A stretch of 64,000 bases of DNA, from contig CALWXF010000001.1 in NCBI GenBank assembly GCA_944385445.1, positions 62,001 to 126,000 on the forward strand, written 5' to 3'. Source of the stretch: an uncultured Oscillospiraceae bacterium (GTDB lineage: Bacteria > Bacillota > Clostridia > Oscillospirales > Oscillospiraceae). Positions 1 to 64,000 of the stretch are shown here, piece by piece (position 1 is the stretch's first letter; the number at the start of each line of letters is the position of its first letter). The notes below the pieces were generated by a model. The model was not told the DNA's origin. It worked only from the letters and a program-made list of their open reading frames with translations, and searched no databases. Made by a program: the position numbers and the translations under genes.

Positions 1-1
1 C

Positions 2-475
2 TCCCCCGCCATCCGGGTGCTGCGGGCCACCCCGGTGGTGTGCTTTATTTTGCTGGTCTACTTATGGGTGGCCCGGGCCAACATCCCCGGCCTCATCGCC
101 GGAATGATGGTGCTCCCGGTGGTGTGGGGCAGCCTGACGGCGGGGCTTAAAGCGGTGGACGGGCAGCTGCTGGAGCTGGCCCGTTCCTATGGCTTTTCCC
201 GCCTCAAGACCCTGCGCCTCATTTACCTGCCCTCTCTGCGCCCCCACTTCACCGCCGCCCTCCTCAACGGCTTTGGTTTGGCCTGGAAGTCCGGGGTGGC
301 CGCCGAGGTGCTCTGTCCGCCCAAATTCGCCATTGGCTCCAGCATTCAGCAGGCCCGGCAGGCCCTGGAGACCCCGGAGCTGTTTGCCTGGACAGCGGTG
401 ATCGTGTTTCTCTCCCTGGTTTTGGAGGGGCTGCTGGGGCTGTGGCTGAAACCCAGAGGGGAGGGTGCGACATGA
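2..475 (+). CDS. ABC transporter permease, nitrate/taurine/alkanesulfonate type (5' truncated by window)
   Basis: C-terminal part (about 158 codons) of an inner-membrane permease; the frame is open to the window edge, so the true start lies upstream. It shows hydrophobic helices (for example around [13 protein letters not shown]) and the EAA cytoplasmic loop that contacts the ATPase (residues of the type [20 protein letters not shown]). The stop overlaps the start of the next ATPase gene (ATGA), so the two are translationally coupled. The family (SsuC/TauC/NrtB) imports small anions or thiamine precursors. The solute-binding protein is not visible and the substrate cannot be told. Confidence 0.85.
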
Positions 476-1032
476 TACAGGTGGAACATCTCACAGTACG
501 ATACGGGGACAAGGTGGCCTTGGATGACGTGAGCCTCTCCATTCCCCGCACCGGGGTCACTGCCCTGGTGGGCCCCTCCGGGTGCGGCAAGACCACCCTG
601 CTGCGGGTGCTGGGCGGGCTGATGCAGCCCCAACAGGGGACCATTTCCGGCCTCACCCCCGCAGAGACCGCCTTTCTCTTTCAGGAAAACCGCCTGCTGC
701 CCTGGCGCACAGTGCTCCAACACCTCACCGATGTGGCTCCCCGTCATCCTTCCGTGGAGCCCCAGCACTGGCTGTCCCTGGTGGAGCTGGAGTGGGAGGA
801 GGGGAGCTACCCCACCGCGCTGTCCGGCGGTATGGCCCGGCGGCTGGCCCTGGGGCGGTGTCTGGCTTTGGAGCGGGACGTGCTGCTGCTGGACGAGCCC
901 TTTACCGGGGTGGACCCCCAGCGGGCACAGCGCATTTTGCAGCGGCTGAGAGACTTGGGCAAGCCAGTGATTTTGGTGGCCCACGAGCCCCACTTGACCC
1001 AGAGCTGTGACCGGGTGGTGGAGCTCAAGTAA
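472..1032 (+). CDS. ABC transporter ATP-binding protein, nitrate/taurine/alkanesulfonate type
   Basis: Cytoplasmic ATPase of 186 aa that energises the preceding permease. Visible motifs: Walker [10 protein letters not shown] near residue 35, Q-loop (FQENRLLPW), signature LSGGMARR, Walker B VLLLDEPF and the switch His (VAHEP). It is shorter than usual (about 240 aa) because the C-terminal region after the His switch is minimal. The start at 472 is preferred over an in-frame ATG at 442 because GGGAGG lies just upstream and it overlaps the permease stop. Family members serve NitT/TauT importers. Confidence 0.9.
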
Positions 1033-1051
1033 ATAAAACGAGATTTATAGC

Positions 1052-1089
1052 AAAAAAGTACGGTCAGCTTTCGCTGACCGTACTTTTTT
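1052..1089. terminator. bidirectional terminator between the ABC operon and the GH3 gene
   Basis: An 11-bp perfect stem (GTACGGTCAGC / GCTGACCGTAC) with a 4-nt loop is flanked by A6 on the left and T6 on the right, so it can stop transcription from both converging genes. Confidence 0.9.
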
Positions 1090-1101
1090 GCCTATTAGGG
1101 A

Positions 1102-3432
1102 TTAGCGGCGGCTGCGCTTGTAGGCCATGGTGGCGGCTCCCAGGCACACCACAGCGGAGGCCAGAGCGACCACATACCACAGCACCTGAGCAGAGTCGCC
1201 AGTCTGAGGCACGTCGGGCTTCTCAGAGGGCTTGGCGGTGGGCTCCACGGTGGGCTCCACGGTAGGCTGAGCGGTGGGCTCCACAGTGGGAGTGACCACC
1301 TCTTCCAGAGCGGCAATGGCGTCGTTGAGCTTGGCCACCATAGCGGCCACCTCGTCGGTGGTCAGGGCGCTGTAGGTCAGCAGGTCGGAGGCCTCCTTCA
1401 CCACGCCCTGGAGAGCGGTCCAGGACTCCTGAGTGTACAGGGAGGAATCCATGCCGGCGATGCTGCCCAGCACAGCGGTGATCTCGCCCTTGTCGCCCAC
1501 AGAGAGAGCGTTGTAGCTCAGGCCGTAGCCGTTGGCATAGGTCTGGCCGTTGAGAGCAAAGACGTTGTCGGTGAAAGCGCCCTGCTCCTCGTCATACTCC
1601 ATGATGTTCACAGGCAGAGTGCCCTGGGCGGGGAAGATGCCGAAGGCCACTTCCACACCGGCGGGGACGTTGGGACCAAAGGCGGCGTCAGGCACCAGAC
1701 CCTCGGTGGGGTCCATGCCCTTGTTGCCGTACACGGCCATGATGGCGTCGGCATTGTCGTAGAACTGCACGTCATAGGGGTGGGAGATGCTCATGACCAC
1801 GGACTTCTTGCCCAGCTCGTGGGCGGTGTTCACGATCATTTCGGGCATGTCCCGCTTCCAGGTGCCCGGCTTCATGGAGGAGCCGCTGAGCTCGGAGATG
1901 ACGATGACGTAGTCGCTCTCGGCGATCTTATCCTTGATTTCAGCCTGGGTGGCCTCGTCGGCGTTGTAGTAGATGAGGGACTCATAGTCCACGCCGTCCA
2001 CCAGACCGGCGGCCTGAGCCCGGCGGAAGCCCAGCTCCAGGCCCGGGGCCTCATTGGAGTAGGCGCCGATGAGCAGCACCTTCTCACCGCTCTTGGTGCG
2101 GATGGGCAGAGTGTTGTCCTGGTTCTTCACCACGGTGACACCGGCGGCGGAGATCTCCCGCTCCTCCTGGCGGTTCTCCTCGGAACCCACGGCGGCCAGA
2201 GCCTTCTCCAGGGAGTAGTCGGCGGGATCGTAGTCCAGAATGCCCCGCTTCTCCTTCAGGGTCAGGATGCGGGTGACGGCCTCGTCGATGCGGCTCTGGG
2301 GAATCTCACCGGACTCCACAGCGGCCATGATGTCGGCGATGATCTGGTCCAGGTTGTCCACGCTGCTGGCTCGGTCCAGCACGCAGGGCATGAGCAGGAT
2401 GTCCATACCAGCCTTGATGGACTCGATGCAGGCCTCGGACTGAGTGTACATGTCGGCGAGACCGGCCATGTTCATGGCATCGGTGATGAGCACCCCGTCG
2501 TAGCCCATGTCACCCCGGACGATGTCGGTCAGGAACTTCTTGGAGACCGTGGCAGGGATGTAGTTGCCGTCCTTCATGGTGGGGTCAATCTGGGGATAGG
2601 CGATGTGGGCCACCATGAACATGTCGGTGCCCGCATCCATAGCGGCCTGGAAGGGCACCAGCTCCATCTTCTTGATCTCCTCATAGCTCTTGTCCACAAC
2701 GGGCAGACCGGTGTGGGAGTCGGTGGCGGTGTCACCGTGGCCGGGGAAGTGTTTGGCAGCGGTGATCACGTTGGAGGAGTTGATGCCCTCGATCATGGCC
2801 ACGGCGAAGTCGGCCACCTTGTAGGGGTCGTCACCGAAGGAACGCAGGCCGATGACCGGGTTGTTGGGGTTGTTGTTCACATCCACCACAGGGGCAAAGT
2901 CGGTGTTGATGCCCAGGGCGCTGAGCTCGCGGCCGATGATGGCGCCCGCCCGCTTGGCGTACTCGGTGTCACCGGTGGCGCCCACGGCCATGTTGCCGGG
3001 CAGAGCGCTGCCGGAGCCCAGACGGTACACAATGCCGCCCTCCTGGTCAATGCCGATGAGCATGGGCACCGGGCTGTCCTTGCCCTCCAGGTTCTCCGCC
3101 TGCAGGTCCTGGACCAGGTTGAAGCTCTGCTCGGTGGTCTTGACGTTGTCGGCGAAGAGGATGACGCCGCCAAAGTCGTGGTCGTGGAGCACCTGGGCCA
3201 CCTGATCGTTCATCTCGGTGAAGTCCTGGGCGGCTCCGTCTTCGGTCATGGACCAGTCCCGGAAGTCGGGCATGAGCATCTGCTCCACCTTCTGCTTCAG
3301 GGTCATGCTGCCCAGAATCTCCTCCACACGGGAGGAGGCGGCGTTGGCCCGGGTGGGGGCCAGGAATGGGACGCACATGGCCGCGGCTAAGGCGCAGGCG
3401 CCCACTCTTTGCAAGAGTTTTCTTTTGTCCAT
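1102..3432 (-). CDS. Cell-wall-anchored GH3 beta-N-acetylhexosaminidase (NagZ-like)
   Basis: 776-aa secreted glycosidase, probably releasing GlcNAc from peptidoglycan or glycan fragments. Signal peptide: MDKRKLLQRVG followed by a hydrophobic stretch ending ANAAS. The GH3 domain has the NagZ signature KHFPGHGDTATDSHTGLP (catalytic His/Asp loop) near residue 230, followed by the second GH3 domain. A FIVAR-like helical hairpin precedes a Thr/Pro/Glu-rich linker with repeated PTVEPT units. The C-terminus has a sortase-type signal: VPQTGD, a hydrophobic helix and KRSRR. The start at 3432 is chosen for GAAAGGAGAG upstream; earlier in-frame ATGs overlap the promoter. Most NagZ-type enzymes are cytosolic, lipoprotein or simply secreted; the wall anchor shows this one acts outside the cell. 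Confidence 0.9.
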   Translation of the reverse strand: MDKRKLLQRVGACALAAAMCVPFLAPTRANAASSRVEEILGSMTLKQKVEQMLMPDFRDWSMTEDGAAQDFTEMNDQVAQVLHDHDFGGVILFADNVKTTEQSFNLVQDLQAENLEGKDSPVPMLIGIDQEGGIVYRLGSGSALPGNMAVGATGDTEYAKRAGAIIGRELSALGINTDFAPVVDVNNNPNNPVIGLRSFGDDPYKVADFAVAMIEGINSSNVITAAKHFPGHGDTATDSHTGLPVVDKSYEEIKKMELVPFQAAMDAGTDMFMVAHIAYPQIDPTMKDGNYIPATVSKKFLTDIVRGDMGYDGVLITDAMNMAGLADMYTQSEACIESIKAGMDILLMPCVLDRASSVDNLDQIIADIMAAVESGEIPQSRIDEAVTRILTLKEKRGILDYDPADYSLEKALAAVGSEENRQEEREISAAGVTVVKNQDNTLPIRTKSGEKVLLIGAYSNEAPGLELGFRRAQAAGLVDGVDYESLIYYNADEATQAEIKDKIAESDYVIVISELSGSSMKPGTWKRDMPEMIVNTAHELGKKSVVMSISHPYDVQFYDNADAIMAVYGNKGMDPTEGLVPDAAFGPNVPAGVEVAFGIFPAQGTLPVNIMEYDEEQGAFTDNVFALNGQTYANGYGLSYNALSVGDKGEITAVLGSIAGMDSSLYTQESWTALQGVVKEASDLLTYSALTTDEVAAMVAKLNDAIAALEEVVTPTVEPTAQPTVEPTVEPTAKPSEKPDVPQTGDSAQVLWYVVALASAVVCLGAATMAYKRSRR

Positions 3433-3450
3433 AGTACATTCTCTCCTTTC

Positions 3451-3507
3451 AACGGGGTTTCCCCGTTTTGCATTAGACATTATAACGCAAAAACGCAGAT
3501 ATGTCAA
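3451..3507 (-). promoter_or_regulatory. Promoter and leader hairpin of the GH3 gene
   Basis: On the minus strand a perfect TTGACA (3502-3507) and TATAAT (3479-3484) are separated by 17 bp. The leader then has a small hairpin AACGGGG-ttt-CCCCGTT (3451-3467) immediately before the ribosome binding site. Confidence 0.85.
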
Positions 3508-3525
3508 ATTGAGTTTGTGCAAAAG

Positions 3526-3575
3526 ATATAAAAATACACCCTGGATAGAGCCAAAAGACTTCATCCGGGGTGTAT
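3526..3575 (-). terminator. Terminator of the rlmB-pseudo-ATPase operon
   Basis: On the minus strand, ATACACCCCGGAT pairs with ATCCAGGGTGTAT and is followed by a T run. It lies just after the stop at 3600 and before the GH3 promoter. Confidence 0.7.
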
Positions 3576-3599
3576 GGGTAAAATATGGTATGAATGGGC

Positions 3600-5984
3600 T
3601 CAATATTGGTTGACCCATCCGGCAATGAGCAGCTCCGGCACCAGCCAGGCCAGCATAAAGACAACGAAGTTGACCGGGCTCAGGGCTTCGTAGGAGCCGG
3701 TGCAGGCGATCAAGCAGGTGAGCAAAACGCCCAGAACGGCCCCGGCCAAGGCAAACACCAAACTCAGGCGGGTGGCCCAGCGCAGGCGGCGGCAGCCCAG
3801 CACGGTGTCGCAGAAGGCACCTACCCCCTCCCGGGACAGCAGGGCCACGGGCTGGGTGGAGTGGAGCTGGTCGGCGTCGGACAGCTCCCGGCGGCGGTCG
3901 GTGGAGGGGAACTCCATCTTGTCCACCGGCAGCTTGAACTTGGAGCTGAGCAGGGCGGGGATGAGGTTGGGGTCTCGGGTGGCCAGAATGGGGGTCACAT
4001 TCAGTCCGATGAGGGTGGACAGGCTGGGACGCACCGTGGAGGGCATGGCGTAGGTGACCGGGAACATGGCCGCCAGCTTGCCGTCTACGGCACAGTAGAT
4101 GGCGTGCTTGACCCGGATGCTCCGGGGTAGGGGGATGTCCACCAGGTGCATGAAGTCGGAGGTGCCCACAATGATGTCGTGGTTGTGGATGATGCCCGTG
4201 ATACCGCCCTCGTGGAACCGCACCCCGGTGGCCTCCCGGTAGAGGGCTCCGGTGGATTGCAGCAGCTTGTAGAAGGGCTGGGTCAGGCCGCAGTCGGCCA
4301 CCTTCAGCAGGGTGGCGGCGTAGGACACGGTTTTTTCCTTCTTGGCGGTGCCGAACAGCTCAAACTGGGACACCTGAACACAGCCAGGGGGGAACAGGTC
4401 CCCGTCGGTGAGAACGATGCCCGCATGGCGGCAGCGCTGCACCCCCGTCCACCCGGCGATGGCGGCTCCGGCCTTATAAAGGCGGGAGGACAGCTTCTTG
4501 TAGGGCAGGGCAAAGGCCAGCAGGGCGGCGTAGGAGGACGCTGCGGTGAAGGTGGCGGCAGCGGCCCACACAAACCGCTCTGGGGCTCCATGGCCCACGG
4601 AGGCCAGCAGAGAGCCCAGCAGACAGGCGGCAAGGAGCAGGGGGGCGGCGATGGCGTAGGCCCGCTGGGCTCCGTCCTCCATTTGCAGCTGGGAGCCGAA
4701 GCCCCGGGAGGTGCCGGGCCACTTGGAGTAGGCGGGGCGGTGGTTCCACTTGTCCTCGTCCAGGGACACCACATAGGGGGCGCTGGTCTGGGCGGCGGCC
4801 TTGGCGGAGAACCGGTCCCCCTGCTGGCGCAGGTAGCGGCCCCACATGGCCATGGTCAGGCCCAGGGCGGTGATGGCGCAGCAGGGCAGGGTGTCTCCAC
4901 GCTGGGGCCACACCGAGAAGGTGAGGCCGTCGATGAGAGAGAACAGCCAGGCCAGCGCCACCAGGGACTCGGCCCGGGGGTGGAGCTTCACCAGGCGGGC
5001 GATGCCCACCACCAGCACTTCCATACACAAAATGCCCACAATGGCCAGCAGACCGCACAGAATCCACACCCGCAGCTGGGTCAGGGAGACCCCGGGCACG
5101 GACAGGGACAGGGGGAGGGACACAGGCAGGTCTACAGACAGCGCCAGGGCCAGAAGGCTGAGCACCAGGGAGATGATGACCCGGTTACGCCGGGCTTTTA
5201 GGCCCTTTTGATAGCGCCTGGCCAGCTCGGCGGGCTTGGTATCCGGGGGGACGGGCTTCTCCTTCACCCGAGCGGGCTTGGGCCGTTTGAGTTTGCTGAG
5301 TGTTTTGAGTACCTTGGGGAGTTTGGGAACCTTTTTCGGTTTGGGCGTGGGCACCGGGGCCTCCTGGTCCACGCCGGGCAGATAGGTCTCCACCTTTTTG
5401 GTCTCCGAGTCCGGCTCTGCCTGGTCGTACATGTGGTCGGCGAAGTGGTCGGCCCGGCGGCGCAGGGTGGACAGGCGGGCCCCCAGGTGGCGCAGCAGGG
5501 TGGCGGGCTGGATGATGGGCATGGGCGGGGCCTCCTGGTCGTCGGGGGCCTGGCTCTGTCCGTCCTCCTGGGTGGGAGCCTTCTTTTCAAACTGGACGGG
5601 CTCGGGGCCGTCCACAGGGGGCTGCTGAGAGGTCAGCAGCCACTTTTTCTTCTTCTTTTCCGGGAAGGGGACCACCTTGGCCTTGCCCTCTCCCTCCTCG
5701 CTGGCCTGGGGGTGGGAGTCCGGGCGGCTCTCCAGCCGCATTTTCAGCTGTAAAATGGCCTCGACCTTCTCCGGGTCCTGGAGCAGGGGCGGGGCGGGAG
5801 GCGCTTCTTCCGGCTTCTCCTGGGCCTCTTCCACCTGAGTTTCCTCCAGAATCTCCTCCTCTTCCGGGTCCGGCTCCTCCGGGGGCGGCGGGGCGGATGC
5901 GGCGGCGGAGGAGGTGGAGCCGAATTCGGCTAAAATATCATCCAACGCATAGTTGGGCTGTTGGGGATCGTAGTGTTCAGACAT
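3600..5984 (-). CDS. Degenerate P-type-ATPase-like membrane protein with long disordered N-terminus
   Basis: 794 aa. Residues 1-265 are low-complexity (Pro/Glu-rich, then Lys/Pro-rich) and probably cytosolic and disordered. The rest has several hydrophobic helices and follows the order of a P1B ATPase core. A helix ending ALPYKKLSSRLYKAGAAI and GIVLTDGDLFPPG (near residue 525) sits where DKTGTLT should be. GKLAAMFPVTYAMPSTVRPS and ATRDPN stand where the D..R.....TGD segment should be, and there are two C-terminal helices. The DKTGT Lys/Thr, TGD Gly and GDGxNDxP hinge are all absent, so ATP-driven transport is unlikely. It lies 23 bp after rlmB with its own AAAGGAG. Homology to P-type ATPases is inferred from motif order; function is unknown. 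Confidence 0.7.
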   Translation of the reverse strand: MSEHYDPQQPNYALDDILAEFGSTSSAAASAPPPPEEPDPEEEEILEETQVEEAQEKPEEAPPAPPLLQDPEKVEAILQLKMRLESRPDSHPQASEEGEGKAKVVPFPEKKKKKWLLTSQQPPVDGPEPVQFEKKAPTQEDGQSQAPDDQEAPPMPIIQPATLLRHLGARLSTLRRRADHFADHMYDQAEPDSETKKVETYLPGVDQEAPVPTPKPKKVPKLPKVLKTLSKLKRPKPARVKEKPVPPDTKPAELARRYQKGLKARRNRVIISLVLSLLALALSVDLPVSLPLSLSVPGVSLTQLRVWILCGLLAIVGILCMEVLVVGIARLVKLHPRAESLVALAWLFSLIDGLTFSVWPQRGDTLPCCAITALGLTMAMWGRYLRQQGDRFSAKAAAQTSAPYVVSLDEDKWNHRPAYSKWPGTSRGFGSQLQMEDGAQRAYAIAAPLLLAACLLGSLLASVGHGAPERFVWAAAATFTAASSYAALLAFALPYKKLSSRLYKAGAAIAGWTGVQRCRHAGIVLTDGDLFPPGCVQVSQFELFGTAKKEKTVSYAATLLKVADCGLTQPFYKLLQSTGALYREATGVRFHEGGITGIIHNHDIIVGTSDFMHLVDIPLPRSIRVKHAIYCAVDGKLAAMFPVTYAMPSTVRPSLSTLIGLNVTPILATRDPNLIPALLSSKFKLPVDKMEFPSTDRRRELSDADQLHSTQPVALLSREGVGAFCDTVLGCRRLRWATRLSLVFALAGAVLGVLLTCLIACTGSYEALSPVNFVVFMLAWLVPELLIAGWVNQY

Positions 5985-6007
5985 GGGGCGTGCTCCTTTG
6001 TGGCGGT

Positions 6008-6772
6008 TCAGCTGCGCTGGCGGACGGCTTCGTACAACACCACGGCGGCAGCGGCGGAGGCGTTGAGGGAGTTGACCTGGCCCCGCATGGGGATGGACAC
6101 CAGGAAGTCACACTGCTCCCGCACCAGACGGCTCATGCCGCTGCCCTCGCTGCCAATGACAATGGCAGCGGGGCCCTTCAGATCGGCCTGATAGAGGCTG
6201 GTGGCGCCGTCGGCGGCGGTGCCGAACACCCACAGGCCCTCCTCTTTCAGTTCTTTGAGCAGGGCGGTGAGGTTGGCCACCCGGGCCACAGGCAGGTAGC
6301 TGACCGCCCCGGCGGAGGTCTTGGCCACGATGGCGGTCAGGCCGGCGGAGCGGCGCTTGGGGATGATGACCCCGTGGGCGCCGGCGGCCTCGGCGGTACG
6401 GATGACAGCGCCCAGGTTGTGGGGGTCGCTGAGCTCATCGCACACCACCACCAGGGGGGCCTCCCCCTTGTCCCGGGCGGACTGGAGAATATCGGAGACG
6501 CTGGCGTACTCCCGCACCGCCGCCACGGCGATGACGCCCTGGTGGGAGTGGGTGACGCTCATGGCGTCCAGCTTGCGGCGGTCGGCTTCCACCACCACGA
6601 TGCCCTTTCCCCGGGCGGTGGAGGCGATGTGGCCCAGGGTGGCGTCGGTCTCACCCTTGGCGATATAGACTTTATCCATGGCAGTGCCGGCCCGCAGGGC
6701 CTCGATGACGGCGTTGCGGCCCTCGATGATGCCATCGGCGGGACTGTTTTGCTCTCTGTGTTGTTGGCGCAT
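6008..6772 (-). CDS. rlmB: 23S rRNA (guanosine-2'-O-)-methyltransferase RlmB (TrmH/SpoU family)
   Basis: 254-aa SPOUT methyltransferase that 2'-O-methylates a guanosine of 23S rRNA using SAM. An N-terminal substrate-binding domain starts at IIEGRNAVIEALRAG. The SPOUT knot shows the three family motifs: DPHNLGAVIRTAEAAG (motif 1, catalytic Asn/Arg), AIVIGSEGSGMSRLV (motif 2) and IPMRGQVNSLNASAAAAV (motif 3). Normal length. AAAGGAG precedes the ATG at 6772. It is first gene of a two-gene minus-strand operon and divergent from ftsH. An assignment to TrmH-like YacO is equivalent. Confidence 0.93.
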   Translation of the reverse strand: MRQQHREQNSPADGIIEGRNAVIEALRAGTAMDKVYIAKGETDATLGHIASTARGKGIVVVEADRRKLDAMSVTHSHQGVIAVAAVREYASVSDILQSARDKGEAPLVVVCDELSDPHNLGAVIRTAEAAGAHGVIIPKRRSAGLTAIVAKTSAGAVSYLPVARVANLTALLKELKEEGLWVFGTAADGATSLYQADLKGPAAIVIGSEGSGMSRLVREQCDFLVSIPMRGQVNSLNASAAAAVVLYEAVRQRS

Positions 6773-6854
6773 AGCAATGTGCTCCTTTGTCGTGATCTCT
6801 ATGATAAGGTGGATCGAAACGATCGCTGGAAAATTTGTTCATTGTTGACGTAGT

Positions 6855-6863
6855 ATTATATCA
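6855..6863 (-). promoter_or_regulatory. Extended -10 promoter for rlmB
   Basis: The minus strand reads TGATATAAT, a consensus TATAAT with the TGn extension, about 83 bp before rlmB. No clear -35 box is seen, which extended -10 promoters tolerate. Confidence 0.55.
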
Positions 6864-6957
6864 CGGTTTTGCCGGATGAAAAAGAGGGAAAACGGAGAAT
6901 CTAACGGGGAATCGGGGCGATGTCATAGAAAGTTTACACCCAGGCCAAGAACATTTC

Positions 6958-7046
6958 TTGTTTTTACCTTTCAGATGTGTTATACTTCTCGCAAATGGTG
7001 AAACGAAACCGTTTCAAGAGAAAAACGCCGGGCAATCTTACCCGGC
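6958..7046 (+). promoter_or_regulatory. ftsH promoter and leader hairpin
   Basis: TTGTTT (6958-6963), 17 bp, then TATACT (6981-6986) preceded by TGT (extended -10). The leader holds a small hairpin GCCGGG (7027-7032) / CCCGGC (7041-7046) ahead of AAGGAGG. The rest of the rlmB-ftsH spacer (6864-6957) shows no clear feature. Confidence 0.65.
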
Positions 7047-7073
7047 TTGTGTGATTTTAAGGAGGACACCCCT

Positions 7074-9206
7074 ATGGCGGGACCCAATGGACCCAACAAT
7101 CAAAATGACAACAGAAAGCGACCATCCCTGGGCTTTATCGGCATCGTGGTGTGGGCCATTTTGTTGGTGGTGCTGCTCAACAGCTGCGTGGTATCCATGC
7201 GCTCGGCCAGCACCATCACCGTGCCCTACTCCACCTTCCGGGAGTGGGTGGTCAGCGACTATGTGGACAAGGTGGAGATGGACAACTACGGGTACTATTT
7301 TACCCTGAAAGATGACGCACCACCCCTGGCCGAGTATCAGGACAAGAGCAAATCGGGGAACAACCTGAGCGTGGGCAACCTACTGTTGGACCAAATCAGC
7401 ACCAGCAAGAAAAACACCCTGAAGTTCCAGGCGGCTATGCCGCCGGTGGAGGACTCGGACATCATCAACCTGATGACCGATCACGGGGTGGAGTACAAAT
7501 CGGAAATGATCAGCAGCGAGCAGACCATGCTCTACGGCGTGCTCAGCTATGTGCTGCCCACCTTGATTTTGGTGGTGGCCATGGTGTTCCTCTACCGCTA
7601 TATGTTCAAGAAGATGGGCGGCGGCGGTCTGGGCGGCCTGGGCGGCGTGGGCAAGGCCAACGCCAAGGTGTATGTGGAGAAGTCCACCGGCGTCACCTTC
7701 CGGGACGTGGCAGGTCAGGATGAGGCCAAGGAGAGCTTGGAGGAGATCATCGACTTTCTCCACCACCCCCAGCGCTACACCGAGATCGGCGCCAAGCTGC
7801 CCAAGGGCGCTCTGCTGGTGGGCCCTCCCGGTACCGGTAAGACCCTGCTGGCCAAGGCGGTGGCCGGAGAGGCCAACGTGCCCTTCTTCTCCATCTCCGG
7901 CTCTGACTTTGTGGAGATGTTCGTGGGCGTGGGCGCTTCCCGTGTCCGTGACCTGTTCAAAGAGGCCAATAAGATGGCACCCTGTATCATCTTCATCGAC
8001 GAGATCGACACCATCGGTAAGTCCCGTGACAACCGCATGGGCGGCAACGACGAGCGGGAGCAGACCTTGAACCAGCTGCTGGCGGAGCTGGACGGCTTCG
8101 ACCCCGGCAAGGGCATCATCGTCCTGGGCGCCACCAACCGCCCCGAGGTGCTGGATAAGGCGCTGCTGCGCCCCGGCCGCTTTGACCGACGCATTACCAT
8201 CGACCGGCCCAACCTGGCCGGACGTCTGGCCACCCTCCAGGTACACACCCGGAAGATTCGACTGGCCGAGGACGTGGATTTGAACAAGATCGCCCAGGCC
8301 ACTGCCGGATGCGTGGGCGCAGACCTGGCCAACCTGGTCAACGAGGCCGCCCTGCGGGCGGTGCGCCAGGGCCGCAAGGCCGTCAACCAGCAGGACCTGC
8401 TCTCCTCCTTCGAGTTTGTCATCGCAGGCAGCGAGAAGAAGGGCACGGTGCTCACCGAGCAGGAGAAGAAGATGGTGGCGTACCACGAGGTGGGCCACGC
8501 CCTGGTGGCGCATTTCCAGAAGAACAACGCCATGCCCGTATCCAAGATCACCATTGTGCCCCACACCCAGGGCGCTCTGGGCTATACCCTCCACCTGCCT
8601 GAGGAGGAGAAGTTCCTCATGACCGAGGAGGATCTGCTCTCCGAGATCCGCTCTCTGCTGGCTGGCCGCTCGGCGGAGGAAGTGGTGTTTGGTTCCCGCT
8701 CTTCCGGTGCCGCCAACGACATCGAGCGGGCCACCGACATCGCCCGCAAGATGGTGACCATGTTCGGTATGAGCGAGAAGTACGGCATGATGGGCCTGGC
8801 CACGGTGCACAACCAGTACCTGGACGGCCAGCTGGGCCTGACCTGCGGCCAGGAGACCGCCGCCGGCATCGACAACGAGGTGCGTGCCATCATCGAGCGC
8901 TGCCACGGCGAGGCCATTCAGATTCTGAAGGACAACCGGGAGCTGCTGGACAAGATCGCCGACTACCTGTTGGAGAAGGAGACCATCACCGGAGCCGAGA
9001 TGGTGGCCATCATCGAGGGCCGGGACCCTGCTCTGGCAGAGGTCACCCTGGACAGCAACATCGAGCCCCCTGCCCGGGCCATCCACATGGTCAGCGAGCC
9101 GGTGCCCATGCCCCCCGCCTCCACTCAGGAGGAGCCGGAGCAGGACAAGGAGCCGGAAGGCGACCAGGAGCCTGAGGGAGAGAAGCCCGATCAGCCTCAG
9201 GAGTAA
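7074..9206 (+). CDS. ftsH: ATP-dependent zinc metalloprotease FtsH
   Basis: 710-aa membrane AAA+ protease that degrades damaged membrane proteins and short-lived regulators. Two N-terminal membrane helices (about residues 17-38 and 155-180) flank an extracytoplasmic domain. AAA domain: Walker A GPPGTGKT, Walker [13 protein letters not shown] with RPGRFDRRI. Zinc protease: HEVGH motif (Val instead of the common Ala) and the downstream Asp ligand in [14 protein letters not shown]. The C-terminal tail is acidic and Glu/Pro-rich. The start at 7074 has AAGGAGG and is preferred to an in-frame upstream codon. The gene is monocistronic, followed by a strong terminator. Confidence 0.97.
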
Positions 9207-9220
9207 GCAAACAGATATGA

Positions 9221-9256
9221 AAAACGGATGCAGAGTCAATTCTGCATCCGTTTTTT
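9221..9256 (+). terminator. ftsH terminator
   Basis: AAAACGGATGCAGA pairs with TCTGCATCCGTTTT around a 6-nt loop and ends in T6. Its core (CGGATGCAG) reappears in the terminator at 10317, on the far side of the long repeat. Confidence 0.9.
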
Positions 9257-9297
9257 CAGATACGGTTGATACACCTACCCATGGGAGGGACAAAGAA

Positions 9298-9507
9298 ATG
9301 GAGTACTACCAGAAACGAATTCGTGACCTGCGGGAAGACGCAGATAAGACCCAAAGTGAGATTGCCGAGGTGTTGGGCACTTCTCAGACCATGTACGCCC
9401 GATATGAGCGGGGAGCCAGTGAGCTGCCCATCCGTCACCTCATCAAACTGGCCCGGTACTACCATGTCTCCACGGATGATATTCTTGGCCTGATGCCCAG
9501 ACCCTAA
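9298..9507 (+). CDS. Small XRE-family transcriptional regulator
   Basis: 69-aa helix-turn-helix protein consisting of little more than the DNA-binding domain: RIRDLREDADKTQSEIAEVL, then TSQTMYARYERGASELPI and ARYYHVSTDDILG, all typical of Cro/C1 repressors. The start at 9298 follows GGGAGG; an earlier in-frame ATG (9217) lies inside the ftsH terminator and would add a non-conserved extension. It stands alone between ftsH and a long noncoding repeat; target unknown. Confidence 0.85.
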   Translation: MEYYQKRIRDLREDADKTQSEIAEVLGTSQTMYARYERGASELPIRHLIKLARYYHVSTDDILGLMPRP

Positions 9508-9514
9508 TTTTCTT

Positions 9515-10304
9515 TTTGGCTTGCCAGCCTGGTGGGGACGCTCCGCTGGGCCCAGTGATTTCCAGTCCCAAAGCCTCCCTTGTGTAAAGGGAGGTGGGCT
9601 GACGTAAGTCAGCTCGGAGGGATTGTCCTTCTCCGATTTCTCAGGTGGAGACCAGCGCCCCCGGTGGGGACGCTCCCCGCTGGGGGTTTCTTTTGTTCGG
9701 GCAAAAGAAACCAAAACCCGCTTAGGGCGTTCCCCCCTAAGTACCCCCCTTGGGGTACGAGGCTGTAAATACGTCAAGTGTCCGCTCGGCCCGTCACCCT
9801 TGCTGTGGCTCCTGTCGCTGCCACCACACCAGGCTACCTTGGGCAGCTGGCCCTATAGCTAGGTGGTCTCCATGCCCGGGCCTACCCTGGAGAAGCGGCG
9901 TTCCCGCCGCCGAAAGCCTGGCCCCCGATAGCTGGGAACAGCGGCACACCAGGGTAAGGCCCTGGCGGTAGAAGCACAATGTTTCATAGAAGCAGGCACA
10001 TTCAATGGAATTTCCATGCCATCCATGTGACCCTACCGGGCCAAGGGCCGAACAGAGAAAGGCGCAACCTCCACCCAGTACCGGCGGGGTGGATTCCATA
10101 AGGCGGGGGAAGGCCCCGCCTTTGGCGGTCTTTGGTGACTTTCTGGCGGCAGAAAGTCACCCCAGCGGAGCGTCCCCGGCTGGGGCGCTGGTTTCTGCCT
10201 GGGAAATCGGAGAAGAACACCCCCTCAGTTTGCCTAATGGCAGAAACAGGAACCCCAGCGGGAAGCGTCCCCACCAGGCCGGAGGGCTGGAATAGAGAAC
10301 CCAT
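9515..10304 (+). repeat. Long structured intergenic repeat, copy A
   Basis: Noncoding stretch with no plausible gene. The core at 9660-10250 is clearly homologous, in the same orientation, to 30337-30921, and in reverse to 36604-36912. It holds several strong hairpins: 9685-9712 (GGTTTCTTTTG/CAAAAGAAACC), 10100-10122 (AAGGCGGGG/CCCCGCCTT) and 10134-10161 (GGTGACTTTCTG/CAGAAAGTCACC). A short hairpin repeat (9570-9626) is embedded in its left part. Copies differ by indels that would break any reading frame, while stems keep pairing. Confidence 0.85.
9570..9626 (+). repeat. Short hairpin repeat, type 1
   Basis: AAGCCTCCCTTGTGTAAAGG followed by GAGGTGG, then GCTGAC-gtaa-GTCAGC and CGGAGGGATTGT. 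Same architecture as units at 36541, 36916, 58975 and 62176, but the inner stem has a different paired sequence. Confidence 0.85.
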
Positions 10305-10316
10305 AGAACGAACAAA

Positions 10317-10356
10317 CAACGGATGCAGGTTTTAAATCTGCATCCGTTGTATTTTT
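10317..10356 (+). terminator. Terminator at the right edge of repeat A
   Basis: CAACGGATGCAG pairs with CTGCATCCGTTG around a 9-nt loop, followed by TATTTTT. It stands just before the arsR-like promoter. Confidence 0.75.
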
Positions 10357-10369
10357 CCTCCTGGCCCCA

Positions 10370-10416
10370 TTGACACCCATGCCCGAATATGCTAATATAT
10401 GAGCAGATGTTCATAT
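10370..10416 (+). promoter_or_regulatory. Promoter and ArsR/SmtB-type operator of the metal efflux operon
   Basis: TTGACA (10370-10375), 17 bp, TAATAT (10393-10398). Overlapping the -10 and start region is the near-perfect inverted repeat ATATGAGCA-ga-TGTTCATAT (10397-10416), the classic form of operators bound by SmtB/ZiaR/CadC-type metal sensors. The next gene encodes such a sensor, so autorepression relieved by metal is the natural reading. Confidence 0.85.
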
Positions 10417-10439
10417 GTTGTTTGAAAGGAGGAGCAGAC

Positions 10440-10817
10440 ATGGACCAGGACGGGAAGAAGCTGGCGGCAGAAAACTGCTGCCACGGCCAAAACATGGAGC
10501 AGGTGGAGGAGATGATGCCCACCGACGAGTGTTTGTACGACGTGGCGGAGCTGTTCAAGCTCTTTGGGGACTCCACCCGCATGAAGATTTTGTACGCCCT
10601 CTTTGAGTCGGAGCTGTGCGTGTGCCACATGGCCCAACTGCTGGGGCTGACCCAGTCGGCGGTGTCCCACCAGCTGCGCATCCTCAAGGGCGGACGGCTG
10701 GTCAAGCCCCGCCGGGAGGGGAAAACGGTGTATTACTCCTTGGCCGATGACCATGTGCGCAAGATCATCGCCCAGGGCATGGAACATATTATGGAACAAC
10801 AGGGGGTAATGGTATGA
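10440..10817 (+). CDS. ArsR/SmtB-family metal-sensing repressor (CadC-like)
   Basis: 125-aa winged-helix repressor, probably sensing Cd/Pb/Zn and releasing the operator at 10397. The N-terminus carries CC and His (ENCCHGQ) usable as metal ligands, the alpha-3 region has the ELCVCHMAQLL motif (Cys pair of CadC/ArsR), and the recognition helix is TQSAVSHQLRILK. The start at 10440 follows AAAGGAGGAG; an upstream in-frame ATG lies inside the operator. It overlaps the next gene by ATGA, so it is cotranscribed with the HMA protein and the ATPase it controls. Confidence 0.9.
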   Translation: MDQDGKKLAAENCCHGQNMEQVEEMMPTDECLYDVAELFKLFGDSTRMKILYALFESELCVCHMAQLLGLTQSAVSHQLRILKGGRLVKPRREGKTVYYSLADDHVRKIIAQGMEHIMEQQGVMV

Positions 10818-11032
10818 AAAAGGTATTTAAACTGGAAGAGTTGGACTGCGCCAACTGCGCCCGAAAGATGGAAGAGGCCATCGGCAAGCTGCCTGGGGTA
10901 CACAGCGCCTCCATCAGCTTCATGACCCAGAAGCTGACCCTGGAGGCGGAGGATGAGCGCTTTGAGGAGATCGTGGGTCAGGCCCAGAAGTGCATCTCCC
11001 GGGTGGAGCGCCACTGCCGTATCGTCAAGTAA
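10814..11032 (+). CDS. Free-standing heavy-metal-associated (HMA) domain protein
   Basis: 72-aa single HMA domain with the metal-binding loop LDCANCA (CxxC) near residue 10 and the ferredoxin-like pattern (GVHSASISFMTQKLTLEAED). In many CadA/ZntA pumps this domain is fused to the ATPase; here it is a separate gene 14 bp before a pump that lacks one. It probably delivers metal to the pump or buffers it. Confidence 0.9.
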   Translation: MKKVFKLEELDCANCARKMEEAIGKLPGVHSASISFMTQKLTLEAEDERFEEIVGQAQKCISRVERHCRIVK

Positions 11033-11046
11033 GGGTGTGATGAGCC

Positions 11047-12894
11047 ATGACCAGACGGCATAAACAGACCTTGGCCCGCATCCTTGTGGCGGGTGTATTG
11101 CTTGTGGCGGCGGTGCTTACCCCCGAGTCGTGGGGGCTGTGGCGGCTGCCCATCTTCCTCATCCCCTATTTTGTGGTGGGGTGGGATGTGCTGTGGGAGG
11201 CCATTTGCAACATCGCCCACGGCGAGATTTTCGATGAAAACTTCCTCATGTGCGTGGCCACCCTGGGCGCTCTGGTGCTGGGTGAGTACACCGAGGCGGT
11301 GGGGGTCATGCTCTTCTACCAGGTGGGCGAGCTGTTCCAGAGCCTGGCAGTGAGCAAGTCTCGCCGCTCCATTGCCCAGCTCATGGACATCCGCCCGGAC
11401 AGCGCCCATGTGCTGCGGGGCGGAGAGGAAGTCACCGTGGACCCGGACGAGGTGCAGGTGGGGGAGACCCTGGTGGTACGCCCCGGCGAGCGCATCGCCC
11501 TGGACGGCGTGGTGGTGGAGGGCTCCTCCTCTCTGGACACCGCCGCCCTCACGGGCGAGTCCATGCCCCGGGATGTGGAGGAGGGCCAGGAGGTGAGCTC
11601 CGGCTGCGTCAACCTCACGGGGCTGCTGCACCTGGAAGTCACCCGCCCCTTTGGACAGTCCACCGTGGCCCGGATTTTGGAGCTGGTGGAGAACGCCGCC
11701 GCCAAAAAGGCCAAGGCGGAGCACTTCATCACCCGCTTTGCCCGCTGGTATACCCCGGCGGTGGTGCTGGGCGCTGCGGCGCTGGCCATTGTGGGCGGCC
11801 TGGTTACCGGACACTGGGGGGAGTGGGTGCGCCGTGCCCTCATCTTCCTGGTCATCTCCTGCCCCTGCGCCCTGGTGATCTCCATCCCCATGGCCTTCTT
11901 CGGCGGCATTGGCGGGGCCTCCCGCCAAGGTGTGCTGGTGAAGGGGGGCAACTATCTGGAGCTGCTGGCCAAGACCCGCACGGTGGTCTTTGACAAGACC
12001 GGAACCCTCACCCAGGGGAAATTTGCCCTCTCCGGGCTGTATCCGGTCCGGGAGGAGGACGAGGAGCCCCTGCTGCGGTGGGCGGCTCTGGCGGAGAGCC
12101 ATTCCAACCACCCCATTGCCCAGTCTCTGCGCCGAGCCTGGCAGGGAGACGTGAAGGACCACACCGTCACCGACGTGGAGGAGATTCCCGGCCGGGGTGT
12201 GTGCGCCACGGTGGACGGGGTGGAGGTATTGGCGGGCAATGCGGTCTTTCTCTCTCAGCACGGCTTTACCCCTGCCCAGGACGTCCCCGCCGGGACGGTG
12301 GTGCATGTGGCGGCCCAGGGCCGATATCTGGGCTTTGCCCTCATTGCCGACCAGGTGAAGGACCATGCCGCTAAGACCATCGCACAGCTCAAAGCCCAGG
12401 GCGTGCGCACGGTGATGCTCACCGGGGACAGCCGGGAGGTGGGCGAGCAGATGGCCCAACGGCTGGGGCTGGACCAGGTTCACGCCCAGCTGCTGCCCCA
12501 GGACAAGGTGGACCAGCTGGAACAGCTGCTGGATCAAAAGCCGGAGGGCACTGCCCTGGCCTACGTGGGCGACGGCGTCAACGACGCCCCGGTGCTGTCC
12601 CGGGCAGATGTGGGGGTGGCCATGGGCGGCATGGGCTCGGACGCCGCCATTGAGGCCGCCGACGTGGTGCTCATGGACGACGACCCCGCCAAGCTGCTCA
12701 CTGCCATGTCCATTGCCCGCAAGTGCCGGGCCATCGTCATCCAAAACATCGTCTTTGCCCTGGGGGTGAAGGGGCTGTTCCTGGCCATGGGCGCCTTCGG
12801 CGTGGCCACCATGTGGGAGGCGGTGTTTGCCGACGTGGGTGTGGCGGTGATTGCCATTTTGAACGCCAGCCGGATGCTGTACCACAAAAAATGA
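11047..12894 (+). CDS. cadA: P1B-type heavy-metal-exporting ATPase (Cd/Zn/Pb class)
   Basis: 615-aa membrane pump using ATP to export divalent soft metals. Motifs: TGES actuator loop, transmembrane CPC (SCPCALVISIP), phosphorylation site DKTGTLTQGKF, nucleotide-binding SNHP (HP motif), TGD and GDGVNDAPVLSRADVGVAMG. C-terminal helix lysine and Asp pattern fits the Zn/Cd/Pb group (P1B-2). No N-terminal HMA domain; the preceding gene supplies it. The ribosome binding site is modest. The repressor and operator upstream show metal induction. The exact metal cannot be read from sequence. Confidence 0.93.
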   Translation: MTRRHKQTLARILVAGVLLVAAVLTPESWGLWRLPIFLIPYFVVGWDVLWEAICNIAHGEIFDENFLMCVATLGALVLGEYTEAVGVMLFYQVGELFQSLAVSKSRRSIAQLMDIRPDSAHVLRGGEEVTVDPDEVQVGETLVVRPGERIALDGVVVEGSSSLDTAALTGESMPRDVEEGQEVSSGCVNLTGLLHLEVTRPFGQSTVARILELVENAAAKKAKAEHFITRFARWYTPAVVLGAAALAIVGGLVTGHWGEWVRRALIFLVISCPCALVISIPMAFFGGIGGASRQGVLVKGGNYLELLAKTRTVVFDKTGTLTQGKFALSGLYPVREEDEEPLLRWAALAESHSNHPIAQSLRRAWQGDVKDHTVTDVEEIPGRGVCATVDGVEVLAGNAVFLSQHGFTPAQDVPAGTVVHVAAQGRYLGFALIADQVKDHAAKTIAQLKAQGVRTVMLTGDSREVGEQMAQRLGLDQVHAQLLPQDKVDQLEQLLDQKPEGTALAYVGDGVNDAPVLSRADVGVAMGGMGSDAAIEAADVVLMDDDPAKLLTAMSIARKCRAIVIQNIVFALGVKGLFLAMGAFGVATMWEAVFADVGVAVIAILNASRMLYHKK

Positions 12895-12900
12895 TGCATT

Positions 12901-12943
12901 GCACCCTTTAGTTCCCTTTTAAGAGGACTAAAGGGTGCTTTTT
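12901..12943 (+). terminator. Terminator of the metal efflux operon
   Basis: GCACCCTTTAGT pairs with ACTAAAGGGTGC and is followed by T5. Confidence 0.88.
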
Positions 12944-12949
12944 GCCGTT

Positions 12950-13497
12950 CTTGACGACATCCCTATGGGGATGCGCTCCGCTGGGCCCCATTTCTCCCCG
13001 ATGAGAAATGGGGGAAAGAATCGCCAAAGGAGGGGCCTTCCCCCTCCTTGTGGAATCCACCCCGCTTTCCTGGGGGTCAGGGGATGCTTCTCAGACCGGG
13101 CCGAAGGGCGTTTGCCATACCAGGAAGGAAAAGTGGCTCTCTTTGGCTCAGTCGCTGCTGGGATGGTGCGCCGTACTCCTGTTTTCGGCCCTACCTGTGG
13201 CACACCCCGGCCGACAGCGGCCGGGCGAAGGACGCTGCGCCCAGACTTGAGGCACTGGTAGAAGGAGTAGATACTGCCAGCGGAGTAGAAACGTCCCAAA
13301 GGTGCTCCAAGCCATCCAATCCGCCCCACCAGGCCCAGGGCCGACTTGGGCCTGAACCGGAAAAAACAAATCAATCCTGGGGATTCCAAAGGGATCTCCC
13401 TTTGGTGGGTCTTTGGTGGCTTTCTGCCCAACCAGAAAGCCACCCTGCGGAGCAAAAAACAGGCCTATAAGGTTGAAAAACCTTGCAGCGAAAGAAT
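12950..13497. repeat. Long structured intergenic repeat, copy B (divergent, terminal module at both ends)
   Basis: Noncoding. The left end (12974-13060) matches the right end of copy A in reverse orientation, and the right end (13300-13450) matches it in forward orientation, so B is bounded by inverted modules. Hairpins: 12986-13013 (CCCCATTTCTC/GAGAAATGGGG), 13026-13049 (AAAGGAGGGG/CCCCTCCTT) and 13415-13444 (GGTGGCTTTCTG/CAGAAAGCCACC). Each differs from the other copies by paired changes. The interior is strongly diverged. Confidence 0.75.
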
Positions 13498-13551
13498 CCA
13501 GACCTCATGGTTATGCCATGACACCTACCCTTACACAAGGGAGGCTTTTGG
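13498..13551 (-). repeat. Degenerate short hairpin repeat, type 1 reversed
   Basis: CATGGttatGCCATG followed by ACACCTACCCTTACACAAGG and GAGGC: a decayed reverse copy of the type 1 unit, at the right edge of copy B. Confidence 0.6.
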
Positions 13552-13576
13552 CCCCCTTTTTCGTACACTCCGCACA

Positions 13577-13605
13577 TTGCAATTCCCAGTAAGAAGGTGT
13601 ACAAT
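13577..13605 (+). promoter_or_regulatory. feoAB promoter
   Basis: TTGCAA (13577-13582), 17 bp, TACAAT (13600-13605), 36 bp before the feoB start. No clear Fur-type operator was recognised. Confidence 0.7.
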
Positions 13606-13640
13606 ACCGCAGTTAGCATAAGAGAACGAGGTGAGCGAGT

Positions 13641-16058
13641 ATGGTTCAAGAAGAGAAGCAGAACCTCTCTTTACAACAGCTGGAGCCGGGTCAATCCGGC
13701 ATCATCCGGGCCATCAATAACCCCCGGGGCCCGGTGAAGCGTCGGCTGGTAGATATGGGGCTGACCCCCGGCACTAAGGTGACGGTGCGGAAGATTGCCC
13801 CCTTTGGCGACCCCATCGAGGTCAATCTCCGGGGGTATGAGCTGTCGTTGCGCAAGGAGGACGCCTGCAACATCCTCCTGTGTGCCCCTGGGGAGGAGCC
13901 CCACGGCACCCGCCCCGAGCACACCGCTCCCGACCAGGAGACGGTGCGGCGGATGACCCAGGCCCACGAGCACCATCAGCGGGAGCACGGGGGCGGCAAA
14001 CAGGACAACCACGACGTGCGGGAGATGAAAATTGCCCTGGTGGGCAATCCCAACTGCGGAAAAACCACCCTCTTCAACGCCCTCACCGGGTCCAACCAGT
14101 ATGTGGGCAACTGGCCCGGTGTGACGGTGGAAAAGAAGGAGGGCGTGGCCCATGTGGATGGCCGGGATGTGACCATCGTGGACCTGCCGGGCATCTACTC
14201 CCTCTCCCCCTACTCCATGGAGGAGATCGTGGCCCGGGACTTTGTGGTGGGGGAGCACCCCGACGCCATCATCAACATTGTGGACGCCACCAATCTGGAG
14301 CGCAACCTGTACCTCACCGCCCAGCTTCTGGAGCTGGAGCGGCCCATGGTTATCGCTCTGAACTTCATGGACGAGGTGGAGAAGCGGGGGGATAAGCTGG
14401 ACCTGGTGCGGATTTCCCGGGCCCTGGGTGTCCCCGTCATCCCCATCACCGCCCGCACGGGCCAGAACATCCAGAAGCTGCTGGAGGAGGCCCATCACCA
14501 GATGCACACCGGCTTCACCGTGGAGCCCGACGACCTGTACGACGACTTTACCCACTACATCCACCACCAAGTGGACGCCCTCATCCACGACCGGGCCTAC
14601 GCCGTGGGCATCCCCGCCCACTGGGCCTCCATCAAGCTCATTGAGGGGGACGAACTGGTGGAGAAGGCATTAGGGCTGGACGAGGCCACCCGCTGGAAGG
14701 TGGACCGGGTGGCCCAGAGCTATGAACAGGCCTACCCCCTGGGTGACCGGGAGACCCTCATCGCCGATGCCCGCTACCGCTTCATTCAGCGGGTGGTGAA
14801 GGTGGGGGTGCAGCGGGGCCAGCCCCTGGGCACCATGACCCTCTCGGATAAAATCGACGCCATTGTCACCCACCGATTCCTGGCGGTCCCTGTGTTTTTG
14901 GTGATGATGTTGGCTATGTTCGGCATCATCTTCGGCCCCGGCCAGATTCTGGCCGACGGGGTGGACTATTTCTTCAACGACTGGCTGGCGGGCGTGGTCA
15001 GCGACGTTTTGGAGCAGGCGGGCACCGCCTCCTGGGTGTCCTCCCTGCTGGTGGACGGCGTGCTGTCCGGCGTGGGTGGCGTACTGGTGTTCCTGCCCCA
15101 GATTGCCCTGCTGTTCCTGTTCCTCTCCTTCCTGGAGGACTCCGGGTACATGGCCCGGGCCGCCTTTATCATGGACCGGGTGCTGCGCCGCTTCGGCCTG
15201 TCCGGCAAGGCGTTCATCCCCATGCTCATGGGCTTTGGCTGTACCGTTCCCGCCATCATGGGCGCACGGACCATGGAAAATGAGAAGGACCGCCGCATGA
15301 CCATGATGCTGGTGCCCTTCATGTCCTGTTCCGCCCGTCTGCCGGTGTACGGACTGATGACCGCCGCCTTCTTCCCCAAGCATGCGGGTCTGGTGATCTT
15401 CTCCCTGTACGTGCTGGGCCTGCTGTGCGCCATTGTGTCCGGCATCATCCTGCGCCACACCATGTTCCGGGGCGAGCCCGCCGCCTTTGTGCTGGAGCTG
15501 CCCCCCTACCGCCTGCCCACCGTCCGCAACTGTCTGACCCATGTGTGGGAGCGGGTGCGGGGCTTCCTGGTGAAGGCAGGTACCCTGATTCTGGCCATGA
15601 GCGTGGTGCTGTGGTTCCTCCAGAGCTTCGGCGTCACCTCCCACGGCCTGGTGATGGTGGAGGAGCCCAGCCGTTCCATGCTGGGTACCATCGGCTCTCT
15701 GCTGGCTCCCGTGTTTGGGCCTCTGGGCTTCGGAACCTGGCAGGCCGCTGTGGCCATCCTCACTGGTTTGGTGGCCAAGGAGGCGGTGGTGTCCACCCTG
15801 TGCCTGCTCTACGGCGTGTCTACTCTGGACGCTGGGGCCACGGTGGCCACCGCTCTGTCCGGCACCTTCCACACCCCCGTGGCCGCCTATGCCTTCCTGG
15901 TGTTCATCCTGCTGTATGTGCCCTGTGTGGCGGCGGTGTCCACCATGGTGCGGGAGATGGGCAGCTTGAAGTGGACCGCCCGCTCCATCGTCTGGCAGCT
16001 TGCGGCGGCCTGGCTGGTTTCGTTTGTGGTGTTCCAGGTGGGAATGCTGCTGTTTTAA
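13641..16058 (+). CDS. feoB: FeoA-FeoB fusion, ferrous iron transporter
   Basis: 805-aa membrane protein importing Fe(II). Residues 1-80 are a FeoA/SH3-like domain (VDMGLTPGTKVTVRKIAPFG). A His-rich linker (HEHHQREHGGG, about 110-120) leads to the G-protein domain: G1 GNPNCGKTT, G3 DLPGIY, G4 NFMDE. The C-terminal half is the membrane domain with gate helices, including GFGCTVPAIMG and SARLPVYG. FeoA is commonly a separate gene; here it is fused. The start follows GAGGTGAG. A Cys-rich FeoB-associated protein follows by 10 bp. Confidence 0.95.
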   Translation: MVQEEKQNLSLQQLEPGQSGIIRAINNPRGPVKRRLVDMGLTPGTKVTVRKIAPFGDPIEVNLRGYELSLRKEDACNILLCAPGEEPHGTRPEHTAPDQETVRRMTQAHEHHQREHGGGKQDNHDVREMKIALVGNPNCGKTTLFNALTGSNQYVGNWPGVTVEKKEGVAHVDGRDVTIVDLPGIYSLSPYSMEEIVARDFVVGEHPDAIINIVDATNLERNLYLTAQLLELERPMVIALNFMDEVEKRGDKLDLVRISRALGVPVIPITARTGQNIQKLLEEAHHQMHTGFTVEPDDLYDDFTHYIHHQVDALIHDRAYAVGIPAHWASIKLIEGDELVEKALGLDEATRWKVDRVAQSYEQAYPLGDRETLIADARYRFIQRVVKVGVQRGQPLGTMTLSDKIDAIVTHRFLAVPVFLVMMLAMFGIIFGPGQILADGVDYFFNDWLAGVVSDVLEQAGTASWVSSLLVDGVLSGVGGVLVFLPQIALLFLFLSFLEDSGYMARAAFIMDRVLRRFGLSGKAFIPMLMGFGCTVPAIMGARTMENEKDRRMTMMLVPFMSCSARLPVYGLMTAAFFPKHAGLVIFSLYVLGLLCAIVSGIILRHTMFRGEPAAFVLELPPYRLPTVRNCLTHVWERVRGFLVKAGTLILAMSVVLWFLQSFGVTSHGLVMVEEPSRSMLGTIGSLLAPVFGPLGFGTWQAAVAILTGLVAKEAVVSTLCLLYGVSTLDAGATVATALSGTFHTPVAAYAFLVFILLYVPCVAAVSTMVREMGSLKWTARSIVWQLAAAWLVSFVVFQVGMLLF

Positions 16059-16068
16059 GGAGTTTTCT

Positions 16069-16206
16069 ATGAAATATGTGATTTATGCCCTGGTGGCAGC
16101 TCTGGCGGTGTGGGCGGTGTGGTACTTAGTGCGCACCATCCGCCGCCAGCTCCGTGGCCAGTGCAGTGGCTGCTCGGGAGACTGCTCCCGCTGCGGCAAA
16201 AAATAG
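16069..16206 (+). CDS. FeoB-associated Cys-rich membrane protein
   Basis: 45-aa protein with one N-terminal membrane helix (YVIYALVAALAVWAVWYLV) and a Cys-rich tail CSGCSGDCSRCGKK, as in the FeoB-associated family that accompanies feoB in Firmicutes. AAGGAG precedes the ATG. The role is presumed to assist iron handling at FeoB; the mechanism is not established. Confidence 0.9.
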   Translation: MKYVIYALVAALAVWAVWYLVRTIRRQLRGQCSGCSGDCSRCGKK

Positions 16207-16209
16207 CGG

Positions 16210-16248
16210 ACACGGGCGCACCCCAATAGGGGCGCGCCCGTGTTTTTT
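16210..16248 (+). terminator. feo operon terminator
   Basis: ACACGGGCGC pairs with GCGCCCGTGT, followed by T5. Confidence 0.88.
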
Positions 16249-16312
16249 CACAAAAATGCACCCTGTGAATCTGTGTGGGCTGACAAAAGTCTGCGGATTC
16301 GAGGATTCTTTC

Positions 16313-16341
16313 TTGACAAACCCATGTCAGTGCGCTATCCT
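16313..16341 (+). promoter_or_regulatory. Promoter of the PTS operon
   Basis: TTGACA (16313-16318), 17 bp, TATCCT (16336-16341), placing the start about 15 nt before the RNA antiterminator. Confidence 0.75.
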
Positions 16342-16360
16342 GTCCCTGGACAATTTCAAA

Positions 16361-16396
16361 GGGACTTGTGACTGGTCAAGCAGGCAAGATCAAACC
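16361..16396 (+). promoter_or_regulatory. Ribonucleic antiterminator (RAT), LicT/GlcT/SacT type
   Basis: The sequence GGGACTTGTGACTGGTCAAG then CAGGCAAGATCAAACC closely follows the BglG-family RAT consensus (GGATTGTTACTG...GCAGGCAAAACC). Its 3' AAACC is also the first arm of the terminator that follows, so protein binding to the RAT and terminator folding exclude each other. Confidence 0.85.
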
Positions 16397-16462
16397 GATG
16401 CAGTGGGAAACCATATCCGTATATGGCAATATGGCACTGTAGGTTTGGTCTTTTTATTTTTT
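16392..16462 (+). terminator. Conditional terminator in the PTS operon leader
   Basis: AAACC-ga-TGCAGTG pairs with CACTGTA-GGTTT; the loop contains an inner hairpin CCATAT/ATATGG. A T-rich run (16451-16462) follows. It overlaps the RAT, as expected for antitermination control. Confidence 0.8.
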
Positions 16463-16480
16463 CTCAGAGGAGGTGAGCAC

Positions 16481-17377
16481 ATGGAGAATATTCCACCAGA
16501 GAACCAAAAGCCTGGCGCATACCGCATTGTTCGAGCCATCGGCAACAATTTCGTGTGCGCCAAAGACAGCAGCGGCCACGAGGTGGTGCTGCGTGGACCC
16601 GGCATCGGCTTTAAAAAAGCCCCAGGGGACGTGGTGGCCCCATCCCGGGTGGAGAAGGTGTACGCCCTGCAAGACCACAGCCAATCCCAGCGCCTGACTC
16701 AGCTGATGGTGGAGCTGCCCCCGGAGTACCTGGAGGTGAGCACCCAGATCATCGAGAGTGCCGAGCGTCTGCTGGGGCGGCACCTGTCGGGAAATGTGTA
16801 CATCACCCTCACCGACCATATTTCCTTTGCCCTTCAGCGGCACAAAAACGGGGTGTACTACCCCAATCAGCTGCTGTGGGAGATCAAAACCTTCTACGCC
16901 CAGGAGTACGAGGTGGGGCAGATGGCCCTGGAGATCATCGAGAGCGCCTTGGGGGTGCAGCTGCCTGAGGACGAGGCGGGCTTCATCGCCTTGCACATCG
17001 TCAACGCCCAACTGGACGGGCGCATGTCGGACATGGTGCGCATCACCGAGCTGGTGCGTGAGATTATGGCCGAGGTGGCGGAGTTCTACGGAGCCGCCCC
17101 CTGTCAGCAGGGGCTGGACTACGAGCGGCTCATCACCCACCTGAAATTTTTGGGCCAGCGGTTGGCCCGACCCAGGCCCCAGGCCCGGGAGGACGCCACC
17201 TTCCAGGGCATGATCCGCCAGCACTATCCCCAGGCCTTCGCCTGCGCCCTGCGGGTGAAGGAGCGGCTGAAACGGGTCTTTGACCTGGATCTGCCCGGCG
17301 AGGAACTCACCTTTCTGACCGTTCATTTACAACGCTTGGCCCTGGCCATGGGACAAGCAAAGGAGGAGAATTTCTGA
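16481..17377 (+). CDS. BglG/GlcT-family transcription antiterminator
   Basis: 298 aa. The N-terminal CAT RNA-binding domain (YRIVRAIGNNFVCAKDSSG) is followed by two PRD domains with conserved His residues (TLTDHISFAL, IALHIVNAQ, HLKFL, TVHLQRL) phosphorylated by HPr and the cognate EII. Unphosphorylated on its regulatory site by the sugar-loaded EII, it should bind the RAT just upstream and allow read-through into its own gene and the PTS gene. The start at 16481 follows GAGGAGGTGAG. Its stop overlaps the EIICBA start. Adjacent to a glucose-class EIICBA, it most resembles GlcT; LicT-like specificity cannot be excluded. Confidence 0.9.
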   Translation: MENIPPENQKPGAYRIVRAIGNNFVCAKDSSGHEVVLRGPGIGFKKAPGDVVAPSRVEKVYALQDHSQSQRLTQLMVELPPEYLEVSTQIIESAERLLGRHLSGNVYITLTDHISFALQRHKNGVYYPNQLLWEIKTFYAQEYEVGQMALEIIESALGVQLPEDEAGFIALHIVNAQLDGRMSDMVRITELVREIMAEVAEFYGAAPCQQGLDYERLITHLKFLGQRLARPRPQAREDATFQGMIRQHYPQAFACALRVKERLKRVFDLDLPGEELTFLTVHLQRLALAMGQAKEENF

Positions 17378-19470
17378 TGAAAGACAAAGTATTCGGCGTA
17401 TTGCAGCGGGTGGGCCGCTCCTTTATGCTGCCCATCGCCATCCTGCCCGTAGCGGGCCTGTTTTTGGGTATCGGCGGGTCCTTTACCAACACCACCATGC
17501 TGGAGACCTATGGCCTCATGGGTATCATGGGCCCTGGCACCTTCATCTACGCCATTTTGCAGGTGCTCAACGCCGCCGGTTCGGTGGTCTTTGACAACCT
17601 GCCTCTGATCTTCGCCATGGGCGTGGCCATCGGTATGGCCAAGCAGGAGAAGGAAGTGGCGGCCCTGTCTTCCGCCATCGCCTTCTTCGTGATGCACGCC
17701 ACCATAGGAGCTATGATCAACGCTTTCGGCGCTCCTGACCTGTCCGGCGCCACCGCCACCGTGGTGGGCCTGAACTCCCTGCAAATGGGCGTGTTCGGCG
17801 GCATCATGGTGGGCCTGGGTGTGGCAGCCCTGCACAACCGGTTCTATAAGATTCAGCTGCCCCAGGTGCTCTCCTTCTTCAGCGGCACCCGGTTCGTCCC
17901 CATCATCTCCGCCGCCACCTATCTGGTGGTGGGCATCGCCATGTACTACATCTGGCCCACCATCCAGACGGGCATCAACCACCTGGGCGGCTTCGTGCTG
18001 GCCAGCGGGTACGGCGGCACCTGGCTGTACGGCTTCATCGAGCGTGCCCTCATCCCCTTCGGCCTGCACCATGTGTTCTACATCCCCTTCTGGCAGACCG
18101 CTGTGGGCGGCACTGCCATGGTGGGCGGCCAGCTCATCGAGGGCGCTCAGAACATCTTCTTTGCCGAACTGGCCACCCCCGGCATTGAGCACTTCTCCGT
18201 GGCCGCCACCCGCTTCATGAGTGGTAAGTTCCCCCTGATGATCTTCGGCCTGCCTGGCGCTGCTCTGGCTATGTACCGCTGCGCCCGCAAAGAAAACCGC
18301 AAGGTGGTGGGCGGTCTGCTGCTCTCCGCCGCTCTCACCTCCATGATCACCGGTATCACTGAGCCCCTGGAGTTCACCTTCCTCTTTGTGGCTCCCGCCA
18401 TGTACATCGTCCACTGCGTGTTTGCCGGCGCCGCCTACATGCTCATGCACATCTTCAACGTGGGCGTGGGTATGACCTTCTCCGGCGGCCTCATCGACCT
18501 GACCCTCTTCGGCATCATGCAGGGCAACGCCAAGACCAGCTGGATTTGGGTGGTCATCGTGGGCGCGGTCTACTTCGTGCTCTACTTCCTGGTGTTCTCC
18601 TTTATGATCAAGAAGTTCAACTTCATGACTCCCGGCCGTGAGGAGAACGCCGGTGAGATCAAGCTCTACACCCGCCAGGACGTGGACGCCCAGAAGAAGG
18701 GCGGCGAAGAGGCCAAGGGCGGCAACAGCGACGACGCCCTCAGCGCGGAAATCGTCCGCGGCCTGGGCGGCAAGGACAACATCTCGGACGTGGACTGCTG
18801 CATCACCCGTCTGCGCTGCACCGTCAAGGACGGTGCCAAGGTGGACCAGGGGGTGCTGAAAGCCACCGGAGCCTCCGGTGTCATCGTGGCCGGTAAGGGC
18901 GTCCAGATCGTGTACGGTCCTCGAGTGTCCGTCATCCGCTCCAATGTGGAGAGCTACCTGGCCAACTATCAGGAGCCTGCCGCTGTGGAGACCAAGACCG
19001 AGGCTGCTCCAGCCGTGAAGGGCGGCATGGTGGCCAGCCCCTTCACGGGTAAGGTCATCCCCGTGTCCCAGGTGGGGGACGGCGTGTTCTCCGAGAAGAT
19101 GGTGGGCGACGGCTTCGCCGTGGAGCCCGACGATGACAAGGTGTATTCCCCTGTGGACGGCGAAGTGACCATGGTGTTTGACACCAAGCACGCCTTCACC
19201 ATCCAGACCGACGGCGGCCTGGAAGTGCTGGTACACATGGGCATTGACACGGTGCAGCTCCAGGGCAAGCCCTTCATGCTCACCATCCGCCAGGGCGACA
19301 AGGTGCACCGTGGCGAGGTCATCGGCACCATGGACCGCAAGGCCATCCAGGAGGCCGGCTACCGCACCATTACCCCCGTGGTGGTGGGTAACGTGGACGA
19401 CTTCGACACCTGTCAGCTGGTGACTGAGGGCCAGGTGGAGCACGGCACCGACGTGCTGGATATTCACTAA
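17377..19470 (+). CDS. ptsG: PTS glucose/N-acetylglucosamine-class permease EIICBA
   Basis: 697-aa membrane permease that takes up and phosphorylates a hexose. EIIC (residues 1-410) has the membrane helices and the active-site motif GITEPLEFTFLF. EIIB (about 450-525) has DVDCCITRLRC, with the phosphorylated Cys. EIIA (about 545-697) has the phosphohistidine site VLVHMGIDTVQLQG and a C-terminal GxxVxxGEVI pattern. The domain order C-B-A matches B. subtilis PtsG/GamP. Glucose versus glucosamine/GlcNAc cannot be settled; a secreted GlcNAc-releasing GH3 elsewhere in the window makes the amino sugar possible. The start overlaps the regulator's stop (TGATG). Confidence 0.93.
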   Translation: MKDKVFGVLQRVGRSFMLPIAILPVAGLFLGIGGSFTNTTMLETYGLMGIMGPGTFIYAILQVLNAAGSVVFDNLPLIFAMGVAIGMAKQEKEVAALSSAIAFFVMHATIGAMINAFGAPDLSGATATVVGLNSLQMGVFGGIMVGLGVAALHNRFYKIQLPQVLSFFSGTRFVPIISAATYLVVGIAMYYIWPTIQTGINHLGGFVLASGYGGTWLYGFIERALIPFGLHHVFYIPFWQTAVGGTAMVGGQLIEGAQNIFFAELATPGIEHFSVAATRFMSGKFPLMIFGLPGAALAMYRCARKENRKVVGGLLLSAALTSMITGITEPLEFTFLFVAPAMYIVHCVFAGAAYMLMHIFNVGVGMTFSGGLIDLTLFGIMQGNAKTSWIWVVIVGAVYFVLYFLVFSFMIKKFNFMTPGREENAGEIKLYTRQDVDAQKKGGEEAKGGNSDDALSAEIVRGLGGKDNISDVDCCITRLRCTVKDGAKVDQGVLKATGASGVIVAGKGVQIVYGPRVSVIRSNVESYLANYQEPAAVETKTEAAPAVKGGMVASPFTGKVIPVSQVGDGVFSEKMVGDGFAVEPDDDKVYSPVDGEVTMVFDTKHAFTIQTDGGLEVLVHMGIDTVQLQGKPFMLTIRQGDKVHRGEVIGTMDRKAIQEAGYRTITPVVVGNVDDFDTCQLVTEGQVEHGTDVLDIH

Positions 19471-19492
19471 AACCGCATAAAGATATAGGAAA

Positions 19493-19523
19493 GGAGCGCC
19501 GCAGCTGCGGCGCTCCTCTTGTA
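19493..19523 (+). terminator. Possible terminator after the PTS operon
   Basis: A 24-bp perfect palindrome (GGAGCGCCGC and its complement) followed by only a weak T-rich tail (TCTTGTATTG). Confidence 0.6.
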
Positions 19524-19541
19524 TTGAAATATAATTTGATA

Positions 19542-19585
19542 ATTGTCTAAATAGTATTGACAATCTGATTAGATGAGTGTATAAA
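19542..19585 (+). promoter_or_regulatory. Promoter and dyad operator candidate of the DUF2087 operon
   Basis: TTGACA (19557-19562), 17 bp, TATAAA (19580-19585). ATTGTC-N11-GACAAT (19542-19547 / 19559-19564) overlaps the -35 box and could be an operator for the winged-helix regulator encoded by the second gene. Confidence 0.7.
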
Positions 19586-19617
19586 TAGATTAACCCAATC
19601 AGAGAGGAGACGAAACC

Positions 19618-19986
19618 ATGGACCAGAAGCTATCCCGCATGAAGGAGTACCTGGAGGAGCAGGTGGCCCAGTGCGCCCAGGCCCGAGCCCAGCTCATGGC
19701 AGATGACCGGGGGGACGAGGCCAACTTTCAGGCTATCCAGAGCAATGTGTACGGTATTTTTTCCACCATTCTCAAGGTGGCTGTGGAACAAAACCCCGAC
19801 AATCCCCAGGGGGTGGAGGGCTTTTTCCTCAAAAAGCTGGAGGAGATTCCCGCCCATTGGGTGGAGGCCCGGGAGAAGGCAACGACCCGAGGGGACGAGA
19901 TCGCCGCCCATCTGGAGCGGTTGAAGCTGGAGGCGGCGGAGGACGTGGGCTGTACCTTCCGGGCCATCTGGGGGGCGAAGGCATGA
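19618..19986 (+). CDS. Conserved hypothetical protein, helical, cotranscribed with an ArsR-DUF2087 regulator
   Basis: 122 aa, mostly charged amphipathic helix, soluble, no signal or membrane segment. Residues 1-30 and 75-115 look like helical bundles (MKEYLEEQVAQCAQARAQL; HWVEAREKATTRGDEIAAHL). I recognise no catalytic motif or named family. GAGAGGAGA precedes the ATG, and its stop overlaps the start of the regulator (ATGA), which suggests a shared role such as co-regulator or regulated partner. Function unknown. Confidence 0.8.
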   Translation: MDQKLSRMKEYLEEQVAQCAQARAQLMADDRGDEANFQAIQSNVYGIFSTILKVAVEQNPDNPQGVEGFFLKKLEEIPAHWVEAREKATTRGDEIAAHLERLKLEAAEDVGCTFRAIWGAKA

Positions 19987-20543
19987 CGGAAACCGAGGCC
20001 ATTGGCCTGTTTAAGTGCCTGGCAGACAAGTCCCGGCTGCAAATTCTGAAATCCCTGGCGGTGGAGGACATGTACGTGGAGCGGTTGGCCCAGCGGTTAG
20101 GCCTCACCGCCGCCACCGTGTCCTTCCACCTGAAAAAGCTGGCCCAGGCCGGGGCGGTGTCCTCCTATAAGAGCCAGTATTACACCATGTACGCTTTGAA
20201 TCGGGATTTGTTTGATACCACGATCCTGGACATTGTACAGGAGGAGTCGGAGGAGGCGGACCTCCAGGCCCAGCGGGACGAGGCGTACCGCCAGCACGTC
20301 CTGGACTCCTTTTTCCAGGACGGACGGCTGAAAACCATCCCCGCCCAGCGCAAGAAAAAGCGCATTGTGCTCCAGGCGTTGGTGGAGCAGTTCGAGCCTA
20401 AGCACATCTACCCAGAGCCAGAGGTGAACGCCATTCTGGCCCGGTACCATGACGACGTGTGCACCCTCCGCCGGGACCTGGTGGGGGAGGGGCTGCTGGA
20501 GCGGGATGCTCAGGGCTATTGGCGGACCCAGGAGAGCGAATGA
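19983..20543 (+). CDS. ArsR-type winged-helix regulator with C-terminal DUF2087
   Basis: 186 aa. The N-terminal ArsR-like winged helix (residues 5-80: FKCLADKSRLQILKSLA and TAATVSFHLKKLAQAGAV) lacks the metal-binding Cys motif of the repressor at 10440. The C-terminal 70 residues (KKKRIVLQALVEQFEP ... YPEPEVNAILARYHDDVCTLRRDLV) form the DUF2087 domain, a common tail of Firmicutes regulators of unknown ligand. The start at 19983 overlaps the upstream stop. Likely autoregulated through the dyad at 19542. Confidence 0.85.
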   Translation: MTETEAIGLFKCLADKSRLQILKSLAVEDMYVERLAQRLGLTAATVSFHLKKLAQAGAVSSYKSQYYTMYALNRDLFDTTILDIVQEESEEADLQAQRDEAYRQHVLDSFFQDGRLKTIPAQRKKKRIVLQALVEQFEPKHIYPEPEVNAILARYHDDVCTLRRDLVGEGLLERDAQGYWRTQESE

Positions 20544-20546
20544 GAA

Positions 20547-20587
20547 AAGACGGTGCAGACCCATAGGGGCTACACCGTCTTCTTTTT
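20547..20587 (+). terminator. Terminator of the DUF2087 operon
   Basis: AAGACGGTG pairs with CACCGTCTT (with a one-base bulge region) around GACCCATAGGGGC, followed by CTTTTTA. Confidence 0.8.
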
Positions 20588-20589
20588 AA

Positions 20590-20945
20590 AGGAAAGTTGA
20601 AGAGTCTCCGTTATGTAAAGAAAAATAGACCGGAGTTACCCCGGTCGGATGGATTGACAAAAATAGAAGGACCTGTTTCAAAATTATTATGTTACCATAG
20701 GTCCATTTTGATCCAGCGAGTTTTTTATATCAAAAATGTATTGAAATAAAGTGTTAAACGTGGCATTATAAAGATGTAAATTCATGTAAATATATTATAG
20801 GTAAAATAAGAATATGTTGCAAGTGAAGAAATAGGTATATAGAAGAGTTTGTCGTAAGAAAATGCTTGTCGAGTGTATATATATGTTTTTTGAGTTTCAG
20901 TTAAAGTAGGTTTTATATCGGTTGCTTCAAATGTCGGGGGTGAAG
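20590..20945. other. AT-rich intergenic stretch before the orphan membrane gene
   Basis: About 355 bp much poorer in GC than the surroundings. It contains a small hairpin GACCGG/CCGGTC (20628-20645), an imperfect GGACC/GGTCC inverted pair (20669-20703) and a weak promoter candidate TTGAAA (20741-20746) with CATTAT 17 bp later. No reading frame of interest. Confidence 0.6.
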
Positions 20946-21680
20946 ATGACCATGTATAATACTAGAAAATTCTTGAAAGACATAGATAATGCTAAAGAGC
21001 AAGAATACTTAGTATTACGCGAAGCAGTATGGAAACGAATGGAGGCCCAAAGAACTATTTCGTCATTTGTATTTACAACAACCTTAGCCTTTTATACTAT
21101 AGTATTTGCGGCTGAAATAAAAGTACATTATGTTTTTCTCATTCCATTTTTAATTTTAATGCCGTTTTCGTGTAAAGAGTTAAGCCATAAGATTAGTATT
21201 TCTTACATTGCGTCTTATCAAATTGTTTGCCTAGAGAATAATCACAATGTTGCAAATGCGTTTACATGGGAGACAGATTTCTTTTTGTTCAAAAAGAAAG
21301 GTTATTTAGAACACAAACAGGGAGTTTATAGGAAAATAGTAGATTTAGAATTCCTGATGCTAGGTATAATATCCTATGTTCTGTATTTGGTATACTTTAT
21401 TGTGTTTAATCTAAATAAAAATGCAGTTTTTTGCTTAAATAATGTGTTCGGAGTCGTTTTGGCAGTGATTTCTTTTGCTCTTGTGCTTGCGATAGGGAGA
21501 GTTACATACGAATATAACGAATACACAAATAGCACAGAGTTTTTTGTGAAAAAATGGTTGAAGTACATGCTTGAAGAGAAAAGAATTGATAAAGATACAT
21601 ATAAAATGCGTTATAAGGAGTTGATTGGGAAGGAACCTGAGGATACAAAGAATAGCACAATAGATAGAAAATTGTTGTGA
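20946..21680 (+). CDS. Orphan AT-rich membrane protein
   Basis: 244 aa, not recognised. Two pairs of hydrophobic helices: about residues 42-85 (SFVFTTTLAFYTIVFAAEI, then VFLIPFLILMPF) and about 140-195 (FLMLGIISYVLYLVYFIVF, then GVVLAVISFALVLAIG). They are separated and followed by charged, probably cytosolic segments; the C-terminus is Lys/Glu-rich. The start at 20946 has GGGGG five bases upstream; TTG 20922, ATG 20931 and ATG 20952 are alternatives. Codon use is strongly A/T-biased, unlike all neighbours except the hsdS region, so recent acquisition is likely. Topology resembles small membrane effectors of defence systems, but no motif supports a function. Confidence 0.75.
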   Translation: MTMYNTRKFLKDIDNAKEQEYLVLREAVWKRMEAQRTISSFVFTTTLAFYTIVFAAEIKVHYVFLIPFLILMPFSCKELSHKISISYIASYQIVCLENNHNVANAFTWETDFFLFKKKGYLEHKQGVYRKIVDLEFLMLGIISYVLYLVYFIVFNLNKNAVFCLNNVFGVVLAVISFALVLAIGRVTYEYNEYTNSTEFFVKKWLKYMLEEKRIDKDTYKMRYKELIGKEPEDTKNSTIDRKLL

Positions 21681-21783
21681 GTTATTTTGTTGACTTCAGT
21701 GAATTACAAATGGGCCTTCATCAGGGAGATTCGCAGTTTCACTCAAATAGGGTGGAGGAGAAATAGAATACAGCAAGTAAATG

Positions 21784-21828
21784 AAAAAGCCCAGAACAGA
21801 GAGGTTTTCTCCCTGTTCTGGGCTTTTT
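21784..21828. terminator. Bidirectional terminator between the orphan gene and thiI
   Basis: AAAAAGCCCAGAACAG pairs with CTGTTCTGGGCTTTTT; A5 and T5 flank it, so it can end the tetrapyrrole-thiI operon from the minus strand and the orphan gene from the plus strand. Confidence 0.9.
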
Positions 21829-21836
21829 CCTATGGC

Positions 21837-23009
21837 TTAGAAATCCAGCAGCACTCGCTCAATGCCCGCCACGGCTTCCTCCACCAGAGCGTCAATGTCC
21901 AGGTTTTGCTCGGCCTCCACCAGCTCCTCCACTTTGGGCTTGGTGCGGGGGTGCTTGGGGGTGAACACGGTGCAGCAGTCCTCATAGGGGAGGATAGAGG
22001 TCTCAAAGGTGCCAATCTTGCGGGAAATGCGCACGATCTCCTCCTTATCCATGCCTACCACCGGGCGCAGCACGGGCACGGTGCACACGGCGTTGGTGCA
22101 GGCCATGGCCTCCAGGGTCTGGCTGGCCACCTGGCCCACGGACTCACCGGTGACCAGGGCCTGGATGCCGTTTTTCTCCGCCACCCGGCAGGCAATGCGC
22201 ATCATGAACCGGCGCATGAGGATGGTGAACAGGTTCTCAGGGCAGGAGCGGCGCAGCTCCTCCTGAATCTTGGTAAACGGCACCACATGCACGCAGGTCT
22301 TGCCGGTGTAGGGCACCAGCAGCCGGGCCAGGTCCAGCACCTTCTCCTTGGCCTCGGGGGAGGTGTAGGGGTAGGAATAGAAGTGGATCATGTCCACAAT
22401 GACCCCCCGCTTGGCGATCATCCAGGAGGCCACCGGGGAGTCAATGCCGCCGGAGAGGAGGGACAGAGCACGGCCACCCACACCGATGGGCAGACCGCCG
22501 GCACCCTCGGTGGGGTTGGCGTGGACAAAGGCGTCAAAGTCCCGCACCTCCACATGGACGGTGAACTGGGGATTATGCATGTCGGCAATCAGGTGGGGGT
22601 AGGCGTCGTGGAGCTCGCCGCCCACATACTGGGACAGCTGGATGGAGGTCATGGGGAAGGTCTTGTCCGCCCGCTTGGTCTCCACCTTGAAGGAGCGGGC
22701 CATGGCCAGCTGGGCCCCCAGATACTCCTTCACGCACTCCAGAATGGCGTCCTTGTCCTTGGCACAGGCCCGGGCCCGACACAGGCCCGCCACGCCGAAC
22801 AGCTTGCCCATGGCCTCCCAGGCCCCTTCAAAGTCGCAGAACTCGTCTTGGGGCTCAATGTAGGTGGTGGACTGGCGGGTGTACACCTTGAAGGAACCGT
22901 ACTTTTTCAGCCGCCGCTTGGCGTTGCCCATGAGCTTCTCCTCAAAGGCCCGGCGGTTGAGGCCCTTGAGCACCATTTCGCCCTGCTTGAGCAGGATAAT
23001 TTCTTTCAT
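21837..23009 (-). CDS. thiI: tRNA 4-thiouridine synthase / thiamine sulfur carrier ThiI (short form)
   Basis: 390 aa. An N-terminal ferredoxin-like and THUMP region (MARSFKVETKRADKTFP) is followed by a PP-loop ATPase with SGGIDSPVASWM. It uses ATP and persulfide sulfur to make s4U8 in tRNA. The C-terminal rhodanese domain of E. coli ThiI is absent, as in Bacillus and Clostridia, where a dedicated cysteine desulfurase donates sulfur; none is adjacent. GGAGGT precedes the start. It lies 26 bp after hemL and closes the tetrapyrrole operon. Confidence 0.93.
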   Translation of the reverse strand: MKEIILLKQGEMVLKGLNRRAFEEKLMGNAKRRLKKYGSFKVYTRQSTTYIEPQDEFCDFEGAWEAMGKLFGVAGLCRARACAKDKDAILECVKEYLGAQLAMARSFKVETKRADKTFPMTSIQLSQYVGGELHDAYPHLIADMHNPQFTVHVEVRDFDAFVHANPTEGAGGLPIGVGGRALSLLSGGIDSPVASWMIAKRGVIVDMIHFYSYPYTSPEAKEKVLDLARLLVPYTGKTCVHVVPFTKIQEELRRSCPENLFTILMRRFMMRIACRVAEKNGIQALVTGESVGQVASQTLEAMACTNAVCTVPVLRPVVGMDKEEIVRISRKIGTFETSILPYEDCCTVFTPKHPRTKPKVEELVEAEQNLDIDALVEEAVAGIERVLLDF

Positions 23010-23035
23010 ATCGTTACCTCCAATGAGTGGTGATA

Positions 23036-24328
23036 TTAGTGGGACAGGGCCTCCAGGGTCTGCTGGAAGGCCTCCAAAGTGGCGGTCAAATCCTCCCCGC
23101 TGTGGGCGTCCGAGAGGAACATGGCCTCGAACTGGGCGGGGGCCAGGTAGATGCCCCGCTGGAGCATCTCGCCGAAGTAGCGGGCGTACATCCCCACGTC
23201 ACTGCCCTTGGCATCCACAAAGGTGGACACCTGGGTGGGGGTGAAGAAGGGGGAGAGGAGGGAGCCCACCTGGTTGATGGCCACGGGCACCGGGGAGGTT
23301 TCACACAGCTTGCCCATGTCTTGGGCCAGAGATGCGCCCATGTCGTTGATGTGGGTGTACACCTGGGGGTGGTCGTGGAGATAGCGCAGCTGGGCCAGTC
23401 CGGCGGCCATGGCCACGGGGTTGCCGCTGAGGGTGCCCGCCTGGTAGACCGGGCCGCAGGGGGCCACGTGCTCCATGAGGGCCCGGCTGCCGCCGTAGGC
23501 GCCCACAGGCATGCCGCCGCCGATGATCTTGCCGTAGGTGACCAGATCGGCCTTCACCCCAAAGTACTCCTGAGCGCCGCCGGGGGCCAGACGGAAGCCG
23601 GTGATGACCTCGTCAAAGATGAGCAGGGTGCCGTGCTGGTTGCACAGCTCCCGCAGCCCCTGCAAGAAGCCGGGAGCGGGGCCCACCACGCCCATGTTGG
23701 CAGCCACCGGCTCCACGATGACGGCGGCCACTTCGCCCCGGTTGGCCTCCAGAAGGGCCTGGACGCTGGAAAGGTCGTTGAATTGGGCGGTGAGGGTGTC
23801 CTTGGCGGCTCCTACGGGCACGCCGGAGGAAGAGGGGTGGCCTCCCGCCAGAGCGGAGGAGCCGGCGTTGACCAGCATACAGTCGCTGTGGCCGTGGTAG
23901 CAGCCCTCAAACTTGATGAGCTTGTCCCGGCCGGTGGCTCCACGGGCCAGACGCAGGGCGGACATCACCGCCTCGGTGCCAGAGTTGACCATGCGCACCA
24001 TTTCCAGCCCGGGCACCATCTCCACCATCAGCTGGGCAATCTCCACCTCCCGGGGGGTGGGGGCGCCGAAGCTCAGGCCGTCCACCACGGCCTTCTCCAC
24101 CGCCTGACGAATGACGGGATGGTTGTGGCCCAGAATCATGGGGCCCCAGGAACACACATAGTCGATGTAGCGGCGGCCCTCCACGTCATAGATGGAGCTG
24201 CCCTCCGCTCTCTGAATGAATCGGGGGGTGAGCCCCACGGAGCGGTAGGCCCGCACGGGGCTGTTGACGCCGCCGGGGAGCACCTGACAGGCGGCGGCAA
24301 AGAGTTCTTCCGAATTGTGGAGATTCAT
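23036..24328 (-). CDS. hemL: Glutamate-1-semialdehyde 2,1-aminomutase
   Basis: 430-aa PLP enzyme converting glutamate-1-semialdehyde to 5-aminolevulinate (C5 pathway). Class III aminotransferase fold: LPGGVNSPVRAY at the N-terminus, NSGTEAVMSALRLAR (PLP phosphate binding), IFDEVITGFR and the PLP lysine in TYGKIIGGGMPVGAYGG. Full length. Start overlaps the hemB stop (ATGA), so it is coupled to hemB. Works after HemA, which lies in the same operon. Confidence 0.96.
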   Translation of the reverse strand: MNLHNSEELFAAACQVLPGGVNSPVRAYRSVGLTPRFIQRAEGSSIYDVEGRRYIDYVCSWGPMILGHNHPVIRQAVEKAVVDGLSFGAPTPREVEIAQLMVEMVPGLEMVRMVNSGTEAVMSALRLARGATGRDKLIKFEGCYHGHSDCMLVNAGSSALAGGHPSSSGVPVGAAKDTLTAQFNDLSSVQALLEANRGEVAAVIVEPVAANMGVVGPAPGFLQGLRELCNQHGTLLIFDEVITGFRLAPGGAQEYFGVKADLVTYGKIIGGGMPVGAYGGSRALMEHVAPCGPVYQAGTLSGNPVAMAAGLAQLRYLHDHPQVYTHINDMGASLAQDMGKLCETSPVPVAINQVGSLLSPFFTPTQVSTFVDAKGSDVGMYARYFGEMLQRGIYLAPAQFEAMFLSDAHSGEDLTATLEAFQQTLEALSH

Positions 24329-25308
24329 CCGATGTCCCCCCGTTTCATAGCATCCGCCAGCTCCTTGGCGGAGTAGGTGATGAGCATGTCAGCCCCCGCC
24401 CGGTAGATGGACAGGGCCGACTCGCACATCATCTTGTATTCGTCCACCAGTCCGGCGGCCGCGGCGGCCTTGATCATGGCATACTCGCCGGAGACGGAGT
24501 AGGCGCACATGGGCAGGTTATAAGCCTGCTTGCACCGATACAGCACATCCAGATAGCTCAGAGCGGGCTTGACCATGAGGATGTCCGCACCCTCTTCCAC
24601 GTCCAGGGCGCACTCACGCAGGGCCTCCCGGGCGTTGTGGGGGTCCATCTGGTAGCCCTTCCGGTCCCCAAAGGAGGGGGCGGAACCGGCGGCATCCCGG
24701 AAGGGGCCGTAGAAGGAGGAGGCGTACTTGGCGGAATAGGCCATAATGGGCAGGTTGACAAACCCGGCCTCGTCCAGGGCCTTCCGCATGGCCCCGATGC
24801 GGCCGTCCATCATGTCGGAGGGGGCCACCATGTCCACCCCGGCCCGGGCATAGGACAGGGTGATGTCCACCAGCCGGGGAAGGGTGGCGTCGTTGTCCAC
24901 GTGCTCCCCGCAGAGAATGCCACAGTGTCCGTGGCTGGTGTACTCGCACATGCACACGTCGGCGATGACGTAGAAGTGGGGATACTGGGCCTTGATGGTG
25001 CGGATAGCCTGTTGTACCACCCCGTTGTCGTCCCAGGCAGAGGAGCCGATCTCGTCCTTGTGGGCGGGGAGGCCGAAGAGGATGCACTTGGTCACGCCGT
25101 GGGCCAGGCACTCCGCCACCGCCTGACACACGCTGTCCAGGCCGTAGTGGAACTGTCCGGGCAGGGAGGGGATGGGGCGGGTGCCCTGGAGGGTTTCATC
25201 CACAAAAATGGGGTAGATGAGGCTGTCGGGGGACAGCCGGGTCTCCCGGCACAGGCTGCGCACCTCGGGACAGGTGCGCAGGCGGCGGGGCCTATGAGTG
25301 AGTTCCAT
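24325..25308 (-). CDS. hemB: Delta-aminolevulinic acid dehydratase (porphobilinogen synthase)
   Basis: 327-aa enzyme condensing two 5-aminolevulinate into porphobilinogen. Shows the zinc-type metal site CMCEYTSHGHCG, the first Schiff-base lysine in MAYSAKYASSFYGPFRDA and the second in ADILMVKPALSYLD. Normal length. It is 18 bp after cobA-hemD and overlaps hemL. Confidence 0.96.
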   Translation of the reverse strand: MELTHRPRRLRTCPEVRSLCRETRLSPDSLIYPIFVDETLQGTRPIPSLPGQFHYGLDSVCQAVAECLAHGVTKCILFGLPAHKDEIGSSAWDDNGVVQQAIRTIKAQYPHFYVIADVCMCEYTSHGHCGILCGEHVDNDATLPRLVDITLSYARAGVDMVAPSDMMDGRIGAMRKALDEAGFVNLPIMAYSAKYASSFYGPFRDAAGSAPSFGDRKGYQMDPHNAREALRECALDVEEGADILMVKPALSYLDVLYRCKQAYNLPMCAYSVSGEYAMIKAAAAAGLVDEYKMMCESALSIYRAGADMLITYSAKELADAMKRGDIG

Positions 25309-25326
25309 TGGGAATTCCTCCTTCTA

Positions 25327-26808
25327 TTACAAAGTCTGGGCCAGCCGCAGCAGGCCGGGAATGGTGGCCTCCTCTGCAATCAAAACGGGGATGCCGTGGC
25401 GCTGGGCCTCCTGGGCGGTCTGTGCACCGATGCACAAACCCGTGATGTTGCCCAGAGGGGCGTCCTCGCCCACCGAGGCCACAAAGCCCTTCACGGTGGA
25501 GGCGGAGGTGAAGGTGACATAGGACAGCTCGCCTTTTTCCAGCGCCTCTCTCAGCTCCGGGGAGCGGGGGTTGTCGTAGTGAGTGGTATACACGGCAAGT
25601 TCCTCATAGGGAATGCCACGTTCGGTGAGCGCCTGGGTGAGCAGGGGAGAGCCTTCTTCTGCCCGGGGCAGCAGCACCTTCCCGGTGGCGGGGATGCCCT
25701 GGCCCAAGTCCTGGGCAGAGTACACCGCCGGGACATAGTCGGCGGTGAGGCCGTACTTTTTCAAAGCGGCGGCGGTGCCGGGGCCGATGGCGGCCAGCTT
25801 CACCCCAGCCAGAGCCCGGCTGTCCTTGCCCTGCGCATTCAGGGCGTCGAAAAACACCTGAACTCCCACGGGGCTGGTGAAGGCAATCCACTGGTAGTCC
25901 CCCAAATGCTCCAAAGCGGCGGTGAGGGGAGGACAGGGGGTGATGGGGGTGGTGTGAATGTAGGGGTACTCCCAGACCTTGGCCCCCAGTTCCCGCAGGC
26001 CCTGGGCCAGGGTGCCCTTGCGGGCAGCGGGGCGGGTGACCACAAAGGTGCGGCCTTTCAGGGGCAGAGCGTCAAACCAGTCGAAGGAATCGGCCAGGGC
26101 GCACACCCCACCCACCACGCTGATGGCGGGGCTCACCACCTGGTTATCCTGGGCGGCCTGGGCCAGGGTGGCCAGGGTGGCGCTGACCCGCCGCTGGGCG
26201 GGGGTGGTGCCCCGCTCCACGATGGCGGCGGGGGTGTCGGGGTCCATGCCTGCGTTCAGCAGCCCCTCACAGATCTGGGGCAGGGCGGACACCCCCATGA
26301 GGAACACCAGGGTTCCCTTGGTGGCCACCAGGGCGTCAAAGTCGATGTCCAGGGCTTTCCCCGCCCGTTGGTGTCCGGTGACGATGTGCAGGGAGGAGCA
26401 GCAGTCCCGGTGGGTCACCGGAATGCCGCCGTAGGCGGGCACTGCCAGGGCGGAGGTGACCCCAGGCACCACCTGAAAGGGCACCTGGTGCTGGGCCAGC
26501 AGCTCCAGCTCCTCGCCGCCCCGGCCAAAGAGGAAGGGGTCGCCGCCCTTCAGGCGCACCACGTTGGCGCCCCCCAGGGCCTCCCGCAGAAGAATCTGGT
26601 TGATCTCCTCCTGGGGCACCGGGTGCACATTCACCCGCTTGCCCACGTCGATGGCCTTGGCGGTGGGGGGGATGAGGGCCAGGATTTCTGGGCTCACCAG
26701 GCGGTCAAATACCACCACATCGGCATGTTCAATGGCTTTTTTTCCTTTTAAGGTGAGCAGGCCGGGGTCGCCGGGGCCTGCTCCCACCAGAGTCACATGT
26801 CCCATCAT
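25327..26808 (-). CDS. cobA-hemD: CobA-HemD fusion: uroporphyrinogen-III C-methyltransferase / uroporphyrinogen-III synthase
   Basis: 493 aa, two enzymes in one chain. Residues 1-240 are the SAM-dependent SUMT (GAGPGDPGLLTLKG, VVRLKGGDPFLFGRGGEE, PGVTSALAVPAYGGIPVTHR), making precorrin-2. Residues about 250-493 are uroporphyrinogen-III synthase (GRTFVVTRPA, WIAFTSPVGVQVFF, IGPGTAAALKKYG, YVTFTSASTVKGF), which cyclises the HemC product. The fusion channels the flow from uroporphyrinogen III to the siroheme/cobalamin branch. Its start overlaps the hemC stop; a second ATG follows directly. Confidence 0.95.
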   Translation of the reverse strand: MMGHVTLVGAGPGDPGLLTLKGKKAIEHADVVVFDRLVSPEILALIPPTAKAIDVGKRVNVHPVPQEEINQILLREALGGANVVRLKGGDPFLFGRGGEELELLAQHQVPFQVVPGVTSALAVPAYGGIPVTHRDCCSSLHIVTGHQRAGKALDIDFDALVATKGTLVFLMGVSALPQICEGLLNAGMDPDTPAAIVERGTTPAQRRVSATLATLAQAAQDNQVVSPAISVVGGVCALADSFDWFDALPLKGRTFVVTRPAARKGTLAQGLRELGAKVWEYPYIHTTPITPCPPLTAALEHLGDYQWIAFTSPVGVQVFFDALNAQGKDSRALAGVKLAAIGPGTAAALKKYGLTADYVPAVYSAQDLGQGIPATGKVLLPRAEEGSPLLTQALTERGIPYEELAVYTTHYDNPRSPELREALEKGELSYVTFTSASTVKGFVASVGEDAPLGNITGLCIGAQTAQEAQRHGIPVLIAEEATIPGLLRLAQTL

Positions 26809-27680
26809 GGGTGGTCCCTCCTCATACGCACCGCCAGCTCCGCCCCCATCTCCCGGGCATCGGCGCAGGCGGCGCAGCTGCTTTCGATGTAAGATTCACC
26901 CTCGCCGTCCACATAGAACCCGGTGAGGGTGACGGCGTCCCCGTCCACGGTGGCGTGGGCGGCTACAGGGGAGGAACAGCCCCCCTCCAGAGCGCCCACA
27001 AAGGCCCGCTCGGCGGTGAGGCACACCGCCGCCACCGGGTCGTGGAAGAGGGACAGACAGGAGGTGTCCACATCCGCCCGGCTCTGCACCGCCAAAATAC
27101 CTTGTCCGGCGGCGGGGAGCATCTCCTCCACGGGGAAGCGGCGGGAAATGCGGCTCTCTAGCCCCAATCGGTCCAGTCCGGCACAGGCCAGCACCAGGGC
27201 GGAATATTCGCCCCGGTCCAGTTTAGAAAGGCGGGTCTGCACGTTGCCCCGCACCGGGGCCACCTGGTGGTGGGGGAACAGCTTGCGGAGCTGAAGGGTG
27301 CGGCGCAGGGAGGCGCAGCCGATGGGGCGGGTGGGGTCCAGGGTGTCCACCCCCTGGGGGAGCACCAGGGCGTCCCGGGGGTCTGCCCGGTGGGAGAAGG
27401 CCACCAGGGGCAACTCGGGGGGAATATCCATGGGCAAGTCCTTGCTGGAGTGGACGGTGAAGTCCACCCGGCCCTCCAGGAGTGCCTTGTCCAGCTCTTT
27501 GACAAACAGCCCCTTGCCGCCAATCTGGCTCAGGGGGCGGTCCAAGATGAGGTCGCCGGTGGTCTTCATGGTCACCAGCTCCACCTGGGCGGTGGGGTCA
27601 TAGGCCCGGATGGAATCAATGACCATCTCGCTTTGTATCACGGCCAGCCGACTGTCTCGGCTTCCAATGCGTATCTTCAT
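26805..27680 (-). CDS. hemC: Porphobilinogen deaminase (hydroxymethylbilane synthase)
   Basis: 291-aa enzyme polymerising four porphobilinogens into hydroxymethylbilane. Signature regions: KIRIGSRDSRLAVIQSE, VDFTVHSSKDLPMDIP (catalytic Asp nearby) and the dipyrromethane-cofactor Cys in FVGALEGGCSSPVAAHA. The start at 27680 has GGAGGACTCTAT upstream and overlaps the sirC stop; a longer in-frame extension runs through sirC and is not real. Confidence 0.96.
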   Translation of the reverse strand: MKIRIGSRDSRLAVIQSEMVIDSIRAYDPTAQVELVTMKTTGDLILDRPLSQIGGKGLFVKELDKALLEGRVDFTVHSSKDLPMDIPPELPLVAFSHRADPRDALVLPQGVDTLDPTRPIGCASLRRTLQLRKLFPHHQVAPVRGNVQTRLSKLDRGEYSALVLACAGLDRLGLESRISRRFPVEEMLPAAGQGILAVQSRADVDTSCLSLFHDPVAAVCLTAERAFVGALEGGCSSPVAAHATVDGDAVTLTGFYVDGEGESYIESSCAACADAREMGAELAVRMRRDHP

Positions 27681-28123
27681 ATAGAGTCCTCCAAGAGTTC
27701 TCGAATCTGTCGGGCACAGCGGGCGGTTTTGGCGTGGTCGGAGCCGTCGCCCACCACCCCCGCCACCAGCCCCTCTCCCACGCACAGGGCGGGGAAGAAA
27801 AAGGTGCACGCTGTGGGGGCGTCCGCCACACTGATGGGGATGCCCCGGTCTCGGGCCTCCTGGGCCACCTGTCTGTTGGTGTCGGAGCAGTCGGTGGCGG
27901 CCACCGCCAGCGTGGCCCCCTCCAGGTCGCCGGGGCGATAGGGGCGGGATATGTGGGTCACCGGGGGCATGTCCGGGTGCAGGGTGGGGGCAATCACCAC
28001 CACGTCCGCCCCGCACTGTTGCAGGGTGCGGACCCGGCGCAGGGCCACCTTCCCGCCGCCCACCAGCACCACCTTCTGGCCCGTTAGGTCAAGAAACAGG
28101 GGAAAGCGGGGGTAGCCGCTCAT
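27677..28123 (-). CDS. Precorrin-2 dehydrogenase (SirC/CysG N-terminal type)
   Basis: 148-aa NAD-dependent enzyme oxidising precorrin-2 to sirohydrochlorin. N-terminal Rossmann fold: FLDLTGQKVVLVGGGKVALR, then VIAPTLHP and AATDCSDTNRQVAQEAR, typical of SirC/Met8/CysG-B. Shorter than the usual 200+ aa, with the C-terminal dimerisation region minimal. The start at 28123 (MSGYPRFPLFLDL) overlaps the hemA stop; the longer frame would run into hemA. A ferrochelatase role is unlikely at this length; CbiK in the operon provides metal insertion. Confidence 0.88.
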   Translation of the reverse strand: MSGYPRFPLFLDLTGQKVVLVGGGKVALRRVRTLQQCGADVVVIAPTLHPDMPPVTHISRPYRPGDLEGATLAVAATDCSDTNRQVAQEARDRGIPISVADAPTACTFFFPALCVGEGLVAGVVGDGSDHAKTARCARQIRELLEDSI

Positions 28124-29322
28124 GACGGGGCCCCCTTTCCCGTGGTGTGGGCCCGGATTTTCTGGGCGCACTGGCGCAGGCTGTCCGGGTCGGGCGGGGT
28201 GGGCAGGCCGCCCAGCAGCAGCTCCACGGTGCGCTGCACCGTCAGGGCGATGACCTCCTCCTGGTCCATCCCCGGGTCGGTCAACTGGGGGGTGGCGGTG
28301 AGCCGCTGGACAATGGACAGCTTCAGCTCCTCTTGCAGGGGGAGACTTACCTTATAATTCAGCCAGCGGTAAAATTGCCGCTGGTGCTTGTCTAAAATTT
28401 CCGTCACTTCGGGGGGGACGGTGTGGAGGGGGGCGGTGTCCATGAGGTCGTCCACGTTAAAGAGTTTTACCCCGGGGAGCTGTCCCACCTGGGGCTCGAT
28501 GTCCCGGGGGATGGCCAAATCCACCATCACCTGGGGCAGCTGGGCCACGGGTTCCAGCTGTTCCACCGTGACGGTGTAGTGGGGACTGGCGGTGGCGGAG
28601 ACCAGAATGTCCACCCCGCTGAGCAGCTCAAAGCGGCGGTCATAGGGCTGGGCCTCGCAGCCGGAGGGCACCACCGTCTCCCCGTGGCGGTAGGTGCGCA
28701 GGGTCACCATCACCCGGCACCCGGCCTGGTGGAGGAGCCGGGCGGATAGCTTGCCCATCTCCCCGTTGCCGATGACCAGAGCCCGTTTCCCCTCCAGATT
28801 GCCCAGGTGCTGCTGGAGCAGGGCCACTCCCTGGCTGGCGGCCGAGGTGGGCAGGGAGGTCAGGCGCACGGTGGAGCGAATCTCCTTGCCCGCCGAGATG
28901 GCGGCCCGGAACAGGGTCTCCAGCATGGGGTGGGCGGCTCCCACCTCCCGGGACAGGGTGATGGCCCGCTTGACCTGGGCCAGAATCTGGTCCTCGCCCC
29001 ACACCCGGGAGCGCAGACCCGCCGCCACCTGCATCAGGTGTTCCACCGCCTCGCCCCCCTGGCATGTGACAAAGGCGGCGGAGAAGGGGGCGAACTCCAC
29101 CCCGGCGGCGTGGCACAGCATTTGCCCCGGGTGGCAGGTGTCCTCACAGCACAGGTAGATTTCCGTGCGGTTGCAGGTGGACAAAATCACACAGCTGTGG
29201 ATGTTGGGCAGCTGGGCGATGTGGGCGTCCAGCCGCTGCACCTGGGTGGCGGTGAAGGACAGGGCCTCCCGCAGGTCGATGGGGGCCAGATGGTGTTCCA
29301 GGCTGGACATGACAACGAGCAT
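28120..29322 (-). CDS. hemA: Glutamyl-tRNA reductase
   Basis: 400-aa NADPH enzyme reducing glutamyl-tRNA(Glu) to glutamate-1-semialdehyde, the first committed step. Catalytic Cys in ILSTCNRTEIY (near residue 50), substrate region GEDQILAQVK, NADPH-binding ALVIGNGEMGKLSARLL and C-terminal dimerisation domain. Start by TGAGGATC; an internal ATG (MSSLEHH) four codons later is possible. Ten bases after cbiK. Confidence 0.95.
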   Translation of the reverse strand: MLVVMSSLEHHLAPIDLREALSFTATQVQRLDAHIAQLPNIHSCVILSTCNRTEIYLCCEDTCHPGQMLCHAAGVEFAPFSAAFVTCQGGEAVEHLMQVAAGLRSRVWGEDQILAQVKRAITLSREVGAAHPMLETLFRAAISAGKEIRSTVRLTSLPTSAASQGVALLQQHLGNLEGKRALVIGNGEMGKLSARLLHQAGCRVMVTLRTYRHGETVVPSGCEAQPYDRRFELLSGVDILVSATASPHYTVTVEQLEPVAQLPQVMVDLAIPRDIEPQVGQLPGVKLFNVDDLMDTAPLHTVPPEVTEILDKHQRQFYRWLNYKVSLPLQEELKLSIVQRLTATPQLTDPGMDQEEVIALTVQRTVELLLGGLPTPPDPDSLRQCAQKIRAHTTGKGAPS

Positions 29323-29331
29323 AGATGATCC

Positions 29332-30135
29332 TCATTTCTCTCTCTGAGTGAAAAATTCGTTCTTTGCTGCCTCCAGGGCGTGGGCCACAAAGAGGCGGCG
29401 GATGGCAGGGCAGTCCCCCAGCCCTTGGGACACAGCAGACACCGGAACGCCCAGGCGTTCCAGTTGTCCGCACCAGCTTTGTTCCCCGGCCAGCAAGTCC
29501 CGGGTGGCGTGGACGCCGCACACCACCATGAGGGGGTGGACGTGGAGCCGGGTGATGGCCCCGGCCTCACGGATGCGGCGGGCGGTCTCCGCCGGGGTGG
29601 GACCGTCCTGGAGAGTGCCTACGAAATAGCGGGTGTGGCCCTGGCGGTGCAGGGCTTGTTCCAGCTGGGCGTAGACCCCGTGGGCCTCATGGCTGGCGCC
29701 ATGGCCCAGAAACAGCGCCCCCTCCTGGGGGGCCAGGGGAGGCAGACAGGTGGGCAAGGCCTCCGCTACGGCCTCGATGTCCTGGGGCGTGGCCAGCAGG
29801 GGCTGGCCCACAGACAGGTCCAGCCGCTGGGCGTAGGGCTCCAGCTGGGCCACCATGGCCTGGTACTCCCCGGCAAACAGCAGATAGGTGGGCTGGATTA
29901 GCAAATGCCGGGCTCCATCTTGGGTGAGTTGGGCCAGGGCCTCGGACACCAGCGGCACTCGGGGGCCGCCGCCCCGCACCAGGGCGTCCCGGAGCCGGGG
30001 GTGTGCAAAGGCGTGGATGAGGGGCAGGCGGGGGAAGGCCGCCCCGATTTCCCGGGCCAGATTGGCCAGGGTGGGCAGAGCGGAGACTTGGCTGGTGCCG
30101 TAGGACACCACCAAAATCGCGGCGGGGTGTTCCAT
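29332..30135 (-). CDS. cbiK: Sirohydrochlorin cobaltochelatase (CbiK family)
   Basis: 267-aa chelatase inserting Co(II) into sirohydrochlorin for anaerobic cobalamin synthesis. N-terminal ILVVSYGTSQ (the usual SFGTS region), FLGHGASHEAHGVY and HPLMVVCGVHATRDLLAGE, equivalent to the CbiK metal-site segment with catalytic His. GGAGGAAC precedes the start at 30135. First gene of the tetrapyrrole operon. No cbi genes beyond this are in the window. Soluble, no signal peptide. Confidence 0.88.
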   Translation of the reverse strand: MEHPAAILVVSYGTSQVSALPTLANLAREIGAAFPRLPLIHAFAHPRLRDALVRGGGPRVPLVSEALAQLTQDGARHLLIQPTYLLFAGEYQAMVAQLEPYAQRLDLSVGQPLLATPQDIEAVAEALPTCLPPLAPQEGALFLGHGASHEAHGVYAQLEQALHRQGHTRYFVGTLQDGPTPAETARRIREAGAITRLHVHPLMVVCGVHATRDLLAGEQSWCGQLERLGVPVSAVSQGLGDCPAIRRLFVAHALEAAKNEFFTQREK

Positions 30136-30169
30136 GCCAGTTCCTCCTCTCCCCGCAGAGCATTCGCAT

Positions 30170-30253
30170 TCCAGTATACTATATTTTTCCCGCCTGTCCA
30201 CCCCTTTTCCCCACAAAAGGGTGAAAAAAGGTGGGAGCCATGGGGCTTCCACC
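30170..30253 (-). promoter_or_regulatory. cbiK leader: hairpin with T run, then a -10-like box
   Basis: On the minus strand a hairpin GGTGGAAGCC/GGCTCCCACC (30230-30253) is followed by TTTTTT. Next comes a second stem (CACCCTTTT/AAAAGGGGTG), then TATACT near 30173 without a good -35 box. It can be read as the end of transcription from the repeat side plus a weak promoter, or as an attenuator. I see no cobalamin-riboswitch B12-box. Confidence 0.45.
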
Positions 30254-30336
30254 TTGGTGTAAACGTATATTGTTTGGTATCTGTGGAGAGAGGAAGAGGG
30301 CCTGCTCTTCTCCACGTTCGATTCCAGCCCTCCGGC

Positions 30337-30921
30337 CTGGTGGGGACGCTCCCCGCTGGGGGTTCCTTTTGCTCGGTCAAAAGGAACCAAAACCCGCTTA
30401 GGGCGTTCCCCCCTAAGGACCTCCCTGGGGTACGAGGCTGGGCCTGCGTCAAGTCTAGGTTCGGCCCGTCACCCTTGCTGTGGCCCCTGTTTGTGCCACC
30501 ACACTAGGCTGCCCTGGGCAGCTGGCCCTATGGCCGGGTGGTTTCCATATCCGGGCCTACCCTGGCTAAGCGGCGTTCCCGCCACCGGGAGCCGGGCCCC
30601 CGATAGCTGGGAACAGCGGCACACCAAGATAAGGCCCTGGCGATAGAAGTACTGTCTGCCAGAGGAGCAGGCACGTTCTGTAGAATGTCCACGCCGTCTA
30701 TGTGACCTCGCCGGGCCAAGGTCCGAAAAGAGAAGGGCGCACACGCCACCCAGTACCGCGGGGTGGATTCCACAAGGCGGGGGAAGGCCCCGCCTTTGGC
30801 GGTCTTTGGTGACTTTCTGGCGGCAGAAAGTCACCCCAGCGCCAGCGTCCCCGGCGGGGGCGCAGGTCTGCACCTGAGAAATGGTCGAAGGACCGGCCCT
30901 CAGTCTGCCGGATGGCAGAAG
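30337..30921 (+). repeat. Long structured intergenic repeat, copy C
   Basis: Aligns over its whole length with copy A (9660-10250) in the same orientation. The first hairpin is GGTTCCTTTTG/CAAAAGGAACC (30361-30388), where copy A has GGTTTCTTTTG/CAAAAGAAACC, so both arms changed together. The hairpin at 30808-30835 (GGTGACTTTCTG/CAGAAAGTCACC) is identical to A. The right end abuts the broken permease coding sequence. Confidence 0.85.
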
Positions 30922-30971
30922 CTCTTGCTCCGCCACAGGCGGAAGAAGTCGGCCCGCAGCAGGTTACCCAT
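30921..30971 (-). pseudogene. 5' remnant of an ABC-2-type permease, cut at repeat C
   Basis: The minus strand from ATG 30971 reads MGNLLRADFFRLWRSKS and then runs into repeat C, where a stop follows. This opening (LLRADFFRLWRSK) is typical of ABC-2 permeases encoded directly after their ATPase. Only 17 codons remain. Confidence 0.65.
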
Positions 30972-31258
30972 GCCCCTCACCTCCCACCAGACTCATGTAG
31001 TAGCTCTCCAGGCTCTCATCCTACTGGTGCATGGCGGACACCTGACACCCAGTGTCCGCCAGGGCCTGCACCAGCTCCGTCACATGGGGATGGGCGTAGA
31101 TGTTGGCGGTGTGGGAGGAGTCAATGGTGTAGTCCAGCCCCGTTCCGCCCCACCAGGCCGTAAATGGACCCTTTGGGCACCTGCATGGTGAGGTTTTGCA
31201 GGGCGTAGGTGTGGCCGTATTGTTTCGACAGGCCGTGGGCGGCGCAGACCAGCTCCAT
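30964..31258 (-). pseudogene. Decayed ABC transporter ATPase (BcrA-type), internal deletion and stop
   Basis: From ATG 31258 the minus strand reads MELVCAAHGLSKQYGHTYAL and on to IYGLVGRNGAG, the start of an ATPase up to the Walker A loop. There the sequence jumps, with a frame shift, to a C-terminal part (VTELVQALADTG...), hits TAG at 31021-31023, and continues as DESLESYYMSLVGGEGHG before TAA. Roughly two thirds of the gene, including Walker B and signature, is missing. GGAGGCGTGAGC precedes the ATG and the gene sits 2 bp after the PAP2 gene, so it was the next gene of that operon. Confidence 0.85.
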
Positions 31259-31260
31259 GC

Positions 31261-31917
31261 TCACGCCTCCTGCTGAATCCACACCCGGGCATGCACGGTC
31301 ACATAGTCCGCCACATAGTCCAGCACCAGGGCCAGGGCCACGCCGCAGAACAGGTCAATGACGCTGTGCTGCCGCAGCAGCACCGTGGAGGCCAGAATGG
31401 ACAGATTCAAAAGTTGCATACACCCCCACACCACCCGGCGCTGGGTGGAGGGCTTGGCTTTGGCCCAGCGGTGATAGCTCAGGGCCACGGTCATGGAGTT
31501 GAAGGCGTGGATGGAGGGCCAGACGTTGGTGTCGGTGTCCACCCCCCACAGCTGCCGTACCACCTGGGTGAAGAAGTCGTTGCCGGGGATGGAGTCCGGG
31601 CGCAGGTCCACCCCGTTGGGGATGAGGGCGCACAGGGCCACGCACAGGGTCATGCCCCCGAACAGGGGCAGACACAGCCGCCAGAAATCTTGCCGGGGCT
31701 GGGTCAGCAGCAGCCAGAACAAGGTGGCGGGCACCCACACAAACCAGGCGAAGTAGGGGATGACCGCATACTTACAGAAGGGAATCCAGTCGTCCAGAAA
31801 ACAGTGGACGATCCACTCCGGTTTGATGAAGTGCTCCAGGGCTCCGAAGCACACCAGGTAGAACACCAGATACCCGGCCATAAAGAGGATGGGATGACGT
31901 TTGCACCAGTCGATCAT
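31261..31917 (-). CDS. PAP2-family membrane phosphatase
   Basis: 218 aa, about five or six membrane helices. The PAP2 catalytic motifs are recognisable: WPSIHAFNS (motif 2, PSxH) and RQHSVIDLFCG (motif 3, xxHxxxD). Motif 1 is weaker. Family members dephosphorylate lipid phosphates, including undecaprenyl pyrophosphate (BcrC) and phosphatidic acid. It lies between an orphan response regulator and a broken BcrA-like ABC transporter, a setting reminiscent of bacitracin/lantibiotic resistance loci; this role is inference. Confidence 0.82.
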   Translation of the reverse strand: MIDWCKRHPILFMAGYLVFYLVCFGALEHFIKPEWIVHCFLDDWIPFCKYAVIPYFAWFVWVPATLFWLLLTQPRQDFWRLCLPLFGGMTLCVALCALIPNGVDLRPDSIPGNDFFTQVVRQLWGVDTDTNVWPSIHAFNSMTVALSYHRWAKAKPSTQRRVVWGCMQLLNLSILASTVLLRQHSVIDLFCGVALALVLDYVADYVTVHARVWIQQEA

Positions 31918-32006
31918 AATTTTTTCTCCTTGCGCTTGATGGGGATAGTGTACCAGAGAGGGGTCAAGGAAGCGGTGAAGAAATGGGTCAAGAAATCATC
32001 AAGATT

Positions 32007-32672
32007 TCAAGGAGGGGTCAGGCGAAAGCCAATGCCCCACACAGACTGGAGGTACTCTTTGCCGCTGGCCTGACGCAGCTTCTTTCTCAGGTTGCTCATG
32101 TGCTGTTTCAGAGAGCTGTCGGTGCAGTCCGGGGTGTCCAGGCTGATGCGCTCCAAAATGACGCTCTTGGACAGGGCCTGGTTGGGGTGCTGGAGAAACA
32201 GCTTCAAAATGGCGTACTCTGTCTTGGTCAGGTGTACCTCCTGCCCGGCCACCGTCACCTGCCGGGACAGGGGGTCCAGGCTCAGCTCCCCCACAGTGAG
32301 CACCTGGCCCTCCTCCTCCCCACGGGGGCGGCGGAGATGCACCCCAATGCGGGCCAGCAGCTCCTGGGGGTGGAAGGGCTTGGTGATGTAATCCACCGCT
32401 CCCGCCTGGAGCAGTTCCACCTTGTTCTCCACGTCCCCCTTGGCGCTGAGGATGATGACGGGGAAGCTCTGGATTTTGGGCAGCACCTCCTCCCCGGACA
32501 GGCCGGGGAGCATCAGGTCCAGCAGCACCAGGTCGGGCCGCTGCTGGGAGAGCAGGTAGAGGGCCTCGGTGCCCGAGTACGCCCGCAGCACCTGATACCC
32601 TTCCCGGCGCAGCAGCTGCTCCAGGACATCTCCAATGTGGATGTCGTCGTCAATGATGGCGATGGTTTTCAT
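32007..32672 (-). CDS. OmpR-family response regulator (no adjacent kinase)
   Basis: 221 aa. Receiver domain with acidic pocket IIDDD, phospho-Asp in LVLLDLMLPG, switch Ser in VIILSAKGD and Lys in YITKPF. The C-terminal winged helix (LTKTEYAILKLFLQHPNQ ... YLQSVWGIGFRL) is OmpR/PhoB type. The start at 32672 follows GGGAGGTGCCCT. No histidine kinase is encoded next to it; the operon continues to the PAP2 gene and an ABC pseudogene, so the partner may have been lost or be elsewhere. Confidence 0.92.
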   Translation of the reverse strand: MKTIAIIDDDIHIGDVLEQLLRREGYQVLRAYSGTEALYLLSQQRPDLVLLDLMLPGLSGEEVLPKIQSFPVIILSAKGDVENKVELLQAGAVDYITKPFHPQELLARIGVHLRRPRGEEEGQVLTVGELSLDPLSRQVTVAGQEVHLTKTEYAILKLFLQHPNQALSKSVILERISLDTPDCTDSSLKQHMSNLRKKLRQASGKEYLQSVWGIGFRLTPP

Positions 32673-32712
32673 AGGGCACCTCCCAGCAGATGAATGGTCA
32701 CAGATACCACAC

Positions 32713-32741
32713 ATTATAGTGACGGAGCGGGAAAATGGCAA
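32713..32741 (-). promoter_or_regulatory. Promoter of the response-regulator operon
   Basis: On the minus strand TTGCCA (32736-32741), 17 bp, TATAAT (32713-32718). Confidence 0.75.
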
Positions 32742-32761
32742 GAGGGGGCGGCTACCTCTCT

Positions 32762-32893
32762 ATGGCTCCCCTGTGTAAGGGGAGCTGGCAGCCCGTAGGG
32801 CTGACTGAGGGGTTGACCGTAGTGGGTAGCAGACAATCCCTCCGTCACCGCCTGTGGCGGCGACACCTCCCTTTACACAAGGGAGGCTTTTGG
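32762..32893. repeat. Composite short hairpin repeat (type 2 forward + type 1 reversed)
   Basis: GGCTCCCCTGTGTAAGGGGAGC-type hairpin, then CAGCC-cgta-GGGCTG and ACTGAGGGGTTGAC (type 2). After a short spacer come ACAATCCCTCCGTCACCGCC and the reversed type 1 hairpin ending AAGGGAGGC. The same two halves in other orders occur at 36916, 44026 and 62176. Confidence 0.85.
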
Positions 32894-32929
32894 TCTGGTG
32901 CGGACTTGAAAAAGTTTTCTCCAACCCTA

Positions 32930-32966
32930 TTGACAAGACTGTACCTACTGTATATACTGTATATAC
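32930..32966 (+). promoter_or_regulatory. Promoter and palindromic operator of the YtrA-type operon
   Basis: TTGACA (32930-32935), 17 bp, TATACT (32953-32958). The palindrome GTATATA-ctg-TATATAC (32950-32966) covers the -10 box and fits autorepression by the GntR/YtrA regulator encoded next. Confidence 0.85.
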
Positions 32967-32990
32967 ACAGAAAGCAAACGAGGTGATGGT

Positions 32991-33362
32991 TTGAATCTCT
33001 ACATTGACAACCGCAGTGGGTCCCCCATCTACGATCAGATTTACACCCAGATCAAAAATCAGATCATCAGTGGGGAGCTGGAGGCGGACCAGGCCCTCCC
33101 CTCTATCCGCAACCTGGCCAAGGACCTGCGCATCAGCGTCATCACCACCAAGCGGGCCTATGAGGAGCTGGAGCGGGAGGGATTTATCTACACCCTCCCC
33201 GCCAAGGGCTGTTTTGTGGCCCCCAAGAATGTGGAGCTGCTGCGGGAGGAGACCTTGAAGCAGATTGAGGCCCACATGGAGGAAATTGGGAAGCTGGCGG
33301 CCAGTTGCCAGTTGACGAAAGAGGAACTGCTGGAGATGTTCCGCCTGAGTATGGAGGAGTGA
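32991..33362 (+). CDS. GntR-family regulator, YtrA subfamily
   Basis: 123 aa. Winged helix: GSPIYDQIYTQIKNQIISGE, PSIRNLAKDLRISVITTKRAYEEL, EGFIYTLPAKGCFVA; then a short C-terminal helical dimerisation region, as in YtrA, without a ligand domain. The start is TTG at 32991 with GAGGTGA seven bases before it. It heads an operon with an ABC exporter, as YtrA does in B. subtilis, where the system answers cell-wall antibiotics. Confidence 0.9.
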   Translation: MNLYIDNRSGSPIYDQIYTQIKNQIISGELEADQALPSIRNLAKDLRISVITTKRAYEELEREGFIYTLPAKGCFVAPKNVELLREETLKQIEAHMEEIGKLAASCQLTKEELLEMFRLSMEE

Positions 33363-33366
33363 GACC

Positions 33367-34209
33367 ATGAACGCACTGGAAATTCGGAATTTGACCAAAG
33401 ACTACGGGGAGTTTACCCTGGACAACCTGAATCTCACCCTGCCCTGTGGGTGCATTATGGGACTCATCGGCGAGAATGGAGCGGGCAAGAGCACCACCAT
33501 CAAGCTGATTCTGGACATGATCCACCGGGACGAGGGCACCATCACCCTCCTGGGCCGGGACAACCGGGAGGATATGCTCCTCACCAAGCAGGACATTGGG
33601 GTGGTGCTGGACGAGGTGGGCATCCCCTCTTGCTTGAGCGCCGTGCAGGTGGGAAAAATCATGGCCCACACCTATACCAAGTGGGATAAAGCGCTGTACG
33701 CCCAGTACCTGAAAAAGTTGAATCTCCCCGAAAAACGCCCCTTTAAGGAGTATTCCAAGGGCATGAAGATGAAGCTGGGCATTGCGGTGGCCCTGTCCCA
33801 CCACCCCAAACTGCTCATTTTGGACGAGGCCACCTCGGGACTGGACCCGGTGGTGCGGGACGAAGTGGTGGAGATGTTCAGCGAGTTCACCCGGGACGAG
33901 AGCCACGCCGTGCTCATCTCTTCCCATATTGTCAGCGATTTGGAGAAAATCTGCGACTACATCGCCTTTTTGCACAAGGGAAAGCTGATGCTCTGTGAGG
34001 AGAAGGACCGACTGCTGGAGGAGTACGGGCTCATCCACTGCTCCAAGGAGCAGCTCTCTGAGTTGGACTCCCAGGCCGTGCGTGGGGTCAAGGCATCCCC
34101 CTACGGGGTGGAGGCTCTGGTACGCCGGGATGGGGTGCCTACAAGCATTCCCGTAAGCCCTGTGAGCATTGAAGAGCTGTTTATCTTTATGGTGAAGGAG
34201 GCGGCGTAA
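33367..34209 (+). CDS. ABC exporter ATP-binding protein (YtrB-like)
   Basis: 280 aa. Walker A GENGAGKSTT, signature-like YSKGMKMKLG, Walker B LLILDEATSGLD, switch His in ISSHIVSDLEK, plus a C-terminal extension of about 70 residues usual for exporters paired with ABC-2 permeases. The signature has KGM in place of GGQ, common in this subfamily. Four bases separate it from the regulator and one from the permease. Confidence 0.92.
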   Translation: MNALEIRNLTKDYGEFTLDNLNLTLPCGCIMGLIGENGAGKSTTIKLILDMIHRDEGTITLLGRDNREDMLLTKQDIGVVLDEVGIPSCLSAVQVGKIMAHTYTKWDKALYAQYLKKLNLPEKRPFKEYSKGMKMKLGIAVALSHHPKLLILDEATSGLDPVVRDEVVEMFSEFTRDESHAVLISSHIVSDLEKICDYIAFLHKGKLMLCEEKDRLLEEYGLIHCSKEQLSELDSQAVRGVKASPYGVEALVRRDGVPTSIPVSPVSIEELFIFMVKEAA

Positions 34210-34210
34210 C

Positions 34211-34834
34211 ATGAAAGGGCTGCTGCTCAAAGATTTTTATCTGTCATGGCGGTACTGCCGGGCGTTCCTGGTGATTGTGGCGGTGTTTTTGGCCGTATCC
34301 TTTGTGGGTGAGGACAATGTGTTTTTTATGATCTACCCCATCATGATTGCCAGCGTCATACCCATGACCTTGCTTTCCTACGACGAACATGACAAATGGA
34401 CGTCTTACAGCGGGACGCTCCCCTACACCAGGACTCAACTGGTGAGCAGCAAGTATTTGGTGGGCCTGTGTTTCGGAACGGTGGCATTTCTCGTTTCCAT
34501 GGCAGCCACCACCGTGCGCATGCTGACGGGAGAGGGATTTGTTCTGGAGCAGTTTGCTATGGTGGGCACGGCCTTGGTGGCGTTGGGGTGCATAGGTCCT
34601 GCTGTCATCCTGCCCTATGTATTCAAATATGGGGCGGAGAAGGGACGTATCGCCTTTTACATCACCATAGGTCTGTTTACCGCCGTGGCCACCGTGTTGG
34701 CCGGAATGGGATTCCAGGTACTGGTGATTGGGAGCGGACTGTGGCCTCTGGCGGTGGTGGCCGGGGTGTCTATCCTCCTGTATGCCCTGTCCTGGTGGCT
34801 GTCCATCCGCTTCTACCAGAGGCGGGACCTGTGA
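34211..34834 (+). CDS. ABC-2-type permease partner of the YtrB-like ATPase
   Basis: 207 aa with about six membrane helices. It begins MKGLLLKDFYLSWRYCRAFL, the typical ABC-2 opening with a cytosolic coupling helix, then YDEHDKWTSYSGTLPYTRTQ (common to this permease group). Forms the membrane channel of the exporter. Substrate unknown; the context suggests peptide antibiotic or envelope stress. Confidence 0.88.
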   Translation: MKGLLLKDFYLSWRYCRAFLVIVAVFLAVSFVGEDNVFFMIYPIMIASVIPMTLLSYDEHDKWTSYSGTLPYTRTQLVSSKYLVGLCFGTVAFLVSMAATTVRMLTGEGFVLEQFAMVGTALVALGCIGPAVILPYVFKYGAEKGRIAFYITIGLFTAVATVLAGMGFQVLVIGSGLWPLAVVAGVSILLYALSWWLSIRFYQRRDL

Positions 34835-34857
34835 CAAGAGGCAAATTCGACAAAAAT

Positions 34858-34896
34858 ACCCTCCATTTCTCGTGCGGGAAATGGAGGGTGTTTTTT
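34858..34896 (+). terminator. Terminator of the YtrA operon
   Basis: ACCCTCCATTTC pairs with GAAATGGAGGGT, followed by GTTTTTT. Confidence 0.9.
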
Positions 34897-34906
34897 GAGA
34901 AAATCC

Positions 34907-34935
34907 TTGTTTGACGGTGGGATATGTGTTAAAAT
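34907..34935 (+). promoter_or_regulatory. Promoter of the UPF0371 gene
   Basis: TTGTTT (34907-34912), 17 bp, TAAAAT (34930-34935) with a TGT extension before the -10 box. Confidence 0.6.
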
Positions 34936-34997
34936 TTCGGGGATAATGTGTAAAGAGGGAGGATGGCTTCCGGGTGGCCGGGAGCCCACGTGTGAGG

Positions 34998-36485
34998 ATG
35001 GCAAATAAAATCGGTTTTGACAATCAAAAGTACCTGGAGATGCAGTCCGCCCACATTCGGGAGCGAATTTCCCAGTTTGGCGGCAAGCTGTACCTGGAGT
35101 TTGGCGGCAAGCTTTTTGACGACTATCATGCGTCCCGGGTGCTGCCCGGCTTTGCCCCGGACAGCAAAATCCGCATGTTGCTGGAGCTGCGGGACAGCGT
35201 AGAGGTGGTCATTGCCATCAACGCCGCCGCCATTGAGCAGAACAAGGTGCGGGGCGATCTGGGCATCACCTATGACGAGGACGTGCTGCGCCTCATTGAC
35301 ACCTTCCGCTCCAAGGGCCTGTATGTGGGCAGCGTGGTCATCACCCAGTATGCCGGGCAGCCCGCCGCCGACGCCTTCAAGCACCGTCTGGAGGACCTGG
35401 GTGTCACGGTGTACCTCCACTATCCCATTGCCGGGTATCCCCACGACATTCCCCACATCGTCTCCGACGAGGGCTATGGCCGCAACGACTACATCGAGAC
35501 CAGCCGGCCCCTGGTGGTGGTCACCGCCCCCGGCCCCGGCTCCGGCAAAATGGCCACCTGCCTGTCCCAGCTCTATCACCACCACCGCCGTGGGGTGAAG
35601 GCGGGCTATGCCAAGTTTGAGACCTTCCCCATCTGGAACCTGCCCCTCCAGCACCCGGTGAACCTGGCCTATGAGGCCGCCACCGTGGACCTCAACGACG
35701 TGAACATGATCGACCACTTCCACCTCCAGGCCTACGGGGAGACCACGGTGAACTACAACCGGGACATTGAGGTGTTCCCGGTGCTCCGGGCCATGTTCGA
35801 GCAGATCATGGGGGAGAGCCCCTACAAGTCCCCCACCGACATGGGTGTGAACATGGCGGGCAACTGCATTGTGGACGACGAGGCGGTGCGAGCTGCCGCC
35901 TGTCAGGAGATCATCCGCCGCTACTACACCGCCCTGTGCGACGTGCGCCGGGGCCAGGGGGACAAGGAGAGCGTGTACAAGCTGGAGCTGCTGATGAAGC
36001 AGGCCGGGGTGTCCACCGCTGACCGCCCCGTGGTGGCTGCCGCCGAGGCCCGGGCGGAGGAGACGGGAGAGCCCGCCGCCGCCATCGAGCTGCCCGACGG
36101 CACCATCATCACCGGCAAGACCACCGAGCTCATGGGCTCCTCCTCTGCCGCCCTGCTCAACGCCCTGAAGAAGCTGGCCGGGCTGGGGGATGAGGTGCAC
36201 ATGATCTCCCGGGAGGCCATTGAGCCCATCCAGAAGGTGAAAATCCAGCACCTGGGCAGCCAGAACCCCCGCCTGCACAGCGATGAGGTGCTCATTGCCC
36301 TGGCCATCTCCGCCGCCACCGATCCCCAGGCGGACCTGGCCCTGTCCCAGCTGGACAAGCTGCGGGGCTGTGATGCCCACTCCTCGGTGATTCTCTCCGC
36401 CGCCGACAGCAATGTGTATCAGAAGCTGGGCCTGCGCATGACCTGCACGCCCCAGTATCAGAGCAATAAGCTGTATCATAAGTGA
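34998..36485 (+). CDS. UPF0371 / DUF1846 family protein
   Basis: 495 aa, a widespread conserved protein of Firmicutes of unknown biochemical role. Recognised from long conserved blocks: [55 protein letters not shown] (P-loop-like), [12 protein letters not shown] and [19 protein letters not shown]. Family annotations note a nucleotide-binding-like fold; substrate not established. The start [10 protein letters not shown] fits homologues, but the strong AGAGGGAGG (34954-34962) is closer to a GTG at 34974, which would add eight residues. Confidence 0.92.
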
Positions 36486-36491
36486 GAAAGG

Positions 36492-36528
36492 CCCCCTGGA
36501 AGCACCGCTTCCAGGGGGTTAGTGTTTT
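36492..36528 (+). terminator. Terminator of the UPF0371 gene
   Basis: CCCCCTGGAAGC pairs with GCTTCCAGGGGG around a 3-nt loop, then TTAGTGTTTT. Confidence 0.85.
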
Positions 36529-36540
36529 GCGAAAAACCCA

Positions 36541-36597
36541 ACGCCTCCCTTGTGCAAAGGGAGGTGGCATGGCGTAGCCATGACGGAGGGATTGTTC
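36541..36597 (+). repeat. Short hairpin repeat, type 1
   Basis: GCCTCCCTTGTGCAAAGGGA then GGTGG, inner stem CATGGC-gta-GCCATG, end ACGGAGGGATTGT. Confidence 0.85.
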
Positions 36598-36603
36598 TTC
36601 TGA

Positions 36604-36912
36604 GTGGCTTTGTTCCGGCTTGCCAGCCTGGCAGGGACGCTCCGCTGGGCCCCCTTTCTCAGCGATGAGAAAGGGGGGAAAGAATCGCCAAAGGCGGGGC
36701 CTTCCCCCGCCTTGTGGAATCCACCCCGCGGTACTGGGTGGAGGGTGCATCGTTCTCTTTTCGGCCCTTGGCCTGGTTCATGTCACATAGATGGCGTGGA
36801 GATTCTAGAGAGAGTCGATGCTCCTCTGTGTGGTTGTTCTTCTACCTCCAGGGCCTTACCTTGGGGTGCAACTGTTCCCAGTTGCCGGGGGCCTGGCTTC
36901 CGGTGACTGCCA
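36604..36912 (-). repeat. Long structured intergenic repeat, copy D
   Basis: Reverse-orientation, shorter copy of A/C. Its GAATCCACCCCGCGGTACTG, the following CGGCCCTTGGCC region and the later GGGCCTTACC / TGTTCCCAG blocks match the reverse complement of copy A. It carries the hairpin CCCCCTTTCTC/GAGAAAGGGGG (36650-36677). The other end of the element (the A/C left part) is missing. Confidence 0.8.
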
Positions 36913-36915
36913 GAC

Positions 36916-37045
36916 TCAAAGCCTCCCTCAGGGAGGGAGGTGGCCCGGCGTAAGCCGGGTCGGAGGGATTGTTTGCAGCCTGCTACCGTCAACCCCTCAG
37001 TCAGCCTTGCGGCTGACAGCTCCCCTGACACAGGGGAGCCTTTGG
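36916..37045. repeat. Composite short hairpin repeat (type 1 forward + type 2 reversed)
   Basis: AAAGCCTCCCTCAGGGAGGG, inner stem CCCGGC-gtaa-GCCGGG, CGGAGGGATTGT. Then a spacer, CAACCCCTCAGTCAGC-cttgc-GGCTGAC and GCTCCCCTGACACAGGGGAG. Confidence 0.85.
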
Positions 37046-37068
37046 AAATTGCCGACCTAGAAGCAAAA

Positions 37069-37102
37069 AGCACCCCCGGAAGCGTTTGCCTCCGGGGGTG
37101 CT
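37069..37102 (-). terminator. Terminator of the XRE membrane regulator
   Basis: On the minus strand AGCACCCCCGGA pairs with TCCGGGGGTGCT and is followed by TTTTTG. Confidence 0.85.
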
Positions 37103-37109
37103 CTATCTG

Positions 37110-37499
37110 TTATTTACGGTTGTCAAACTGAGCCAGGGCGGAACAGGCCAATCCGATACCCAACATGCCCATGCCGTTGGAGACGGTCAACTCCCCCAAG
37201 AGCAGCAGCACCACCACCGCCACGCCCATGGCCAGAGCCACCGCCCGGGCGATGGTGGACAGGTGGATGGACACCTCGTGTTCCTGCTTCTCCGGGGGGT
37301 AGATCTGCATCAAATCCTCCAGGGACACGCCCAGCACTTCAGCCAGTCGGTGCACCGTGTTGATGTCAGGGCAGGACAGGTCCCGTTCCCATTTGGATAC
37401 CGCTTTATCTGTGACCCCCATCTGTTGCGCCAGCTCCAGCTGGGTCATTCCCTTATCTTTGCGCAGCTCTGCAATGCGTGCGCCCAGCGTCTTTGCCAT
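37110..37499 (-). CDS. XRE-family regulator with C-terminal membrane helices
   Basis: 129 aa. HTH domain, residues 5-62: IAELRKDKGMTQLELAQQMG, VTDKAVSKWERDLSCPD, RLAEVLGVSLEDLM. The C-terminal 50 residues contain two hydrophobic helices (AVALAMGVAVVVLLLL; GMGMLGIGLACSAL), so the regulator is probably membrane-attached. Start near a weak AGGGAG. Target not evident; the upstream -10/-35 region may be autoregulated. Confidence 0.88.
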   Translation of the reverse strand: MAKTLGARIAELRKDKGMTQLELAQQMGVTDKAVSKWERDLSCPDINTVHRLAEVLGVSLEDLMQIYPPEKQEHEVSIHLSTIARAVALAMGVAVVVLLLLGELTVSNGMGMLGIGLACSALAQFDNRK

Positions 37500-37531
37500 G
37501 ACCGGACCACTCCCTTGTTGTTGATAAAGTC

Positions 37532-37560
37532 ATGATAGCAAAATCAGGGGTGGAATGCAA
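37532..37560 (-). promoter_or_regulatory. Promoter of the XRE membrane regulator
   Basis: Minus strand TTGCAT (37555-37560), 17 bp, TATCAT (37532-37537) with TGC extension. Confidence 0.65.
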
Positions 37561-37617
37561 CCGACGGACAGTTTCCTTCCCTCGACTTCTGGTTTACGTA
37601 GGGGTAGAGAGGGAATT

Positions 37618-39519
37618 TCATGATAGTTTGGTGACATTTGCCCCCTGCTGCTCCCCCCACGCCGCGTCCCGGCTGTGACAGGAGAAGAGAAGCACTTGCC
37701 GATCCCGGGCTTGCTCGGCCAGCAGCTCCAGGGCATCGGCGGCCCGGGTATCGTCGAAGTTTGCCAAGGTGTCGTCCAAGATCAGAGGGGCCTGGGGGGC
37801 GGTGAGGTCACAGAGGGCCAGACGCAGGGCCAGATACAGCTGCTCCTGGGCACCCGCCGAGAGAAACAGCTGGGAGTGGGGCAGCCCCGCCCCCTCTTGC
37901 TCCACCTGGGCGGACAGGTCCCGGGCCAGGGTGAGCCCACAGTGCCGTCCCCCGGTGAGCCGGGCCAGGAGCTGCCCCGCCTTCTCATTGAGAGCAGGGG
38001 AGAACCGCTGGCGCAGGGTGGCGTTGGCCTCCTCCAGCCCCTCCAGAGCCAGGGTCAAGGCCTGATACTCCTTCTGCCGCTGGGCAATCTGTCCCGCCAA
38101 TTCCCCTTGGCGGCTCTCCGCCTCCAGGGTGTCCCGGCCCAGGGCCCCGGTGGCCTGGTCCAGGCGGGTCTGCCACTGGGCCATCTGGCCCTCCACCTGC
38201 CGCAGCTGGGCAGTGAGGACGTGGGGGTCTGCGGTGGGTGGCGTCACGGAAGCCGTGGGGCGCTGGGCCCCCTGGGCCTCTAGGTCTGCCACCCGCTCCC
38301 CTGCGTGTTGCACCTGGGCCTCCAGCTGCTGCCGCTGGGTGAGCCAGTCCAGATACCGCTGCAACGCCCCTTGCATGTTCTCCCCCTGGGGCGGGGCGGG
38401 GGTGTACAGGATTCTATCGTATTTGCCCATTTTGGCCACCAACACCATGGCCAGAATGACGGCTGCCGCCATGCACCCGAAGCCCACGAAGGACAGGGGG
38501 TACAGGGTGAGGAAAAAGCCCAGGATGATGAGCAGAAGGCCGCCCACGCCCAGCACTGGCACCCACAGTTTTAGGGCTGCGGACAGGCGGTTCCGGCTGG
38601 CCTTGGCCTGCTGCCGCTGGCGGCTGTGCTCCTGGCCCTGCTGGCTGAGATTCCCCGCCTGCTCCATGGCCTGGGCGGCGGTGAGTCCCCGGAAGCGGGG
38701 GTCGGGAGCGGGGAGAGTCTCCAGGGCCTGTTGGGCCTTGGCCTGCTGCTGGAGGGCCTGGGCGTACCGTTGGTTGAGGGCCTGCTGGCGGTAGGCCTGG
38801 TGCTGCTCCAGTTGCCGCTCCAGCTGCTGCCTGCGCACCTGCAGCCCGGCCAGCTCCTGCCGGGCTTGGGCCTGGGTGTGGCGGGCCTGGGCGGTGTCCT
38901 CCAGAGTGCGGCGCACCTGGGCCAGCTCTCCCTCCAGCTGGGGGATGAGTCCAGTGGAGCGGTTGGCCTGACGGCGGTTGCGCCAATCCTTTAAGGTGCG
39001 AAGGGTGGCGGAGTAGGAGACCTCCTCCTCTCCGGTGGTGGCCAGAGCGGCGATGCGCCGCTCCAGATCCGGGGCGGCGGTGACGGCGGTGTCCCCCTGG
39101 CCCACCAGGGCGCAGCGGACAAACACCTCCCGGCTCACTCCCGTGAGGGTCTCCCCCACGTTGGCGGCGGTGAGGAAGGGCACCGGGTCCCCGGTGGCGG
39201 TGTACACCGCCTCAAAGCCCCCAAAGGGGCCGGAGCGGTTGGCAAAGCGGCGCAGGGTGATGCGCTGTCCCTGCCACTCCAACCGGAGTTCTCCCGCCAT
39301 AGCGGCCCCAGACCAGGGCTGATAGCGGGTTTTCTGGGCCAGGTGCCCCGCCTTGTCCCGTTCCCGGGTGTCGATGCCGTAGAGCATGGCGGTGAGGAAG
39401 GCCGCCCAGGTGGATTTTCCACACTCATTGGGGGCGGTGAGGATGTTGAGCCCCGGGGAGAGGGCGAGGGTGGCCCCCTCCAGCTTGCCGAAGGTGGCGG
39501 TCATGGAGATGATGTTCAT
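37618..39519 (-). CDS. yhaN: SMC/Rad50-like ATPase of the YhaN type with membrane helices
   Basis: 633 aa. N-terminal ATPase half with Walker A APNECGKST (residue ~30), a long Gln/Ala/Arg-rich coiled coil, two membrane helices in the middle (VPVLGVGGLLLIILGFFL and FVGFGCMAAAVILAMVLV, about residues 330-375), a second coiled coil, then signature LFLSAGAQEQLYLALRLA and Walker B PLILDDTLANFDD. It is shorter than the usual 900+ aa YhaN. It overlaps the phosphoesterase gene by 4 bp, the SbcC/SbcD-like pairing. Probably a membrane-tethered DNA-end-processing or repair complex. Confidence 0.85.
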   Translation of the reverse strand: MNIISMTATFGKLEGATLALSPGLNILTAPNECGKSTWAAFLTAMLYGIDTRERDKAGHLAQKTRYQPWSGAAMAGELRLEWQGQRITLRRFANRSGPFGGFEAVYTATGDPVPFLTAANVGETLTGVSREVFVRCALVGQGDTAVTAAPDLERRIAALATTGEEEVSYSATLRTLKDWRNRRQANRSTGLIPQLEGELAQVRRTLEDTAQARHTQAQARQELAGLQVRRQQLERQLEQHQAYRQQALNQRYAQALQQQAKAQQALETLPAPDPRFRGLTAAQAMEQAGNLSQQGQEHSRQRQQAKASRNRLSAALKLWVPVLGVGGLLLIILGFFLTLYPLSFVGFGCMAAAVILAMVLVAKMGKYDRILYTPAPPQGENMQGALQRYLDWLTQRQQLEAQVQHAGERVADLEAQGAQRPTASVTPPTADPHVLTAQLRQVEGQMAQWQTRLDQATGALGRDTLEAESRQGELAGQIAQRQKEYQALTLALEGLEEANATLRQRFSPALNEKAGQLLARLTGGRHCGLTLARDLSAQVEQEGAGLPHSQLFLSAGAQEQLYLALRLALCDLTAPQAPLILDDTLANFDDTRAADALELLAEQARDRQVLLFSCHSRDAAWGEQQGANVTKLS

Positions 39520-40589
39520 GCTCGAATGTCCTCCTCTCCCTCCAATGCGGCCAGCCCGAAGCGGGTGGCCAAGATGAGCTGGGCCTGCTCCTCTGGGGGA
39601 GCCACCCGGATTTTTTCAGACATGGTGCGCAGGAAAAGCCCCGTCAGCGAGTCCTCTCCCGCCCGCTGCCACAGCTTTTTGGGCAGGGTGGTGGCGTCGG
39701 TGACCTCCACATAGAAGAAGTAGGGGGCCGCCTGCTGGGTGATGGAGGCCAGAGAGGGTACCGTCTCCGCCTCTCCCGTGAGGGTGAGCCGCACCAGATC
39801 GTCGGAGTATTCCAGTCCCGCCAGGGTCTGGTACAGGGTAGAGATGTCCACCTCCTGGGTGCGGTATTCCCGGCAGCACAGGGGGACGAACTTGGCGGTG
39901 GTGCCCTGGTGGGTCACGTCTACAATCAGACAGCCCTTTTCTCCCGCCTCGTCAAAGCCACGGCCCTCGGGGCAGCCGGGGTAAGCCCAAAAGGTGTTCG
40001 CCTCTCGCTGCAATCCCGAACAGCGGTGGATGTGCCCCAAAGCGGCGTAGTGGGCCCCGGTGGCACCCAGCTGACCGGGCAAAATGGGAGCGTAGCGGCC
40101 CATGGGAGCTACCTCCCCGTGGACACAGAGAAGGTGCAGCCGACCATCCTGGGGCACGGTGTACCCGGACAGGGGGGAGTCCTCCCGGTGGGGGGCGGTG
40201 AAGGCGCAGCCGTGGACTACGGCGCCCAGGGCGGGAAGTTCCACAGCTTCCATCTGGGGTGTGGAAAAGATGTGTACGTTGGCGGGCCACTGGGCGGTGG
40301 CGTAGGGGGACTGGTTGGTGTAGGGGTCGTGGTTGCCGGGGGCGATGAAGACGGGGACGGACAGCTCCCCCAGGGCCTGGGTGAGGACCTGGACCGACTG
40401 GGGGTAGACTCGCTGGGCATCCAATAAATCCCCCGGCAGCAGCACCAGGTCCACCCCCTCCGCCTGGGCCAGCTGGGCCAGACGGCGGGGGAGATCCCGC
40501 AGTTCCCGCCGCCGTTGGGCGGCCTGGGGGGCGGGGAGGCTGCTGAGGGGGGAGTCCAGGTGGAGGTCCGCGGCGTGTAGAATACGCAT
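39516..40589 (-). CDS. yhaO: SbcD/Mre11-like metallophosphoesterase (YhaO type)
   Basis: 357 aa. Calcineurin-like active-site blocks: MRILHAADLHLDSPL, LVLLPGDLLDAQ, FIAPGNHDPY, LLCVHGE and ALGHIHRC, giving the Asp/His/Asn ligands of a two-metal nuclease site. The C-terminal 130 residues are a capping domain. Twelve bases after ymdB and overlapping yhaN, so the two form a nuclease-ATPase pair like SbcCD. Confidence 0.9.
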   Translation of the reverse strand: MRILHAADLHLDSPLSSLPAPQAAQRRRELRDLPRRLAQLAQAEGVDLVLLPGDLLDAQRVYPQSVQVLTQALGELSVPVFIAPGNHDPYTNQSPYATAQWPANVHIFSTPQMEAVELPALGAVVHGCAFTAPHREDSPLSGYTVPQDGRLHLLCVHGEVAPMGRYAPILPGQLGATGAHYAALGHIHRCSGLQREANTFWAYPGCPEGRGFDEAGEKGCLIVDVTHQGTTAKFVPLCCREYRTQEVDISTLYQTLAGLEYSDDLVRLTLTGEAETVPSLASITQQAAPYFFYVEVTDATTLPKKLWQRAGEDSLTGLFLRTMSEKIRVAPPEEQAQLILATRFGLAALEGEEDIRA

Positions 40590-40601
40590 GGGGAGCCCTC
40601 C

Positions 40602-41381
40602 TTATCCGTCAATGTCCACCCGTTCTACGCTGAGGCAGAGGCGGGTGTTGGTGTCGATGGTAAACAGCACCCCGTCCATGCCGCAGGGGCCGTCGGCGGG
40701 CTGGAACCGCTGGGGCAGGCCGCCCAGGAAGCGGTTGATGGCCTGGGAGGGGTGAATGCCGATGACTGACTGGGTGGGTCCGGTCATGCCCAGGTCGGTG
40801 ACAAAGCCCAGTCCCTTGGGAAAGACCTGGGTGTCGGCTGTGGGCACATGGGTGTGGGTGCCCCACAGGGCCTGGGCCCGCCCGTCCAGATACCAGGCCA
40901 TAGCCCCCTTCTCGCTGGTGGCCTCGGCGTGGAAGTCCACCAGGGTGAGGGTGGCGTCCCCCTCCTTTAAAATCTCGTCCATTTTGGTGAAGGGGTTGTC
41001 GAAGTTGGAGTCCATGCCGCAGCGGCCAATGAGGTTCACCACCCGAATGGTGGTGCCCCGGGGGCCGTCGAAGATGCCCCACCCCCGGCCGGGGGCCCGG
41101 CTGGTGTAGTTGGCGGGGCGGAGAATGTAGGGGTTGCGCTCCATCTCGTCCACGATCTGGCGCTTGCCCCAGGTGTGGTTGCCCATGGTGATCACGTCCG
41201 CCCCGGCGGAGAAGATGTCCCGGGCCTGCTGGGGCATCAGGCCGTTGGAGGCGGCGTTTTCCCCGTTGACTACGGTAAAATGAATGTCATACTGGCGGCG
41301 GAGGGTGGGCAGGTGGCGGCAGAGAAAGTCCACGCCGCGCTCGCCTACCACGTCTCCAATGGCCAGAACACGAAGTTCCAT
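40602..41381 (-). CDS. ymdB: YmdB-family phosphodiesterase (TIGR00282)
   Basis: 259-aa calcineurin-like enzyme; B. subtilis YmdB hydrolyses 2',3'-cyclic nucleotides and affects biofilm gene expression. Motifs: LAIGDVVGERGV, VVNGENAASNG, MGNHTWGKRQI, VDFHAEATSEK and GTHTHVPTAD (metal ligands). Normal length. It is often near recA/rny in Firmicutes; here it lies in an operon with ccdA-tlpA and the SbcCD-like pair. Confidence 0.93.
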   Translation of the reverse strand: MELRVLAIGDVVGERGVDFLCRHLPTLRRQYDIHFTVVNGENAASNGLMPQQARDIFSAGADVITMGNHTWGKRQIVDEMERNPYILRPANYTSRAPGRGWGIFDGPRGTTIRVVNLIGRCGMDSNFDNPFTKMDEILKEGDATLTLVDFHAEATSEKGAMAWYLDGRAQALWGTHTHVPTADTQVFPKGLGFVTDLGMTGPTQSVIGIHPSQAINRFLGGLPQRFQPADGPCGMDGVLFTIDTNTRLCLSVERVDIDG

Positions 41382-41396
41382 ACAAAAGCCTCCCGA

Positions 41397-42671
41397 TTAG
41401 GAATTGGCCCCGTCCATGGTCTGCTGGATGATGTCGTCAAACACCTCCCGGGACTGTGCTCCCATGATATAGCCATAGACGTTGCCGTTTTTGTCGATCA
41501 TAAAGGTGGTGGGGAAGGAGGAGATGCCGTAGGAGTAGAAGAGGCTGGCATCTTTGTTCATGAGGGTGGGGTAGGTGTACCCGTTCTCCTCTAAAAAGGC
41601 GGAGATATCCTCCGCCGAGCCTTCCTGGCCCAGGTTGGGGGCGGCTACCCCCAGCACCACCAGGTCCTTCTCGTTGTTGCCGTAGTCCTCATAGACGGCC
41701 TGCAAGTCGGGCATCTCGCTGCGGCAGGGCCCGCACCAGGTGCCCCAGAAATTGAGCAAAATGGTCTTCCCCTTGTACTGGTCCAGAGTGTGGGTGTTGC
41801 CGAACTGGTCAGTGAGGGTGAAGTCCAGGGCGGGCACCGGGGCCCGGCTCTCCTGGGGGGCATCGGTGGCCTCCGGTTGGGTGGTTTCCGCCGGGGAGTC
41901 TGTCTCCTTGGGAGCCTCAGTCACCTGGACGGTGGGGGTGGCCTGGGGGTCAGAGCTGGCCAGAGACCCGGACAGAGTGTCCATCCACCCGGTGACCATC
42001 AAAAGGCCAATGACCACCAGCAGCGCCCCGCCCACCTTCACGGTGTAGCGCACCACGTTGCGGTGCTTCTGGAACAGCTGCAACAGCACCCCGGCAAACA
42101 GAGCCACCGCCAGGAAGGGCAGGACAAAGCCCAGGGTGTACAGGCCGATGAGGGCGAAGCCCTGGAGGGCAGTGTCCGCCGAGCCCGCCATGAGCAGCAC
42201 GCTGGCCAGGGCGGGGCCCACGCAGGGGGTCCAGGCAAAGGAGAAGGTGAAGCCGAATACCAGAGCCACCAGGGGGCTCATGGCCAGCTTTTGCAGGGGG
42301 AAGCGGATGCGCCGGTCCTGCTCCAGGGCCATGGGGCGAAAGACTCCCAGCTGGAACAGACCAAAGGCGATGATGAGAATGCCGCCTACCTGGATGATGA
42401 TCTTCTGATACTGGTGCAGGGCCTGGCCCAGGGCGGTCATACCCAGAGCCAGCAGAAAAAAGGCGGCGGAAATGCCGATGACAAAGAACAAGGTGTTGAC
42501 CAGGGTCTTCACCTTTGAGGTCTGGGCCCCCTGGGCGTCCCCCATACTGCCGGACAGATAGCCCAGGTAGAGGGGGAGAAGGGGGAGGACGCAGGGGGAG
42601 AAAAAGCTCAGAATGCCCTGGACAAACACGGTGACCAGGGAGACGGACACGGAGAGGTTAAATCCAGACAT
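41397..42671 (-). CDS. CcdA-TlpA fusion: membrane thiol transporter plus thioredoxin-like domain
   Basis: 424 aa. Residues 1-225 are CcdA-type with six helices and conserved Cys: SFFSPCVLPLLPLYLGYLSG and FSFAWTPCVGPALA. A Thr/Pro/Glu linker leads to an extracytoplasmic TlpA/ResA-like thioredoxin (residues ~275-424) with WGTWCGPCRSEMP and cis-Pro SSFPTTFMID. It passes electrons from cytosolic thioredoxin across the membrane to reduce extracytoplasmic disulfides; the fusion puts donor and effector in one chain. 25 bp after the helicase gene. Confidence 0.93.
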   Translation of the reverse strand: MSGFNLSVSVSLVTVFVQGILSFFSPCVLPLLPLYLGYLSGSMGDAQGAQTSKVKTLVNTLFFVIGISAAFFLLALGMTALGQALHQYQKIIIQVGGILIIAFGLFQLGVFRPMALEQDRRIRFPLQKLAMSPLVALVFGFTFSFAWTPCVGPALASVLLMAGSADTALQGFALIGLYTLGFVLPFLAVALFAGVLLQLFQKHRNVVRYTVKVGGALLVVIGLLMVTGWMDTLSGSLASSDPQATPTVQVTEAPKETDSPAETTQPEATDAPQESRAPVPALDFTLTDQFGNTHTLDQYKGKTILLNFWGTWCGPCRSEMPDLQAVYEDYGNNEKDLVVLGVAAPNLGQEGSAEDISAFLEENGYTYPTLMNKDASLFYSYGISSFPTTFMIDKNGNVYGYIMGAQSREVFDDIIQQTMDGANS

Positions 42672-42696
42672 ACATACCTTCCTTCAAAAGAGAAAA

Positions 42697-43884
42697 TTAG
42701 CTGTTTTCGCCGTCTACCAGCATGAGACAGCCGTCCTTATCATATTTCAAAAGCTGGATGTCCATGCGGGTGTTGCGGGCGATGTCCCGCATGCGCACCG
42801 CCTCGGTCACCGAGGCCACCAGGGTATAGGCCACGCCGTGGCGCTTGGCTCGGCCGGTACGGCCCACCCGGTGGACGTAGTTTTCCTGCTCGTCGGGCAC
42901 GTCGTAGTTGAACACCACATCCACGTCGTCAATGTCCAGGCCACGGGCGGCCACGTCGGTGGCCACCAGCACCCGCAGCTGGCCCGCCTTGAACTGCTGG
43001 AGGGTCTTCTCCCGCACCCGCTGCTGGATGTCCCCGTGGATGGCCTTACAGGAGATGCCACGCATGGATAAAAGGCCCGCCAGGCGGTCGGTCATGTTCT
43101 TGGTGTTGCAGAAGGCGATGGCCCGCTCATACTCCCCGCCCTCCAGCAGGGCCACCAGGGTATCCAGCTTCTGTTCCCGGCCGTCCAGGTCGATGCGATA
43201 TTGCTGGATGTCCGGGCGGTTCTCCTCCACGGGGCGCACGGTGATCTCCACCGGGTCACGCTGGTACACCCAGGAGATGTCCATCACCTCCCGGCTGATG
43301 GTGGCGGAGAAGAGACCCAGGTTCTTCCGGTGGGGGATTTTGTCCAGAATGCGGGTGACATCCTGGATAAAGCCCATATCCAGCATCCGGTCGGCCTCGT
43401 CCAGCACCACCGTCTGCACCCCGTCCAGGCGCACGGTGCGCCGCTTCATGTGGTCCATGAGCCGCCCGGGGGTGGCCACCACGATCTGGGGCCGGTTTTT
43501 CAGCTGGGTGATCTGCTTGTCAATGGGCTGACCGCCGTACAGGCACACAATGCGCACCCCTTCCCGGAAGGCGCACAGGTCCCGCAGCTCGTCCCGGATC
43601 TGCACCGCCAGCTCCCGGGTGGGGGCCAGGATGAGCCCCTGTACCTGGTCGGACTGGGGGTCCACATGCTCCACCATGGGGATGCCGAAGGCGTAGGTCT
43701 TGCCGGTGCCCGTGGGGGCTTTGGCCACCACGTCCCGCCACTGCATGAAGTAGGGGATGGCGCCGCCCTGGATGGCGGTGGCCTGGGTGAAGCCCTTTTT
43801 GTCCAGGGCCTTCATAATGGCCTCGGACAGGTTCATATCTTTGTAAAAGTAGGTATCTTGTACCACAACTCCATCAATTTCCAT
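42697..43884 (-). CDS. DEAD-box ATP-dependent RNA helicase
   Basis: 395 aa. Core motifs in order: Q motif (GFTQATAIQ), I APTGTGKTYA, Ia APTRELA, Ib TPGRLMDH, II VLDEADRM, III FSATIS, IV IAFCNTKN, V TDVAARGLD, VI HRVGRTGRA. The C-terminal extension is short, so it is nearer to minimal helicases (CshB/RhlE type) than to CshA or DbpA. The start at 43884 follows AAAGGACAT; MNLSEAIMKAL 14 codons later is an alternative. Confidence 0.93.
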   Translation of the reverse strand: MEIDGVVVQDTYFYKDMNLSEAIMKALDKKGFTQATAIQGGAIPYFMQWRDVVAKAPTGTGKTYAFGIPMVEHVDPQSDQVQGLILAPTRELAVQIRDELRDLCAFREGVRIVCLYGGQPIDKQITQLKNRPQIVVATPGRLMDHMKRRTVRLDGVQTVVLDEADRMLDMGFIQDVTRILDKIPHRKNLGLFSATISREVMDISWVYQRDPVEITVRPVEENRPDIQQYRIDLDGREQKLDTLVALLEGGEYERAIAFCNTKNMTDRLAGLLSMRGISCKAIHGDIQQRVREKTLQQFKAGQLRVLVATDVAARGLDIDDVDVVFNYDVPDEQENYVHRVGRTGRAKRHGVAYTLVASVTEAVRMRDIARNTRMDIQLLKYDKDGCLMLVDGENS

Positions 43885-43910
43885 GGTATATGTCCTTTCT
43901 ATCTCGTACA

Positions 43911-43933
43911 ATTATAGTCTAAGGTAGTATATC
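43911..43933 (-). promoter_or_regulatory. Possible promoters of the helicase-yhaN operon
   Basis: The minus strand shows two -10-like boxes, TATACT with a TGA extension (around 43925) and TATAAT (43911-43916); neither has a clear -35 box. Confidence 0.4.
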
Positions 43934-44025
43934 ATATCCCCCGGCATACCGTAAAGTCCCCAAGGGCGAACCACCCCCGATTTCTGCGGGGAAACCTGCT
44001 CCCTCGGTGGGAACGCTGCGCACCA

Positions 44026-44186
44026 AAGGCCCCCTTGTGTAAAGGGGGCTGTCAGCCGTCAGGCTGACTGGGGGATTGTCTGTCCTGACCAGCGAACAAA
44101 ACTAGGAGGGAATTGGGTCCTTGGTGGCGGTCAATCCCTCCGTCACGGCTACGCCGTGCCACCTCCCTTTACACAAGGGAGGCGTT
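44026..44186. repeat. Composite short hairpin repeat (type 2-like forward + type 1 reversed)
   Basis: GGCCCCCTTGTGTAAAGGGG, then CAGCCgtcaGGCTG and ACTGGGGGATTGTC. About 55 bp later, CAATCCCTCCGTCACGGC-tac-GCCGTG and the reversed TTTACACAAGGGAGGC. The first stem has CCCCCTT/AAGGGGG where others have CCTCCCTT/AAGGGAGG. The spacer shows no gene. Confidence 0.8.
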
Positions 44187-44215
44187 GCGTCTGGCGGTGA
44201 AACCCCGTGTCACCC

Positions 44216-44244
44216 TTGAAATCCTACAAAACATATGGTATTAT
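44216..44244 (+). promoter_or_regulatory. Promoter of the Rrf2 gene
   Basis: TTGAAA (44216-44221), 17 bp, TATTAT (44239-44244). Confidence 0.7.
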
Positions 44245-44271
44245 AGGACAAAGAACTTTGGGGGTATGGAT

Positions 44272-44700
44272 ATGAAGATTTCCACAAAAGGGCGGTACGC
44301 CCTGCGGCTGATGGTGGACCTGGCCGCCCACGGCGGGGAGGACAACCCGGTCTCCCTGCGGGACGTGGCAGGTCGGCAAAACCTCAGCGATAAATACTTA
44401 GAGCAGATCGTCACACCGCTGTCCCGGGCTGGGCTGGTGCGCTCGGTGCGAGGCGCCGGAGGGGGCTATCTCCTCACCCGCCACCCGGACGAGTACACCG
44501 TGGGCGACATTCTCCGGCCCCTGGAGGGGGACCTGGCTCCGGTGGAGTGCGCCACCGATGACGGTTTCTGTGAACGCTGCGGGGACTGCGTGACCATCGA
44601 GCTGTGGCAGGAGATCCACCGGGCGGTGTCTGCCGTAGTGGACGGTACCACCCTGGGGGACCTGGTGGTGCGCTACCACGCCAAGCACTGTGACCAATGA
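44272..44700 (+). CDS. Rrf2-family transcriptional regulator
   Basis: 142 aa. Winged helix: KISTKGRYALRLMVDLAAHG, SLRDVAGRQNLSDKYLEQI, LSRAGLVRSVRGAGGGYLL. It has a Cys-rich segment VECATDDGFCERCGDC, able to bind an Fe-S cluster as in IscR-like members, although CymR-type thiol sensing is also possible. ATG 44272 is chosen because GGGGG lies seven bases before it; ATG 44266 is an alternative. It overlaps the glycosyltransferase gene by ATGA, an unusual partner; no isc/suf genes are near. Confidence 0.9.
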   Translation: MKISTKGRYALRLMVDLAAHGGEDNPVSLRDVAGRQNLSDKYLEQIVTPLSRAGLVRSVRGAGGGYLLTRHPDEYTVGDILRPLEGDLAPVECATDDGFCERCGDCVTIELWQEIHRAVSAVVDGTTLGDLVVRYHAKHCDQ

Positions 44701-46259
44701 GTATACGGCTGGACAAAGGGGCACAGCGGACCTGGCTGCTGCCCCTGGTTCTTATTCTTATCGGAGTGGCGGTGCGGCTGTGGCAGCTGGGCGGGTTGCC
44801 CTGCGGGCTCAACCAGGACGAGGCCTATGCCGGATATGAGGCCTACTCCATGCTCCAATACGGGGTGGACTCCTGGGGGTACACCAATCCCTGCTACTTC
44901 ATCTCCTGGGGCAGCGGCATGAACGTGCTGGAGAGCTATCTGGCCATGCCCTTTGTGGCCCTGTTGGGCCTCACGGAGTTGGCTGTGCGCCTGCCCCAGG
45001 CCATTCTGGCCTGCGTGAGCCTCCCGGTGGTGTACCTGCTGCTCACCCGGCTCTTCTCCCGGCGGGTGGGACTTCTGGGGCTGTTTGTCACCGCCATCTG
45101 CCCCTGGCATATCATGCTCAGCCGGTGGGGGCTGGAGTCCAATCTGGCCCCGGGCCTGCTGCTGTTGGGGCTGTACTTCCTGGTGCGGGGGCTGGATTCC
45201 CCGCCCTGGCTGCTGCTGGCGGCCTTGTTCTATGGGCTGTCCCTGTACGCCTATGCCACCCTCTGGGTGGTGGTGCCCCTGACCCTGGCGGCATTTTTTC
45301 TTTACCTGCTCTACACCCGCAGGCTGAAACCCTCTCCCTATCTGGCGGGGGCGGTGGGCCTGCTCTTTGTGCTGGCGCTGCCCCTCATCCTCTTTGTGCT
45401 GGTAAATTTGGGGGTGCTGGAGGAGATTCGCACCCCGTTTTTGTCCGTGCCCCGGCTGGTGTCCATGCGGGCCTCCGAGGTGGACTGGCACAACCTCTTC
45501 TCCCTGGAGGCCTACCAGACCTTGGGGGAGATGGTGTTCGGGGAGGGGGACGGCCTTCTCTGGAACAGCTTGCCCCAATATGGCATGTTCTATCGGTTCA
45601 GCTGGCCCTTCATGGTCCTGGGTGGCGTGCGCATGGCCATCCGGGCAGGGAAGGGGCTGAAAGCCCGGCAGTTTACCGGAGAGGGCCTGCTCCTACTAGG
45701 GCTGTTGTGTGCCGCCCTGGTGAGCCTGTCCCTGGACTACCTGAACATCAACAAGTCCAATTCCCTCCACCTCTACCTGCTGGTTCTGCTGGCCTTTGGG
45801 CTGGATTGGGTGTTTGGCTATTGCCGGACCTACCCGGTGCTGCCCTGGGGGGTGGTGGCGGTGTATGCCGTGGCCTTTGGGCTCTTTGTCAACACCTATT
45901 TCACCGCCTATAACGACGACATCGACGTCCAGTTCCGATACGGGGTAGGGGATGCGGTGGCGTATGTCAAGGAGCAGGGGTTTGAGTCGGTGGCGGTGGA
46001 CTCCACCGTGGTCTACTCCCATATCCTCTTCTATGACCAGACCCCGCAGCCGGAGTTTGCCCAGACCGTGGAGTATGCCAATTACCCTTCGGCCTATCTC
46101 AGCGTCTCCTCCTTTGGCCGCTACACTTTCGGAGTGGATATGAACCATTTGGACCCCAATACCGCCTATCTCGTTCATGTCAGCAGCCATGATGCCTTCC
46201 GAAACGCTGGGTATACCGTGGAGACGTTTGGCCTCTACGGCGTTGCCTATCTCGAATAA
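44697..46259 (+). CDS. GT39/ArnT-like polytopic membrane glycosyltransferase
   Basis: 520 aa with about 11 membrane helices. The first extracytoplasmic loop carries NQDEAYAGYEAYSM, the acidic D/E motif of PMT_2/GT39 enzymes, and WGSGMNVLESYLAMPFVALLG, also typical. It would move a sugar from a polyprenyl phosphate carrier to a protein or envelope glycan outside the membrane. The C-terminal 130 residues form a soluble extracytoplasmic domain. Substrate unknown. Confidence 0.82.
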   Translation: MSIRLDKGAQRTWLLPLVLILIGVAVRLWQLGGLPCGLNQDEAYAGYEAYSMLQYGVDSWGYTNPCYFISWGSGMNVLESYLAMPFVALLGLTELAVRLPQAILACVSLPVVYLLLTRLFSRRVGLLGLFVTAICPWHIMLSRWGLESNLAPGLLLLGLYFLVRGLDSPPWLLLAALFYGLSLYAYATLWVVVPLTLAAFFLYLLYTRRLKPSPYLAGAVGLLFVLALPLILFVLVNLGVLEEIRTPFLSVPRLVSMRASEVDWHNLFSLEAYQTLGEMVFGEGDGLLWNSLPQYGMFYRFSWPFMVLGGVRMAIRAGKGLKARQFTGEGLLLLGLLCAALVSLSLDYLNINKSNSLHLYLLVLLAFGLDWVFGYCRTYPVLPWGVVAVYAVAFGLFVNTYFTAYNDDIDVQFRYGVGDAVAYVKEQGFESVAVDSTVVYSHILFYDQTPQPEFAQTVEYANYPSAYLSVSSFGRYTFGVDMNHLDPNTAYLVHVSSHDAFRNAGYTVETFGLYGVAYLE

Positions 46260-46267
46260 ACAGGAAA

Positions 46268-46294
46268 TTAGCACTCTCATTTCGAGAGTGCTAA
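46268..46294 (+). promoter_or_regulatory. CIRCE operator (HrcA binding site) of clpB
   Basis: TTAGCACTC-N9-GAGTGCTAA, a perfect match to the CIRCE consensus, 98 bp upstream of the clpB start. HrcA would repress here until heat shock. A TATACT (46334-46339) downstream is a possible -10 box; its -35 is weak. Confidence 0.95.
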
Positions 46295-46392
46295 TTGTTT
46301 ACACTTCGTTCATGATTTTTCCTAGCGAAGAGGTATACTAAGGTCAAACGACAGATTGGGGACCATACCCCATGCAAAGGAGTGTAAGCCTT

Positions 46393-48987
<2,595 letters not shown>

Positions 48988-48997
48988 ACAGCATACG

Positions 48998-49045
48998 AAA
49001 GAGCCCGGAAGGGAGCGGTTCAAACCGCTCCCTTCCGGGCTCTTT
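48998..49045. terminator. Bidirectional terminator between clpB and the anti-sigma gene
   Basis: A long perfect stem, AAAGAGCCCGGAAGGGAGCG and onward through GTT, pairs with its complement around a 3-nt loop, with T-rich ends on both strands. Confidence 0.9.
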
Positions 49046-49046
49046 G

Positions 49047-49820
49047 TTATTCGTGGTTTCCGTTGCCGTGTCCGTGCCCGCTGCCATTCCCGCAGCCGCT
49101 GCCCGTCTCGTCCACCGGGGGCGGGGTGATGTCGGGATGTTCCGCCTGGAGGCTGGCCAGTAGCTCCCGCAGCTCCCGCATGGTCATCTCGTTGGCCTCT
49201 TCCGGGGTGAAGTCCGAGTCATAGGCCGCAATCTGGGTGTAAATCTGGTATTTTCCATAGGATAGGCCCACATGATGGGCCTCGTGGGCCTCCTGGGAGG
49301 AGATGGTGGAACAGGAGACGTTGTGGTGGCCGGAGGTGCAGTTGGAGACATAGGTGGTGATCTCCTCACCCTGGTTTCCCCTCAGCTCCACCACCGACAC
49401 GGACAAGAACCCGCCCTCATTGAGGCAGTCCACAATGGTTTCGCTGTTTAAGATTTCATCCACCGCCTGCTGGTAGTTCTGGTGCAGCACGTCCAGGGAG
49501 GCGGCAAATTCCTCCCCGTCCTCGTTGTAGCCGTGGAGGGCAATGACCCGCCCCAGACGGTTCACGTCCACCTCCAGAGAGGGGTTTATGTCAATGCTAA
49601 TCACCGAAGTGGGGGTGAAATAGAGGTGATACCCACCCAGGCCCAGCACCACCACCAGCAGACACGCCGCCAGGGCGCACACTGGCTTCCACACCGCTCG
49701 GGCGGGCTTGCGCTGGGCCTCCATGGCCTGGAGCACTTGGGTTCGGGTGCGGGCTTTCAGCTCCTGGGAGGCGTGGACTTGGTCAAAGGCCTTTCTCATG
49801 CGGTTATCCAAGCGCCTCAC
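49047..49820 (-). CDS. RsgI-like membrane anti-sigma factor with His/Gly-rich tail
   Basis: 257 aa. A cytosolic N-terminus of about 45 residues, a single membrane helix (VCALAACLLVVVLGLGGYHL), then an extracytoplasmic domain starting PTSVISIDINPSLEVDVNR and GRVIALHGYNEDGEEF, the mark of the RsgI middle domain. The C-terminus ends GSGCGNGSGHGHGNGNHE, likely metal-binding. The start is GTG at 49820 with AGAGG upstream, overlapping the sigma gene by 17 bp; ATG 49799 is an alternative. It should hold the sigma factor until an outside signal. Confidence 0.82.
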   Translation of the reverse strand: MRRLDNRMRKAFDQVHASQELKARTRTQVLQAMEAQRKPARAVWKPVCALAACLLVVVLGLGGYHLYFTPTSVISIDINPSLEVDVNRLGRVIALHGYNEDGEEFAASLDVLHQNYQQAVDEILNSETIVDCLNEGGFLSVSVVELRGNQGEEITTYVSNCTSGHHNVSCSTISSQEAHEAHHVGLSYGKYQIYTQIAAYDSDFTPEEANEMTMRELRELLASLQAEHPDITPPPVDETGSGCGNGSGHGHGNGNHE

Positions 49821-50286
49821 CTCCCAACGCCTCTTTCAGCTGTTTTTTGGCTCGATTCAGCAGAGTGTACACGGAATTGACATTTTTGTTCAGCAGGTTC
49901 CCGATCTCCGGGGCGGTGTACCCCTCGTAGTAGTGTAAGTAAATCACCTGTCGGTACTTCTCCGGCAGCGTGAGCACCGCCTGGAGCACCTCGCTGTGGT
50001 CCTCCACCTCCGGGGCGGCCTGCTCCAAAAGAGAATCCAGGGGGACGGTGCGGGAGCGGAAGAAGCTTTTGAGCAGGTCTTTGCAGGCGTTGAGGGTCAC
50101 CCGGATGAGCCACGCCTTCTCGTGCTCAGGGCTTTCAAACACGGTGGAACAGAGGGCATATTTCAAAAACACTGTTTGAAAAATGTCCTCTGTGTCCGCC
50201 TGATTTTTCAGATGGATGAGACAGAGCCGTTGGACAGTGTCAGAGTACGTCTCAATGGCCCTGGTGACCTCCTCTTCACTCCTCAT
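49804..50286 (-). CDS. ECF-type RNA polymerase sigma factor
   Basis: 160 aa. Region 2 (residues 10-75: YSDTVQRLCLIHLKNQADTE, DIFQTVFLKYA, HEKAWLIRVTLNACKD) and region 4 (105-150: LPEKYRQVIYLHYYEGYTAP and IGNLLNKNVNSVYTLLNRAK). Normal ECF length, no region 3. It lies 24 bp after a secreted protein gene and overlaps the anti-sigma gene, so the three are one operon. Target promoters unknown. Confidence 0.92.
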   Translation of the reverse strand: MRSEEEVTRAIETYSDTVQRLCLIHLKNQADTEDIFQTVFLKYALCSTVFESPEHEKAWLIRVTLNACKDLLKSFFRSRTVPLDSLLEQAAPEVEDHSEVLQAVLTLPEKYRQVIYLHYYEGYTAPEIGNLLNKNVNSVYTLLNRAKKQLKEALGGEALG

Positions 50287-50310
50287 GAAACCACCCTGCT
50301 TTGTGTCGAA

Positions 50311-50676
50311 TTATCCGTGGTGTCCGCCCCAGTAGCCGTTGCCGTGGTGGCCTTGTCCACCGCCGTGGCAGTGGGTGCCCTGGTTGTCGCAGATGCCGTC
50401 GTTGTCGGCGTCCATATAGTTCTGGCCCTGGTTGTCACACACGCCGTCCTGGTCCACGTCCACATAGTACCGTCCATCGCAGACGGTGCCCCGGTTGTCG
50501 CACACCCCATCGCCGTCCTGGTCCACATAGCACTGGGCGGAGCAGTTGGTGGTGTCACACACCCGGGTTTTCTGGCAGCCGCCGAAGCAGTTACCCTGGG
50601 AAGAGGCAAAGGCGGACACGGTGCCCACCGTGAGCAGGGTGGCGCCTGCCACCAGACCTGCAACGAGTTTTAACAT
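50311..50676 (-). CDS. Secreted protein with three DxDxDG calcium-binding-type repeats
   Basis: 121 aa. Signal peptide MLKLVAGLVAGATLLTVGTV ending SAFA. The mature part has Cys pairs (NCFGGCQKTRVCDTTNC) and three repeats of about 22 residues: YVDQDGDGVCDN, YVDVDQDGVCDN, YMDADNDGICDN, matching the acidic Ca loops of thrombospondin type 3/EF-hand-like repeats, each with one Cys. The tail GGGQGHHGNGYWGGHHG is Gly/His-rich like that of the anti-sigma factor. GGAGGGATT precedes the start. It heads the sigma operon, so it may be sensor or main target; family not named. Confidence 0.85.
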   Translation of the reverse strand: MLKLVAGLVAGATLLTVGTVSAFASSQGNCFGGCQKTRVCDTTNCSAQCYVDQDGDGVCDNRGTVCDGRYYVDVDQDGVCDNQGQNYMDADNDGICDNQGTHCHGGGQGHHGNGYWGGHHG

Positions 50677-50766
50677 AGCAATCCCTCCATGTTTCATTCA
50701 TTTTTTTCGGTTTCAATACTCATACGATTCACGAAGGGAAATCCATTCACCATAGGGAAAATTTTT

Positions 50767-52341
50767 TTATCCCTGGTACACCGCCTCGCCCTGCTTCCAG
50801 GTGGACACCACAGAGACTTCACGCAGAGCCTCAGGCCGTACCTCCAGGGGATTGGCGGACAGCCGCACCAGATTGGCCTGCTTGCCCACTGCCAGAGAGC
50901 CCTTTTCCTGCTCCTCGCCGTACTGCCAGGCGGCGTGGACGGTTACCGCCTTCAACGCCTCGTACACGGGGATGCGCTGCTCGGGGCCCAGCTGCACCCC
51001 GTTTTTGGTCACCCGGTTGACGGCACACCAGACGGTCTCCAACATGTCGCAGGGGATGACGGGGGTGTCCTGGTGGAAGGTGAAGGGCATCCCCAAGTCC
51101 AGGGCCGCCTTGGCGGGGGAGATGGCAGCGGCCCGCTTTGCCCCCAGGTTTTGCAGGTGGATGTCCCCCCAATGGTACACATGGGCCACAAAGAAGGAGG
51201 GGGTGAACCCCAACGCCTTGGCCTGGGGCAGCTGGTCCACCCCAATGAGCTGGGCGTGGATGATGACCGGGCGCACGTCCCGGAGGTTGGGGTGGCTCTG
51301 GCTGACTTTTGCCCCCATGTCCAGGTACTGCTGGGCGGCGGCGTCTCCGTTGCAGTGGGCCAGAATCTGCACCCCTTCCTGGGCCGCCAGGGTGAGGGCC
51401 TGCTCCACCTGCTCATCCGTCATGGTGGGGTAGCCCCGGTATTCTTTTTCGCCCTGGTAGGGGGTGCGAAGCCAGGCGGTACGCCCCTGGGGGGAGCCGT
51501 CCAAGAAGATTTTCACGCCACCCAGCCGCAGCCCGTGGTGGTAGCCGTTCACGCTGTCCGGGAAGGCCACCCGGGCGGCGTGGAGGTCGGCCACGCCGGG
51601 ATAGCCTACCACGTCCAGGGTCAGGGCGTTCTGGGCTACCAATCCCTGATAGAGGGGGAACAGCTCGGCGGCCATCATGCCCTCCTGGGCGGTGGTGATG
51701 CCGTGGGCGGCGTAGGTGTGCTGGGCCCGGGTGAAGGCGTCTTTCAGCTGGTCAAACCCGGGCATGGGGGCCCGGCGCAGATTGTCCACAAAGGCGTTTT
51801 CCTCGGCATATCCCGTGAGCTCCCCGCCTTTTCGGCCAAAGGTGCCTCCCTCCGGGTCGGGGGTGCTCCCCGTGAGGAACAGCTGGTGGAGGGCGGCGGA
51901 GTTGAATACCCCCATATGTCCCGAGGCGTGCTGGATGACCACCGGGTTGTGGGGAGCGGCCTTGTCCAGCAGTTCTTTGGTGGGGTGGGCGTGCTCGGTG
52001 AGGTGGTTGTGGTCGTAGCCCTGGCCGAACACCCACTGCCCGGCGGGGATGTGGTTGTCCCGGATGAACCCGGCCACCGCCTCCTCCAGCTGGGCGAAGT
52101 CCCGCACCTCCCCCAGGGGCACTTGGAGCAGGCTGTTGGCGGCGGCGGACAGGTGGCTGTGGGGATCAATGAAAGCGGGCAGCAGGGCGTCCCCCTGCAA
52201 GTCCACTTTGGTGGCTCCGGTGGCGTTGAGGGCATCAGCGCCCAGGGCGACAATATGACCATCTTCCACTAACAGGGCATCGGTGGGCACGGGGGACTCC
52301 ATGGTGAGAATGGGGCCGTTGAAAAATAATGTCCGGTTCAT
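50767..52341 (-). CDS. Amidohydrolase, YtcJ-like
   Basis: 524 aa. Metal-dependent hydrolase: FIDPHSHLSAAANSL (HxH), QHASGHMGVFNS, GGVKIFLDGSPQGRTAWL, ILAHCNGDAAAQQYLD and FHQDTPVIPCDML, all typical of the YtcJ/exoenzyme-regulatory amidohydrolase group. The substrate of this group is not settled (formamide or N-acyl compounds are suggested). The start at 52341 follows AAGGAGG; the longer frame overlaps its own promoter. No signal peptide. Divergent from hsdM. Confidence 0.9.
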   Translation of the reverse strand: MNRTLFFNGPILTMESPVPTDALLVEDGHIVALGADALNATGATKVDLQGDALLPAFIDPHSHLSAAANSLLQVPLGEVRDFAQLEEAVAGFIRDNHIPAGQWVFGQGYDHNHLTEHAHPTKELLDKAAPHNPVVIQHASGHMGVFNSAALHQLFLTGSTPDPEGGTFGRKGGELTGYAEENAFVDNLRRAPMPGFDQLKDAFTRAQHTYAAHGITTAQEGMMAAELFPLYQGLVAQNALTLDVVGYPGVADLHAARVAFPDSVNGYHHGLRLGGVKIFLDGSPQGRTAWLRTPYQGEKEYRGYPTMTDEQVEQALTLAAQEGVQILAHCNGDAAAQQYLDMGAKVSQSHPNLRDVRPVIIHAQLIGVDQLPQAKALGFTPSFFVAHVYHWGDIHLQNLGAKRAAAISPAKAALDLGMPFTFHQDTPVIPCDMLETVWCAVNRVTKNGVQLGPEQRIPVYEALKAVTVHAAWQYGEEQEKGSLAVGKQANLVRLSANPLEVRPEALREVSVVSTWKQGEAVYQG

Positions 52342-52363
52342 GGCGGCAGCCTCCTTTTTCTCT

Positions 52364-52392
52364 ATTATGCCCCTGATGGATGCGGTTATCAA
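52364..52392 (-). promoter_or_regulatory. Promoter of the amidohydrolase gene
   Basis: Minus strand TTGATA (52387-52392), 17 bp, CATAAT (52364-52369). Confidence 0.65.
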
Positions 52393-52402
52393 GGTGGAGT
52401 TC

Positions 52403-52431
52403 TTGCCCAGTTCCCGGGTGTTTGGTATAAT
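52403..52431 (+). promoter_or_regulatory. Promoter of the hsd operon
   Basis: TTGCCC (52403-52408), 17 bp, TATAAT (52426-52431) with a TGG extension. Confidence 0.75.
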
Positions 52432-52472
52432 GAGACAAATCGACAACCTATGAATTTGGGAGGATACCTGCC

Positions 52473-53975
52473 ATGGCAGAACAACACACCGCCGGCATTG
52501 GATTTGAAAAGCAGATTTGGGACGCCGCCTGCGTCCTGCGGGGCAACTTGGACGCCTCTGAGTACAAATCCGTGGTGCTGGGTTTGATTTTCTTAAAATA
52601 TATTTCAGACCGCTTCCAGGCCAAATATCAGGAGCTGGTGGAGGAGGGCGAGGGCTTTGAAGAGGACCGGGACGAGTACACCTCGGAGAACATCTTCTAT
52701 GTACCCCAGGAGGCCCGGTGGAGTGTGGTGGCTGCTGCGGCCCACACCCCTGAGATCGGCGCTGTCATTGACGACGCCATGCGGGCCATCGAGCGGGAAA
52801 ACAAGCGCTTGAAGGACATTCTGCCCAAGAACTTCGCCCGCCCCGAGCTGGACAAGCGGCGGCTGGGGGATGTGGTGGACCTGTTCACCAACATCCAGAT
52901 GGTGGAGCACGGCTCCAGCAAGGATTTGCTGGGCCGTACCTATGAATACTGTCTGTCCAAGTTTGCCGAGCAGGAGGGCAAGCTGGCCGGGGAGTTCTAC
53001 ACCCCCGCCTGCGTGGTGAAAACCCTGGTGGAGATTTTGCAGCCCTACAACGGCCGGGTGTATGACCCCTGTTGTGGCTCCGGGGGTATGTTTGTCCAGT
53101 CCGCCAAGTTCATTGAGAACCACGGCGGCAACATCGACCGCATTTCCGTCTACGGCCAGGACTCCAACCCCACCACCTGGAAGCTGGCCCAGATGAATCT
53201 GGCCATCCGGGGCATCGAGGCGGACTTGGGCAAGTACAACGCCGACACCTTCTTTGACGACTGCCACCCCCAGCTGAAAGCGGACTTCATCATGGCCAAT
53301 CCCCCCTTCAACCTGTCCAACTGGGGGCAGGACAAGCTGCTGGACGATGTGCGCTGGCAGTACGGCACGCCCCCGGCGGGCAATGCCAACTTCGCCTGGC
53401 TTCAGCACATGATCTGGCACCTGGCCCCCAACGGGCGCATGGGTATGGTGCTGGCCAACGGCTCCCTGTCCTCCCAGAGCGGGGGAGAGGGGGACATCCG
53501 CAAACATATTATTGAGGCGGACTTGGTGGAGTGCATTGTGGCCATGCCGTCCCAGCTGTTCTATACCACCCAGATTCCCGTCTCCCTGTGGTTTTTGGCC
53601 CGGAACAAGAAGCAGAAGGGAAAGACCCTCTTTTTGGACGCCCGCAAGCTGGGTACCATGGTGACCCGCAAGCTGCGGGAGCTCACCGACGAAGATATCA
53701 AGAAGCTATCGGACGCCTACAACGCCTACGCAGACGGCACCCTGGAGGAGGTCAAGGGCTTTTCCGCCGTGGCCACCATTCAGGATATCGCCCAGCAGGA
53801 CTACATTCTCACCCCCGGGCGGTATGTGGGGATTGAGGAGCAGGAGGAGGACGGCGAGCCCTTTGGCGAGAAAATGGAGCGGCTGACCCGTGAGCTGTCC
53901 CAGCTGTTTGAGCAGTCCCACCAGTTGGAGCAGGAAATCCGGGAGAAGCTGGGGGGGATTGGGTTTGAACTTTAA
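52473..53975 (+). CDS. hsdM: Type I restriction-modification DNA methyltransferase subunit HsdM
   Basis: 500 aa. N-terminal HsdM helical domain (YKSVVLGLIFLKYISDRFQ), then the SAM-dependent adenine methylase: EFYTPACVVKTLVEIL, DPCCGSGGMFVQSA (motif I) and MANPPFNLSNW (motif IV NPPF). The C-terminal helix is coiled-coil-like (ELSQLFEQSHQLEQEIREKL) and likely contacts HsdS. With HsdS it methylates adenine in the target site and, with HsdR, forms the restriction complex. GC-rich like the chromosome. Confidence 0.97.
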   Translation: MAEQHTAGIGFEKQIWDAACVLRGNLDASEYKSVVLGLIFLKYISDRFQAKYQELVEEGEGFEEDRDEYTSENIFYVPQEARWSVVAAAAHTPEIGAVIDDAMRAIERENKRLKDILPKNFARPELDKRRLGDVVDLFTNIQMVEHGSSKDLLGRTYEYCLSKFAEQEGKLAGEFYTPACVVKTLVEILQPYNGRVYDPCCGSGGMFVQSAKFIENHGGNIDRISVYGQDSNPTTWKLAQMNLAIRGIEADLGKYNADTFFDDCHPQLKADFIMANPPFNLSNWGQDKLLDDVRWQYGTPPAGNANFAWLQHMIWHLAPNGRMGMVLANGSLSSQSGGEGDIRKHIIEADLVECIVAMPSQLFYTTQIPVSLWFLARNKKQKGKTLFLDARKLGTMVTRKLRELTDEDIKKLSDAYNAYADGTLEEVKGFSAVATIQDIAQQDYILTPGRYVGIEEQEEDGEPFGEKMERLTRELSQLFEQSHQLEQEIREKLGGIGFEL

Positions 53976-55173
53976 GAAATATCGCATAGCTGACCTCATA
54001 GATGATATTTCAATGGGGCCGTTTGGTTCCAATATCAAAGTAGATTGTTTTGTTGACTCTGGTGTTCCAGTTTTAAATGGAAGCAATCTAGATGGATTTA
54101 CATTAAAGGAAGAATCATTTAGATATGTAACAGAGGAAAAAGCAGATTCGCTAAAAAGGGCCAACGCAAAAAAAGGCGATATAGTTATTACACATCGTGG
54201 AACTTTGGGACAAATCGTTTATATCCCTCAGAATGCAAAATACGAGCGTTACGTAATTTCACAGTCACAATTTCGGATTAGATGTAATGAACATGTTTTG
54301 CCGGAATATCTGGTGTTTTATTTCCACACAAGAGTTGGTCAGCATAAAATATTGAGCAATGCATCACAGGTTGGAGTACCTGCGCTTGCAAGACCATCAA
54401 CAACCTTTCAACAAATCGAAGTTGAGCTTCCCGATATTGAGGTGCAGAAAAAGATAGTGTCTATTTTGCAAAGTTTTAATGACAAAATAGAACTAAATAA
54501 CAAAATCAATGCCAATCTTCAACAGCAGGCCCAAGCCATCTTCAAAAGCTGGTTTGTGGATTTTGAGCCGTTCCAGGATGGGGAGTTTGTGGAAAGCGAG
54601 TTGGGGCCGATTCCCAAGGGATGGCGAGTTGGTGAATTGAGCGAGATAGCCACCATTACTATGGGACAATCGCCATCTGGAAAAAGCTACAATGAAGAAG
54701 GAAAAGGGAGTGTCTTTTTTCAAGGTCGAGCGGAATTTGGCAATCGTTTTCCCACACGCCGTCTATACACCACAGAGCCGAAGCGCATGGCAGAAGCGAA
54801 TTCTGTACTTATGAGTGTTCGTGCCCCCGTGGGAGATATAAATGTAGCCTATGAAAAATGCTGCATTGGCCGTGGTTTGGCTTCCATACAGAGTAAGTTT
54901 GAGTACTCAAGTTATATGCTGTACCAGATGTTATCCCTTAAAAGACAACTGGATGTGTTCAATGGAGAGGGAACGGTGTTTGGCTCTATCAATAGAGATA
55001 CCTTGAACGCCATGAAAGTTTTGATTCCTGACGAATATAGTATAGAAAAGTTTGAGTGCATCGTTGCTCCCATGGATAAGTTGGTACGGACAAACTATGA
55101 TGAAATTTGCCGACTTGAGACGGCAAGGGATACATTACTCCCAAAACTGATGAACGGAGAAATACAATTGTGA
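53965..55173 (+). CDS. hsdS: Type I restriction-modification specificity subunit HsdS
   Basis: 402 aa, two target-recognition domains. TRD1 spans about residues 5-165. A conserved helical spacer follows (QKKIVSILQSFNDKIELNN and ANLQQQAQAIFKSWFVDFEP), then TRD2 (GWRVGELSEIATITMGQSPS ...) and a C-terminal conserved helix (ETARDTLLPKLMNGEIQL). The start is taken as TTG 53965 after GGGGGG, overlapping the hsdM stop; no ATG fits. Both TRDs are AT-rich while the spacer (about 54530-54640) has chromosome-like GC, showing a mosaic. The target sequence cannot be read. Confidence 0.93.
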   Translation: MNFKKYRIADLIDDISMGPFGSNIKVDCFVDSGVPVLNGSNLDGFTLKEESFRYVTEEKADSLKRANAKKGDIVITHRGTLGQIVYIPQNAKYERYVISQSQFRIRCNEHVLPEYLVFYFHTRVGQHKILSNASQVGVPALARPSTTFQQIEVELPDIEVQKKIVSILQSFNDKIELNNKINANLQQQAQAIFKSWFVDFEPFQDGEFVESELGPIPKGWRVGELSEIATITMGQSPSGKSYNEEGKGSVFFQGRAEFGNRFPTRRLYTTEPKRMAEANSVLMSVRAPVGDINVAYEKCCIGRGLASIQSKFEYSSYMLYQMLSLKRQLDVFNGEGTVFGSINRDTLNAMKVLIPDEYSIEKFECIVAPMDKLVRTNYDEICRLETARDTLLPKLMNGEIQL

Positions 55174-55871
55174 ACAATGAAGCGTTACTGTCTGCTATCA
55201 CGGAAATATCAAAAGCAATAAGTGAGCCGAGCATATTTGATATTATTGCGTTGATAATCAGTGTGCTATCCCTGTTTGCTACAATCATTGTAATGATTTT
55301 GAACTATCGAGCAGTCAAAGCTGCAAAAGAAAGCGTAGAGGTTGCGGAAAAGAGTGTAAAACTTGCCAAATTGCAGATGGAAAAATCTGTTGACGCTCAA
55401 TTGTATGAAAAAAGATTAGAAATCGCAAATTTAATTGAAAAGAATGATTATAGTAGCAGCATTACAGAAATTGCGCTCCTTTTCGGGGATGAGGTATACC
55501 GTAGGGTTAAAGAAATTCAGTATACAATATCATTAGAAGGTTACCAGAAAAGAAGGTATAATGAGTATAAAAAGATGTTAAAAGAGCGGGAATTTGGACA
55601 AGAATACGATGAATTGTGGCTTCGTGGAACAAAATTCCCTGAAAGTTTGTCTCCAGAGCAGCTTGCTCGATACCAAGAACTTGATGCGATGTATGGTATC
55701 CTAGTGAGTTATTATTGGCAAGATGGAGAGGAAAAAGAAGATCAATATGATATACACCGTATTACTAGTGAACTTGAACGATTAGAATTGGAAATTAAGC
55801 GATTACAGAAAGAATTAAAAGAAACAGTATTGGCGTTTATGAAAGAAAAGCTCGAAGTAAAGCCCATATAA
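55170..55871 (+). CDS. Unknown membrane-anchored coiled-coil protein inside the hsd operon
   Basis: 233 aa, not recognised. One N-terminal membrane helix (DIIALIISVLSLFATIIVMI, about 25-45) is followed by a Lys/Glu-rich coiled coil (VKAAKESVEVAEKSVKLAKL), a central region with IANLIEKNDYSSSITEIALL, and a C-terminal coiled coil (SELERLELEIKRLQKELKE). Start GTG overlaps the hsdS stop and hsdR begins 15 bp later, so it is cotranscribed with the R-M genes. AT-rich like the hsdS TRDs, so it probably came in with them. An accessory or anti-restriction-control role is possible but unsupported. Confidence 0.8.
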   Translation: MNNEALLSAITEISKAISEPSIFDIIALIISVLSLFATIIVMILNYRAVKAAKESVEVAEKSVKLAKLQMEKSVDAQLYEKRLEIANLIEKNDYSSSITEIALLFGDEVYRRVKEIQYTISLEGYQKRRYNEYKKMLKEREFGQEYDELWLRGTKFPESLSPEQLARYQELDAMYGILVSYYWQDGEEKEDQYDIHRITSELERLELEIKRLQKELKETVLAFMKEKLEVKPI

Positions 55872-55886
55872 GTGAGGTGACCCACC

Positions 55887-58800
55887 ATGCCCTACACCGA
55901 AGCCAACTATGAAAACGCCGTGGTTCGTCTGTTCGTGGACGAGCTGGGCTATACCCACCTCTACGGCCCCGACGTGGAGCGGGACTACCACAGCCCCCTC
56001 TACGAGGACGGGCTGTGGTCGGCTCTGGCCCGCCTCAACCCCAGACTGCCCCAGGCGGCCATCCAGGAGGCGGTGGACAAGCTGCGCACCTTCGACACGG
56101 GCACCCTGTTACAGAAAAACATCACCTTCACCGACTACCTGCAAAACGGCGTTCCGGTGAAGTTCTGGGAGGGGGGCGAGGAGCGCTCGGCCCTGGTGTA
56201 TCTGGTGGACTACCAAGACCCCAAACACAACGACTTTGTGGTGGCCAACCAGTGGACGCTGGTGGAGAACTCGGAGAAGCGCCCGGATGTGGTGCTGTTC
56301 GTCAACGGCTTGCCCCTGGTGGTGATGGAGCTCAAATCCCCCTCCCGGGAGGAGACGGACGCCTCCGCAGCCTACCGCCAACTGAGAAACTACATGCATG
56401 AAATTCCCTCTCTATTTGTGTACAACCAGGTGTGCGTCATCAGCGACCTATTCACCACCAAGGCGGGCACCATCACCTCCGGCGAGGACCGCTTCATGGC
56501 GTGGAAAACCAAGGACGGCAGCTATGAGAACACCAAGGCGGCCCAGTTTGACACCTTCTTTGAGGGTATCTTTCAAAAAGAGCGGTTTCTGGACATCCTG
56601 AAAAACTTCATCTGTTTTAACCTGGATGGGGAAAAGACCTTTAAAATCCTGGCGGGGTATCACCAGTATTTCGCCGTGCGCAAGGCCATCGCCTCCACCC
56701 AGCACGCCACCCAGACCGACGGCAAGGGCGGCGTATTCTGGCACACCCAGGGCAGCGGAAAGTCCCTGTCCATGGTCTTTTACGCCCATCTGCTCCAGCA
56801 GGCCCTGGAGAGCCCCACGGTGGTGGTGATCACCGACCGAAACGACCTGGACGACCAGCTCTATGGGCAGTTTTGCCGCTGCCGGGAGTTCCTGCGCCAA
56901 ACCCCACAGCAGGCCACCAGTCGGGAGCATTTGCGGGAGCTTCTGGAGGACCGCCAGGCCAACGGCATCATCTTCACCACCATGCAGAAGTTTGAGGAAT
57001 ACGACCGCCCCCTGTCCCAGCGGCGCAACATTGTGGTCATGGCCGACGAGGCACACCGGGGCCAATACGGCCTGACGGAAAAGGTGGTGACCCACAAGCG
57101 GGAAGACGGCACCCTGGAGGCCCGCACGGTGGTGGGCACCGCCCGCCTCATCCGGGACAGCCTGCCCGGGGCCACCTACATCGGCTTTACCGGCACCCCC
57201 ATTTCCTCCAAGGACCGGAGCACCCGGGAGGTGTTCGGGGAGTACATCGACATCTACGACATGACCCAGGCGGTGGAGGACGGGGCCACCCGCCCGGTGT
57301 TCTATGAGAGCCGGGTCATCCACTTGAGGCTGGACGAGAACACCCTGCGGCTCATCGACGCCGAGTATGACCTGTTGGCCCAGAACGCCGACCCGGCGGT
57401 GATTGAAAAGAGCAAAAAAGAACTGGGCAAGCTGGAGGCCATTCTGGGCGCAGACGAGACGGTGAACTCTCTGGTGGATGACATTCTGGACCACTATGAG
57501 AATTACCGGGCGAATTTGCTCACAGGCAAGGCCATGATCGTGGCCTACTCCCGCACCATCGCCATGAAAATCTACAACCGGATTTTGGAGCTGCGCCCCG
57601 GCTGGACGGAAAAGGTGGGGGTGGTGATGACCCAGGGCAACGGAGACGATGAGGAGTGGCGGAAGGTCATCGGAAACAAGGCCCACAAGGAGGAGCTGGC
57701 CCGGAAGTTCAAGGACAACAACTCCCCCATGAAGATTGCCATTGTGGTGGATATGTGGCTGACCGGGTTTGACGTGCCCTCTCTGGCCACCATGTATGTG
57801 TACAAGTTCATGGCAGGCCACAACCTGATGCAGGCCATCGCCCGGGTAAACCGGGTGTTTGGAGACAAGGAAGGCGGCCTGGTGGTGGACTATGTGGGCA
57901 TTGCCGGGGCCTTGAAACAGGCCATGAACGACTACACCGCCCGAGACCGGAAGAACTACGGGGACCCCGACATCAAACAGACCGCCTATCCCAAGTTTTT
58001 GGAGAAGCTGGAGGTGTGCCGGGACCTGTTCCATGGCTACGACTATTCCGCCTTCTTTACTGGGGACGATTTGGCAAAGGGGCGAGCCATTGCCGGGGGC
58101 ACAGACTTTTTGCTGGGCAAGGTGCGAGACGAGCAGAACCTGCCGGAAAAAGAGCGCACCCCCAACGTGTACATCAAGCAGGCGCTGCTGCTGCGTCAGG
58201 CCCTGTCCCTGTGCTCCAGCTTGGTGGAGCGCCACGACAGCGCCGAGGCCTCTTATTTTGAGGCGGTGCGCACCATGTTGGTGCGCCTGACCATGGGGGG
58301 CGAGGGCAAGAAATACTCCTTGAAGGAGGTCAACGCCCGCATCAACGAGCTGTTGAAGCACTCCATCCAGAGTGAGGGGGTTATCAACCTGTTTTCCGAT
58401 GCGGACACGGAATTCTCCCTCTTTGACCCAAAATTCCTGGAGGAAGTGGCCCGGATGAAGGAGAAAAACCTGGCCGTGGAGCTGCTGAAAAAGCTGCTGG
58501 CGGAACAGGTGACCCTGTACCGCCGTACCAACGTAGTGAAGTCGGAGCAGTTCTCCCAGCGGATGAAAGAGCTGATGAACCGCTATATCAACGGCCTTAT
58601 CACCAACGAGGAGGTCATCGCCGAGCTGATGAAGATGGCCCAGGACATCCGGCAGGCCCACCAGCTGGGAGAGCAGCTGGGCCTGAGCCAGGAGGAGCTG
58701 GCCTTCTACGACGCCCTCACCAAGCCCCAGGCGGTGAAAGATTTCTATTCCAATGAGGAGTTGGTGACCCTGACCCGGGAACTCACCGAGGCGCTGCGCA

Positions 58801-58964
58801 AAAGCCGCACCATTGACTGGCAGAAGAAGGAAGCCGCCCGGGCCGGGATGCGAAAGATGGTAAAACGCCTGTTGAGACGGTACAAATATCCCCCGGAAGG
58901 GGTGGAGGACGCCATTCAGACGGTGATGAGTCAGTGCGAGATGTGGACGGACCACGTGGCGTGA
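55887..58964 (+). CDS. hsdR: Type I restriction endonuclease subunit HsdR
   Basis: 1025-aa ATP-driven translocase and nuclease. N-terminal PD-(D/E)xK site: RPDVVLFVNGLPLVVMELKS (Asp...Glu-x-Lys, about 130-155). Helicase motifs: I TQGSGKSLSM, Ia VVVITDRNDLDDQL, II MADEAHRGQYG, III GFTGTP, V GFDVPSLATMYVYK, VI QAIARVNRVF. C-terminal helical domain for binding HsdM/S. GC-rich. RBS: gtGAGGTGA. Complete in length, so the system looks functional. Confidence 0.96.
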   Translation: MPYTEANYENAVVRLFVDELGYTHLYGPDVERDYHSPLYEDGLWSALARLNPRLPQAAIQEAVDKLRTFDTGTLLQKNITFTDYLQNGVPVKFWEGGEERSALVYLVDYQDPKHNDFVVANQWTLVENSEKRPDVVLFVNGLPLVVMELKSPSREETDASAAYRQLRNYMHEIPSLFVYNQVCVISDLFTTKAGTITSGEDRFMAWKTKDGSYENTKAAQFDTFFEGIFQKERFLDILKNFICFNLDGEKTFKILAGYHQYFAVRKAIASTQHATQTDGKGGVFWHTQGSGKSLSMVFYAHLLQQALESPTVVVITDRNDLDDQLYGQFCRCREFLRQTPQQATSREHLRELLEDRQANGIIFTTMQKFEEYDRPLSQRRNIVVMADEAHRGQYGLTEKVVTHKREDGTLEARTVVGTARLIRDSLPGATYIGFTGTPISSKDRSTREVFGEYIDIYDMTQAVEDGATRPVFYESRVIHLRLDENTLRLIDAEYDLLAQNADPAVIEKSKKELGKLEAILGADETVNSLVDDILDHYENYRANLLTGKAMIVAYSRTIAMKIYNRILELRPGWTEKVGVVMTQGNGDDEEWRKVIGNKAHKEELARKFKDNNSPMKIAIVVDMWLTGFDVPSLATMYVYKFMAGHNLMQAIARVNRVFGDKEGGLVVDYVGIAGALKQAMNDYTARDRKNYGDPDIKQTAYPKFLEKLEVCRDLFHGYDYSAFFTGDDLAKGRAIAGGTDFLLGKVRDEQNLPEKERTPNVYIKQALLLRQALSLCSSLVERHDSAEASYFEAVRTMLVRLTMGGEGKKYSLKEVNARINELLKHSIQSEGVINLFSDADTEFSLFDPKFLEEVARMKEKNLAVELLKKLLAEQVTLYRRTNVVKSEQFSQRMKELMNRYINGLITNEEVIAELMKMAQDIRQAHQLGEQLGLSQEELAFYDALTKPQAVKDFYSNEELVTLTRELTEALRKSRTIDWQKKEAARAGMRKMVKRLLRRYKYPPEGVEDAIQTVMSQCEMWTDHVA

Positions 58965-58971
58965 CGGGGGG

Positions 58972-59190
58972 CAAAGCCTCCCTCAGGGAGGGAGGTGGCA
59001 CGGCGTGAGCCATGACGGAGGGAGCCTGTTGTACAGACCGAAGGGCTGAGACGCAATGGGCGGTGTGTACCAGAGTGACCGGGAAGTCCGGTGGAGGTCT
59101 ACGCTCTGTGCTGACCAGAGGTGCAGCCGCCCGCTGTCTCCCTCAGACTGCCCTTACGGGCAGCCAGCTCCCTCCCGGAGGGAGCCTTTG
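58972..59190. repeat. Composite short hairpin repeat (type 1 forward + type 2-like reversed)
   Basis: AAAGCCTCCCTCAGGGAGGG, inner CACGGC-gtga-GCCATG (pairing partly broken), ACGGAGGGAGCC. After about 108 bp without a gene come CTGTCTCCCTCAGACTGCCC and CAGCTCCCTCCCGGAGGGAG. More degenerate than the other copies. Confidence 0.75.
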
Positions 59191-59217
59191 AGTGCACGTT
59201 TTTTCCCGCCCCTTGCC

Positions 59218-59245
59218 TTGACATCTGGCAAGAATGTGATAAAAT
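59218..59245 (+). promoter_or_regulatory. alaS promoter
   Basis: TTGACA (59218-59223), 16 bp, TAAAAT (59240-59245) with a TGA extension. Confidence 0.75.
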
Positions 59246-59251
59246 GTAACA

Positions 59252-59485
59252 GCTAAAGACAATGGCGGAGCCAAAGAGCCACCAGCGGCCCAAAGCGAGG
59301 GGGGAGAGTGAGAGCCCCCGGCAAGTGCGGTTTCTCTGCGCCACTCCGTTTCGTCTCCTGCGAGGAGCAGGGCGGCCCATCCCCGTTACCGGATGACCGG
59401 AGATGTCCTTGCCAGAGGATAAACAGGGTGGTACCGTGAAGCGTAGGCTTTGCCCCTGTGTTTGGCAAGGGCTTTTATTTTGTTA
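59252..59485 (+). promoter_or_regulatory. T-box riboswitch of alaS
   Basis: Long structured leader ending with the T-box sequence AGGGTGGTACCGTG (59425-59438), then a terminator (CTTTGCC 59448-59454 / GGCAAGG 59464-59470, followed by GCTTTTATTTT). Uncharged tRNA(Ala) should bind and favour the antiterminator. I did not assign the specifier codon; Ala is inferred from the downstream gene. Confidence 0.92.
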
Positions 59486-59509
59486 ATTTTAAAATGGAGG
59501 TATAGACCC

Positions 59510-62164
<2,655 letters not shown>

Positions 62165-62175
62165 GATAAGGAAAG

Positions 62176-62298
62176 AGCCTCCCTTGTGTAAAGGGAGGTG
62201 GCACGGCGCAGCCGTGACGGAGGGATTGTCCGTACCTGGTTGAAGTCAACCCCTCAGTCAGCCTTGCGGCTGACAGCTCCCCTTACACAGGGGAGCCG
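62176..62298. repeat. Composite short hairpin repeat (type 1 forward + type 2 reversed)
   Basis: GCCTCCCTTGTGTAAAGGGA, GGTGG, CACGGC-gca-GCCGTG, ACGGAGGGATTGT. After a 21-nt spacer come CAACCCCTCAGTCAGC-cttgc-GGCTGAC and GCTCCCCTTACACAGGGGAG. The clearest complete composite copy; it lies between alaS and the HIT gene. Confidence 0.88.
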
Positions 62299-62339
62299 TA
62301 GGGCTGCGGCTGTGTAGATCATAACAAGGAGTTGATACC

Positions 62340-62678
62340 ATGTCTGATTGCCTCTTTTGTAAGATCGCAGCGGGGGAGATTCCCTCCAAGCGGGTGTATG
62401 AGGACGAGGTGTGCGTGGCTTTCTACGATATCGACCCCCAGGCGCCCACCCACTTCCTGGTGATTCCCCGCCAGCACATCGCCTCCGTGGCAGAGGTCAG
62501 CGAGGACAACGCCGCTCTGGCAGGCCACATGCTGGCCGTCATCGCCAAGGTGGCAAAGGACCTGGGCCTGGACAGCTACCGTGTGGTGTCCAACTGCGGC
62601 GAGCAGGCGGGCCAGAGCGTGCATCACCTGCACTTCCACGTCCTGTCCGGCCGGGATATGACCTGGCCGCCGGGCTGA
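62340..62678 (+). CDS. HIT-family nucleotide hydrolase/transferase (HinT-like)
   Basis: 112-aa histidine-triad protein: CLFCKIAAGEIPSKRVYEDE at the N-terminus and the triad HHLHFHVLSG near the end. HinT enzymes cleave adenosine phosphoramidates and acyl-adenylates made by aminoacyl-tRNA synthetases, which fits its place after alaS. AAGGAG precedes the ATG. Normal size. Confidence 0.94.
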   Translation: MSDCLFCKIAAGEIPSKRVYEDEVCVAFYDIDPQAPTHFLVIPRQHIASVAEVSEDNAALAGHMLAVIAKVAKDLGLDSYRVVSNCGEQAGQSVHHLHFHVLSGRDMTWPPG

Positions 62679-62681
62679 GCC

Positions 62682-62715
62682 CATTTTGAAAGGCCCGGAT
62701 GGGCCTTCCAAAATG
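62682..62715 (+). terminator. Hairpin after the HIT gene (no T run)
   Basis: CATTTTG-aa-AGGCCC-ggat-GGGCCT-tc-CAAAATG, a two-part stem with symmetric bulge. No U-tract follows, so it may protect a 3' end or be processed rather than terminate. Confidence 0.5.
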
Positions 62716-62783
62716 AAAGGGAATTGCATGGGGAATGGGGTTCGTTTTCTTGTGAAAAAGTCACCCCATTTCCCATGAGAAGT

Positions 62784-62920
62784 GTTATTTTCCCGGCACA
62801 TGTGGCGTGAAAATAACGGGATTTCAATTTATTTTCCCGCCTGCGGGCGGGAAAACTCTGCGAGGCTTTGGCAGAGCACGAGAAAGCTGCTCCCAGTGAA
62901 ACCTGGGGGCGGCTTTTTTT
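62784..62920 (+). ncRNA. Candidate structured RNA: four consecutive hairpins ending in a terminator
   Basis: Four stems in a row: GTTATTTTC/GAAAATAAC (62784-62817), TTTTCCCGCC/GGCGGGAAAA (62832-62855), CTCTGC/GCAGAG (62856-62876), and GCTGCTCCCAG/CTGGGGGCGGC (62886-62913) followed by T7. The last is a strong terminator. No reading frame or known riboswitch core was recognised and no good promoter was found just upstream; it could be the 3' UTR of the HIT gene or an independent small RNA. Confidence 0.45.
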
Positions 62921-63036
62921 ATGCAACCTCCCCGCCCTCCCGGCATACACTGGGATGCTGCCCGAAAACCATGGGTGCTTTGTACAAAATGGACAGGGAG
63001 AAAATGTGGATTCGAGGGTAGTTTGCCAAAAAGATA

Positions 63037-63083
63037 ACAGATGTATTTTTGGCGTTGACAGATGTCTTTCCTGGAACTATAAT
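63037..63083 (+). promoter_or_regulatory. serC promoter with duplicated ACAGATGT
   Basis: Perfect TTGACA (63055-63060), 17 bp, TATAAT (63078-63083). ACAGATGT occurs at 63037-63044 and again at 63058-63065, 21 bp apart (two helical turns), the second overlapping the -35 box; possible regulator sites. Confidence 0.85.
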
Positions 63084-63147
63084 GTCATATAACACACTAA
63101 AGCGATAACATGATAGTGTGAAAAATCTCAGAGAGGAGAAACTGCTC

Positions 63148-64000
63148 ATGGGCAATCAACGAGTTTACAACTTTTCCGCAGGCCCTTCCATGCTCCCGCT
63201 GGAAGTCCTCACCCGAGCCGGGTCAGAGATCACCAATTATCAGGGCTCCGGCATGTCAGTGATGGAGATGAGCCACCGATCTAAGGTTTTTGACAAGATC
63301 TTTCAGGACACCAAGGAGCGGTTCATCAAGCTGTTCCATGTGCCTGACAACTATAAGGTGCTGTTTTTGCAGGGGGGAGCCTCGGGTCAGTTCTCCATGG
63401 TGCCCCTGAACCTCATCGGCAAGACGGGGAAGGCGGACTATGCCGTCACCGGTAACTTCTCCAACATCGCCTATAAGGAGGCCAAGAAGTACGGCCAGAT
63501 CAACCTGGCCGCCTCCAGCGAGGACCAGAATCACACCTATATTCCCACTCAGGACCAGCTGAAGCTGGACCCGGAGGCCAGCTACTTCCACTACTGCGCC
63601 AACAACACCATCTACGGCACCGAGTGGCAGTATGTGCCCGACACCGGGGACGTGCCCCTGGTGTGTGATATGTCCTCGGACTTCATGAGCCGAGTGGTGG
63701 ACGTGTCCAAGTATGGCATTATCTACGGCGGCGCTCAGAAGAATCTGGCCCCGGCGGGCCTCACCATTGCCATCGTCCGGGAGGACCTGGCGGGCCACGA
63801 GCTGCCCTATACCCCCCTCATCATGAACTACAAGACCATGATCGACAAGGACTCCATGTACAACACGCCCCCCTGCTGGTGCATCTACATGCTGGGGCTG
63901 GTGCTGGAGTGGCTGGAAGAGCGAGGCGGCGTGGAAGGCATGGAGAAGATCAAGCACGCCAAGGCCCAGCTGCTCTATGACGTGCTGGACGACTCCAAGC
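63148..64000 (+). CDS. serC: Phosphoserine aminotransferase (3' end beyond window)
   Basis: First 284 codons of a PLP enzyme making 3-phosphoserine from 3-phosphohydroxypyruvate and glutamate. It begins MGNQRVYNFSAGPSMLPLEV, has LFLQGGASGQFSMVPLNL (PLP phosphate site), CDMSSDFMSRVVDVSKYG and the PLP lysine in GGAQKNLAPAGLTIAIVR. GAGAGGAGA precedes the ATG. Reads open to the window end. Typical full length is about 360 aa, so roughly 75 codons are missing. Confidence 0.96.
   Translation, partial: MGNQRVYNFSAGPSMLPLEVLTRAGSEITNYQGSGMSVMEMSHRSKVFDKIFQDTKERFIKLFHVPDNYKVLFLQGGASGQFSMVPLNLIGKTGKADYAVTGNFSNIAYKEAKKYGQINLAASSEDQNHTYIPTQDQLKLDPEASYFHYCANNTIYGTEWQYVPDTGDVPLVCDMSSDFMSRVVDVSKYGIIYGGAQKNLAPAGLTIAIVREDLAGHELPYTPLIMNYKTMIDKDSMYNTPPCWCIYMLGLVLEWLEERGGVEGMEKIKHAKAQLLYDVLDDSK

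Follow-up and report, generated by a model that had tools for sequence, protein, structure and literature searches.

Palindromic intergenic elements with covarying, pseudoknot-forming ends in an uncultured Oscillospiraceae bacterium and its relatives

Described repeat families and the elements of the window

MITEs, BOX and Correia elements are non-coding, nested and modular, carry terminal inverted repeats and lie between genes. IS200/IS605 elements possess subterminal DNA hairpins, Y1_Tnp (RAYT) is the transposase family that moves REPINs, and a role in binding gyrase or nucleoid proteins has been proposed for BIMEs. Covariation is normally read as a mark of RNA, and RNA helices normally pass through G-U states. 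REPINs and BIMEs are described as extragenic, inverted palindromic doublets with a mosaic structure and compensatory changes in their hairpins (PMC3116915, PMC6006769), a guide tetranucleotide has been described for the ends of IS200/IS605 (PMC6006769), and STAXI is a repeated pseudoknot which its authors suspected of acting as single-stranded DNA (PMC2864571). The main text of the RepRanger paper (PMC12306157), searched by term, does not mention Oscillospiraceae.

The DNA considered here is a stretch of 64,000 nucleotides (the window, whose positions are used below) within a 457,566-base contig (C1) of the 2.15 Mb genome of an uncultured Oscillospiraceae bacterium, referred to as the own genome. 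As far as the published descriptions go, its elements resemble REPINs and BIMEs in being extragenic, numerous, mosaic and non-autonomous, with inverted palindromic units, short spacers and compensatory changes; the defining doublets (inverted short palindromes, extragenic, in high copy number) occur both as S pairs and as paired end modules. They differ in their size of about 0.4–1.3 kb, their long centre, the pairing of a hairpin loop with a nearby spacer and the missing Y1 match in the own genome. With IS200/IS605, to the same extent of description, they share subterminal DNA hairpins with a four-base pairing sequence nearby, but here the partner is the hairpin's own loop, the ends are inverted repeats and the A-type cores are non-coding. 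STAXI, the nearest repeated pseudoknot found that has been suspected of single-stranded DNA action, is described as tandem and often close to DNA-handling genes, whereas here inverted pairs enclose a centre at dozens of intergenic sites. The likeness to MITEs, BOX and Correia elements extends to non-coding character, terminal inverted repeats (as classical MITEs require), intergenic position, nesting and modularity; in contrast to them, target-site duplication was not found, the centre is constrained and varies in type by species group, and the ends are covarying pseudoknots. Invertons, by the descriptions seen, also have a DNA segment between inverted repeats in both orientations, but here the inverted pairs (between species) have replaced centres as well. 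No name for the family was found in the literature searched, which consisted mostly of papers free of subscription.

A reading of this DNA from its sequence alone had claimed four copies, A to D, and all four are present at the positions claimed, in a family larger than it reported, with dozens of non-coding elements of 0.5–0.7 kb in intergenic positions across a group of gut bacteria. Its range 9515–10304 does hold copy A (+), but also end fragments of other elements on both sides. On the left lie an end-module fragment matching the end of D (9518–9553, +; C1:71518–71553) and S1, a small outer palindromic repeat flanking A (9568–9625, +; profile match C1:71568–71625). Copy A consists of a left half-unit (LH; 9651–9890, +; nhmmer match C1:71651–71890) and a right half-unit (RH; 9896–10201, +; C1:71896–72201), the latter diverged and inverted with respect to the former, and the end-module model matches it at 9667–9761 (−) and 10075–10176 (+). 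In the left end one reads from the sequence hairpin H1 (9685–9712, +; arms 9685–9695 and 9702–9712, loop 9696–9701) and the spacer CCCG (9717–9720, +), which is complementary to CGGG of the loop (9698–9701) and is its pseudoknot partner. The right end contains hairpin H2, AAGGCGGGG/CCCCGCCTT (10100–10122, +; read from the sequence and from alignment A3), and another H1 (10134–10161, +) with the loop GCGG and without loop-spacer pairing. A left-end fragment of another element follows (10229–10296, −; LH match C1:72229–72286, inverted match to C).

Copies A and C align along their whole length, as had been stated, with 86% identity; C comprises LH (30331–30565, +; C1:92331–92565; end module 30343–30436, −) and RH (30571–30877, +; C1:92571–92877; end module 30750–30851, +). 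Copy B does share end modules with A and C, and they surround another centre. Its left part (12950–13091, −) is an RH-related end module with H1, the loop-spacer pair CGAT/ATCG and H2 (end-module match 12970–13073, −, E 3.3e-29; RH match 12961–13091). The centre of B (13092–13247) has no LH or RH match and a relative at C4:4222–4702 (89%); the right part (13248–13458, +) is distantly RH-related (73.8 bits) and ends in an end module at 13367–13458 (+) with the pair CCCA/TGGG. An S repeat flanks B at 13505–13549 (−; C1:75505–75549). Copy D, described earlier as a shorter reverse copy, is a right half-unit alone, reversed (36617–36906, −; C1:98617–98906; end module 36634–36737, −), while A, B and C have both ends. 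It is accompanied by S1 on the left (36538–36594, +; C1:98538–98594) and by an adjoining S1-18 bp-S2' pair (36917–37045; C1:98917–98971, +, and 98990–99045, −). Stand-alone S pairs lie at 32760–32891 (S2-18 bp-S1'), 62175–62301 (S1-18 bp-S2') and 44023–44187 (inverted, 53 bp spacer), all recognised by the S profile. Elsewhere in the window, three 48 bp repeats within a long reading frame (50377–50535) resemble calcium-binding repeats in appearance.

With A as the query, at least 32 places of the own genome, A itself included, were aligned over at least 463 bases at 78–100% identity (40 of 119 candidates scored); alignments of this length, the weakest with E 3.8e-128, exclude a chance origin. 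RH alone found 41 own-genome places (E ≤ 1.8e-42). A covariance model of the end module, the kind of search that had been proposed earlier, was run against the own genome and its relatives and revealed many further ends, with at least 66 matches in the own genome and likewise in four relatives. In the window it matched seven ends over their full length, two each in A, B and C and one in D, all with E ≤ 1.2e-13, one of them (B left) being itself part of the alignment of the model as L091.

The alignment of 30 own copies has a conserved stretch of about 600 columns. Profiles of the two halves demonstrate that LH and RH are related to each other in inverted orientation, though diverged, and the centre of A and C consists of these two half-units facing each other. 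Among 54 neighbouring half-unit pairs in 100 loci, 47 are facing LH-RH pairs less than 50 bases apart, and the remainder are three RH-RH pairs and four with gaps of 88–201 bases. Outside the half-units stand S1 and S2, repeats of 55–58 bp which are often decayed and occur without a core too; among the ten inverted S pairs on C1 separated by less than 60 bases, the spacer measures exactly 18 bp in six. Where relative E16 has S-core-S with an incomplete left S, the own genome has an S pair only (C1:195361), from which it follows that the core sits in the spacer of an S pair. From the outside inwards, the plan of the element is thus S repeats, an end module (H1, then H2) and a centre specific to the species group.

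The S pair is also a repeat family of its own, which one query pair detects in 22 of the 60 relatives, representing 8 of the 24 genera, and no name for it was found in the literature searched. By eye, its spacer looks partly conserved (e.g., in the pairs at 32760–32891 and 62175–62301).

Pairing at the ends

Of 205 distinct ends, 186 carry H1; its stem occurs in 34 different versions, almost all with perfect pairing. In 75 full cores (32 own and 43 from relatives), 19 column pairs covary against tree-based null models; all 19 lie within the two end regions, that is, H1 and its spacer, and nine are consistent with base pairing. Elsewhere in these cores no significant covariation was detected. 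Cross-pairing of LH with RH was rejected, because none of the significant pairs in the 75 cores links the two halves. The double changes quoted in the sequence-only reading, which had described stems changing in both arms at once, can be read in the copies. The statistical check on many aligned copies that it called for established covariation for the H1 stems, but not for H2, AAGGCGGGG/CCCCGCCTT, where a double change occurs in 11 of 114 right halves (pair 206–220) and no pair is significant.

The structure exceeds what had been seen before. Since extra covarying pairs pointed to the spacer just inside H1, the complementarity of the H1 loop to this spacer was discovered, and the two form a pseudoknot. 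At least four loop-spacer base pairs are present in 95 of 117 distinct ends (mean 32 and maximum 43 in 300 shuffles), the other 22 ends being exceptions; with each loop-spacer combination counted once, the figure is 65 of 86 (shuffled mean 19, maximum 30). In the window four or more such pairs are found in A left, B left, B right and D and three in C left; in the right ends of A and C none can be read from the sequence.

Alignment A3 contains 39 ends picked for diversity out of 137 distinct ones (40 were chosen and L253:7239–7327 was left out), and its counts are not frequencies. Across the whole structure, changes are double-sided 148 times and one-sided once, two of 587 cells are G-U, and the covariation score of 0.544 compares with 0.169 after shuffling and no more than 0.124 after sliding. 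Of the loop-spacer column pairs, three are paired without exception (33 of 33, 39 of 39 and 33 of 33) and show two or three pair types; a fourth is paired in 33 of 39 ends, and a fifth (53–80) in only 8 of 32, the other 24 being unpaired. Of the five measures, two are not clearly separated from the shuffles, namely the number of pairs with a double change (12 against 10.7, reached by 13 of 500 shuffles) and the number of pair types (21 against 25.1). The unpaired fifth column pair, the 22 exceptions and these two measures count against the interpretation preferred below.

Larger alignments, with LH pairs 36–45 and RH pairs 238–248 summed, give 2,074 Watson-Crick, 29 G-T, 10 A-C and 61 other H1 cells. 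The near absence of G-U favours a DNA fold, or else a DNA copying process in which one arm serves to renew the other; it points to folding or copying at the DNA level and does not prove it, and loop-spacer pairing is hard to explain by copying alone. Folding energy does not decide between the two nucleic acids, since the fold of A has z −5.1 with DNA and z −5.0 with RNA parameters. Covariation with G-U intermediates on one strand, as expected of a structured RNA, was not seen in A3. Rfam gave no match at the gathering score within the window, in agreement with the earlier statement that no known family fits, and for A and one S pair only sub-threshold matches at E ≤ 5, the best with E 0.23. 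A group II intron remnant was rejected, as no Rfam intron model was listed for A at E ≤ 5. The claim that indels rule out a conserved protein holds as well: a protein-coding gene was rejected, for a period-3 signal is missing and the lengths of most indels are not divisible by 3 (remainders 0/1/2: 26, 136 and 29 deletions; 23, 132 and 41 insertions).

Distribution, sites and turnover

The family is patchily distributed within one order. Matches of the end model were found in 29 of 60 relatives (E ≤ 1e-4), in 2 of 24 genera, and in at least 13 of 295 genomes drawn from the order (E ≤ 1e-5), which belong to six of 148 genera and to three families, the latter counts being lower bounds because 13 candidates were scored per genome. 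Strong A-type matches (E ≤ 3.7e-69) are present in 6 of 36 same-genus genomes, and the others have none or weak ones. An exact 20-base pattern searched in genome contigs gave at least 90 loci, in five genomes among the matches listed: Pseudoflavonifractor sp. An44, P. capillosus An386a, Candidatus Enterenecus avicola and two uncultured Oscillospiraceae. Plasmids and phages yielded no match by distant blastn, and viral contigs none to the exact pattern.

The same nested plan recurs in other species with other centres. Eight such genomes, including one from another family, supplied 33 distinct ends, of which 30 form at least three loop-spacer pairs (shuffled mean 15, maximum 22 in 1000 shuffles) and ten at least four (shuffled mean 1.5, maximum 6). 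The end model itself contains no such pairs. Of its 68 matches 46 were used, those left out being mostly reverse-strand or overlapping, and 33 distinct ones had the hairpin. Element sizes differ by species: about 474–478 bp in G001, 412–418 in G008 (one cut at a contig end), 539–553 in G019, 643–669 in G016 and 493–500 in G042, the last having an outer inverted repeat beyond the H1 ends like S in the own genome.

A small XRE gene lies inside 5 of 30 elements examined (three of the 30 own, one locus counted twice, L360 = L377 of G016), and in three of these five there is a DUF6809-like gene also. Four of the five XRE genes and two of the three DUF6809-like ones had themselves served to make the profiles that found them, so that only the genes of L368 are independent. 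These XRE-cargo elements are located at L344 1501–2587, L345 483–1597, L353 1501–2620, L364 1501–2785 and L368 1852–3190. In the cargo elements of G026, G027 and G028, facing folded ends enclose the XRE-family regulator gene; three of four scanned XRE proteins resemble the RstR repressor model, below its cut-off.

On C1, every core unit lies mostly outside predicted genes (370 genes, custom predictor). The 15 intergenic regions with core units include 7 convergent, 7 tandem and 1 divergent, against 48, 208 and 48 of all C1 intergenic regions, and this bias probably arose because insertions between two promoters were removed. XRE genes are neighbours at 3 of the 15 sites (two by Pfam, the third by eye). 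As for the core itself, 104 of 542 columns never change on the tree, with 0.6 expected at a uniform rate, which is more than the centre of a simple MITE needs and counts against the preferred interpretation. Transversion singletons number 49 in 183 unvarying columns and 47 in 122 transition-variable columns, or 0.27 per column without shared variation against 0.39. Columns without shared variation are thus not mutational cold spots, and most new changes there do not spread; constraint at the host level and at the element level are not separated by this test.

Orthologous sites were sought among the loci at hand, and for A to D in 12 genomes. Twenty relative clusters with both flanks mapping to C1 define 12 own sites for the core elements of relatives, of which 10 hold core units, one an S pair only and one neither. 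The sites are thus mostly old and common to the species, which counts against showing present mobility. The content of the sites behaves differently. Among 18 orthologous pairs with full cores (of 19, L214/L267 was dropped as non-orthologous, on one An44 contig; L005, L237 and L269 are one site), nine rank 1st–4th of 74 comparisons, all in the same orientation, and the other nine rank only 8th–72nd despite flanks that are 83–98% identical. Five of these nine, at four sites, are inverted; the chance of all five falling into the low-ranked group is 0.015, or 0.019 by site, as computed by hand with the rank-4 cut chosen after the ranks had been seen. At one site shared with An44, where flank identity is 98 and 96% and the outer S2 and the start of the end hardly differ, the core is inverted, with 83% identity. 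An RH occurs in P. capillosus at a site where the own genome has none, A and the small gene preceding it are both missing from G001, and at the site orthologous to D An44 has a full LH-RH element (L171 9950–10495). The copies are also mosaic: for 129 of the 496 own pairs the longest shared runs exceed permutation (p < 0.01, five expected); linkage of nearby sites inside hairpins may add to this signal.

Two further observations concern single sites. The element at site A of An44 is in the opposite orientation (L163, L164), the site being split over two contigs. The terminator-like hairpins next to B (L161, L164, L167, window 12890–12950) differ between species with flanking genes 84–99% identical, and from these sequences whole intergenic stretches, terminator included, seem to have been exchanged at this site.

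Presence and absence, together with replacement at orthologous sites, agree in part with the earlier suggestion of a non-autonomous mobile element. The comparison of orthologous loci for precise insertion ends was run and gave none, the flanks being diverged. Target-site duplication was not seen in the alignments of the orthologous sites B and D, of two core sites and of the S-pair sites, nor was a clean empty site, and around the S pairs the species differ over the entire intergenic stretch. Both results count against the preferred interpretation.

A mobilising enzyme was sought as well. Y1_Tnp (PF01797) has no match in the own genome (G000), G009, G018, G020 and G024, with a positive E. coli control, and the transposase that marks IS200/IS605 or its MITEs was thus not found there; the own assembly is 91% complete, so a Y1 gene may have been missed. 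In G010, the fifth other main carrier, a weak match has a stop inside. Among further genomes with end modules, G016, G026, G027, G028, G036 and G042 have none, G001 has two, G004 four, and G008, G010 and G019 one weak match each. The missing match in the own genome counts against the preferred interpretation, and since a search for the transposase that defines REPINs found none there, the element is not classed as one. As to an autonomous parent, no gap longer than 201 bases separates neighbouring half-units within 3 kb (100 loci), and in the longer elements of other species XRE or DUF6809-like genes and no transposase were seen at the loci examined.

Origin and significance of the elements

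In our opinion, it is fairly probable that these are non-coding, non-autonomous, palindromic, BIME/REPIN-like mobile DNA elements with folded DNA ends. Their anatomy and copy number, the maintained pairing, the patchy occurrence within one order, the replaced and sometimes inverted centres at shared sites and the mosaicism are observed directly. The evidence points to an undescribed family and to mobile folded DNA rather than an ordinary RNA gene, an RNA role being less likely. The ends would be recognised as folded single-stranded DNA by a putative enzyme supplied in trans, which would have spread the elements before these species split. Today most change may come from recombination between copies through their shared inverted ends, by which, the two ends being alike, a donor centre could be copied in either orientation, and this would explain why inversion accompanies replacement.

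Other explanations of the pairing are less probable. If it is a by-product of DNA copying, in which template switching within hairpins corrects one arm from the other and no selection for structure is needed, then arms changing together with almost no one-sided or G-U states are just what is expected, and the finding that 7 of 12 private H1-stem states are unpaired means that breakage is not strongly purged at once. Against such a mechanism, which we regard as possible and rather unlikely, stand the loop-spacer pairing a few bases from the stem, always kept at three column pairs and recurring with other centres, and the long LH-RH palindrome itself, which remains uncorrected. Quite improbable is a large structured non-coding RNA, already suggested in the sequence-only reading, that is transcribed, has RNA pseudoknots at its ends and performs its job in trans. 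A strongly covarying pseudoknot, the very stable fold (z −5.0) and the 104 unvarying columns, together with columns that are not cold spots, would suit it, but G-U states occupy 2 of 587 cells, the fold is equally special as DNA (z −5.1), significant covariation is confined to the end regions, the palindromic plan allows either orientation at one site, 7 of 15 C1 sites lie between convergent genes and Rfam offers no match.

The spread of the elements has rival explanations as well. That they are REPINs or BIMEs proper, left over from REP doublets that a since-lost Y1 (RAYT) transposase had spread, is in our estimate unlikely. Inverted doublets with short fixed spacers (the 18 bp S pairs), the mosaic, extragenic and multicopy character and the Y1_Tnp matches of G001, G004 and, weakly, G008, G010 and G019 speak for it; the absence of such matches from the own genome, from four of the five other main carriers and from six further end-module genomes, and a four-base partner that pairs with the hairpin's own loop, speak against it, and a RAYT/REPIN system proper was rejected on the missing Y1 match in the own genome. 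It is likewise very doubtful that the elements are DNA serving the host, e.g., as a site for gyrase or a nucleoid protein at the 3' ends of genes, with position selected and orientation indifferent. Sites common to species while their sequence is swapped, enrichment between convergent genes and the constraint on the core are in line with such a role, whereas strong A-type matches are restricted to 6 of 36 same-genus genomes, and other species have other centres; private transversions, whose rate on unvarying columns is about 70% of that in other columns, do not decide the matter.

Within the preferred interpretation of mobile DNA with folded ends, one may tentatively go further, to a conclusion that we hold to be rather improbable as yet, and see here a new class of mobile DNA. 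The H1 stem and its variable loop-spacer pairing would then serve as a changeable address for the putative enzyme, and the centres would be exchangeable cassettes, non-coding or with small XRE regulator genes, which resident copies trade in either orientation at fixed sites.

Strong covariation and a pseudoknot with G-U nearly lacking make the family a test case for distinguishing DNA folds from RNA folds, and such repeats can disturb assemblies and mislead searches for RNA motifs. In fixed sites with content swapped and flipped between species, recombination among repeats is recorded naturally. An enzyme reading the folded ends, should it exist, may be new; if there is no such enzyme, the family shows that palindromes can persist by recombination alone.
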